A DNA stretch of 37,888 nucleotides from Bifidobacterium breve (GTDB lineage Bacteria; Actinomycetota; Acidimicrobiia; Acidimicrobiales; Ilumatobacteraceae), in assembly GCA_945878785.1 (NCBI GenBank), contig CAMDVC010000002.1, positions 1 to 37,888 on the forward strand. The letters run 5' to 3'. Shown one piece after another: positions 1 through 37,888 of the stretch (positions are counted from its first letter, which is position 1; each line of letters starts with the position of its first letter). The notes below the pieces were generated by a model. It did not search any database and was not told where the DNA came from. It worked only from the letters and a program-made list of their open reading frames with translations. The position numbers and the translations under genes are program-made.

Positions 1-231
1 GCGAAGTCAGGTCATCGCACTGGCGGAGACCCTCGTAATCGCCAATATGTAGGTGACCATCTCACTGCAACTGCGGACGATGCGCACATTGCTCTGTGCA
101 TGGACCCACAAACATCAGGCGGATTACTCGCAGCTGTTCCGCAAGCCACCGCTGATGCACTTGTAAGTTCGGGCGGATGGACAGCCGTAGGGCATTTCGT
201 TGTGGGCGGACCAGCGCTCGAAATTCGTTGA
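1..231 (+). CDS. selD: Selenide, water dikinase (SelD), C-terminal part
   Basis: Frame 1 is open from the window edge to TGA at 229-231 and is absent from the ORF track because its start lies outside. The translated 76 residues contain DPQTSGGLL, the C-terminal signature of SelD, preceded by a TGGDPRN stretch that matches the conserved GG-x-RN region of the same family. SelD makes selenophosphate from selenide and ATP for selenocysteine tRNA charging or 2-selenouridine in tRNA. The catalytic N-terminus is not in the window, so activity cannot be judged. The next gene, a MoaD-like sulfur carrier, lies 40 bp downstream. PurM/HypE/ThiL relatives share the fold, but the DPQTSGG motif favours SelD. 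Confidence 0.85.
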   Translation, partial: AKSGHRTGGDPRNRQYVGDHLTATADDAHIALCMDPQTSGGLLAAVPQATADALVSSGGWTAVGHFVVGGPALEIR

Positions 232-237
232 GCCCCA

Positions 238-256
238 CGGGCTCTCGGACAGCCCG
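238..256 (+). other. Small hairpin between selD and moaD
   Basis: CGGGCT pairs with AGCCCG across a 7-nt loop. No T-tract follows, so a role as an intrinsic terminator is doubtful. It lies directly ahead of the candidate -10 element of the next gene. Confidence 0.3.
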
Positions 257-258
257 AG

Positions 259-264
259 TACCCT
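259..264 (+). promoter_or_regulatory. Candidate -10 element for a leaderless moaD transcript
   Basis: TACCCT (TAnnnT type) ends 7 nt before the ATG at 272, so transcription would start at or next to the A of the start codon. No Shine-Dalgarno sequence is visible in front of this ATG. No convincing -35 box is seen. The same arrangement recurs at other first genes in the window. Confidence 0.4.
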
Positions 265-271
265 GACATGC

Positions 272-511
272 ATGGCCACGGTTCGATTCTTTGCTCAGGC
301 TCGTGAGGCCGCGGGAACCGGAACCGCCGTCATTTCTGGATCCAGTGTTGGGGCAGTGCTTGATTCCGCTGTTGCCAAGTATGGCTCCCAGTTCGAAGCG
401 GTGCTCGCAATGAGCAAGGTATGGCTGAATGGTGAAGAGGTGTCACGCGAGCACCCCGTGACCGATAAAGATGAAGTAGCGGTGTTGCCGCCTGTGTCGG
501 GAGGAATCTGA
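272..511 (+). CDS. moaD: MoaD/ThiS-family sulfur-carrier protein
   Basis: A 79-residue ubiquitin-like sulfur carrier. It has the MoaD-type opening VRFFAQAREAAG, a central LNGEEV turn and a C-terminal DEVAVLPPVSGG. MoaD receives sulfur as a C-terminal Gly-Gly thiocarboxylate and, with MoaE, converts precursor Z to molybdopterin. The ORF track starts at 200, but the ATG at 272 gives the family's usual N-terminus and has a -10-like hexamer 7 nt upstream. The protein ends in GG-Ile, not GG, so the glycine tail is not free unless the Ile is removed. The GGA-GGA codons also form the ribosome-binding site of the next gene, which overlaps the stop codon by one base. A dedicated carrier of another sulfur pathway (ThiS/CysO-like) is possible. 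Confidence 0.78.
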   Translation: MATVRFFAQAREAAGTGTAVISGSSVGAVLDSAVAKYGSQFEAVLAMSKVWLNGEEVSREHPVTDKDEVAVLPPVSGGI

Positions 512-996
512 TGTCAACTGAAATCCCAGGCACATTGGCCGAGATTCGTGCACAACGCAACGCATTGAATATGGAAGAAGATGCCATTTCATATGTACGT
601 CGACTTGCTCAAGGTCGACTTGATTTAGTGCAAGACGAAGAACGTCGCAGAGCAAGTGGTGCTGACGCACCAGTGGGTTCATTAGCCGATCGACTTGCAG
701 ATGTATTTGGACAACAACATGGTGGTGGCAGTGCGCGTCCGCCACGTGAAACAAATATTGCTGGTGATCATCCGTTGGTGAATGAACTTGATGAACTGTG
801 TGAGCACTATCAGTTTGAATCACTTGAGAACATTGATGATCGTGCGTTATCTGACCTTGCAGGTGCATTAGGAATGTTTGAAAAATCTTGTTCACAACAG
901 CGTCATGATTTGTTTGAACGTATCGATGCGCTTACTGCTGCATTAGTAGCGCGTGTGCGCGAAAGTGGCGCCGGTGCAGTGGTGAAAGATTCGTAG
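511..996 (+). CDS. rsiG: RsiG-like c-di-GMP-dependent anti-sigma factor
   Basis: A 161-residue, largely helical protein. Residues 23-38 match the RsiG c-di-GMP signature E(x)3S(x)2R(x)3Q(x)3D exactly (E23, S27, R30, Q34, D38). Residues 124-139 form a second copy with Phe in place of Gln (E124, S128, R131, F135, D139). This spacing is that of RsiG, the anti-sigma factor that binds WhiG through two c-di-GMP molecules on an antiparallel coiled coil. Twin-motif RsiGs act as monomers. Residues 50-110 are acidic and Gly-rich and would link the helices. The start overlaps the moaD stop (TGATG) and is preceded by GGAGGA. An XRE-type regulator follows after 4 bp. No WhiG gene is visible here. The family is identified from the motif alone. 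Confidence 0.75.
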   Translation: MSTEIPGTLAEIRAQRNALNMEEDAISYVRRLAQGRLDLVQDEERRRASGADAPVGSLADRLADVFGQQHGGGSARPPRETNIAGDHPLVNELDELCEHYQFESLENIDDRALSDLAGALGMFEKSCSQQRHDLFERIDALTAALVARVRESGAGAVVKDS

Positions 997-1000
997 GGCC

Positions 1001-1360
1001 ATGCCTATTCGCCCAACTGAGACGTTGCACGATGTCGGTGAATTCATTCGCCAACAACGCGAGAACGCACAAAAGAGCATTCGTGACCTTGCGCGTTCTG
1101 CCGGAGTATCGAATCCGTATCTCTCGCAAATAGAACGCGGCATCCGTCGACCATCGGCCGACATCTTGCAGCAAATTGCTCGTGCACTCGAGATTTCAGC
1201 AGAGACCTTGTATGTCAGAGCAGGCATCCTCGATGGCTCGCCCCCGGTAGCCAGCAGCGTTCCCGAAGCTATTAATAACGACGAGCGACTCACAGGAGAA
1301 CAAAAGCAAAGCCTTTTGTCCGTGTATCGGTCTTTTGTCGGCCCTGTCGCCCCCGAATAG
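1001..1360 (+). CDS. XRE-family helix-turn-helix regulator
   Basis: A 119-residue DNA-binding protein. Residues about 12-66 form a Cro/C1-type HTH: FIRQQRENAQKSIRDLA, then AGVSNPYLSQIERGIRRPS, then a helix ending in ALEISAETLYVRAG. The C-terminal ~50 residues have no recognisable domain. AGGGCC just before the ATG can serve as ribosome-binding site. The gene follows the RsiG-like gene by 4 bp and is probably co-transcribed with it. Its targets cannot be read from the sequence. Confidence 0.8.
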   Translation: MPIRPTETLHDVGEFIRQQRENAQKSIRDLARSAGVSNPYLSQIERGIRRPSADILQQIARALEISAETLYVRAGILDGSPPVASSVPEAINNDERLTGEQKQSLLSVYRSFVGPVAPE

Positions 1361-1363
1361 CCA

Positions 1364-1394
1364 CCCTTAGGGAATGAGACAAGCCCTAGATAGG
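1364..1394 (+). promoter_or_regulatory. Promoter/operator region ahead of mshA with two small palindromes
   Basis: The 45-bp gap before the MshA-like gene contains CCCTTAGGG (1364-1372) and CCTAGATAGG (1385-1394). The second overlaps a possible -10 box, TAGGTT, ending 9 nt before the ATG at 1406. This could be an operator region, but nothing identifies the binding protein. Confidence 0.25.
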
Positions 1395-1405
1395 TTGAGT
1401 TCTGC

Positions 1406-2617
1406 ATGCTTCGTGTAGCCGTCCTCTCACTACATACGTCGCCTCTTGTCCAGCCAGGTGTTGGCGACGGAGGCGGAATGAACGTGTACGTGCGCGAGTT
1501 GGTATCTGCCCTTGCTCATGCCGGAGTTGACTGCACCACATATACACGTACGTGGCGTGATGATCTTCCCGCCGAAGTCATGATTGAGCCGAACCACAAA
1601 GTGGTGCATATTCCTGCAGGTGCAATAGATATGCCAAAGGGCGACATGATCTCGATTGTCCCTCAGTTCACTGAAGGAGTTCTTGATCACATCAATGCAC
1701 ACGGCGGCACCGATGTAATCCATGCCAACTATTGGCTGAGTGGACTCAGTGGCCACTCGCTGAAGCATGAACTTGATGTTCCACTGGTCAGTACTTTTCA
1801 TACGTTTGCTCGCGTGAAGGCTGAAGGCGGCGACCCTGAATCTGAATTCCGCGAACAATCAGAAACCGAAGTTATTGGTTGCTCTGATGCCATCTGCGTC
1901 AGTTGCACAGAAGAAGAGCGTCAGTTCTTGTCTTTGTATGGAAACCCTCCTGGGAAGATTGAAATCGTTGCACCCGGAGTCGAGCATGCATTCTTTGCAC
2001 CTGGTGATAAGCGTGGCGCACGCAAAGCTCTTGAACTTGGCAGCGGCCCTGTGTTGTTGTTTGTTGGTCGTATTCAGCCACTGAAGGGTGCTGATGTTGC
2101 AGTTCGCTCACTTGCAGAGTTGGGTCGTAAAGATGCAGTGCTTCTTATTGTCGGTGGTGCAAGCGGTACTGAAGGTGAAACTGAATTAGCCCATGTTCAT
2201 TCGTTGATTGAAGAACTTGGCGTTGAAGGTCAAGTGCGCTTCGTTGCACCACAACCTCACCATATTTTGTCTACGTACTACCGCGCAGCAGATGTTGTAC
2301 TGGTGCCAAGCAGAAGCGAAAGTTTTGGCCTTGTTGCGTTAGAGGCAGCAGCGTGTGGAATCCCCGTTGTTGCTACTGCGGTCGGTGGACTTCTGAACAT
2401 AATTGAAGATGGTCGTACAGGTTTCCTGGTACCGGATCGTCAACCGGATATTTTTGCTCGCCATATCGCCACCATTCTTGATGATCCATCAGTCGCTGTG
2501 AATATGTCTGCTCAAGCGGCTGAGCGTGCAAAGGCATACACCTGGAGCTTTGCTGCGGCGCGTTTACGTCGTGCATATTCAGACCTCACGTCACGCGATC
2601 GAGTCGAGTGTAAGTAG
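1406..2617 (+). CDS. mshA: MshA-like D-inositol-3-phosphate glycosyltransferase
   Basis: A 403-residue GT4-family retaining glycosyltransferase. MshA transfers GlcNAc from UDP-GlcNAc to inositol 3-phosphate, the first step of mycothiol synthesis. The N-terminus, AVLSLHTSPLVQPGVGDG followed by GGMNVYVREL, is the MshA-type acceptor-side loop. HANYWLSGLSG and STFHTFARVK follow the MshA pattern. The C-terminal domain has FVGRIQPLKG and the E-x7-E motif in ESFGLVALE (about residue 303). Length is usual for the family. A YbjN-domain gene follows after 8 bp, the common actinobacterial mshA neighbourhood. A generic sucrose/trehalose-synthase-like GT4 is the alternative. Confidence 0.78.
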   Translation: MLRVAVLSLHTSPLVQPGVGDGGGMNVYVRELVSALAHAGVDCTTYTRTWRDDLPAEVMIEPNHKVVHIPAGAIDMPKGDMISIVPQFTEGVLDHINAHGGTDVIHANYWLSGLSGHSLKHELDVPLVSTFHTFARVKAEGGDPESEFREQSETEVIGCSDAICVSCTEEERQFLSLYGNPPGKIEIVAPGVEHAFFAPGDKRGARKALELGSGPVLLFVGRIQPLKGADVAVRSLAELGRKDAVLLIVGGASGTEGETELAHVHSLIEELGVEGQVRFVAPQPHHILSTYYRAADVVLVPSRSESFGLVALEAAACGIPVVATAVGGLLNIIEDGRTGFLVPDRQPDIFARHIATILDDPSVAVNMSAQAAERAKAYTWSFAAARLRRAYSDLTSRDRVECK

Positions 2618-2625
2618 AAATAGCA

Positions 2626-3087
2626 ATGAGCGAGCTTTTCGGTAACACGCATCTTGAATTACTTGATCGGCAGATTACATCGTGGTTAATGACCATGATG
2701 GAACGCAATGCCACAATTGTTGCAGTTGACCGTGGTGAACCAGACGAGTATCGATGGTATGTGCGCATGCGGGGTGAAGAAAAAGAATTCACAACTGTGT
2801 GGTTCACACTTGGCCAGCGCACACTTCAGTTCGAAACATATGTCATGCCAGCACCAGAAGAAAATGCGGAACAGTTGTATGAGCATGTTCTGCGCCGCAA
2901 CGAATCACTAGTGGGTGTGCATTTCTCCATTGGAATTGAAGACGCTATTTTCCTACGTGGCGAATTGCCACTACGCATGGTCGATGAAGACGAACTCGAT
3001 CGCGTGGTCGGAACCCTTTATGCCACCGTCGAGCGCATTTTCCCCACCATCATCCGTATTGGTTTCGCCAGTCACTTTGCTGACTGA
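2626..3087 (+). CDS. YbjN-domain protein
   Basis: A 153-residue alpha/beta protein of the YbjN (type III chaperone-like fold) family. It has the expected order of an N-terminal helix, a strand-rich core (EYRWYVRMRGEEKEF, TTVWFTLGQRTLQFETYVM), a YEHVLRRNE helix, and a final helix before IRIGFASHFAD. Members are often found directly after mshA in actinobacteria. Biochemical function is unknown. No signal peptide or membrane segment is seen, so it should be cytosolic. Confidence 0.75.
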   Translation: MSELFGNTHLELLDRQITSWLMTMMERNATIVAVDRGEPDEYRWYVRMRGEEKEFTTVWFTLGQRTLQFETYVMPAPEENAEQLYEHVLRRNESLVGVHFSIGIEDAIFLRGELPLRMVDEDELDRVVGTLYATVERIFPTIIRIGFASHFAD

Positions 3088-3127
3088 GTAATTGCCAAAC
3101 GGCATTAGGCCTCGCCCACATCTCAAT

Positions 3128-3172
3128 TGCCGAGGGGCGGGGAGGTCGGGGAAGTCAGCCCCGTCCTCGGCA
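3128..3172 (+). terminator. GC-rich hairpin after the mshA-ybjN unit
   Basis: TGCCGAGGGGCGGGG (3128-3142) pairs with CCCCGTCCTCGGCA (3159-3172) with a one-base bulge and a 16-nt loop. It is the strongest structure in the ybjN-proC gap. No T-tract follows, so it may act with Rho, protect the 3' end, or be a structured leader of proC. Confidence 0.4.
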
Positions 3173-3194
3173 CCATCGCTATTAGTGTTGACAT

Positions 3195-3989
3195 ATGGCT
3201 TCACACACTCCACGGCTCGTCATTATCGGCGGGGGCAATATGGGCACTGCAATAGTCAGTGGCCTGGTGGCTAATGGGTGGGAAGCATCAAGCATCACAG
3301 TTGTTGAACTTGATGCAGACAAGCGGTCGTCATTGGAATCAACATTTGGTGTTCGTACTAGCGAAACTGTGGTTGTGGGCGACGGTGCACTTATTGCGGT
3401 GAAGCCTGGCGATGCTGCAGCAGTGTGCGCGTCGGCAGCTGTGCTTGGAATTCCACGCATTCTTTCTATTGCTGCTGGAATTTCTGTTGCAACATTGCAA
3501 GATGCTGCCGGTACAACAACAGCTGCAGTACGTGCCATGCCGAATACACCAGCATTAGTAGGCGAAGGTGTGTCAGCCATTTGTGGCAGTGCGCAATGCA
3601 CTGAAGATGATCTTGCGTGGGCAGAGTCTTTGTTGAGTGCTGTTGGCATTGTGGTTCGTGTTGATGAAGCACACATGGATGTAGTGACAGCAGTTGCTGG
3701 TTCTGGCCCCGGCTATCTGTTCTTGATTGCCGAGTCGCTTCTTGACGCTGCGCGCGCGGAAGGATTACCCGCGGGTATTGCAGACACTCTTGTTAGGCAA
3801 CTCTTCAAAGGCGCTGGCATTTTGCTCGCAGAATCTACGGAAAGCCCGGCCACGTTGCGTGAGCGCGTCACCTCCCCGAACGGTACAACCGCTGCGGGGC
3901 TTGGTGTTCTCGAGTCATCGGGCATTCGTGAAACTATGCACAACGTCGTGAAGGCAGCTGCCGCACGCAGTGTTGAAATGGGCAAATAG
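3195..3989 (+). CDS. proC: Pyrroline-5-carboxylate reductase
   Basis: A 264-residue enzyme that reduces 1-pyrroline-5-carboxylate to proline with NAD(P)H, the last step of proline synthesis. The N-terminal Rossmann loop is IIGGGNMGTAI (residues 10-20). The family signatures AMPNTPALVGEG, AGSGPGYLF and RERVTSPNGTTAAGL are all present, the last two from the dimerisation/active-site domain. Length matches the family. No Shine-Dalgarno sequence precedes the ATG. It appears to be monocistronic, with a 107-bp gap upstream and a structured leader downstream. Confidence 0.95.
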   Translation: MASHTPRLVIIGGGNMGTAIVSGLVANGWEASSITVVELDADKRSSLESTFGVRTSETVVVGDGALIAVKPGDAAAVCASAAVLGIPRILSIAAGISVATLQDAAGTTTAAVRAMPNTPALVGEGVSAICGSAQCTEDDLAWAESLLSAVGIVVRVDEAHMDVVTAVAGSGPGYLFLIAESLLDAARAEGLPAGIADTLVRQLFKGAGILLAESTESPATLRERVTSPNGTTAAGLGVLESSGIRETMHNVVKAAAARSVEMGK

Positions 3990-4015
3990 ATCCCACACTT
4001 TTTTGTGAGGGGTAT

Positions 4016-4045
4016 TTAACTTTTTCGTAACAACGGGTGTATGGT
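4016..4045 (+). promoter_or_regulatory. Candidate sigma-A promoter of the SAM-hydrolase gene
   Basis: TTAACT (4016-4021), an 18-nt spacer and TATGGT (4040-4045) give four of six matches to each consensus hexamer. Transcription would begin near 4051, giving a leader of about 145 nt before the ATG at 4196. Confidence 0.4.
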
Positions 4046-4062
4046 TGTGACACAGGTCACCA
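4045..4062 (+). promoter_or_regulatory. Rex- or CRP/FNR-type operator candidate
   Basis: TTGTGACACAGGTCACCA has arms TGTGA and TCACC around six bases. By hand count it matches 13 of 18 positions of the Rex-type site TTGTGAAATATTTCACAA and 9 of 10 arm positions of TGTGA-N6-TCACA. It begins on the last base of the candidate -10 box, where a bound protein would block transcription. Which regulator uses it cannot be decided here. Confidence 0.4.
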
Positions 4063-4148
4063 GCACCGGGAAACCAATGCTGGGAGTCGCGCTCAGCAAT
4101 GAGCTGCGCCGAGAGGACCGGTGCCGTCGGGGGGTTGGCACCGGTCCT
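4061..4148 (+). ncRNA. Structured 5' leader, unassigned (riboswitch-like)
   Basis: Three consecutive stems are visible. The first is CCAGCA/TGCTGG with loop CCGGGAAACCAA. The second is GCTCA-GCAA-TGAGC, a GNRA-type tetraloop hairpin that extends through a bulge. The third is a perfect 13-bp stem, GAGGACCGGTGCC/GGCACCGGTCCTC, spanning 4113-4149. It lies between the candidate promoter and the SAM-hydrolase start codon. I could not fit it to the SAM-I, SAM-IV, cobalamin or TPP consensus. Some GGGAAACCAA-type bases recall the ydaO/c-di-AMP class, but the rest does not fit well. Confidence 0.4.
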
Positions 4149-4195
4149 CCCGTATGTCTGAGCTCAAATCGTTTCTCTTCCAATATGGTGAACAA

Positions 4196-5053
4196 ATGCA
4201 CTCACACGTGTCTCTCTTAACTGACTATGGCCTCAACGATGAATTCGTTGGAGTGATGAAGTGCGTCATCACCGACATGGCACCACATGTACGCATCACT
4301 GACATAACCCACGGGATTCCAGCATTCGATGTTCGCGCTGGTTCGTTAGCCCTCGCACGGGCAATTCAATATGTGCCGCCGGGAATTGTGATTGCAGTTG
4401 TTGACCCAGGCGTCGGTACTTCACGTCGAGCAATAGCTATTGAAGTATCCAATGGTCGCGGCGTACTAATGGGCCCAGACAATGGGTTGCTTGCATCTGC
4501 TGCTGCAATGGCAGGCGGTGCAGAACGCGTTTTTGAACTGAGCAACGCCATGCTTCACATTGAAGCTCCAGGCACAACATTTGCAGGCCGCGATATTTTT
4601 GCTCCCGTAGCTGGTTTCCTGTGCAACGGTGGGGCAATTGAAGAAATCGGTGAACAAATTGATTCCGCAAGTGTGATGCCGGGACTAGTACCGATTCCCA
4701 CTAACGAGACGCACGCAACATATGGCGACGGAGTGCGTTGCGAAATCACATGGGTTGATGTGTATGGCAATTGCCAACTAAACATCGGACCAGAAGACTT
4801 GGTGCACCTTGGTCCTGTGCTTCGTTTAGTCATTGGAGAAGATGTGCGTAGTGCACGCATGACAACTCATTTTGCTGACATTGATGGCGGCGCAATTGGT
4901 GCTGTCACAGATTCATACGGCATGGTGGCACTGGCTGTCGACAGAGGATCAGCTGCTGAAGTGCTGCGTGTTGGCGCCGGAGATGGTGTTTCTGTTTATG
5001 CAGGACAAGTAGATAGCGCTACGTCTGCTGTGTCGATACGTCCCGCCAAGTAA
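4196..5053 (+). CDS. SAM hydroxide adenosyltransferase (DUF62 family)
   Basis: A 286-residue protein of the family that hydrolyses S-adenosylmethionine to adenosine and methionine, related to fluorinase and chlorinase. Family hallmarks are SLLTDYGLNDEFVG at the N-terminus, VVDPGVGTSRR (D70, R77), GPDNGLL, GRDIFAPVAG and a C-terminal-domain DVYGNCQLNI. The Asp and Arg of the Asp-Arg-His triad (D68, R75, H127 in PH0463) are present, but the His position appears to be Ala130 (TFAGRD instead of TFHGRD). The start at 4196 is chosen over 4121 or 4154 because GGTGA lies 5 nt upstream and it gives the usual family N-terminus. It has its own promoter and structured leader. Confidence 0.85.
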   Translation: MHSHVSLLTDYGLNDEFVGVMKCVITDMAPHVRITDITHGIPAFDVRAGSLALARAIQYVPPGIVIAVVDPGVGTSRRAIAIEVSNGRGVLMGPDNGLLASAAAMAGGAERVFELSNAMLHIEAPGTTFAGRDIFAPVAGFLCNGGAIEEIGEQIDSASVMPGLVPIPTNETHATYGDGVRCEITWVDVYGNCQLNIGPEDLVHLGPVLRLVIGEDVRSARMTTHFADIDGGAIGAVTDSYGMVALAVDRGSAAEVLRVGAGDGVSVYAGQVDSATSAVSIRPAK

Positions 5054-5062
5054 GGTTCAAGT

Positions 5063-5149
5063 GTGCGCCCAGCAGTGACTTTGACCATCGCCCTCCTTAT
5101 CGGGGTCATCATGGCGTCAGGAATCATCAGTCTTCTGATGCTGAAATAA
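5063..5149 (+). CDS. Possible 28-residue single-pass membrane microprotein
   Basis: A GTG-started reading frame too short for the ORF track. The translation is VRPAVTLT followed by about 18 hydrophobic residues (IALLIGVIMASGIISLLM) and a final LK, the layout of a one-helix membrane peptide with a basic N-terminus. AAGG lies 7 nt ahead of the GTG. The TAA is followed by the ribosome-binding site of the acyl-CoA ligase (AAGGA), which suggests coupling. Function unknown. A chance hydrophobic frame is the alternative. Confidence 0.4.
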   Translation: MRPAVTLTIALLIGVIMASGIISLLMLK

Positions 5150-5162
5150 GGACAGTGGCCAG

Positions 5163-6650
5163 ATGAATCTTGCTCATATTCTCGATGCACACCCAGATTC
5201 ATCTACTGCCCTAGTGAGTCGCGGTCGTAGCACAACGTACGGAACATTGCGTCAACAAATTGCCAGTATGCGTGGTGCACTGCTTCGCGAAAATGTTGGA
5301 AAGGGTGATGTTGTTGCATTGTTGTGCGGCAATAGCCGTTACTTTGTCGTTTCGTATTTCGCTGCAATCGGAATTGGCGCAATCATTGCGCCATTGAATC
5401 CCACTAGCCCTGCACCTGAAATAGAGGGTGAGCTACTTGCGATTAAACCAACAGTTGTCGTTGTAGAGCCATCTGCAACTGCTGCATGGGAACTTATTCC
5501 GTCAGTCACATCATCCGCAGTACGAATTGTTATCGGCACTGAAGGTCATTCAATTCCGGGAGCTCTCACTATTGACGACATGTTGTCTGGTGCGCCTGCG
5601 GACATCCTTGATGTTGAGTCTTCGCATCCTGCCGCATACATGTTCACCAGTGGAACTGCGGGGTCACCTAAAGCAGCTGTGTTGACTCACAACAACTTGC
5701 TCACCAATATTCATCAAACAAATGTTGCTGAACACATTGGTTCTGACGATGTCACGTTTGGTGTATTGCCGTTGTTTCATATTTTTGGTCTCAACGTTGT
5801 GCTCGGCACAACTTTTGCTGGCGGCGGCTGTGTGGTTCTCGTACAACGCTTTGACCCAGTATCGGCGATGGAAACAATTGTTGAACGCAAAGTCACTGTG
5901 TTGCCTGGTGCTCCCAGCATGTGGATGGCATTAGCGCAACTTGATCACCCAACGCCTAACGGGTTTGCCGGAGTGCGCATTGCATTATCTGGTGCTGCAA
6001 AATTGCCCGAACAAATCAGTCAATCAATTAGCGCTCGTTTCGGCCTTCAAGTGTTTGAAGGGTATGGGCTTACTGAAGCTGCACCGGTGGTGACTACATC
6101 AATTGGTTTGACATGGATTCCTGGTTCTATTGGTCGAACTGTTCCGGGAATTGAACTTCGTTTAGTTGATGAGAATGGTGATGATGTTCTTATTGGTGAC
6201 AGTGGAGAAATTTTGATTCGCGGAGAAAATATTTTTGCGGGATATCTCAACGATCCGGAAGCAACAGCACGAGTATTAACTCGAGACGGCTGGTTGCGTA
6301 CTGGCGATATTGCAGTTGTCGATGAAGACGGACATCTGTACATGGTTGACCGCATGAAAGATCTCATCATTGTTTCTGGCTTCAATGTTTTTCCTGCCGA
6401 AGTAGAAGGTGTGCTTAGCGCACATCCCGATATTGCAGAAGTTGTTGTGGTGGGAACACCTCACCCACATACAGGCGAGGCCGTACGGGCGTATGTTGTC
6501 GCTCGCAATGGAGTGCATCTTGATGAAGATGCGATTATCGATTACTGCCGTACAAAATTGGCACGGTACAAGTGCCCATCAAAGGTGTTGTTTGTTGATG
6601 CGCTTCCGCGCAATCTCATCGGAAAAGTTCAGCGCTTCGCTTTACGGTAG
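5163..6650 (+). CDS. Acyl-CoA synthetase / AMP-dependent ligase
   Basis: A 495-residue ANL-superfamily enzyme that activates a carboxylate with ATP and transfers it to CoA. It has the phosphate loop TSGTAGSPKAAVLTHNN (about residues 160-176), GYGLTEAAP, GWLRTGDIAVVDEDG and DRMKDLIIVSGFNVFPAEVE. The C-terminal catalytic lysine lies in IGKVQR about seven residues from the end. The pattern is that of long- or medium-chain fatty acyl-CoA ligases (FadD-like), but the substrate cannot be read safely. The last 35 bp overlap the 3' end of the minus-strand membrane-protein gene, so the IGKVQR codons are shared by both genes. Confidence 0.88.
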   Translation: MNLAHILDAHPDSSTALVSRGRSTTYGTLRQQIASMRGALLRENVGKGDVVALLCGNSRYFVVSYFAAIGIGAIIAPLNPTSPAPEIEGELLAIKPTVVVVEPSATAAWELIPSVTSSAVRIVIGTEGHSIPGALTIDDMLSGAPADILDVESSHPAAYMFTSGTAGSPKAAVLTHNNLLTNIHQTNVAEHIGSDDVTFGVLPLFHIFGLNVVLGTTFAGGGCVVLVQRFDPVSAMETIVERKVTVLPGAPSMWMALAQLDHPTPNGFAGVRIALSGAAKLPEQISQSISARFGLQVFEGYGLTEAAPVVTTSIGLTWIPGSIGRTVPGIELRLVDENGDDVLIGDSGEILIRGENIFAGYLNDPEATARVLTRDGWLRTGDIAVVDEDGHLYMVDRMKDLIIVSGFNVFPAEVEGVLSAHPDIAEVVVVGTPHPHTGEAVRAYVVARNGVHLDEDAIIDYCRTKLARYKCPSKVLFVDALPRNLIGKVQRFALR

Positions 6651-7365
6651 GTGATTGAGTGGCGGCACTTGCCACTAAGAACCCTGCAAACAAAATTGCA
6701 ATGCCCAACATGAGCGTGACGGCAAATGCGGTGTCTTCGCCTAGTCGCCCAGACAATGTTCCACTTGCAGCCAACGTGGCTGCCCCGAGGGCGATGAGTG
6801 CATTACCAATCGCAAGTTTCGGAGCTGATGTCACGTGTCGTTCAACAGTTGACGACAGTGCGGGGTTTGCGCCACGTATCACGCGCCACACCGACCAGAT
6901 GGCGCCACCAAAAATAATGAGCGCAGGAATTGATGAACCGACTGCAGCAAGAATGCGCGGCAGGGCTGTAAAGAGGTCACTGCCTTGAGGCATATCTGTT
7001 GGATTGATGGCGCCCTTCATTGGTGCCGTGAGGATGATGCCGGTGGAAAATCCGCTGAAGACAAGAAGGCACTGGGCGACCATGTGACCTGTTCGTTGGC
7101 CAGCCAAGAGATAGATGGTGCCTAGCGCCAGCCAGGGAACATTGATGACGGCACCAAAGAGGAAAAAGACTCGAAATGAGGCCGTACTCCAGCCCCGAGC
7201 CTCCGCCCACCAGAGAGCCAGAGCCGCAATGGCAAAGAGGCCCATAGCGATTGTCCATGCCAATTCATGGGGCCTGCGCCTACGAAGCCACCGATCCAAG
7301 GTGCTGAGACCAAAGGCCACAGCGATAATGAAGGAAGCTGCGGCAAGCGCCGTATTGAGGGTCAC
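6616..7365 (-). CDS. Polytopic membrane protein, function unknown
   Basis: About 249 residues with roughly seven hydrophobic segments, for example LNTALAAASFIIAVAFGLS, LAWTIAMGLFAIAALALWW, VFFLFGAVINVPWLALGTIY, MVAQCLLVFSGFSTGIIL, IPALIIFGGAIWSVWRVI, LAIGNALIALGAATLAAS and VTLMLGIAILFAGFLVA. I do not recognise the family. The ORF track starts at 7542 inside rex. The GTG at 7365 is preferred because hydrophobic sequence starts there and TAACAT lies 7 nt upstream on this strand, the leaderless arrangement seen elsewhere. It diverges from rex and shares the region with the candidate Rex operator. Its 3' end overlaps the acyl-CoA ligase by 35 bp. Confidence 0.72.
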   Translation of the reverse strand: MTLNTALAAASFIIAVAFGLSTLDRWLRRRRPHELAWTIAMGLFAIAALALWWAEARGWSTASFRVFFLFGAVINVPWLALGTIYLLAGQRTGHMVAQCLLVFSGFSTGIILTAPMKGAINPTDMPQGSDLFTALPRILAAVGSSIPALIIFGGAIWSVWRVIRGANPALSSTVERHVTSAPKLAIGNALIALGAATLAASGTLSGRLGEDTAFAVTLMLGIAILFAGFLVASAATQSPTVKRSAELFR

Positions 7366-7372
7366 AGTCCCA

Positions 7373-7378
7373 ATGTTA
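7373..7378 (-). promoter_or_regulatory. Candidate -10 element for leaderless membrane-protein gene
   Basis: Read on the minus strand, TAACAT is followed by 7 nt and then the GTG start at 7365, matching the TAnnnT-N7-start layout of other first genes here. Confidence 0.4.
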
Positions 7379-7396
7379 GGCGTGAGGCTATGGACT

Positions 7397-7414
7397 TCGT
7401 GAAATGATGCACGA
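7397..7414 (+). promoter_or_regulatory. Candidate Rex operator (autoregulation)
   Basis: TCGTGAAATGATGCACGA has perfect 5-bp arms (TCGTG/CACGA) spaced as in known Rex sites and matches 13 of 18 positions of TTGTGAAATATTTCACAA by hand count. It lies between the divergent membrane-protein and rex starts, just ahead of the rex -10-like hexamer. Rex autoregulation of rex-hem operons is established in Streptomyces. Confidence 0.55.
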
Positions 7415-7419
7415 GGTAA

Positions 7420-7425
7420 TAGCGT
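7420..7425 (+). promoter_or_regulatory. Candidate -10 element of the rex-hem operon
   Basis: TAGCGT followed by 8 nt and the rex ATG at 7434. It sits 5 bp downstream of the candidate Rex operator. A G-run (GGGGG) before the ATG could instead act as a weak ribosome-binding site. Confidence 0.35.
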
Positions 7426-7433
7426 GGGGGTGC

Positions 7434-8123
7434 ATGTCGGAATCCCCCCGCCGCCGAATCCCAGAAGCTGCCCTCGGGCGTCTTCCCATATATTTGCGCA
7501 TTCTCGTTGAACTCGGCCACGAAAATGTTGCGCAAGCGTCAAGCGAGCAGCTTGCTGAACTCGCAGGAGTCAATGCTGCAAAGGTGCGCAAAGATTTGTC
7601 GTACCTCGGCACCTACGGCACTCGAGGCGTTGGTTATGAAGTGCAATTTCTCACTGTGCAGATCCAACGTGAACTAGGCCTGAACCAGGCGTGGCCAGTT
7701 GTCATTGTTGGCGCTGGAAATCTTGGACAGGCAATGGCTAACTTCACTGGCATCGCAGAGCGTGGTTTTCATATTGTCGGAGTCGTCGACAAAGACGAAT
7801 CAAAAATAGGTACGCAGGTGGGTGGTGTAAGCGTTACCCATGTCGACTCTCTCACCCAGCTTGTTCAATTGCACAAGGTCAGTATCGGAATCATTACAAC
7901 TCCGGCGGCCCATGCTCAAGACGCGGCTGATTCACTAGTGCGTGCAGGCATCGGATCCATCATGAACTTTGCTCCAACAATTTTGTCGGTACCTCGCGAT
8001 GTGCATGTGCGCAAAGTTGATCTTGCGCTTGAACTGCAGATTCTTAGCTACTACGAAGACTGCCGTAATGGCAATTTGCGCGACGTGCCTACAGACGGCC
8101 GCATAGACCCGGTGAGCGCGTAA
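7434..8123 (+). CDS. rex: Redox-sensing transcriptional repressor Rex
   Basis: A 229-residue NAD(H)-responsive repressor. The winged-helix N-terminus includes PEAALGRLPIYLRILVEL, then SSEQLAELAGVNAAKVRKDLSYLG and the family motif GTRGVGYEV. The Rossmann domain has VVIVGAGNLGQAMANF (about residues 88-103) and a C-terminal swapped helix ending LELQILSYYED. Rex leaves its operator when the NADH/NAD+ ratio rises, freeing respiratory genes. The ATG at 7434 is chosen over 7404 because it gives the normal N-terminus and the upstream start would overlap the operator. It heads the hem operon, with hemA 6 bp downstream. Confidence 0.95.
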   Translation: MSESPRRRIPEAALGRLPIYLRILVELGHENVAQASSEQLAELAGVNAAKVRKDLSYLGTYGTRGVGYEVQFLTVQIQRELGLNQAWPVVIVGAGNLGQAMANFTGIAERGFHIVGVVDKDESKIGTQVGGVSVTHVDSLTQLVQLHKVSIGIITTPAAHAQDAADSLVRAGIGSIMNFAPTILSVPRDVHVRKVDLALELQILSYYEDCRNGNLRDVPTDGRIDPVSA

Positions 8124-8129
8124 CACGAT

Positions 8130-9389
8130 ATGTCCATCGTTGTCCTCGGAATTAACTACCACACGAGTCCGGTCACATTGCTTGAAAAGGTAATGATTCC
8201 ACTTCCTGCAATGTCTGAAGCATTGCGGGTTCTTTCGAGCCATAGTGATATTCGTGAAGTTATAGTTTTGTCTACTTGCAACCGCACAGAGGTGTATGCA
8301 ATAGCCGAGAGATACCATGCCGCTCACACAGACATTCTTGAATTCTTATGTGAGACGAGTGGCCTGAGTGCAGACGAGATCACACCTCATTTGTATAGCC
8401 AATTCGATGATGACGCCGTTGTGCATCTCTTTGAAGTTGCAGCTGGAATAGATTCAGCAGTTCTCGGCGAAACTGAAATCGTTGGTCAAGTGCGTGAAGC
8501 ATGGGATTTTGCAATGAAGCAAGGTACATCGCGTAGCACATTGAATTTGTTGTTCCGTTACGCACTTGAATCCGGAAAGCGTGCCAGAACAGAAACTGGA
8601 ATTAGTCGTTCTACTGCGTCTGTTGCACATGCTGCCGTAGAAATGGCAGAAGAAATTCTCGGAACACTCAGTGGCAAACGGGTTCTTGTTGTTGGCGCTG
8701 GTGAAATGGGAGAAGGAGTCGCAGGTGCGTTGTCTCGTGCTGGTACCGAAAGCATTACTGTTCTCAACCGCACCGTTTCTCGGGCAGAAGCACTCGCAGA
8801 CAAGATTGGTGCTCGCGTTTCTGACTTTGAAAGTCTCGAAAATGAACTATCCACAGCAGATGTTGTGTTGGCGTGCACAGGTGCAGGTGGAGTCATCATT
8901 GATCACGAGTTATTGGCTCGTGTTCGACAGGGCGTTTCAACACCGTTACTTGTGGTTGATATCGCGTTACCGCGTGACGTTGCTGCGAGCGTTGCAGAGT
9001 TGCCTGGCGTGACATTGCGAGACCTCGATAATCTCAGTGACTGGGCGCAGCGGGGTATTGATAAGCGTTCATCTGAAGTGGGCCAGGTTCGCGAAATTAT
9101 TGGTGAAGAAGTGAAACGCTTCCTGCTTGATCAAACACAACGACAGGCAGCGCCGCTAGTCGCCCAATTACGTGAAGTAGTCGAATCAATTCGCACGGCC
9201 GAGATGGATCGGTTTGAGACAGCGTTGTCAGCGATGACCCCAGAACAGCGGGAACTTGTGGAATCCATCTCTCACGGCATCATCAACAAAATGCTTCATG
9301 TCCCCTCTGTGCGCCTTCGTGAGGCTGCCGGAACTCCACAGGGAGAACGACTGTCAGCTGCGGTCCGAGATTTGTTTAGTCTCGACTAA
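8130..9389 (+). CDS. hemA: Glutamyl-tRNA reductase
   Basis: A 419-residue enzyme that reduces glutamyl-tRNA(Glu) to glutamate-1-semialdehyde with NADPH, the committed step of C5-pathway haem synthesis. The catalytic Cys50 lies in LSTCNRTEVYA. GETEIVGQVREAW, FRYALESGKRARTETGI and the NADPH loop VLVVGAGEMGEG (about residues 185-196) are all present, as is the C-terminal dimerisation helix region. Length is normal. It is the second gene of a rex-hemACDBL operon, so redox state would govern entry into haem synthesis. Confidence 0.96.
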   Translation: MSIVVLGINYHTSPVTLLEKVMIPLPAMSEALRVLSSHSDIREVIVLSTCNRTEVYAIAERYHAAHTDILEFLCETSGLSADEITPHLYSQFDDDAVVHLFEVAAGIDSAVLGETEIVGQVREAWDFAMKQGTSRSTLNLLFRYALESGKRARTETGISRSTASVAHAAVEMAEEILGTLSGKRVLVVGAGEMGEGVAGALSRAGTESITVLNRTVSRAEALADKIGARVSDFESLENELSTADVVLACTGAGGVIIDHELLARVRQGVSTPLLVVDIALPRDVAASVAELPGVTLRDLDNLSDWAQRGIDKRSSEVGQVREIIGEEVKRFLLDQTQRQAAPLVAQLREVVESIRTAEMDRFETALSAMTPEQRELVESISHGIINKMLHVPSVRLREAAGTPQGERLSAAVRDLFSLD

Positions 9390-9397
9390 GAACATCT

Positions 9398-10282
9398 ATG
9401 ACAACTATTCGTATCGCCACACGCTCCAGCGCACAAGCACGCACTCAGGCAGAGGCGGTCGGCGCATTATTGATAGCCGCCAGCGACGGCGTTGCAGTTG
9501 AGTACGTGTTTGTTGATACGCACGGCGATCTCAACGCAACAACTCCGTTACATCTCATGGGTGGTCAAGGCGTCTTTGTGAAGGAAGTGCAGCGTGCAGT
9601 ACTTGAGAATCACGCAGATATTGCAGTGCACTCTGCAAAAGATCTTCCCTCGCAGAACGCAGACGGGCTCGTAATTGGTGCAATTGGCGAACGCCGAACA
9701 CCAAATGATGCCTTAGTCGGGAAACGATTAGAGGAACTTGCAGTTGGCGCCACCATTGCCACTGGGTCAGTTCGCCGCCGTGCGCAACTGATGCGCGTTC
9801 GTCCTGATCTGCAATTTGTTGACCTTCGCGGAAATATCCAAACTCGTTTATCGAAAATTCCTGACGGTGGCGCAATTGTCATGGCTGTTGCAGCGTTAGA
9901 AATTCTTGACATGACATTGCATATTGATGAGGTGCTTGATCTAGACGTGGCTGTTCCAATGGTGGGGCAAGGCAGTGTGGCAATCGAGGCGCGTACTGAT
10001 GACACTGAAACACGAGCGATCCTTACGCTTATTGATCACGCAGCAAGTCGTCGTGCAGTAGAGACAGAACGCGCCTTTCTTGCAGAACTTGGTGCTGGCT
10101 GTTCTTTGCCAGTGGGTGCACATCTGTCGAACGACGGAGTGTTTCGCGCGTTCATGGCAAATGATGATTTCAGTGACTCGGTACAGATTGTCGGTTCTAT
10201 TGGTGATTCTGACGACTTTCGTGTCGTCGGAATAACTGCAGCAATTGAGTGCCGTGCTCGACTCGCAAAGCCACTTAATTAA
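9398..10282 (+). CDS. hemC: Porphobilinogen deaminase (hydroxymethylbilane synthase)
   Basis: A 294-residue enzyme that joins four porphobilinogens into hydroxymethylbilane. It has IRIATRSSAQARTQA at the N-terminus, GQGVFVKEVQRAVL, HSAKDLPS with the catalytic Asp82, TGSVRRRAQL, and the dipyrromethane cofactor Cys235 in GAGCSLPVGAH. The open reading frame is complete and lies 8 bp after hemA. Confidence 0.95.
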   Translation: MTTIRIATRSSAQARTQAEAVGALLIAASDGVAVEYVFVDTHGDLNATTPLHLMGGQGVFVKEVQRAVLENHADIAVHSAKDLPSQNADGLVIGAIGERRTPNDALVGKRLEELAVGATIATGSVRRRAQLMRVRPDLQFVDLRGNIQTRLSKIPDGGAIVMAVAALEILDMTLHIDEVLDLDVAVPMVGQGSVAIEARTDDTETRAILTLIDHAASRRAVETERAFLAELGAGCSLPVGAHLSNDGVFRAFMANDDFSDSVQIVGSIGDSDDFRVVGITAAIECRARLAKPLN

Positions 10283-10287
10283 CGTTC

Positions 10288-11028
10288 ATGGGTAGTCCAC
10301 TTGATAATCGTTCAGTGGTTATCACTCGATCCATTTCACAAAACGAATCGTTGCGTCGTTTATTGGAAGCTCGTGGTGCGCGAGTAGTTGAAGTTCCACT
10401 CATCGCTATTACCGAACCCGAAGATGAGGGACGTGAGCGAGATGAAGTTCTTCAGCATTTTGATCAATTCGATTGGATCGTTGTGACATCGCCTAATGGT
10501 GCAGATTGTATAGCCCCATTCCTTGTTGCTGCCCATGCTGCTGGTGATGCTGAACGTTTTCCATCACTTGCTGCTGTTGGTGAAGCAACGGCACGTTCGC
10601 TTGGTGTCACGGTGGCGATGACAGCTAATCCTGCGAGAGCTGATGTACTTGCCGAGCAGTTTCCAACCGGCACTGGATCAGTCTTGGTTGTGCAAGGAAA
10701 TTTGGCTGATGATTCGTTGAGTAGCTCGCTACGCGCAAAAGGGTGGGCAGTGACTCAAGTAGTCGCATATCGCACTGTGCAACTACGACCCACGCGCGAA
10801 ATAATGTTGCCAGCAATGGCCGCAGATGTGTTGCTGCTCGCATCAGGCAGTGCAGCGAACGCGTGGTTCGACGCATTCGGAACAACTACGCCACCGTTTG
10901 TGGTTGCGATGGGACCATCAACAGCCAAAGTCGCGTCTGCTCTTGGTATTGATGTATCGGCCGTAGCGCCCGAACAAACACTTGAATCAATGATTCAGAC
11001 CGCTGAAAGAGTGCTTGCCGACGTGTAA
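10288..11028 (+). CDS. hemD: Uroporphyrinogen-III synthase
   Basis: A 246-residue protein of the poorly conserved HemD family, which cyclises hydroxymethylbilane with inversion of ring D. Recognisable elements are VVITRSISQNESLRRLLEARGARVVEVPLI at the N-terminus, FDWIVVTSPNGADC, AAVGEATARSLG, the TQVVAYRT linker between the two lobes, and LLLASGSAANAWFDA. Position directly after hemC (5 bp) supports the call. A 47-bp gap before hemB is the largest in the operon. Confidence 0.88.
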   Translation: MGSPLDNRSVVITRSISQNESLRRLLEARGARVVEVPLIAITEPEDEGRERDEVLQHFDQFDWIVVTSPNGADCIAPFLVAAHAAGDAERFPSLAAVGEATARSLGVTVAMTANPARADVLAEQFPTGTGSVLVVQGNLADDSLSSSLRAKGWAVTQVVAYRTVQLRPTREIMLPAMAADVLLLASGSAANAWFDAFGTTTPPFVVAMGPSTAKVASALGIDVSAVAPEQTLESMIQTAERVLADV

Positions 11029-11075
11029 CTGGTGGTGCCTGTCGATGCTGGCGCAATAGCCAATAGCATTACAGT

Positions 11076-12056
11076 GTGGCTTTCCCTGTTTCACGCCCCC
11101 GCCGGCTACGCACCACTCACGCCATGCGTGAATTGGTTGCTGAGACCCGCCTTCATGTCTCAGATCTTGTTGCGCCGTTGTTTGTTCGCGAAGGAATTTC
11201 TGCCCCGCAGCCGATTGGGTCGCTGCCAGGCGTCGTTCAGCACACTCGTGAATCTCTTGTCGCCGAAGTGGTTTCTTTGCGTGACCTTGGCGTGCGCGCC
11301 GTGATTTTGTTTGGAATCCCTGTCGTAAAAGACGCAGTGGGCTCAGGAGCGTATGACCCAGATGGCATTGTCCAGGTGGCACTTCGTGATCTGCGAGCTG
11401 CAGTGGGCGATGACATGGTCATCATGGCCGACCTGTGCGTTGATGAATACACGTCCCATGGGCACTGCGGAATTATTGGGGCCAACGGAGACGTCGACAA
11501 TGATGCGACGCTTGCGATCTATTGCAAAACCGCTCTTGCACAAGCAGGGGCCGGAGCGCACGTTGTAGCGCCGAGCGGCATGATGGACGGACAAGTGGGT
11601 GCTATTCGCGCCGCACTTGATGGTGCTGGGCATCAGAATGTGGCAATTATGGCCTATTCGGCAAAATATGCCTCGGCGCTGTACGGACCATTCCGTGATG
11701 CAGTTGATGTGCACATTGAAGGTGGAGGTCACCGCAAGGGGTACCAACAGGATTGGCGTAATACCCGGGAGTCGATGCGCGAGGTTTTTGAAGATCTTGA
11801 ACAAGGTGCTGACATTGTGATGATTAAGCCTGCGCTGTCCTATCTCGATGTCATAACTCATGTGCGCGAAGCAGTCGATGTGCCAGTCGCGGCGTATCAC
11901 GTGAGCGGCGAGTATTCCATGATTAAGGCTGCTGCTGAACGCGGATGGATTGATCATGATGCAGTTGCGCTCGAGCAACTAACAGCAATCAAGCGTGCTG
12001 GTGCTGACATTATTCTCACGTACCTCACGCGCTGGTTCGCTGAATATTCTTCATAA
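11076..12056 (+). CDS. hemB: Porphobilinogen synthase (delta-aminolevulinate dehydratase)
   Basis: A 326-residue enzyme that condenses two 5-aminolevulinate molecules to porphobilinogen. Schiff-base lysines are K197 (YSAKYAS) and K251 (MIKPALSYLD). The metal region reads DLCVDEYTSHGHCG, giving C121, D123 and C131: two of the three Cys of the Zn-type site, with Asp replacing the middle one, a hybrid known in actinobacteria. GTG at 11076 starts the normal FPVSRPRRLRTTHAMREL N-terminus. It is the fifth gene of the operon. Confidence 0.95.
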   Translation: MAFPVSRPRRLRTTHAMRELVAETRLHVSDLVAPLFVREGISAPQPIGSLPGVVQHTRESLVAEVVSLRDLGVRAVILFGIPVVKDAVGSGAYDPDGIVQVALRDLRAAVGDDMVIMADLCVDEYTSHGHCGIIGANGDVDNDATLAIYCKTALAQAGAGAHVVAPSGMMDGQVGAIRAALDGAGHQNVAIMAYSAKYASALYGPFRDAVDVHIEGGGHRKGYQQDWRNTRESMREVFEDLEQGADIVMIKPALSYLDVITHVREAVDVPVAAYHVSGEYSMIKAAAERGWIDHDAVALEQLTAIKRAGADIILTYLTRWFAEYSS

Positions 12057-12067
12057 GGAAACACGCA

Positions 12068-13420
12068 ATGAACTCACCGATCCCTCTTTGTGATGCCAAC
12101 GCTTGCGTTGCTGCCGGCTGTACTGCAACTGTCTGTCGAGGCATTGGAATTGCATCGAACCAAGTTTTGTTTGATCGTTCTGCGCTAGTCATTCCTGGCG
12201 GAGTTAACTCGTCTATTCGTGCATTCAAAGCTGTTGGAGGTACTCCCTATGTTGTGTCTCGTGCTGACGGTGCATTTGTATATGACGTGGAAGGCAATGA
12301 ACTTATTGACTTGGTTCAAAGTTACGGTGCCATCATTCTTGGACACGCACATCCAAAAGTAACTGAAGCTATTCGTAGTGCAGCAGAAGATGGTACGTCG
12401 TATGGTGCACCCACTCCGCGTGAAATGAAATTGGCAGAAGCAATTTCAGAACGGGTTCTCTCCTGTGAGCGCGTTCGTTTCATGAATAGTGGAACAGAAG
12501 CAACAAGTACTGCAGTCCGTTTGGCACGCGGAGCAACTGGACGAAAGCGCATTGTTACATTCCATGGAAACTTTCATGGTGCTACTGATGCATTATTGGC
12601 CGCAGGTGGAAGTGGTTTAGCAACGCTTGGTCTGCCAGGTACTGCTGGTGTACCCAATGAAGCAGTTGCTAATACATGGGTACTGCCATACAACGTTGTA
12701 CCAACACTTGATAATGATGTCGCTGCAGTTTTTGTTGAACCCGTTGCTGCAAACATGGGGTTAGTTGCCCCTGCCCCAGGGTTTCTCGAAGGACTTCGTG
12801 CAGAGTGCGACCGAGTCGGTGCGCTACTTGTATTTGACGAAGTGATTACCGGGTTCCGTCTGGGTTCTGGTGGTGCTCAAGCTAAATACGATGTGCGACC
12901 AGATCTCACATGCTTTGGAAAAGTTATTGGTGGCGGATTACCAATTGGCGCAGTCGGTGGTCGACGCGACATCATGGAAAATCTCACACCACTTGGTGCG
13001 GTATTTCACGCAGGAACTCTTGCGGGAAACCCTCTTGCCACTGCGGCTGGTCTTGCAGCGCTCAATGAATTATCTGATGATGTATATATGGAATTGTCGG
13101 CACGAGCTCGTTTTACTGCGGCGATGTTGCGTGATGTATGTAGTGATGCAGGAATTCCTGCACAGTTTCCGGTTGTCGGAACTTTGATCGGAATGTATTT
13201 CGGAAACGAACTTGGCACGAAGACTCCAACGAATTTCGAAGAGGCACAAACGACAGATGAAGCGTTATACGCAAAAGTGTTTCATGCATTATTGAGCGGG
13301 GGCGTTGCGTTAGCACCCGGAGCATATGAGGCTGTATTCGTTGGTCTTTCTCACACCGATTCAGTTCTTGATCAGTTAGCAGTTCGTGTGTCCGCGGCGT
13401 TGAAAGGCCTCATGAATTGA
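12068..13420 (+). CDS. hemL: Glutamate-1-semialdehyde 2,1-aminomutase with Cys-rich N-terminal extension
   Basis: A 450-residue PLP enzyme converting glutamate-1-semialdehyde to 5-aminolevulinate. IPGGVNSSIRAF, SYGAIILGHAHP, MNSGTEAT, FDEVITGFR and the PLP Lys285 (CFGKVIGGGLPIGAVGG) identify it. The domain usually begins about ten residues before IPGGVN, so roughly 27 residues are extra. They carry four cysteines at exact five-residue steps (C8, C13, C18, C23). The ATG at 12068 has AAGGA 8 nt upstream, and the only obvious in-frame alternative (a TTG before LFDRS) has no such site, so the extension is probably translated. Metal binding is possible but unproven. Confidence 0.93.
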   Translation: MNSPIPLCDANACVAAGCTATVCRGIGIASNQVLFDRSALVIPGGVNSSIRAFKAVGGTPYVVSRADGAFVYDVEGNELIDLVQSYGAIILGHAHPKVTEAIRSAAEDGTSYGAPTPREMKLAEAISERVLSCERVRFMNSGTEATSTAVRLARGATGRKRIVTFHGNFHGATDALLAAGGSGLATLGLPGTAGVPNEAVANTWVLPYNVVPTLDNDVAAVFVEPVAANMGLVAPAPGFLEGLRAECDRVGALLVFDEVITGFRLGSGGAQAKYDVRPDLTCFGKVIGGGLPIGAVGGRRDIMENLTPLGAVFHAGTLAGNPLATAAGLAALNELSDDVYMELSARARFTAAMLRDVCSDAGIPAQFPVVGTLIGMYFGNELGTKTPTNFEEAQTTDEALYAKVFHALLSGGVALAPGAYEAVFVGLSHTDSVLDQLAVRVSAALKGLMN

Positions 13421-14016
13421 GTCGGCGAATTCTTGCCGGGCTTTTTGTAGTGTTCCTCGCTGTAATTTTTATTCTCGCCACCCGCGGGTCATCATCAGAA
13501 ATATCTGTCACTCAAACACTTCGTAAAATTGATTTGGTCGCAAGTGTTAATTCAATCAATGTCGATTCTTCATGGTCACAAGAAAGTGACAGTACTCGTG
13601 GCGGTGCCATGCGGTTATCTCTTGATGACTTGCGAGTGTTGACTGTGCAAGACGGAACATTGACTGCAAACTACGGTTCGATTTCGGCGTGTACCGATTT
13701 TGTAAGACCAAATGCATGTGTACTTTTAGCAGACATGTTGGGAGACGCGATTGTGTGGTTTGCACTTATGCCGGCCGATGTAATGGCCGGCCGAGAGTTT
13801 TTAACTTTGCCAGGTTTGGTCGACATGCAAGCCAATGGTGATGAAGGAATTTTGCGAAATGGCTGGGTAGTGAAGTTGGCAGCGCCGGTGAAGCGAGAAT
13901 GTGGCGACGTAACAACTTCATCGTTGCGCGACTTCATCACGCGTTTTCCTGATCAGCTCAGCAAAACAATTGTGAATCTCACTACTGACAATGTTGTAAC
14001 TGTGAAGTGTAAATAA
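13417..14016 (+). CDS. Membrane-anchored protein of unknown function
   Basis: 199 residues. It has a basic N-terminus (SRRIL), one hydrophobic helix (about residues 5-22, AGLFVVFLAVIFILAT), then a presumably extracytoplasmic domain with several Cys (CTDF, NACVLL, KREC, VKCK). No lipobox or known domain is recognised. It starts with TTG overlapping the hemL stop by four bases, so it is probably translated with the hem operon. Its stop codon touches the stop codon of the convergent cytochrome c gene with no bases between. A link to haem or cytochrome assembly is only suggested by position. Confidence 0.65.
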   Translation: MSRRILAGLFVVFLAVIFILATRGSSSEISVTQTLRKIDLVASVNSINVDSSWSQESDSTRGGAMRLSLDDLRVLTVQDGTLTANYGSISACTDFVRPNACVLLADMLGDAIVWFALMPADVMAGREFLTLPGLVDMQANGDEGILRNGWVVKLAAPVKRECGDVTTSSLRDFITRFPDQLSKTIVNLTTDNVVTVKCK

Positions 14017-14829
14017 TTATTTAGCGATTGAGGCGCGAGGTTCAGTGCCTACGGCGCCTGGTTTTTCAGCAAGCATCGCAAAATCTTTTTCAATGCTGTC
14101 GAACGATGATGTTCCAGTTTCTAATGCCTTAAAGATTTCAGATTCTGGTGAACACCATGTCTCATACTCAGACATCCACTCTTCACTTGCAGTGTCTGCC
14201 CCAGAGGTTGTGTATCGCACATGGCATACAACGGACAGAATTTCCGCTTCAGTAAGTGCTCCACCAGCTTTTTCGCCTTGCATCGGCATGGCGTTTCCGT
14301 TGTATGAAAGTGGGGCGTGTGCGCCACCTTCACGTTTTGGATTGCCGTACAACTTAAGGCCAGATGCCACGTACTTTTGACTACCGGTGTAAACGAAGTT
14401 CAACATGTCTTCGATGTGAGGGAATGTCTTCATGACTTCACCTTGATACAAAACGCGACCAGCTCCGCCAGCTCCGGCAGCTCCATGACAACCTGCACAC
14501 GAACCATAGGTAGCAGCTCCGATCGACATTGGGCCAGCAATTACTTTCTCTGCTGGCTTTAGAGCAATGAGGTACAACATTGCCCACGCAGGAAGTAGAG
14601 CCAAAGTGGTCATTGCCCAGAACGGAATCTTTTTGCGTGTCTTAGCGGCAACAACATACGCAGGGTCTGGTATCACAGCTTTCGGCGCCGGGGCTTCTTT
14701 TGCCTTTGCTGGTGCAGTTGACGCGGCAGGAGAAGCGACTGCTGGAGTGCTGTCGCTGGTGCTGTCGCCAGACGCCTCTGCACGACGGGCTTTGGAGCGA
14801 TTCAGAAGGTGCTCGGGAATCTCGGTCAC
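14017..14829 (-). CDS. Membrane-anchored monohaem cytochrome c
   Basis: 270 residues. The cytosolic N-terminus carries the tag IPEHLLNRSKARR (4-16), then an Ala/Pro-rich linker and one membrane helix (about 69-90, IPFWAMTTLALLPAWAMLY). The outer domain has one CAGCH haem-c site (111-115) and a likely Met ligand in NAMPMQGEKAGG (181/183). It could pass electrons from complex III to an oxidase or be an accessory subunit. The start is GTG with GAGAGG 8 nt upstream. It is divergent from the complex III operon. The same N-terminal tag occurs twice in the subunit-IV-like protein across the divide. CxxCH requires haem attachment on the outer side. Confidence 0.85.
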   Translation of the reverse strand: MTEIPEHLLNRSKARRAEASGDSTSDSTPAVASPAASTAPAKAKEAPAPKAVIPDPAYVVAAKTRKKIPFWAMTTLALLPAWAMLYLIALKPAEKVIAGPMSIGAATYGSCAGCHGAAGAGGAGRVLYQGEVMKTFPHIEDMLNFVYTGSQKYVASGLKLYGNPKREGGAHAPLSYNGNAMPMQGEKAGGALTEAEILSVVCHVRYTTSGADTASEEWMSEYETWCSPESEIFKALETGTSSFDSIEKDFAMLAEKPGAVGTEPRASIAK

Positions 14830-15160
14830 TGCGCTTACCTCTCGGGGAGACCTGTCAGGCCTCTAAGAAGGCGGGATGCCTTCAGACGCAATGCCTGACA
14901 TGACCACGATAGACAAACTTCCCCTTATGCGAGTAATCATTTGCCAAAAGTCGAGAAATTTGTTTGTCAGGCCAAATGGTGAGGGGGGTATGAAACATGC
15001 ACAATGGCACAACCATGGCACGAATTTGCCGGCGACAAATACGGGAATTGGTCACATTCAGAAAATGGAATTTCTGCCCTTGCGATGACTAGTCTTGAAA
15101 GTGCTTAGGCACCAGCCCGATGACACAACCGTCACTAGGACCGAAGAAGAAGAATCGTTC
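14830..15160 (+). promoter_or_regulatory. Divergent intergenic region of the complex III locus
   Basis: 331 bp without a supportable gene, between the minus-strand cytochrome c gene and the complex III operon. It holds a direct repeat ATGGCAC-N4-ATGGCAC (15004-15010 and 15015-15021), spaced one helical turn apart, and an inverted repeat ATTTG-N7-CAAAT (15024-15040). Possible -35/-10 boxes exist (such as TTGTCA with TATGAA 19 nt later), but none is convincing. Both promoters must lie here. Confidence 0.45.
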
Positions 15161-15637
15161 ATGATCTCGATTGACATACTTAGATGGCCAGGGATTAACC
15201 AGGCTTTTTTGTTCTCTTTTTTTCTCACAACTGCGATGGCTCTCATCGTCATTCCTCTCGGGAAGCGACGCCCTGTCGGTACCCAGTCAACGTGGGGTGA
15301 AGCAATGGTAGGTTCCGTTTACACATTCTTTGTGTTGTTTCTTGCGTTTGGTGTCGTACCTCACCAATTCCTTGACCATGCCGACAAAGATCTCGGTTGG
15401 CGTAAAGACAAACTGCTTCTTGGCCCTTTTGACATTTTGAAGCCCAAGGCTTTCGGCGGCAATTTCCCTATGACAATTAGCTACGAAGCAGTGCGAGACA
15501 TTCTGGCAGTCGTTCTTCACGGATACTTCATTGCTCTCATGGTGTTTATGTTTGTTTGGTGGCAAAAGCGCGGAGAACGTGGCGTAAAAGAACTTGAAGT
15601 GTCCACATACGGCCGACCATTGGTGAAAAGGGGCTAA
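15161..15637 (+). CDS. Unknown 3-TM membrane protein, first gene of the complex III operon
   Basis: 158 residues with three predicted helices: about 13-34 (INQAFLFSFFLTTAMALIVI), 51-70 (VGSVYTFFVLFLAFGVV) and 114-135 (ILAVVLHGYFIALMVFMFVW). A conserved-looking loop between helices 2 and 3 reads HQFLDHADKDLGWRKDKLLLGP. I do not recognise the family. The ATG at 15161 is preferred over the ORF-track start at 15095 because the hydrophobic protein begins there. A ferredoxin gene follows after 5 bp. Position suggests a membrane anchor or accessory subunit for the ferredoxin or cytochrome b. Histidines near the membrane edges could bind a cofactor, but this is a guess. Confidence 0.75.
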   Translation: MISIDILRWPGINQAFLFSFFLTTAMALIVIPLGKRRPVGTQSTWGEAMVGSVYTFFVLFLAFGVVPHQFLDHADKDLGWRKDKLLLGPFDILKPKAFGGNFPMTISYEAVRDILAVVLHGYFIALMVFMFVWWQKRGERGVKELEVSTYGRPLVKRG

Positions 15638-15642
15638 ACCGA

Positions 15643-16056
15643 ATGGCACGTACAGACGCAAACCCACCAATGCCGGAATGGTCAACTGAGTATCAACTCG
15701 TTGAGGTGGATGCTGATTACCTTGGAAAGGCAGTCAAGCCAAAGCAATTCATTCATATTGATCAAAGTGAATGCATCATGTGTGAAGGTTGTGTTGATAT
15801 TTGTCCGTGGAAGTGCATCCACATGGTGACGACAGATGCAATTGCGGAAGCGCAAGACACTGAAATGCCTGGGTCAGATCCTTCTGACAACGTTCTCTTC
15901 ATCATTGATGATGATGTGTGCACTCGTTGCGCACTCTGTGTCGACCGTTGCCCAACAGGAGTAATCATCCTGGGCAAAGTTGGCGCACCAGATCCAGATG
16001 GTGACAGTCATATCCGAACTAACAATCATGGCTACGGCTATGGAATGCGACTCTGA
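15643..16056 (+). CDS. Dicluster 2x[4Fe-4S] ferredoxin
   Basis: 137 residues with two C-x2-C-x2-C-x3-C-P cluster motifs: CIMCEGCVDICP (C44, C47, C50, C54) and CTRCALCVDRCP (C93, C96, C99, C103). The motifs are separated by a 38-residue insert, longer than in small bacterial ferredoxins. N-terminal ~35 and C-terminal ~25 residues extend beyond the core. No signal peptide or membrane segment is seen, so it should act on the cytosolic side. It lies between an unknown 3-TM protein and cytochrome b, with 5- and 11-bp gaps. A ferredoxin is not a standard component of bc1 operons. NuoI is encoded separately downstream, so this is not complex I's copy. Confidence 0.9.
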   Translation: MARTDANPPMPEWSTEYQLVEVDADYLGKAVKPKQFIHIDQSECIMCEGCVDICPWKCIHMVTTDAIAEAQDTEMPGSDPSDNVLFIIDDDVCTRCALCVDRCPTGVIILGKVGAPDPDGDSHIRTNNHGYGYGMRL

Positions 16057-16067
16057 GGTAAAGGCCC

Positions 16068-16850
16068 ATGGCAAAAGTTCTTGATAATCCACGTCCCACT
16101 CTCAAAGAGCGGGCGGCCCAATTAGGCAATCAAATGCAGGGAAGTCAGGCATGGAATGCAATTTTCCGTCCTGGTTCAATCTTCCGTAAGGGCTACACAG
16201 ACAGCCCGCGTAACCGTTCGTACGTCATCATGAACTCGGTGCTCTACCACTTGCACCCAGTCAAGGTAAAGCGTCATGCAGTCAAAGTCAGTTACACACT
16301 GTGCCTTGGTGGTCTCAGCTTCTTCTTGTTTATTTTGCTCACTGTTACAGGTATTTTCTTGATGTTCTTCTACCGCCCTACAGGTGCTGCAGCGTGGCAA
16401 GACATTCAAACATTGCAGACATCTGTCACGTTCGGATTACTTGTTCGAAACCTGCATCGATGGGGAGCCCACCTCATGGTGTTGTCAACATTCCTGCACA
16501 TGTCTCGCGTGTTTTATCACGGTGCATACAAAGCACCACGTGAATTCAACTGGGTCATTGGCATTGTGCTGTTGACACTCACATTGCTTCTCTCATTTAC
16601 TGGTTACTTGTTGCCGTGGGACCAATTAGCCCTGTGGGCTGTAACCGTTGGAACCAACATGATGGGCTACACGCCAGTATTCGGATCGCAAGTGCGATTC
16701 GTATTGCTCGGCGGCGTTGAAATTGGTTCTGAAACCTTGCTTCGTTGGTACGTACTGCACGTGCTTCTACTTCCATTCGTCATCGTTATCTTTATGGCTA
16801 TCCACTTCTGGCGTGTTCGTAAAGACGGCGGAATTTCCGGACCTTTGTAA
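16068..16850 (+). CDS. Cytochrome b6-like subunit of a quinol:cytochrome c reductase
   Basis: 260 residues with four membrane helices and the N-terminal half of cytochrome b. Haem ligand pairs are H130/H144 (x13) and H231/H246. The second spacing is x14, the b6f type. The protein ends RKDGGISGPL, close to the end of plant b6. Before helix 1, LCLGGLSFF aligns without gaps to YCLGGITLT of spinach b6, placing Cys79 at the position of Cys35, which binds haem c_n (c_i) covalently. LPWDQLALWAVT is the Qo-side motif. The C-terminal half is the next gene. This differs from the single long QcrB of mycobacteria and streptomycetes. Confidence 0.93.
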   Translation: MAKVLDNPRPTLKERAAQLGNQMQGSQAWNAIFRPGSIFRKGYTDSPRNRSYVIMNSVLYHLHPVKVKRHAVKVSYTLCLGGLSFFLFILLTVTGIFLMFFYRPTGAAAWQDIQTLQTSVTFGLLVRNLHRWGAHLMVLSTFLHMSRVFYHGAYKAPREFNWVIGIVLLTLTLLLSFTGYLLPWDQLALWAVTVGTNMMGYTPVFGSQVRFVLLGGVEIGSETLLRWYVLHVLLLPFVIVIFMAIHFWRVRKDGGISGPL

Positions 16851-16865
16851 TCGAGAGGGCATCAA

Positions 16866-17594
16866 ATGACTGAAATACCTGAACACCTACTGAAGCGAGC
16901 ACAAGCAGCTCGCGACAAAGCGGCCGAAGATGCCACAACCCCAGCCGCGGCTGGTGGCGACTCACGTATCCCTGACCATTTGCTCGAACGCAGCAAGGCT
17001 GCTCGTGGTGATGGAGGCGCGGTAGCGGTTGCAGAAAAGGCATCAGCAGTTGTTACTGCAGTACCGTCAGCCGGATTGCCTGTTGGCGCTGGTCCTGGCG
17101 GACATACTCAACGTTTATTGACCGTTGTTAAGTCCGGTTCTATTCAAGAAACAAAGGCAGCACCAGTTGACAAAGTTCATACCTGGCCTCACTTGTTGGC
17201 TGTTGAATTTGTTGCAGGTCTTGCATGTACAGCGTTCTTGTTTCTTTTCTCATGGTTTGTCAATGCACCATTGATGCATGCAGCTGACTTCAACAAAACC
17301 CCTAACCCTTCAAAGGCTCCGTGGTATTTCCTTGGGTTACAGGAACTTCTCACCATGTTCCACCCGTTGGTTGCTGGAGTGACGTTGCCTGGAATGGGAC
17401 TTATTATCCTTGTCTTGGCTCCTTTTGTTGACAAAAATGCTTCGAACAAACCTGAAGATCGGAAATGGATGACATCAATGTTCACCTTGTTCCTGATGTT
17501 CTGGGCAGTGCTCGTCATCATTGGTTCTTTCTTCCGCGGTCCTGGATTCAACTTCACTTTCCCATGGCGTGACGGAATTTTCTTTGAATTGTGA
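16866..17594 (+). CDS. Subunit-IV-like C-terminal half of cytochrome b with duplicated N-terminal tag
   Basis: 242 residues. The core (about 109-223) has three membrane helices and the Qo region NPSKAPWYFLGLQELL. The Qo tetrapeptide reads APWY (151-154) rather than PEWY. Ahead of it lie about 100 non-membrane residues holding two copies of a tag, IPEHLLKRAQAAR (4-16) and IPDHLLERSKAAR (35-47), separated by an Ala-rich linker. A third copy is on the nearby cytochrome c. With the b6-like protein it would form the menaquinol-oxidising core. The 15-bp gap to the upstream gene and the shared fold leave little doubt about the core. The tag function is unknown. Confidence 0.9.
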   Translation: MTEIPEHLLKRAQAARDKAAEDATTPAAAGGDSRIPDHLLERSKAARGDGGAVAVAEKASAVVTAVPSAGLPVGAGPGGHTQRLLTVVKSGSIQETKAAPVDKVHTWPHLLAVEFVAGLACTAFLFLFSWFVNAPLMHAADFNKTPNPSKAPWYFLGLQELLTMFHPLVAGVTLPGMGLIILVLAPFVDKNASNKPEDRKWMTSMFTLFLMFWAVLVIIGSFFRGPGFNFTFPWRDGIFFEL

Positions 17595-17658
17595 TGAAGA
17601 CATTGAATACCCCCAACATCATTCGACGTAGCGACAAAAAAGCAAGGAACGTATAGTC

Positions 17659-18507
17659 ATGAGCACCGGAATTGTCATCGCAATTGTTGTCATTGCGGCC
17701 ATCGTTTTTGGCCTGATTGTTGTCCTCACAACTTCGCGCACTTCTGAAGTTCGCGGTGCGGGGGCATTGTCGCGTGAGACTCGTTCACGCAACACAAAGA
17801 CAAACATCGCAGACTCCGCTCCAAGTGGGCGTGATGTTGAAGCTCAAGCAGTTGTTCGTTCTACATCCGTAGTCAAGGCAGCGCCTGTTGAATTGGCCCC
17901 GTGGGTAGCACCTGACGAAGAAGCACTTGGCGTCTCACGTCGCATGTTTTTCAATCGTGCAACAGTTACCTTGCTCACAGTGAGTGTCGGAGCATTCGGT
18001 GCTTCTGTAGTTGGCTTTCTCTGGAAGGGCGCTGAAGGTGGTTTCGGTTCCAAAATCAATGCTGGAAAAGTTGACGACGTTATTCAATTGATTCGTCAGA
18101 ATAAAGGCTTCTTGTATCTGTCCGAAGCACGTGCGTGGGTGACCGAGTATCCAAAAGATGCACTCGGCAAGGGTCAGGCTGTTTATGCCGGCCAAGCTCC
18201 TGTGTATTCTGGAATGCAGGCAGGCATTGTTGCGTTGTATCAAAAGTGCCCTCATCTTGGATGTCGAGTTCCTGAATGCAAGAGTTCGCAATGGTTTGAA
18301 TGCCCATGCCACGGTTCTCAGTACAACCGTGTCGGTGAGAAAAAGGGTGGACCAGCACCACGCGGTATGGATCGTTTCGGAGTATCTATTGCGAACGGTC
18401 TTCTCACTATTGATACTGGCGCAGTTTTTGCAGGCCCATCAATTGGTGTTAACACCACTGGTCAAGAAGCCGAAGGACCACACTGCGTCGGCGGAGGAGA
18501 GCACTAA
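17659..18507 (+). CDS. qcrA: Rieske iron-sulfur protein of complex III
   Basis: 282 residues with two hydrophobic helices: 4-24 and about 101-121. The second is preceded by SRRMFFNRA, resembling a Tat-type recognition sequence. The Rieske domain has CPHLGC (C197, H199, C202) and CPCHGS (C215, C217, H218). C197, H199, C215 and H218 would hold the [2Fe-2S] cluster, and C202-C217 would form the disulfide. It takes an electron from quinol at Qo and passes it to cytochrome c. The 64-bp gap upstream is the largest in the operon, and AAGGA precedes the ATG. Confidence 0.93.
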   Translation: MSTGIVIAIVVIAAIVFGLIVVLTTSRTSEVRGAGALSRETRSRNTKTNIADSAPSGRDVEAQAVVRSTSVVKAAPVELAPWVAPDEEALGVSRRMFFNRATVTLLTVSVGAFGASVVGFLWKGAEGGFGSKINAGKVDDVIQLIRQNKGFLYLSEARAWVTEYPKDALGKGQAVYAGQAPVYSGMQAGIVALYQKCPHLGCRVPECKSSQWFECPCHGSQYNRVGEKKGGPAPRGMDRFGVSIANGLLTIDTGAVFAGPSIGVNTTGQEAEGPHCVGGGEH

Positions 18508-18509
18508 TT

Positions 18510-19574
18510 ATGTTTGCAGCAACGAGTACCTCCATTGCATGGGTAATTCTTCTTATCTCGCTTGCGGGGTGGGCGCTCTACGCATTCTCTAACATCCGGT
18601 CATCACGCGCCGAAGTCGGTTCTGAGCAAAAACTTGCTGCAAACCGCAAGGAATATTACGACGATGAAGTTCTTGAAGGTCCACGCTTAGAGCGGGTCCA
18701 AGTTCTTGGGCTTTTTTTCCTTGTCATCATCACCCTTGCACTGCCTCTGTATTGGGTCCTTGAACCTGCTCGCACAGCTGGTGCTCAATTTGGATTCGAA
18801 AAGCGTTTCACCGAATGGGGAGCAGAACTGTTCGCTTCCACTGCTGATGGTGGATATAACTGTTCAGGTTGTCACGGCGGCATGAAGGCAACTGGTGGCG
18901 TTGCTGCGTATGCAATGACTGATCCAAAAACATCTGAAGTGAAATCGGTGTCATGGAAGGCTCCTGCGCTAAACACTGTGATGTACCGATACACAGACGA
19001 CGAGATTCGGTTTATTTTGAACTACGGCCGTCCGTTTTCTCCGATGTCAGCGTGGGGAACCATCGGTGGAGGTCCACTAACCGATCAGAACATCACCACT
19101 CTTATTGAGTACTTGAAGTCAATCCAGATTCCGCAAGATAATTGCGTGGAGCCGCGTGGCCCGTACAACCCAACATGTGTTGATGGCAAGTTGCCCGTAG
19201 CAGAAAACAAAGCGATTATCACTGAAGCACAACGTCTAGTTGACAACGGTACTCACGCAACTCTTGGTGAATCGCTTTTCAATCTCAATCTCAATTCAGG
19301 TGCGTACTCATGCGCCCGTTGTCATACAAAGGGTTGGTCGTATGACGATCCACAAGCAACTGGCGGCGGCGCTTTTGGGCCAAACCTCACAGGTGGTTCT
19401 TCAGTCCGACAGTTTCCGAATCAGTCAGACATGATTGCGTTTATTAGCGGCGGCTCGGAACTGGGCAAGCGCTATGGCGAACAAGGTCAGGGCGGTGGTC
19501 GAATGCCGGCCTTTGGTCAGGTGTACACACAAGATCAACTAAAGTTGATTGTGGAATACGTGCGGAGTTTGTGA
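18510..19574 (+). CDS. qcrC: Membrane-anchored dihaem cytochrome c of complex III
   Basis: 354 residues with two N-terminal helices (7-27, 64-84), then an outer region with two haem-c sites, CSGCH (118-122) and CARCH (268-272). Candidate Met ligands are in SPMSAWG and GRMPAFGQ. It probably accepts electrons from the Rieske protein, as dihaem QcrC does in actinobacteria. Classical QcrC has a single helix at the other end of the protein, so this is a functional counterpart and the symbol is provisional. The segment between the haem domains has two extra Cys (NCVEP, TCVDG). It starts 2 bp after the Rieske gene. Confidence 0.88.
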   Translation: MFAATSTSIAWVILLISLAGWALYAFSNIRSSRAEVGSEQKLAANRKEYYDDEVLEGPRLERVQVLGLFFLVIITLALPLYWVLEPARTAGAQFGFEKRFTEWGAELFASTADGGYNCSGCHGGMKATGGVAAYAMTDPKTSEVKSVSWKAPALNTVMYRYTDDEIRFILNYGRPFSPMSAWGTIGGGPLTDQNITTLIEYLKSIQIPQDNCVEPRGPYNPTCVDGKLPVAENKAIITEAQRLVDNGTHATLGESLFNLNLNSGAYSCARCHTKGWSYDDPQATGGGAFGPNLTGGSSVRQFPNQSDMIAFISGGSELGKRYGEQGQGGGRMPAFGQVYTQDQLKLIVEYVRSL

Positions 19575-20389
19575 TGTTGTCAGCGCTACTTGCAGTCGGC
19601 TGGGAACCCGAAATCCGCGGATGGATCATTGTCATCATCAGTGTTGCGGTGCTGATGGGCTCTACATATCTGATCTTGGGTACCAACCTTGGCGCTCGCC
19701 TTGGTTTTCTGATTGCTATCACTGGCTTAGCCGGATGGATGATGTCTATGGCAATTATTTGGGCTGTGTACGGCATCGGTCTTAAGGGACCAGAACCAAC
19801 GTGGCATCCTCACGAGCCAATTGCCATTGTTCGCGATGGATCTCTCCTCGATCGAACAGAAATTGTCGAGAGCTCTAGCGACCTCAAAGGACTTGACTCT
19901 GTTGCGGCAGCAAAGAAGATTTCTGATCAGTTGGAGAGCGAAGGATGGGAATCTCTCGCGGAATCTAATCCACAACGTGGTCAAGCAGTTGCCTCAGCAG
20001 ACGAAATCATTCAGATTGAAGCAGAGGAATTTGCGGCTGGAGAATATGTAGCTGTTGCCGTGTACGACAAAGGTGGCGAACGTTATCCAAAACTTGGCGA
20101 CTCGATTGACTTCTTGGCCTTCAAGCACGAACCGCGATACGCAATTGTTGAAGTCGCCCCGTTAGTAGTTCAGCGCGCAGAACCGGGTCGTGCACCTGCA
20201 CGTGCTCAGATTGATGAAACTCAACCACGCCGTTATGTAGTGATGATTCGTGATTTGGGTGCAAAGCGTCGGCCTGCGTTCCTCATCGGCTTTGGTTCAG
20301 GATTGATTTTCTTTTTGTTGGCGTGGGTCTTGCACCGCCGCGAAGCGTTGCTGCGTAAAAATCTTGCACTCACGGCCTCGGTGGTCTAA
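19574..20389 (+). CDS. Unknown 3-TM protein between complex III and complex I genes
   Basis: 271 residues. Two helices lie near the N-terminus (WIIVIISVAVLMGSTYLIL; FLIAITGLAGWMMSMAIIWAV). A soluble, acidic domain of about 150 residues follows, then a final helix (FLIGFGSGLIFFLLAWVL) with a basic tail. The soluble part contains SADEIIQIEAEEFAAGEY and RYAIVEVAPLV, without a recognised domain. ATG at 19574 overlaps the stop of the dihaem cytochrome gene (TGATG) and is chosen over GTG at 19571. nuoA follows after 3 bp. Position suggests a complex III accessory subunit or a link between complexes III and I. No cofactor motif is visible. Confidence 0.75.
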   Translation: MLSALLAVGWEPEIRGWIIVIISVAVLMGSTYLILGTNLGARLGFLIAITGLAGWMMSMAIIWAVYGIGLKGPEPTWHPHEPIAIVRDGSLLDRTEIVESSSDLKGLDSVAAAKKISDQLESEGWESLAESNPQRGQAVASADEIIQIEAEEFAAGEYVAVAVYDKGGERYPKLGDSIDFLAFKHEPRYAIVEVAPLVVQRAEPGRAPARAQIDETQPRRYVVMIRDLGAKRRPAFLIGFGSGLIFFLLAWVLHRREALLRKNLALTASVV

Positions 20390-20392
20390 ATC

Positions 20393-20842
20393 ATGGGCCA
20401 GTACCTTCCGATAGTTGCCTTGATGGTGCTGGCAATTCTGTTTGCTGTTATCAGTCTGTTTGCGTCGAAGTTGCTTGCGCCTAATCGTCCGAACTCCGCC
20501 AAAGAAGCGCCGTATGAATGTGGAATCGTGCCTAGTCGTGAACCGCCTGAGCGCTTCCCAGTCAGTTTCTTTGTTGTCGCCATGTTGTTCATCATGTTTG
20601 ACATTGAAATTATCTTTGCGTACCCGTATGCCGTTGATCGTCAGTTTCTTGGCACATACGGCTTTTTAGAAATGGTTTCCTTCAGCGCCGTGTTCTTCGT
20701 GGCATTCGTGTACATGATCGCTCGCGGAGCTCTTGACTGGGGCCCAATACAGCGAGCAAGCAAACTTGAAACACAAGAGTCACTTGGCTTCACTACAACA
20801 AGTTCTGTGCGAGTTGTAGGTTCAGAAGGCAGAGTTGCCTAA
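20393..20842 (+). CDS. nuoA: NADH-quinone oxidoreductase subunit A
   Basis: 149 residues with three membrane helices. It has the family loop [11 protein letters not shown] (C43) and [13 protein letters not shown] (D70, E72 in helix 2), close to the quinone cavity of complex I. It is the first of fourteen nuo genes and lies 3 bp after the unknown membrane protein, so complex III and complex I genes form one block. Stop and next start overlap (TAATG). Confidence 0.95.
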
Positions 20843-21423
20843 TGGGAGTTGTTCAAAACATTGCTGATGACGGTCTCGGGGGCATGGACCACAACTTCGT
20901 TACAGCACGTATCGAAGACTTAGTGAAGTGGGCACGTTCACGTTCAAGCTGGGGAGCATCGTTCGGCCTTGCATGCTGTGCAATCGAAATGATGGGAACT
21001 GGTGCATCGCATTACGACCTTTCACGTTTCGGAATGGAAGTGTTTCGCGCTTCTCCACGCCAAGCAGACATCATGATTGTTGCTGGTCGAGTTAGTCAGA
21101 AAATGGCTCCAGTGCTGCGTCAGGTGTACGACCAAATGATGGAACCCAAGTGGGTCATCTCAATGGGCGTGTGTGCATCAAGTGGAGGAATGTTCAACAA
21201 CTATGCAATCGTGCAAGGGGTAGACCAAATCGTTCCGGTTGACGTGTATGCGCCAGGTTGCCCACCTACTCCCGAAACTCTCATTCATGCAATTGAAACT
21301 TTGCATCAGTTGATTGAAGATGGTGAGATCATGCGTCGTCGCGTTGCTAACAACGGCGGTGCTGGTGTTGAACTTTCATCTGAACCCGTAGCGCACACTT
21401 CAGTCACAATCGGTTCGAAGTAA
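20842..21423 (+). CDS. nuoB: NADH-quinone oxidoreductase subunit B
   Basis: 193 residues. It carries the N2 [4Fe-4S] cluster that reduces quinone, with ligands C45, C46 ([10 protein letters not shown]), C111 (MGVCASSGG) and C140 (APGCPPTPE). The [10 protein letters not shown] segment is typical. It is a peripheral-arm subunit at the membrane interface. The C-terminal ~30 residues after the last helix are variable. Confidence 0.97.
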
Positions 21424-21425
21424 TA

Positions 21426-21929
21426 ATGAGCGACTCAGCAGGCACATTGGAGAATGCTGTAGAGACTCAACATGGTTGCCCAGTGCAAGATTCTCTCGGA
21501 CAGCGCGTGCTACATGCTTCGCGCGATCAGTATGTTTCAGTAATTAAGGCTTTGGCCGATGATGGATACGAGATGTGCATTGATCTCACCGGAGTCGATT
21601 ATCTCGAGATGCCACATCGTAAAATTGGCTTTGGTATTCAACCAGAGCGTTTTGAACTAGTTGTGAATTTGTTGTCATTGTCACAGCGCCAGAGAATTCG
21701 GGTACGAGTTCAAGTTCCTGCAGACGACGTCACAATGCCAACATTGTTTGATATTCATCCAGGCACAGAAGCTCATGAACGCGAAACTTTCGACATGTTC
21801 GGAATTGTTTTCGCTGGCCACCCCGATATGACTCGTATTTTGATGCCAGAAGACTGGGACGGACACCCGTTACGCAAGGACTACAGCCAAGGTTCCATCC
21901 CTGTGCAGTTCAAAGGTGCTAACTCATGA
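21426..21929 (+). CDS. nuoC: NADH-quinone oxidoreductase subunit C
   Basis: 167 residues of the 30-kDa subunit family, without cofactors. The signature HERETFDMFGIVFAGHP, then PDMTRILMPEDW and GHPLRKDY at the C-terminus, is complete. It is separate from NuoD, unlike the fused NuoCD of E. coli. Its stop overlaps the nuoD start by four bases (ATGA). Confidence 0.96.
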   Translation: MSDSAGTLENAVETQHGCPVQDSLGQRVLHASRDQYVSVIKALADDGYEMCIDLTGVDYLEMPHRKIGFGIQPERFELVVNLLSLSQRQRIRVRVQVPADDVTMPTLFDIHPGTEAHERETFDMFGIVFAGHPDMTRILMPEDWDGHPLRKDYSQGSIPVQFKGANS

Positions 21930-23254
21930 CCATTATCTCTGCCGGTACCGCTGAAGGCGGACAAGAACTTCTGTCACGTAGTGAACTCACGGCCAAAGAA
22001 TTGCTCCGCGAAGTTGGCTCGGTTTTACGCCTGAGCGAAACAGAAGCCGCTCTTCTTGCAGAAGTACAGACCGAAGCTCCTGAAGATCAAACAATGATCA
22101 TCAACATGGGTCCTCAGCACCCGAGTACTCATGGTGTTCTGCGTCTCATGCTTGAACTCCAAGGTGAAACTGTGTTGCGCTGCAAGCCAATCATTGGGTA
22201 TCTGCACACTGGCATGGAAAAGACCGGTGAGTCACTGACGTACATGCAGGGCGGTACAAACGTCACTCGCATGGACTATTTGTCTCCATTGAATAACGAA
22301 CTTGTTTTCTCGATGGCGGTTGAGAAGTTGCTTGGTATTGATGGTGATATTCCGGAACGTGCTGTGTGGATGCGCATGTTGCTTTCAGAATTGAATCGTA
22401 TGAGCAGCCATTTGTTGTTCCTTGCGACTAACGGAATGGACCTCGGCGCAGTGTCCATGATGTTGTACGGATGGCGCGAACGTGAAGATGTCCTTCGTTT
22501 CTTTCAGAAGGTCACGGGCCTTCGAATGAATCACAACTTCATTCGCCCTGGTGGTGTGGCAGCCGACTTGCCAGCAGGTTGGCGCGATGACGTGCTTGCA
22601 ATTCTTGAAGGTTTGCCATCACGACTTGAAGAATATGACATCTTGATGACTGGTCAACCCATTTGGCGTGAACGTCTACAAGGTGTTGGTGTCATCACCG
22701 CCCAAGAAGCAATTGCTCTTGGTGCAACTGGACCTATTCTTCGTTCGACCGGAGTTGCATGGGACCTGCGTCGCGACATGCCGTATTTACACTATGACCA
22801 AGTGGAGTTTGACGTCATTGTTGGTCAATACGGCGACGCCTATGACCGTTACTCAATTCGATTCAACGAAATTCGCGAATCAATGCGCATTGTGTATCAA
22901 GTTCTTGATTGCATGCCTTCTGGCGATTTCCGTATTCAGAACAAGAAAGTCACGCCACCGCCTCGTGCACGCATCGACGAGTCAATGGAAGCACTGATTC
23001 ACCACTTCAAGATCTTTACCGAAGGCTTCAAAGTGCCAGAGGGCGAAGTGTATGTAGCTATCGAAAGTCCGCGTGGCGAAATTGGGTGTTATATCGTGAG
23101 CGATGGCTCATCAAATCCGTATCGCATGCATGTTCGTGCCCCATCATTCGTGAATATTCAAACCATGCCACACATGATGCGTGGCGGGCTCGTTGCTGAT
23201 GCTGTCGCAGTTATTTCATCAGTTGATCCGGTACTCGGGGAGGTTGATCGCTGA
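21926..23254 (+). CDS. nuoD: NADH-quinone oxidoreductase subunit D
   Basis: 442 residues of the 49-kDa subunit, which forms the quinone site with NuoB. NMGPQHPSTHGVLRL holds the quinone-site histidines, and GYLHTGMEK, RPGGVA and the C-terminal INIQ-type region (FVNIQTMPHMMRGG) are present. About 55 residues precede the usual start of the family. They look helical and acidic and have no known role. Confidence 0.96.
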   Translation: MTIISAGTAEGGQELLSRSELTAKELLREVGSVLRLSETEAALLAEVQTEAPEDQTMIINMGPQHPSTHGVLRLMLELQGETVLRCKPIIGYLHTGMEKTGESLTYMQGGTNVTRMDYLSPLNNELVFSMAVEKLLGIDGDIPERAVWMRMLLSELNRMSSHLLFLATNGMDLGAVSMMLYGWREREDVLRFFQKVTGLRMNHNFIRPGGVAADLPAGWRDDVLAILEGLPSRLEEYDILMTGQPIWRERLQGVGVITAQEAIALGATGPILRSTGVAWDLRRDMPYLHYDQVEFDVIVGQYGDAYDRYSIRFNEIRESMRIVYQVLDCMPSGDFRIQNKKVTPPPRARIDESMEALIHHFKIFTEGFKVPEGEVYVAIESPRGEIGCYIVSDGSSNPYRMHVRAPSFVNIQTMPHMMRGGLVADAVAVISSVDPVLGEVDR

Positions 23255-23868
23255 TGGCTCGACTAACAGAAGAAAACATTCGTCTCGCCCGTGAAATCAT
23301 TGGCCGTTATCCAAAGGCCAGGTCTGCAACTATCCCGTTGTTGCATCTCGCTCAAGAACAAGATGGTTATGTCACAAACGAAGCCATGTCGCACATTGGC
23401 GAACTAGTCGGAGCATCGTCTGCTGAAGTGTTCGGAACAGCGTCGTTCTACGAGATGTTCAAATTCGAACCAGTGGGTAAGTACCTCATCAATATCTGCG
23501 GCACCATGTCATGTGCATTGATGGGTTCTGAAGAACTCATGCATCAGGCTGAAGAGCGCCTCGGTATCAAGATGGGTTCCACCACGCCAGACGGAAAATT
23601 CACTCTTGAACATGCTGAATGTCAGGCCGCATGTACCGAAGCTCCATGTTTGCAAGTGAACTATCGCTATCGCTACCGCGTCACGCCGGACGAACTCGAC
23701 GCACTTATTGATGACTTGGCGGCTGGAAATCTTTCATCCGAAATTCCTGCTCACGGTACAGTTGCCGTAGTTCGCCAGCACATTCCTGCTGACCGCGCAG
23801 TTGGCGCTATCGCGCCAGAATTAGTTACTGAGAATCCTGCTTGGCTAGATGGAAAGGCCGCGCTATGA
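23254..23868 (+). CDS. nuoE: NADH-quinone oxidoreductase subunit E
   Basis: 204 residues of the 24-kDa thioredoxin-like subunit. The [2Fe-2S] N1a ligands are the C-x4-C pair in NICGTMSCALMG and the C-x3-C pair in AECQAACTEAP. The C-terminal ~45 residues after the core are low in conserved features. It overlaps nuoD by one base and nuoF by four. Confidence 0.95.
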   Translation: MARLTEENIRLAREIIGRYPKARSATIPLLHLAQEQDGYVTNEAMSHIGELVGASSAEVFGTASFYEMFKFEPVGKYLINICGTMSCALMGSEELMHQAEERLGIKMGSTTPDGKFTLEHAECQAACTEAPCLQVNYRYRYRVTPDELDALIDDLAAGNLSSEIPAHGTVAVVRQHIPADRAVGAIAPELVTENPAWLDGKAAL

Positions 23869-25259
23869 CCGGTGGAACCTGGAAACACGCACCTGGCTTT
23901 TATGCCGGTGATCGCCCTCAAGTTGTGACATCGCGTTTTCAATATGAAGACTCGTACACGCTCGAGCGTTACTTAGCCACTGATGGATATAAGGGATTGC
24001 GTTCAGCACTCGCTCGTCCTGCAAATGAAATCCATGATGAAGTCAGGAGCGCCACTGTCCTCGGTCGTGGTGGTGCTGGTTTCCCTGCAGGTACTAAATG
24101 GGGGCTGATGCCACAAGAAGTGTGGCCCCGGTACCTCGTTGTTAATGGCGACGAAAGTGAACCGGGAACCTACAAAGATCGCTTGCTTATGGAGCGCGAT
24201 CCGCATCAGCTGATTGAAGGCTGTCTTATCGCTTCGTATGCAGCTGGACTATCGCAATGCTTCCTTTATATACGTGGTGAAATGGCACTTGCTCAAGAAC
24301 GAATTGCAGCAGCCCTCAACGAGGCGTATGCAGCCGGATACATCGGTAAAAACATTCTCGGCTCAAAGTTTTCACTTGACATTGTTCTTCACTGGGGTGC
24401 AGGCGCATACGTAGTGGGTGAAGAGACTGCACTGATTGAAAGTCTTGAAGGCAATCGTGGCATGCCTCGCTTGAAGCCTCCGTATTTCCCTGCAGCAAAT
24501 GGCTTGTACGGACAACCCACAATTGTTAACAACGTGGAGACTCTTGCCAACCTTCCATGGTTGTTGAATAACGGAACTGCTGCGTACACAGCAATTGGTA
24601 CCGCAACTTCTCCAGGTACACGAATGGTTGCCGTATCTGGCCATGTCAATCGTCCTGGTGTATTTGAAATCATCAACGGAATTACAACATTCCGTGACCT
24701 GCTGTACGGAGACGAGTTCTGCCAAGGCATTCGCAACGGAAACGGTCTCAAAGCATTTGTTCCTGGTGGTGGCTCGGCCCCGTGGTTCACCTCTGATCAA
24801 CTTGATCTTCCATTCGAAGCAAGCCAAGTGGGGCCTGCTGGCTCAATGCTTGGCTCTGGTGCCGTCATGGTGATGGATTCAACCACAGATATTCCACATG
24901 CTGCACTGACTCTTACTCGTTTCTATGCCCATGAATCGTGTGGAAAATGCACACCATGCCGCGAAGGTGGAACATGGCTTGAACGCATTCTGTCTCGCGT
25001 TGTTGATGGCAAGGGAACAGATGCTGACCTTGACCAAATCTTCGAAGTCGGTGAATCAATTTGCCCGGGTGCATTCCCTCATGCATCAAACGAGAAATTG
25101 GGAATTGCTGCAGTGCCATTTCCATATCGCATGAACACCATCTGTTTCGTTGGTCCGTCAGCGTATGTGCCAGTTCATTCGGCACTTACGTTGTTCCGCA
25201 GCGAATTTGATGCACGTATCGTAAAGCGCACCATGATCAAAGTAACCGCGGTTGCATAA
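23865..25259 (+). CDS. nuoF: NADH-quinone oxidoreductase subunit F
   Basis: 464 residues, the NADH- and FMN-binding 51-kDa subunit. RGGAGFPAGTKWG (about 68-80) is the NADH/FMN loop. GDESEPGTYKDR, GAGAYVVGEETAL and ESLEGNRGMPRLKPP follow. N3 cluster ligands lie in SCGKCTPCREG plus a later Cys (ESICPGA). The ORF track starts at 23841 inside nuoE. ATG at 23865 gives the four-base ATGA overlap usual in this operon. Confidence 0.96.
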   Translation: MTGGTWKHAPGFYAGDRPQVVTSRFQYEDSYTLERYLATDGYKGLRSALARPANEIHDEVRSATVLGRGGAGFPAGTKWGLMPQEVWPRYLVVNGDESEPGTYKDRLLMERDPHQLIEGCLIASYAAGLSQCFLYIRGEMALAQERIAAALNEAYAAGYIGKNILGSKFSLDIVLHWGAGAYVVGEETALIESLEGNRGMPRLKPPYFPAANGLYGQPTIVNNVETLANLPWLLNNGTAAYTAIGTATSPGTRMVAVSGHVNRPGVFEIINGITTFRDLLYGDEFCQGIRNGNGLKAFVPGGGSAPWFTSDQLDLPFEASQVGPAGSMLGSGAVMVMDSTTDIPHAALTLTRFYAHESCGKCTPCREGGTWLERILSRVVDGKGTDADLDQIFEVGESICPGAFPHASNEKLGIAAVPFPYRMNTICFVGPSAYVPVHSALTLFRSEFDARIVKRTMIKVTAVA

Positions 25260-27625
25260 TGACCACTATCGACACCACAGAGACAAACGATGTGCCGCCT
25301 AAAGACCCGAACGCAGTATCGATAACTATTAATGGCCGCACTGTTGAAGCACGTAAAGGTGATCTTATTATTGCGGCAGCAGACAGTGTTGATGAGTACA
25401 TTCCACGGTTTTGCTACCACCCACGTATGAGCTCAGTTGGCATGTGTCGCCAATGCATGGTTGAAGTAGAAGGTCCTCGTGGACCGATGATGGTTGTCAG
25501 TTGTATGACTCCTGTTGCTGAAGGTCAAATAGTGCGCACAGATACGCCGCAGGTAAAGCGCGCACAAGAAGGCATGATCGAGTTACTTCTTGCAAATCAC
25601 CCACTTGACTGCCCAGTGTGTGACAAAGGCGGGGAGTGCCCGTTGCAAGACCAAGCCTTTAGCCATGGTGCGGGCGAGAGTCGCTTTGTAGAAGAGAAGC
25701 GCCACTATGAAAAGCCAATCCCAATCAGCGACTTGGTATTTCTTGATCGTGAACGTTGCATCTTGTGCGATCGTTGCACCCGTTTCGCTGATGAAGTAGC
25801 GGGCGACCCTCTCATCAGTTTCACTCAGCGGGGAAACAACACTCAAATAATGACGTTCCCAGATGAGCCGTTTGCTTCATACTTTTCTGGCAACACAGTG
25901 CAAATTTGTCCAGTGGGTGCACTTACTGCTTCGCCGTACCGATTCAAGGCTCGTCCGTGGGACCTTGAACAACGGGAAAGCACTTGCACAACATGTTCAG
26001 TTGGTTGTCGAACAGTTGTTCAATCAAGCCGTGATGAACTGTTGCGATACCAAGGTGTCGATAGTGATCCAGTGAACTGGGGTTGGTTGTGCGACAAGGG
26101 TCGTTTCAACTTCCAGTCAACGAATTCAGAAGATCGCCTTTCAACCCCGCAAATCAAGTCGGGTGATTCCTTTGTTACTTCCTCGTGGTCTGATGCTCTT
26201 GAATCAGTTGCTCGTGTTATCCGTCATTCACGCGAGGGCTCAGTAGCAATTCTTGGTGGTGCTCGTGGAACAAACGAAGACGCATTTGTGTGGGGTGCTC
26301 TTGCTGATGCAGCCGGAATCACCATGCGTGACGCGCAACTCGATGACGGACTCCCAGCGTCTGTGTTCTCGCATCCACAAGCCACAATTGATTCTGCATG
26401 TGCGGGTGGCACTGTCATTCTTTTGGCTCCAGACATCAAGGAAGAGCTTCCGGTGTTGTACCTGCGTCTTCGTGACGCGGTACAGAAGAAGCGAATTCGT
26501 CTGATTGAGATTTCATCTCATGAAACTGGTCTTACGAAGTATGCATGGAAATCAATTCGGGCTGAGTCCGGCACCGCAGCTGCCGCTATGCCAGCGCTTC
26601 TTGCGCAAGCTGATATTGCTGCGCAACTTGCATCTGGACCAGTTGTGATAGTCGCTGGTCGCCCGAACCTTGCAGAATCTGCATCGCACACAATGGATGC
26701 TGTGGACGCCGTTCTGGCAGTTGCTCCATCAGCAAGTGTGTTGCCAGTTTTGCGTCGTGGAAACGTCCGTGGTGCATTGTCACTTGGGCTTGGGCCACGT
26801 AATGGCAATGACGCTGCCGCAATCCTTAATGCATCAGCGAAGGGCAATGTTGATTGCCTCATTCTTCTCGGTGCTGACCCGCTCTCTGATATTGCAGACG
26901 TCGATCTTGCTCGTCGAGGAATTGCAGGAGCGAAGTTTGTCGTTGCTATTGATACCTTCCTCACCGCTAGTGCGTCACATGCAGATGTTGTATTGCCTGC
27001 GGCTGCTTATGGTGAAAAAGACGGCACCACGATGAACCTTGAGGGACGCGTTACCTCAGTGGTTCAGAAAATCACACCCCACGGAACGTCGCGCGCAGAC
27101 TGGATAATTGCAGTTGAACTCATGACTCTTCTTGGGCATGAATCGAACTTCACCACGTTGTCAGACATTCAAGATGCGATGTCTGCCGCAGTTCCTGGTT
27201 TCGGAAGCACCACTACTACTGTGGCAATCAAGCGCGATGGAATCGTCGTGTCGGTTACTCCGCCAAGTTCTACATCAGCATCAACGAGTGTTGCAGCACC
27301 TCGCAACTCGTATGAATTCCGCCTCGATCTCAGTCGTAAATTATTTGACCGTGCAATCGGCACAATCACCAGTCCATCACTTGCGAATTTAGCTACAGAG
27401 GCGAATGTATTTATTCACCCTCTTGATCTTGATCGTGTGGGCACTGCCGAAGGAACAAATGTGCGGGTTTCAAATTCGCACAGTTCCATTGTTCTGCCAG
27501 TTCGTGCATTGTCTTCAATACCTCGTGGAACAGCATGGGTGCCGTTCAATCAAATTGGTGCAGATGTTCGTGAACTCGTTCGTCGTAATGAATCAATCAC
27601 CGATGTCAGAATTGAGTCAATGTGA
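25259..27625 (+). CDS. nuoG: NADH-quinone oxidoreductase subunit G
   Basis: 788 residues. The N-terminal ferredoxin-like domain binds N1b (FCYHPRMSSVGMCRQC and a later Cys). NHPLDCPVCDKGGEC binds N5 with a His ligand. CILCDRC plus ICPVGA binds N4. CTTCSVGC followed by Cys after exactly 27 residues (C-x2-C-x3-C-x27-C) is the N7 motif seen only in some bacteria. A long molybdopterin-oxidoreductase-like domain follows, without visible cofactor residues. The final ~60 residues form a degenerate molydop-binding-type beta domain. Confidence 0.95.
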   Translation: MTTIDTTETNDVPPKDPNAVSITINGRTVEARKGDLIIAAADSVDEYIPRFCYHPRMSSVGMCRQCMVEVEGPRGPMMVVSCMTPVAEGQIVRTDTPQVKRAQEGMIELLLANHPLDCPVCDKGGECPLQDQAFSHGAGESRFVEEKRHYEKPIPISDLVFLDRERCILCDRCTRFADEVAGDPLISFTQRGNNTQIMTFPDEPFASYFSGNTVQICPVGALTASPYRFKARPWDLEQRESTCTTCSVGCRTVVQSSRDELLRYQGVDSDPVNWGWLCDKGRFNFQSTNSEDRLSTPQIKSGDSFVTSSWSDALESVARVIRHSREGSVAILGGARGTNEDAFVWGALADAAGITMRDAQLDDGLPASVFSHPQATIDSACAGGTVILLAPDIKEELPVLYLRLRDAVQKKRIRLIEISSHETGLTKYAWKSIRAESGTAAAAMPALLAQADIAAQLASGPVVIVAGRPNLAESASHTMDAVDAVLAVAPSASVLPVLRRGNVRGALSLGLGPRNGNDAAAILNASAKGNVDCLILLGADPLSDIADVDLARRGIAGAKFVVAIDTFLTASASHADVVLPAAAYGEKDGTTMNLEGRVTSVVQKITPHGTSRADWIIAVELMTLLGHESNFTTLSDIQDAMSAAVPGFGSTTTTVAIKRDGIVVSVTPPSSTSASTSVAAPRNSYEFRLDLSRKLFDRAIGTITSPSLANLATEANVFIHPLDLDRVGTAEGTNVRVSNSHSSIVLPVRALSSIPRGTAWVPFNQIGADVRELVRRNESITDVRIESM

Positions 27626-28851
27626 GTGGTGTAATTTTCGCTATTGATCCAATGTTGGAAGGCAATGTCCTCTGGACGCCGCTACTGATAGTCCTTGTAA
27701 AAGTTCTTCTCGTTTTCGTTGTCGGTTTAGTAGCAACAATGTTGATGGTGTGGTTCGAACGCAAAGTCATTGCCGGCATGCAGAACCGAGTTGGCCCAAA
27801 CAAGGCTGGTCCTTGGGGAATCTTGCAAACTCTGGCAGACGGAGTCAAGTTGTTCTTCAAAGAAGACCTCATTCCGGAACGTTCTGATCGGTTCATGTTT
27901 CGCTTGGCTCCGTATCTTGCGTTGGTTCCAGCATTTCTTGCATTTGCGATTATTCCTCTCGGCGGAGATTTCCGCGACGGTAAGGGCGGTCTCGTCACCT
28001 TGTTCGGACAACAGACTCGACTGCAATTAGCCGACCCTCCTGTTGGGGTGTTATTCGCTTTGGCAATTTCATCAATTGCTGTGTACGGGATCATGTTGGC
28101 CGGTTGGTCGAGTGGATCCAAGTACCCATTGCTCGGCTCTGTTCGTGCATCGGCGCAGATGGTTTCATATGAAGCAGCTCTTGGCTTGTCTCTCGGTGCA
28201 GTTCTGTTGGTGTCTGGAACTCTCTCAACTGCTGGCATTGTCAATCTGCAATCGTCAATTGGAAACTGGAACATTGTGGCAACCGGTTTCGTACCGTTCG
28301 TCATCTTCCTCATTGCTGCTACCGCCGAATTGAATCGACCTCCGTTTGACTTGGTAGAAGCCGAACAAGAACTTGTGGGTGGATTTAACACTGAGTATTC
28401 GTCAATTCGATTTGCTTTGTTCTTCCTCGCTGAATTCATGAACACCGTCACGATGTCAGCATTGATCGTGACTCTGTTTTTTGGTGGTCCTCAACCAATC
28501 GCTATTGGAACCACCACTTTGGATATTCCGTTTATTCCGAATGCAATTGAGGGCACTGTCTGGCTTCTTCTCAAAGTGCTCGTCTTCCTCTATGTCTACG
28601 TATGGTTCCGCGCCACCCTTCCGCGTTTCCGTTATGACCAACTCATGGATTTGGGTTGGAAGATTCTGATTCCTGGCTCCCTTGGTTGGTTCATGCTTCT
28701 TGCTGCTCAGCGAGTAGGGCGAGATGCAGGATGGGATCAAATATTGGTCACTCTTGTTACTGCTCTTGTTCTCATCGGCGGCTACGGATTACTCCTTGCC
28801 GCACAACATGTCAGTCGCGTTAATCGTGAGAAGGATGGAGCGAGCTTCTAA
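27622..28851 (+). CDS. nuoH: NADH-quinone oxidoreductase subunit H
   Basis: 409 residues with about eight helices. It is the membrane subunit that joins the quinone chamber to the proton pumps. [62 protein letters not shown] and the C-terminal [14 protein letters not shown] are diagnostic. Starts with GTG, overlapping nuoG by four bases (GTGA). Confidence 0.97.
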
Positions 28852-29504
28852 TGGGCTACTTCGGAGGATTTCTCGTCACCATGCGTCAGCATGGTGCACG
28901 TAACAAGGTCACTACTGAATATTCAGGCGGCCGTATATTTCGTCGTAAAAACAACGACACCAAAGACGAAAAGATTGACAAGCCAGAGCGCATGCATGGC
29001 CGTCATGTTCTGAATCGTTACGAAGATGGAATGGAAAAGTGCATCGGTTGCGAACTGTGCGCCGGTGTGTGTCCTGCAAAGTGCATTTATGTGCGCGGAG
29101 CCGACAATAACCCTGATAACCCAACTTCACCTGGTGAGCGCTTCGGTTTCATATACGAAATTAATTATCTTCGTTGCATCCATTGCGATTTGTGTGTCGA
29201 GGCATGCCCAACAGAAGCAATTACTGAGACAAAATTATTTGAATTCTCATTTACTAATCGCCAAGATGCCATTTATACAAAGTCTGAATTACTTGTTGAT
29301 AACCATGGCTTGCCGCAGCATCTGCCGTGGGAAGACTGGCGCCCAGGCGAGGACCAAAACACATCGGGCTGGATGCGTGCAACCGCGTCTGCAGGAAGTG
29401 AGGATTTTGTTGGCGTCGTTTCATGGGGTGGGGAACTCGGGTACGGTGTTCGCGCTGCCGAACCAACGCAAGACATCAGCGATGAATCCGAGTCAAAGAA
29501 CTAA
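28851..29504 (+). CDS. nuoI: NADH-quinone oxidoreductase subunit I
   Basis: 217 residues with two [4Fe-4S] motifs for N6a and N6b: [15 protein letters not shown] and [26 protein letters not shown] between them is the family pattern. The C-terminal ~60 residues extend past the cluster domain and are Trp/acid-rich ([10 protein letters not shown]). It is a peripheral-arm subunit delivering electrons to N2 in NuoB. Confidence 0.96.
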
Positions 29505-30043
29505 TGGAACTTTTCGTTTTCGTAGTTGCCGCGGCAATGGTTCTGGGTGGGGCTTTGGGAGTCGTCACTCGGTCTAACCCCGTACACGCCGCCATGAGTC
29601 TTGTTCTTACTTTGTTTGGTATTGCCGTGATGTTTGTTTCGCATAATGCGCACTTTTTGGCAGCCGTACAAGTCATTGTGTATGCCGGAGCAATTGTAGT
29701 TTTGTTCTTGTTCGTCATCATGTTGCTCGGCGTTGACAAAGCAGAAGATCTCAGTGTCGAACCAATAACAAACCAACGCCCCCTTGCCGCAATTATTGGC
29801 GTTGGTATCAGTGCCATTGTGATTGCCGCAATTGTTTCATCTCGTGCGGGCCTCGGAGCCTCTGGGGAAGGCGTTGACAAGACCACCCTTGAATCTCCTG
29901 ATGCAAACATCCGCCAACTAGCTCGTGTGATTTTCAGTGACAACGTTTTTGCCTTTGAACTGACCTCAGTGTTGCTACTAGTCGCGGTTATTGGCACCGT
30001 AGTAATGGCGCGTAAAACTAAGGCTGTGGGGACTGGCAAATGA
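29504..30043 (+). CDS. nuoJ: NADH-quinone oxidoreductase subunit J
   Basis: 179 residues with five helices. [24 protein letters not shown] and [21 protein letters not shown] are the conserved core, including the pi-bulge helix region that shifts during turnover. One-base overlap with nuoI and four-base overlap with nuoK. Confidence 0.95.
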
Positions 30044-30366
30044 GTTTTATGCTTTCTGTCGTGCAGCCCACTTCTACGTGGTATCTCGTTTTGTCAGCAG
30101 TGTTGTTCGGTATCGGCACCATCGGAGTCATGGTGCGTCGCAACCCTCTCATTATGTTCATGTGCATTGAATTGATGTTGAATGCCGTGAACCTCTCTTT
30201 CGTTGCTTTGTCTAGCCAAATTGCAAATATTGATGGACAAGTCGTTGTATTTTTCGTCCTTGTAGTTGCTGCTGCTGAAGTAGTAGTAGGGCTTGGCATC
30301 ATCGTTTCCATCATGCGACGACGCACTTCTTTGACAGTCGACGACATGTCGGGACTGAAGGGGTAG
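30040..30366 (+). CDS. nuoK: NADH-quinone oxidoreductase subunit K
   Basis: 108 residues, three helices, MrpC-like. Conserved membrane glutamates are in [16 protein letters not shown] and [13 protein letters not shown], part of the central proton path. [23 protein letters not shown] is the usual N-terminus. Confidence 0.96.
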
Positions 30367-30371
30367 TTGCC

Positions 30372-32282
30372 ATGTCGGATCTTGTTTGGCTTATTCCTGC
30401 ACTGCCATTAGGTGGCTTCTTATTGATTCTCTTGTTCGGCCGCATTCTTGGCGAACCACGTGCCGGAATTCTCGCCACAGCAATGACAGCATCCTCGTTC
30501 GTTGTGACGGTTGGCGTGTATCTCGACCTCTTGTCTCGTACTGCAGAAGAACGCCATCATGTCATCACATTGTTCTCGTGGTTGCCTGTTGGAACACTCC
30601 ATATTGATATGGCTCTTTTGGCAGATCCATTGAGCATCACGATGGCTCTCTTTGTCACAGGAATCGGATCTCTCATTCACTTGTACTCAATTGGGTACAT
30701 GCATGGTGATCCAAAGTTCTCGAAGTTCTTCCTCTATCTCAACCTTTTCGTGTTCTCCATGCTGATGCTGGTACTCGGTGAAAACCTTCTCGTTACCTTC
30801 CTTGGTTGGGAAGGTGTGGGTGCCTGCTCATACTTCCTCATCTCGTTCTGGCATACACGTGACTCCGCAGCAACTGCTGGTAAGAAGGCATTTGTTACCA
30901 ACAGAGTCGGCGACTGGGGAATGATGGTCGCGATGTTCCTTGCTTTTTCGGCGGTTGGAACACTGTCGTATGAAGGTATTAATGCCGCTGCAGACGGTGG
31001 GAAAATTGCCGCAGTTACTGCAACTGGAATAGCCATGATGTTGTTTGTTGGTGCATGCGGAAAGAGCGCACAGTTGCCGCTGTATATATGGTTGCCCGAC
31101 GCAATGGAAGGCCCTACTCCGGTTTCAGCGTTGATTCACGCAGCCACCATGGTGACATCCGGAGTGTTCCTCCTTACGCGCATGGCGCCAGTTCTTCACG
31201 CGTCGTATCCGTGGGCAGGTGATGTGATTGCAACTGTTGGTGCGCTTACTGCATTATTCGCAGCCACTATTGCGGTAGCTCAAACCGACATTAAAAAAGT
31301 TTTGGCGTATTCCACTGTTTCTCAACTTGGCTTTATGTTCCTCGCTATTGGTTCAGGCGCTTATGTAGCAGCAATTTTCCACATGGTGACCCATGCATTT
31401 TTCAAGGCACTTTTGTTTCTTGGTTCAGGCTCGGTCATCCATGGCATGCATCACGAACAAGACATGCGCAAGATGGGGGCTCTTCGCAAGTTGATGCCCA
31501 TCACTGGGTTTACCTTCATTATTGGTTGGTTGGCCATTGCTGGTATCCCGCCGTTTGCAGGGTTCTGGTCAAAGGATGAAGTACTTCTCTATGCGTTTGC
31601 AAACAATCGCCTTCTCTGGCTTATGGGAGTCGTCACTGCACTTTTGACTGCGTATTACATGACGCGCCAAGTCATCATGGTGTTCTTCGGTGAAGCACGT
31701 TGGAATGATCATGCAGAAGAAAACGGTGCACATGGTGATCACACACCACATGAGAGCCCATGGACAATGGTGACACCACTTGTTGTTCTTGCCGGCTTGT
31801 CGATTGTTGGTGGAGCAATGCAGTTGCCGTTCTCAAAGAGCACACATTTTCTTGAACATTGGCTTGAACCGGTTGTTCATCATTCTGAGGTATCAATCGC
31901 TGATACGTGGGCGTATAGCAACAAATGGTTGTTGCTCGTAGTCGCAATTCTTATTGCTGTAAGCGGAGTTGTTGCATCTATAGCGGTGTATGCCAAGGGC
32001 AAGTTCAAAATCATCGAACCGAAAATTCTTGCTGATGCATGGCGATACGACTCTGCTGTCTCGGCCATTGTTGGTGGCCCAGGGCGAGCAGCTTTTGGCG
32101 GCGTTGCTGCGTTCGACGCGAAAATTGTTGATGGTGCAGTGAACGGAATTGGTACCGAAGTCCGTGCCGCTAGTGGCCTATTGCGCAAGGTGCAGAGCGG
32201 GCTTGTCCGTTCGTATGCATTCGTAATTGGTCTTGGCGCAGTGGTGCTACTCGCATGGTTCCTTCTGAGAGGAATTCTCTAA
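30372..32282 (+). CDS. nuoL: NADH-quinone oxidoreductase subunit L
   Basis: 636 residues, the distal antiporter-like proton-pumping subunit. FLGWEGVGACSYFLI, the GKSAQLPLYIWLPDAMEGPT core with its pumping Lys, HAATMVTSGVFLL and FKALLFLGSGSVIHGMHHEQDMRKMG are diagnostic. About sixteen helices can be counted. The C-terminal ~150 residues hold the lateral-helix region and final helix. A His/acid-rich loop (NDHAEENGAHGDHTPHE) precedes helix 14. AGTTGCC is a poor ribosome-binding site; a 5-bp gap separates it from nuoK. Confidence 0.95.
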   Translation: MSDLVWLIPALPLGGFLLILLFGRILGEPRAGILATAMTASSFVVTVGVYLDLLSRTAEERHHVITLFSWLPVGTLHIDMALLADPLSITMALFVTGIGSLIHLYSIGYMHGDPKFSKFFLYLNLFVFSMLMLVLGENLLVTFLGWEGVGACSYFLISFWHTRDSAATAGKKAFVTNRVGDWGMMVAMFLAFSAVGTLSYEGINAAADGGKIAAVTATGIAMMLFVGACGKSAQLPLYIWLPDAMEGPTPVSALIHAATMVTSGVFLLTRMAPVLHASYPWAGDVIATVGALTALFAATIAVAQTDIKKVLAYSTVSQLGFMFLAIGSGAYVAAIFHMVTHAFFKALLFLGSGSVIHGMHHEQDMRKMGALRKLMPITGFTFIIGWLAIAGIPPFAGFWSKDEVLLYAFANNRLLWLMGVVTALLTAYYMTRQVIMVFFGEARWNDHAEENGAHGDHTPHESPWTMVTPLVVLAGLSIVGGAMQLPFSKSTHFLEHWLEPVVHHSEVSIADTWAYSNKWLLLVVAILIAVSGVVASIAVYAKGKFKIIEPKILADAWRYDSAVSAIVGGPGRAAFGGVAAFDAKIVDGAVNGIGTEVRAASGLLRKVQSGLVRSYAFVIGLGAVVLLAWFLLRGIL

Positions 32283-33832
32283 TGCACGCTTCCTTCCCAA
32301 TTTTGTCGGCTCTTATCTTGTTGCCGATTCTCGGTGCAGTTCTCATCACAATTGTGAGCAATAAATACCTTGAATTGGTAAAAGTCATCGCGATGGTTTT
32401 CAGCGTTGGTGTTGGCGGGATGTCAATCTGGTTGCTGGCTTCATTTAAATCTGCCGACTCGGGATTCCAATACGTTTCTCAACATGATTGGGTGACGTCG
32501 TGGGGAATCTCATGGCATCTTGGTGTTGACGGTGTCTCTTTATTCCTTGTCGTGCTTACCGGAATTCTTTTCCCGCTAGTCATTCTCGGTGTTGATCCGC
32601 ATCATGATCACAAGAGATACCTGGCATGGTTGCTGTTGCTTGAAGCTGGCGTGATGGGCAGCTTCCTCAGTCTCGATCTTTTCTTGTTCTTCATCTTTTT
32701 CGAAATTGTTCTTGTGCCGATGTATTTTCTCATTGGTGGATGGGGATATGACAAGCGCGTGTATGCCGCTACAAAGTTTTTTTTGTACACGATGCTCGGC
32801 TCGGCATTCATGTTGGTCGGCATCATTGCTACCGCAGTCCTCGCCCGACGCGACATCGGGTATCTCACCTTTGACCTGGTGACAATTGCTGAGCAAGCAA
32901 GTTTTGCTACCAATACTGGTCGTTGGCTATTTGTATCGTTTGCCATCGCTTTCGCTGTGAAGGTGCCTATCTTTCCGCTGCACACTTGGCTACCTGACGC
33001 ACATACACAAGCGCCAACAGGAGGCTCAGTCATCTTGGCTGGCGTGTTGCTAAAGATGGGAACATATGGATTCCTTCGATTTGGTCTGTATTTATTCCCT
33101 GCTGCAGCAGTGTGGGCGAAACCAGTATTGCTAACACTCGCTGTAATCGGAATCATCTATGGCGCAATCGCTGCCACCATGCAGACTGACCTCAAGCGTC
33201 TCGTTGCGTATTCATCAGTTGCTCACCTCGGATTTATTGTCCTTGGTATTTTTGCGATCACTTCACAATCGCTTACGGGCAGTGTGATGCAAATGGTTAA
33301 CCACGGTATTTCAACGGGAGCATTGTTCTTGTTGGTTGGCATGATTTACGAACGTCGCCATACTCGCGAAATCGCTGAATTGCGCGGTATTCAATCTGTT
33401 GCTCCAATATTCTCAGCGGCATTCATGATTGTGATGTTGAGCTCAATTGGCGTTCCAGGTCTCAACGGATTTGCCGGAGAATTTTTGATTCTGATTGGTT
33501 CATTCCAGTCGGCCAGATGGTGGACCATTGTCGCTGCGACCGGTGTGATTCTTGCTGCTTTGTATCTGTTGTGGGCCTACCAACGGGTTTTCCACGGTGA
33601 ACCAGATGAAGCGAATTCAACTTTTGCTGAGATGACTTTGCGCGAAGGTGCGTTAATTATGGTGTTTATCGGACTCATCGGTTTCACAGGTGTGTATCCA
33701 AAGCCAATGCTGGAGCGAATTGAACCCAGTGTTGACAAGTTGGTCGAACACGTCGTGTCTCACAGCGACTACAAGGCTCCGACCACCCCCAAGATTGTGG
33801 CTGAGCCTCACGGAGAAAAGGCGGGTGAGTGA
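32282..33832 (+). CDS. nuoM: NADH-quinone oxidoreductase subunit M
   Basis: 516 residues, an antiporter-like pump. FIFFEIVLVPMYFLIGGWG with its key Glu, KVPIFPLHTWLPDAHTQAPT, KMGTYGFLRFGL and SVAHLGFIVLGIF are diagnostic. The ORF-track start at 32255 lies inside nuoL. ATG at 32282 overlaps the nuoL TAA (TAATG), and GAGAGG sits in the nuoL 3' end as ribosome-binding site. Confidence 0.95.
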   Translation: MHASFPILSALILLPILGAVLITIVSNKYLELVKVIAMVFSVGVGGMSIWLLASFKSADSGFQYVSQHDWVTSWGISWHLGVDGVSLFLVVLTGILFPLVILGVDPHHDHKRYLAWLLLLEAGVMGSFLSLDLFLFFIFFEIVLVPMYFLIGGWGYDKRVYAATKFFLYTMLGSAFMLVGIIATAVLARRDIGYLTFDLVTIAEQASFATNTGRWLFVSFAIAFAVKVPIFPLHTWLPDAHTQAPTGGSVILAGVLLKMGTYGFLRFGLYLFPAAAVWAKPVLLTLAVIGIIYGAIAATMQTDLKRLVAYSSVAHLGFIVLGIFAITSQSLTGSVMQMVNHGISTGALFLLVGMIYERRHTREIAELRGIQSVAPIFSAAFMIVMLSSIGVPGLNGFAGEFLILIGSFQSARWWTIVAATGVILAALYLLWAYQRVFHGEPDEANSTFAEMTLREGALIMVFIGLIGFTGVYPKPMLERIEPSVDKLVEHVVSHSDYKAPTTPKIVAEPHGEKAGE

Positions 33833-35325
33833 TGGTTTTCGCAGCAACACTTGACGGCCCTTCAATTCCTTGGGTTGAACTAATTCCCATTCTTTCGCTA
33901 TTGGCAGGTACTTGTTTTCTACTGCTCGTCGGTTCGCTTGTTCCAACATGGCCACGCCGTGGATATGCATGGGTAACAGGAATCTCAACAACTATTGCAA
34001 TCGTTGCAAATGCGGTGAAATGGAACAACCTGTATTACAACAAGGGCGAGACATTCTTTGCTGATGTAATTGCCATTGACCGATTCTCTGTTCTAGCCAG
34101 CATCACAATTTGTTTGGCTGTCATTTTTGGCGCGCTCATGATGTCTGCGTATTTGGTCCGAATGAATGCAGACGGGCCAGAGATGTACGCCCTGTTGTTG
34201 ACCTCCGCCATCGGTGCATTGGTGATGGTGGCTGCAAATGAACTCATTGTGTTGTTTCTCGGACTCGAAATTTTGAGTCTGTCGCTATATCTTTTGGCGG
34301 CGAGCAATCGTGATCGCGAGCAGAGCCAAGAATCAGGTCTGAAGTATTTCATTCTTGGCGGATTCTCCTCTGCGTTTTTCCTGTACGGAGTGGCATTGAT
34401 CTTCGGATCAACGGGCAGCACAAAGATCTCGGAGATCGGTGAAGCGCTGTCGGGGAACATCTCCATCGCCAATACTGACGCAATCTTGCTCGTTGGTATC
34501 GGCATGTTGTTGGTCGGTCTCGGGTTCAAAGTGTCGGCTGCGCCATTCCATGTGTGGACTCCTGACGTGTACGAAGGAGCGCCGACTCCAGTTACTGCAT
34601 TCATGGCATCTGTCGGAAAAGTCGCGGCATTCGCAGCGCTCATTCGAATTCTGGCGGTGGGTCTTGAACAGCGCGTTGATGATTGGCGTCCTGTTGTATG
34701 GGCGCTCGCAATCCTCACCGTGTTCACTGGTTCGATTTTGGCAGTGGTCCAAACAAACGTAAAACGTATGTTGGCGTATTCGTCTATTAGCCACGCCGGA
34801 TTTATTCTGGTCGGAGTAGAAGCTGCTGGTCATGTGGGCAGTGACGGAGTTGCAACTTCTATGAACTACCTAGCGATCTACACCGTGTTGGTGATGGGTT
34901 CATTCGCAATTGTTCTTGCATTGTCTGGTAACACCGACGGAGAAACGAATCTTTCTGATTTCAAAGGTCTTGCAAAGCGCCGTCCTGCGTTGGCGTTGGC
35001 GTTCACCGTCTTATTGTTCGCTCAAGCGGGTGTTCCGCTTACAGCAGGGTTTGTTTCAAAATTTGCAGTCATCAAATCATCTGTAGAAGCAAACTCGTAT
35101 GTTCTTGCAATTGCAGCAATGGTGGCAGCAGTCATTGGTGCCTATTTGTACCTTCGTATTGCAGTCAGCATGTGGTTAGAAGAGCCTGCATCAGATTCTG
35201 AAATATCAGTAGATCCAGCAGTCGTTATTGTGATTGCCATCTCCGTTGCTGCAACTCTGATTGTTGGGTTCTTCCCAGAGTTGCTTCTTCATGCAACGCG
35301 CCTTGCGCGTTTTGCGCCGCTCTGA
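33832..35325 (+). CDS. nuoN: NADH-quinone oxidoreductase subunit N
   Basis: 497 residues, the third antiporter-like pump, last of the fourteen nuo genes. FLGLEILSLSLYLLAASNR, GLKYFILGGFSSAFFLYG, KVSAAPFHVWTPDVYEGAPTP and NVKRMLAYSSISHAGFILVG are diagnostic. ATG at 33832 is chosen over GTG at 33829 because it gives the one-base TGATG overlap common here. Its stop lies one base from the stop of the convergent puuD-like gene. Confidence 0.95.
   Translation: MVFAATLDGPSIPWVELIPILSLLAGTCFLLLVGSLVPTWPRRGYAWVTGISTTIAIVANAVKWNNLYYNKGETFFADVIAIDRFSVLASITICLAVIFGALMMSAYLVRMNADGPEMYALLLTSAIGALVMVAANELIVLFLGLEILSLSLYLLAASNRDREQSQESGLKYFILGGFSSAFFLYGVALIFGSTGSTKISEIGEALSGNISIANTDAILLVGIGMLLVGLGFKVSAAPFHVWTPDVYEGAPTPVTAFMASVGKVAAFAALIRILAVGLEQRVDDWRPVVWALAILTVFTGSILAVVQTNVKRMLAYSSISHAGFILVGVEAAGHVGSDGVATSMNYLAIYTVLVMGSFAIVLALSGNTDGETNLSDFKGLAKRRPALALAFTVLLFAQAGVPLTAGFVSKFAVIKSSVEANSYVLAIAAMVAAVIGAYLYLRIAVSMWLEEPASDSEISVDPAVVIVIAISVAATLIVGFFPELLLHATRLARFAPL
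35295..35314 (+). terminator. Possible intrinsic terminator inside the nuoN 3' end
   Basis: AACGCGC pairs with GCGCGTT over a 3-nt loop and is followed by TT, giving a GCGCGTTTT end. It overlaps the last codons of nuoN, because no free space exists before the convergent gene. The T-tract is short. Confidence 0.35.
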
Positions 35326-35326
35326 T

Positions 35327-36016
35327 CTAACTGGCGTGAGTAATCAGGGTATTAAACAAACCCTGCTGTGACGGATCATCACGGGCGGTGTCTTCTGGGT
35401 GCCATTGCACTGCAACTATCCATGTTGAGCCTGTGTGTTCGACCGCCTCAATAGTTCCGTCTTGATGTGTTCCGACAACAACAAGACCTGGTGCAACTTT
35501 TTCAATCGCTTGATGATGAAGTGAATGTATAAGTGGATCAGTAGTTCCCATTGCTTGCGCCAACCGTGATCCCGTGACGACTTGAATACCGTGCATGGTG
35601 TCGCGATGGTCAGGAGTTGTCTTGAGGTGCTGCACAAGAGTGCCACCAAGAGCAACGTTCAGCACTTGTTGTCCGCGACACACGGCTAAAACTGGAATAT
35701 CGCATTCCATAGCACGATGTAAAGCCGCAATTTCAAAGTCATCAACAAGTTCATTGACTCCAAACAACTGGGCCCATTCAGTCGCTCCGTATTTTGATGG
35801 GCTGATATCACCGCCACCAATCATGAGCATTCCATCGCACCGAGCAATGGTTTGAGTAATTGTTGACATGTCGTCTGTAGGCGGAACAAGGACTGGTAGG
35901 CCACCGGCACGATGGATGGCATCTATGTAGTTCTGTCCGCAACTTGTAACCGGAGTGCGGTGTCCTGTTGCTTCGGGGCTCATGCGTCCTGGAATTGCAA
36001 TTAGCGGTTTGCTCAT
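35327..36016 (-). CDS. puuD: Gamma-glutamyl-gamma-aminobutyrate hydrolase-like class I amidotransferase
   Basis: 229 residues of the peptidase C26/PuuD family. The nucleophile elbow is VLAVCRGQQVLNVALGGTL. SLHHQAI and the catalytic His in AVQWHPED complete the active site. GGGDISPSKYG near residue 67 is typical. PuuD hydrolyses gamma-glutamyl-GABA in putrescine breakdown, but the family includes other gamma-glutamyl hydrolases, so the substrate is uncertain. The ATG overlaps the stop of the threonine ammonia-lyase gene by four bases (ATGA), so the two form a small operon. Confidence 0.82.
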   Translation of the reverse strand: MSKPLIAIPGRMSPEATGHRTPVTSCGQNYIDAIHRAGGLPVLVPPTDDMSTITQTIARCDGMLMIGGGDISPSKYGATEWAQLFGVNELVDDFEIAALHRAMECDIPVLAVCRGQQVLNVALGGTLVQHLKTTPDHRDTMHGIQVVTGSRLAQAMGTTDPLIHSLHHQAIEKVAPGLVVVGTHQDGTIEAVEHTGSTWIVAVQWHPEDTARDDPSQQGLFNTLITHAS

Positions 36017-37224
36017 CCGGCTTCTACTTCGTCGGCCTCGTATCCGGCTTTGCGAACTGCAGCCAACACTTCATCAGCTTGTTCACGACTACGTACTTCC
36101 AGAACGGCCTGAATACCAGTTTCGCGAACATGCAAACTGACACCTTCACGGACGTGTTCTACTTCAACAAGGTTGGCCCCTGTTTCTGCGAACAATGTGA
36201 GTAGTCGAGCAAGACCACCAGGCCTATCAGAGATACGAACAAACAAAATAAGTCTGCGACCAGCTTTTGTTTCATTGCGACGAATCAGCCCGGGAAGCAG
36301 ACCGAGGTCAACATTGCCACCTGACAGCACAACACATGTTGTACCGGTCTGGGCTGGCTTTACTTGGCCGCTCATCAGTGCGGAAACACCTACGGCGCCA
36401 CCGCCCTCAACGTACAACTTGCCACGATCCATCAGAAGCACCATTGCATCGGCAACAAGATCTTCTTCAACAACAACAATTTCATCAACGTATCGTTCAA
36501 TAAGTGGACGAGTGAAAACACCAGGCATCTTCACTGCAATTCCGTCAGCAAGTGTGACGATAGGACCATCTGGGGGAGGTGATCCGGCGTACGGCGCACA
36601 CGCACGTACTTGAACACCAATGACTCTGATCTTTGGGTTGAATGTCTTTAGTGCCATTGCAACACCGCCTGTCAAACCGCCTCCACCAAGTGGAATGATG
36701 ACAAGTGATAAATCTGAAATGTCTTCCAGCAATTCAAGACCAAGAGTTGCTTGTCCCGCAACAACAACGGGGTCGTCATATGGATGACAGAAATTCATTC
36801 CCTTTGCATCTGCCCGTCCTTGAGCTGCAGCAACAGCGTCAGACAATGTGTCGCCACCTTCACTCAGAATTGCGCCAAATGAACGCGCGGCTTCCATCTT
36901 CGATAACGATGCACCAGCCGGAACAAAAATCTCACACGGAACGTTGTGATGTCGTGCAGCAAATGCAATTGATTGAGCATGGTTTCCGGCGCTACCCGCC
37001 ACCACGCCGTTCTTGACTGCATCCCCGAGCGAGGCGAGTTTGCTCATCGCACCGCGAATTTTGAAAGACCCCGTGCGCTGCAAATTCTCAGCCTTGAACA
37101 CCACGTTTCCGCCGTACCGTTCAGACAACGTAGCGGATTCGGTGATGGGGGTGCGCTTGACCACCCCTATTCCGGCAAGTCGAGCTGCTTCGATGACTTC
37201 AGAATCAATTGGTATAGCTGTCAT
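36013..37224 (-). CDS. ilvA: Threonine ammonia-lyase (threonine dehydratase)
   Basis: 403 residues, a PLP enzyme converting threonine to 2-oxobutanoate and ammonia. The PLP lysine is in NLQRTGSFKIRGA (about residues 48-60), SAGNHAQS is the next motif, and PLGGGGLTGG is the phosphate-binding glycine loop. A single ACT-like domain (LILFVRISDRPGGLARLL onward) occupies the last ~80 residues, matching the short TdcB-like form found in actinobacteria rather than the long E. coli IlvA with two ACT-like units. Start ATG lies 20 bp from the divergent amidotransferase. Confidence 0.9.
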   Translation of the reverse strand: MTAIPIDSEVIEAARLAGIGVVKRTPITESATLSERYGGNVVFKAENLQRTGSFKIRGAMSKLASLGDAVKNGVVAGSAGNHAQSIAFAARHHNVPCEIFVPAGASLSKMEAARSFGAILSEGGDTLSDAVAAAQGRADAKGMNFCHPYDDPVVVAGQATLGLELLEDISDLSLVIIPLGGGGLTGGVAMALKTFNPKIRVIGVQVRACAPYAGSPPPDGPIVTLADGIAVKMPGVFTRPLIERYVDEIVVVEEDLVADAMVLLMDRGKLYVEGGGAVGVSALMSGQVKPAQTGTTCVVLSGGNVDLGLLPGLIRRNETKAGRRLILFVRISDRPGGLARLLTLFAETGANLVEVEHVREGVSLHVRETGIQAVLEVRSREQADEVLAAVRKAGYEADEVEAG

Positions 37225-37231
37225 CTTGCCC

Positions 37232-37238
37232 TACCGTA
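37232..37238. promoter_or_regulatory. Symmetric bidirectional -10 element
   Basis: TACCGTA reads TACCGT on the plus strand, ending 7 nt before the ATG at 37245, and TACGGT on the minus strand, ending 8 nt before the ATG at 37224. One TAnnnTA element could therefore drive both divergent genes. On the minus strand AGGG near the ATG might also act as a ribosome-binding site. Confidence 0.45.
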
Positions 37239-37244
37239 GTGGGC

Positions 37245-37888
37245 ATGCGTGCTGTACTCATTGCTAATAGTGAGGATGCTGATCCAGGATTCGTAGGTCG
37301 TTCATTGCGCCAACGCGGGTACTCATTCACTGAATTTCTTCGAGAAGACCATCAGAATTGGCCGACTCTCGACGGTTTTGACCTCGTTGTGGCAATGGGG
37401 TCGAATTGGAGCACGTATTGGGATCATGTTGCAGATCCCGTCCGGGCTGAGCAAACCCTGCTGGCAGATGCGATGTCTCGGGGTATCGCAATTCTTGGAA
37501 TTTGCTTTGGTGCACAACAATTGGCGGTCACCCTGGGAGGGGAAATCACCAGGGCAAAAACCCCTGAAATCGGTTGGTACCAGGTGTTTCCGGTCGCAGA
37601 GGCAGCCAATTCAACACCTGATTGCCTCACCCGGGGTGATTGGATGCAGTGGCACTACGACCGATTCAGCGTTCCCGCTGGGGCCACAACCTTGGCTGAT
37701 TCACCCGTTGGCCCCCAGGCCATGATCTGTGGAAGGGCGCTTGGCCTCCAGTTTCACCCCGAGGCATCAGAAACGATTGTCCGATTGTGGATGACGGGGG
37801 AAGGGGGCGACGAAATAGCTGCCCTTGGAATTACCCCTGATGAAATGATTGAGGAGACGAGTTCGCGAGTGGTTGATGCCGAACAGAG
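37245..37888 (+). CDS. Class I glutamine amidotransferase-like protein, 3' truncated by window end
   Basis: At least 214 residues, open to the window edge and not listed in full in the ORF track. The nucleophile elbow is ILGICFGAQQLAVTLGG and the catalytic His is in LQFHPEAS, as in GuaA-type amidotransferase domains. The segment PEIGWYQV precedes a WMQWHYDRF strand typical of stand-alone GATase1 proteins. The acceptor substrate is unknown. It is divergent from ilvA with only 20 bp between the start codons. Confidence 0.8.
   Translation, partial: MRAVLIANSEDADPGFVGRSLRQRGYSFTEFLREDHQNWPTLDGFDLVVAMGSNWSTYWDHVADPVRAEQTLLADAMSRGIAILGICFGAQQLAVTLGGEITRAKTPEIGWYQVFPVAEAANSTPDCLTRGDWMQWHYDRFSVPAGATTLADSPVGPQAMICGRALGLQFHPEASETIVRLWMTGEGGDEIAALGITPDEMIEETSSRVVDAEQ

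Follow-up and report, generated by a model that had tools for sequence, protein, structure and literature searches.

The operon and its neighbours

Complex III genes form a compact operon in a 37,888-nucleotide stretch of contig CAMDVC010000002.1 (assembly GCA_945878785.1), referred to here as the window, from a marine actinobacterium of the family that includes Ilumatobacter. Seven open reading frames on the + strand (positions 15161-20389) follow one another in the order U1-Fd-b6-IV-Rieske-cytc-U7, where Fd is a ferredoxin and U1 and U7 are unnamed subunits, with intergenic gaps of 5, 11, 15, 64, 2 and -1 (or -4) bp. Five of the seven proteins match Pfam families, namely Fer4 (twice), Cytochrome_B, Cytochrom_B_C, Rieske and Cytochrom_C (twice). 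These positions and matches bear out the gene order, location and tight spacing described in the original prediction. Overlooked there was a divergent cytochrome c gene on the opposite strand, whose product has the same kind of N-terminal tag as subunit IV. Complex I (nuo) genes lie directly downstream. The features are as follows.

14017..14829, - strand: divergent membrane-anchored monohaem cytochrome c; N-terminal tag IPEHLLNR; Cytochrom_C match just below cut-off
15161..15637, + strand: U1, unnamed subunit with three transmembrane (TM) helices, 158 aa; basic cytoplasmic loop and C-terminal tail ending YGRPLVK
15643..16056, + strand: Fd, dicluster [4Fe-4S] ferredoxin, 137 aa; two Fer4 matches
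16068..16850, + strand: cytochrome b6-like subunit, type A, 260 aa; Cytochrome_B
16248..16250, + strand: b6 His61 codon, equivalent to Kuste4571 His43, ligand of a proposed dimer-interface b haem
16302..16304, + strand: codon of b6 Cys79, where haem cn (ci) is attached; aligned by eye with b6f Cys35
16818..16820, + strand: b6 Arg251 codon, matching Kuste4571 Arg247 next to the proposed haem
16866..17594, + strand: subunit IV-like protein, 242 aa; Cytochrom_B_C; long cytoplasmic N-terminal tail
16875..16898, + strand: first tag copy, IPEHLLKR, at the subunit IV N-terminus
16968..16991, + strand: second tag copy, IPDHLLER, at the subunit IV N-terminus
17106..17147, + strand: candidate Fd-docking motif TQRLLTVVKSGSIQ, subunit IV residues 81-94
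17659..18507, + strand: Rieske [2Fe-2S] subunit, 282 aa; second motif CPCHGSQYN
18510..19574, + strand: membrane-anchored dihaem cytochrome c, 354 aa; CSGCH and CARCH; two Cytochrom_C matches
19571..20389 (GTG start) or from 19574 (ATG), + strand: U7, unnamed subunit, 272 aa, last gene of the operon
20393..20842, + strand: nuoA, first gene of the complex I operon, a neighbour outside the complex

This b6-type enzyme is the organism's only complex III, the operon b6 being the sole cytochrome b detected in its genome (one PF00033 match; 1.33 Mb, 78% complete). The AlphaFold model of U1 (pLDDT 87.5) has three confident membrane-length helices, whereas that of U7 (pLDDT 93.1) comprises a TM hairpin, a soluble alpha/beta domain, which the charges suggest lies on the p side, and a C-terminal TM helix. 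Neither has a fold match in the PDB at E<=0.001; U1 belongs to no Pfam or NCBIfam family, U7 matches no family above cut-off, and in many distant U7 members the N-terminal hairpin alone is recognised. Across seven whole genomes the tag pattern IP[ED]HLLxR occurs in subunit IV, in the divergent cytochrome c and at one other site only, and the reversed control pattern gave no matches in the same genomes. The tagged cytochrome c, which is likewise divergent in several relatives, is probably an associated electron carrier.

Conservation and kinship of the complex

The gene set is kept across deep-branching actinobacteria. A b6 match was found in 116 of 119 genomes of the class, with an Fd match just 5' of b6 in most, and a survey of the phylum (198 genomes) placed the Fd-b6 pairing in many families beyond the class, where identities are 67-76% for b6 and 33-50% for Fd. 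Type A b6, as in the window, comes with a stand-alone Fd protein. Type B (51-58% identity), often present in the same genomes, is preceded directly by a FAD/NAD(P)H-type protein of ~600-700 aa that ends in an Fd domain, and type C (mostly 41-47% identity) has neither Fd nor a flavoprotein-fused Fd.

Operon extraction together with iterated profile searches yielded 58 type-A loci. The complete U1-to-U7 order recurs in 46 of the 58, in Acidimicrobiia and other actinobacterial classes, and six more show the same order minus only Fd; the remaining six are cut by contig ends or have no recognised U7. Such repetition among homologous loci excludes a chance arrangement. Wherever both genes could be scored in Fd-bearing type-A loci (50/50), Fd adjoins b6 on the same strand, while U1 lies upstream of b6 in 58/58 loci and U7 is terminal in 52/58; Fd-b6 or Fd-U1 fusions were not seen among these loci. 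Families f2, f4 and f5 of the same order have only a QcrB-like protein (~35% identity), with neither type-A b6 nor Fd, and a plasmid search gave only distant b6/QcrB matches. The original prediction had been tied to conservation of the ferredoxin gene beside cytochrome b in related genomes, and there it is conserved.

The spacing of the b-haem histidines (14 or 15 residues) is a criterion by which b6f-type proteins are told from bc1-type proteins, and the ligands of the window b6, H130/H144 and H231/H246, have the b6f-type spacing (14, 15). The haem-cn cysteine is found in 59/59 type-A and 8/8 anammox-type b6 proteins and in 0/12 of type B. For anammox bacteria, Hauser and colleagues modelled the complexes Kuste4569-4573 and Kustd1480-1485 with an Fe-S chain running from an NAD(P) oxidoreductase to a proposed interface b haem, which would take one histidine from each b6 and lie close to haems bn and cn, and whose propionate Arg511 of Kuste4570 is proposed to touch (PMC12954380). 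The corresponding b6 residues in the window, His61 and Arg251, do not vary within type A, type B or the anammox type (for His61, 59, 12 and 8 proteins, respectively); an equivalent of Arg511 is not conserved in type-A Fd. Numbering was matched on a Kuenenia hertensis homologue and the published model (PMC12954380). The K. hertensis operon was reached through solved Rieske fragments; its b6 carries His43 and Arg247 at the published numbers, aligned with window His61 and Arg251, and the window b6 C-terminus, HFWRVRKDGGISGPL, is identical to that of the K. hertensis protein.

In a tree of 93 b6 proteins, anammox homologues included, type A is monophyletic (98/95); type B and the anammox type together form its sister group (89/68), and the three share one clade (91/86). 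The deep join, where long branches meet, is only moderately supported. By its b6 sequence, the complex thus belongs to the clade that holds the NAD(P)-linked anammox complexes. The argument for special kinship of the type-B Fd domains with the stand-alone Fd draws on gene position no less than on sequence, since their best-domain scores against the type-A Fd profile (45-67 bits) are barely separated from that of the window NuoI (45.5 bits).

Loss of the ferredoxin and the subunit IV tail

According to the b6 tree, Fd was lost at least five times independently within type A, while U1, U7 and the full set of core subunits remained. Fd is not indispensable, and U1 and U7 are retained in the complex more consistently than Fd. 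His61 and Cys79 are retained in 8/8 Fd-less b6 proteins and are therefore independent of Fd; His61 was accordingly rejected as an Fd marker. When b6 was scanned using these natural knockouts, only Y43 and L225 changed in three Fd-less lineages, and both were set aside because this is about the chance expectation over 142 conserved columns.

The only striking site altered upon Fd loss is the tail of subunit IV. The core R[LMV]L[TAGS][VMLIF][VI], within TQRLLTVVxxGSIQ, is present in 90/90 Fd-bearing type-A subunit IV sequences, whose motif profile scores have a median of 42 and a minimum of 20.3. It is degraded in six of the seven Fd-less sequences, all of which score below every Fd-bearing sequence (6.5 for L197, 0.3 for L032, then -10.3, -12.2, -14.6 and -26.2). 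The seventh, L033, at 22.7 lies near the bottom of the Fd-bearing range and still matches the core pattern. L197, whose degradation is only partial (ERLLSVI), stems from genomes added once the motif had been recognised, and the Fd-bearing sequences added in the same way all fit; L200 scores -5.7 and falls outside the Fd-less count, its contig ending at b6. The change is local, since almost every Fd-less sequence retains the flanking DKVxTWPHL. The losses for which there are subunit IV data span three families (f70, f9 and f23), so that formal independence is small; the motif is changed in each, and f23 keeps most of it with a weak change only, which counts against docking. In type B, 12 of 12 subunit IV sequences have a RLLGVV/RVLGVV core or a one-letter variant of it. 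The N-terminus of subunit IV is stromal in cytochrome b6f, and Fd/FNR and PetP have been placed on that face; the n face near subunit IV is a predicted Fd/FNR docking site, and haem cn has been suggested as the entry point for ferredoxin electrons (PMC9342900; PMC13287000).

It might be supposed that the Fd gene is simply co-transcribed and that its product is a general, soluble ferredoxin. Small ferredoxins are common, and genome G106 has a second, identical-looking copy outside the operon. We nevertheless consider this very improbable: the place of Fd between U1 and b6 is strictly kept in different classes, directly 5' of b6 in nearly all genomes with type-A b6; Fd is absent, together with type-A b6, from genomes of the same order where the classical long QcrB stands alone; and loss of Fd is accompanied by decay of the cytoplasmic subunit IV motif. 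The same observations uphold the earlier suggestion that the ferredoxin is a dedicated partner.

Repeated loss from a complex that otherwise stays intact could also be explained if Fd were a structural, assembly or redox-sensing subunit of the n face that carries no electrons in turnover, and a precedent is PetP, known as an accessory protein on the n side of b6f that has no redox role (PMC9342900). Such a role seems improbable, however, as none of the eight cluster cysteines varies in any of the 52 type-A Fd proteins and neighbouring clades hold the same kind of module within a redox chain.

A proposed ferredoxin-linked complex III compared with known systems

Set beside the gene content and conservation, the b6 residues with their anammox kinship, the Fd losses and the motif co-variation indicate that Fd is very probably a docked partner, and most likely an n-side electron port on subunit IV. 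The reading we favour, at slightly better than even odds (about 0.55), is that of a menaquinol:cytochrome c oxidoreductase of b6f architecture, in which the complex's own Fd is docked on the n face and exchanges electrons with haems cn and bn. The b6f architecture lies in the split cytochrome b and haem cn; menaquinone is presumably this organism's quinone, and Ilumatobacter coccineum YM16-304 is a menaquinone maker by annotation (PMC3910706). Fd would dock on the cytoplasmic face partly through the short motif that subunit IV carries in its N-terminal tail, and the Fd clusters may reach haems cn and bn by way of an extra b haem at His61, common to both b6 subunits. U1, with its cytoplasmic C-terminal tail, and U7, with its putative p-side domain, may be small structural subunits.

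As to direction, input via Fd seems most likely and is preferred over output. Reduced Fd would donate one electron at Qn and haem bn, through the Q-cycle, the other, such that menaquinone would be reduced and low-potential electrons from the cytosol would enter respiration at complex III. Energetically, input at Qn is simple, whereas output needs a very low-potential branch of the kind proposed for anammox. The distribution of 2-oxoacid:ferredoxin oxidoreductase (POR, PF01855) shows no correlation with that of Fd across genomes: POR is present in Fd-less G111, G036 and G018 and was not found in the near-complete Fd-bearing genomes G031, G039, G071 and G117. POR was therefore rejected as the partner of Fd, and this distribution identifies no electron donor.

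That Fd occurs in genomes without any POR would also suit the reverse flow, in which the same docked Fd serves bifurcated quinol oxidation, one electron passing to the Rieske protein and cytochrome c and the other through bp and bn/cn to Fd and on to the cytosol. Sister complexes with NAD(P) oxidoreductases have been proposed to work in this way, producing NAD(P)H with Rieske potentials above +300 mV (PMC12954380). The window Rieske protein carries, in CPCHGSQYN, the potential-raising Ser/Tyr pair of high-potential Rieske proteins; almost every type-A Rieske protein has this pair, which is less complete in type B and type C. Against this, menaquinol would need an acceptor at around -300 mV or lower, working against the membrane potential, and type A lacks any flavoprotein or NAD(P) site where the product could be held. 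Retention of haem cn in type A, in contrast to its loss in type B, also favours a working Qn site. We judge the reverse flow unlikely.

Returning to the favoured reading, a docked Fd that exchanges electrons with the n-side haems, its significance extends to photosynthesis, where direct feeding of cytochrome b6f by ferredoxin via haem cn has been debated for decades and the contact is weak and transient. This respiratory relative offers an operon-encoded ferredoxin, a peptide that may serve for docking and, as natural controls, lineages without Fd, and since there are culturable aerobes (Ilumatobacter coccineus) the question becomes directly testable. Three constant, unnamed parts (U1, U7 and the tagged cytochrome c) are moreover added to complex III of a large group of aquatic and soil bacteria. 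A more specific proposal, to which we give a little less than an even chance, is that deep-branching Actinomycetota possess a ferredoxin-linked respiratory complex III in which Fd binds the tail of subunit IV and exchanges electrons with haem cn, in one direction or the other, via the shared b6 haem; the NAD(P)-linked complexes of anammox bacteria would be either its ancestors or its descendants.

The operon had been put forward as a candidate for an undescribed system. This holds insofar as no description of an actinobacterial or Ilumatobacter complex III with a ferredoxin was found in the open-licence literature searched, but the system is not without relatives, as its place in the anammox clade attests. 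Actinobacterial QcrCAB shares the complex III role, the Rieske protein and a dihaem cytochrome c, but has one long QcrB (~35% identity), as opposed to a b6 of 260 aa, and no ferredoxin. Among family models, the window b6 lies above the cut-off for ExtP (NF040969; 304.6 vs 290 bits), whereas subunit IV is far below that for ExtQ (NF040970; 54.5 vs 150); unlike the selenite/tellurite reduction operon of ExtP/ExtQ, the window genes make up a complex III operon that adjoins nuo. Cytochrome b6f of plants and cyanobacteria has the same b6/subunit IV split, b-haem spacing and haem cn cysteine, as well as proposed Fd docking on the n face near subunit IV. The window complex differs in being respiratory and in having a dihaem cytochrome c instead of cytochrome f, and its Fd is co-encoded in the operon, while that of b6f comes from photosystem I.

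Type-B actinobacterial complexes are similar in having an Fd domain directly 5' of b6, the R[LV]LGVV core and the interface histidine. However, their Fd is fused to a GltD/NfnB-like flavoprotein, the haem cn cysteine has been lost, U1 is absent and U7 was not found. The NAD(P)-linked anammox complexes, which fall with type B in the sister group of type A in the b6 tree, have a FAD/NAD(P) oxidoreductase, where the window operon has no such gene and only the 137-aa Fd, and a hexa- or octahaem cytochrome c, where that of the window is dihaem (two CxxCH); U1 and U7 were not found there, and the window host is aerobic. What the two share is the split of b6 and subunit IV, the haem cn cysteine, the interface histidine and arginine, and an Fe-S protein gene (of the Kuste4570 type) directly 5' of b6.

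Ferredoxin-like proteins within genomes

Within the genome, the protein closest to the operon's dicluster ferredoxin is the complex I subunit NuoI, which is also encoded in the window:

28851-29504: NuoI, C-terminal end GWGYGVR

The ferredoxin ends similarly, in HGYGYGMR. A relative's genome, G106 (loci L107 and L108), has two ferredoxin copies, the second identical-looking, ~380 kb from the operon and unaccompanied by other operon genes.

A short tag in subunit IV and the divergent cytochrome c

Subunit IV contains one or two copies of a short tag, IP[ED]HLLxR, that is also carried by the divergent membrane cytochrome c; across the seven genomes scanned the tag is nearly confined to these two proteins.

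16875-16898, plus strand: tag, subunit IV
16968-16991, plus strand: tag, subunit IV
14017-14829, minus strand: gene of the tagged divergent membrane cytochrome c

Both proteins may be recruited through this tag to a common partner.

Fused and NAD(P)-linked relatives

At L090 (genome G018) b6 and subunit IV are fused in one protein that keeps the interface histidine, with neither ferredoxin nor flavoprotein adjoining; the type-A (stand-alone ferredoxin) operon of this genome has lost its ferredoxin too. No NAD(P)-linked Rieske/cytochrome b complex from an actinobacterium is described in the literature searched. At the type-B loci of the window's phylum (L035, L040, L046, L048, L072-L076 and L087-L089), the protein encoded directly 5' of b6 is a GltD/NfnB-like flavoprotein whose C-terminal part is a dicluster domain, and b6 has lost the haem cn cysteine. 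A complete anammox-type Rieske/NAD(P) oxidoreductase/b6 operon (Rieske identity 68%), adjoined by an ordinary b6, occurs at L147 on a contig labelled Neomarinimicrobiota, reflecting either transfer or mis-binning.
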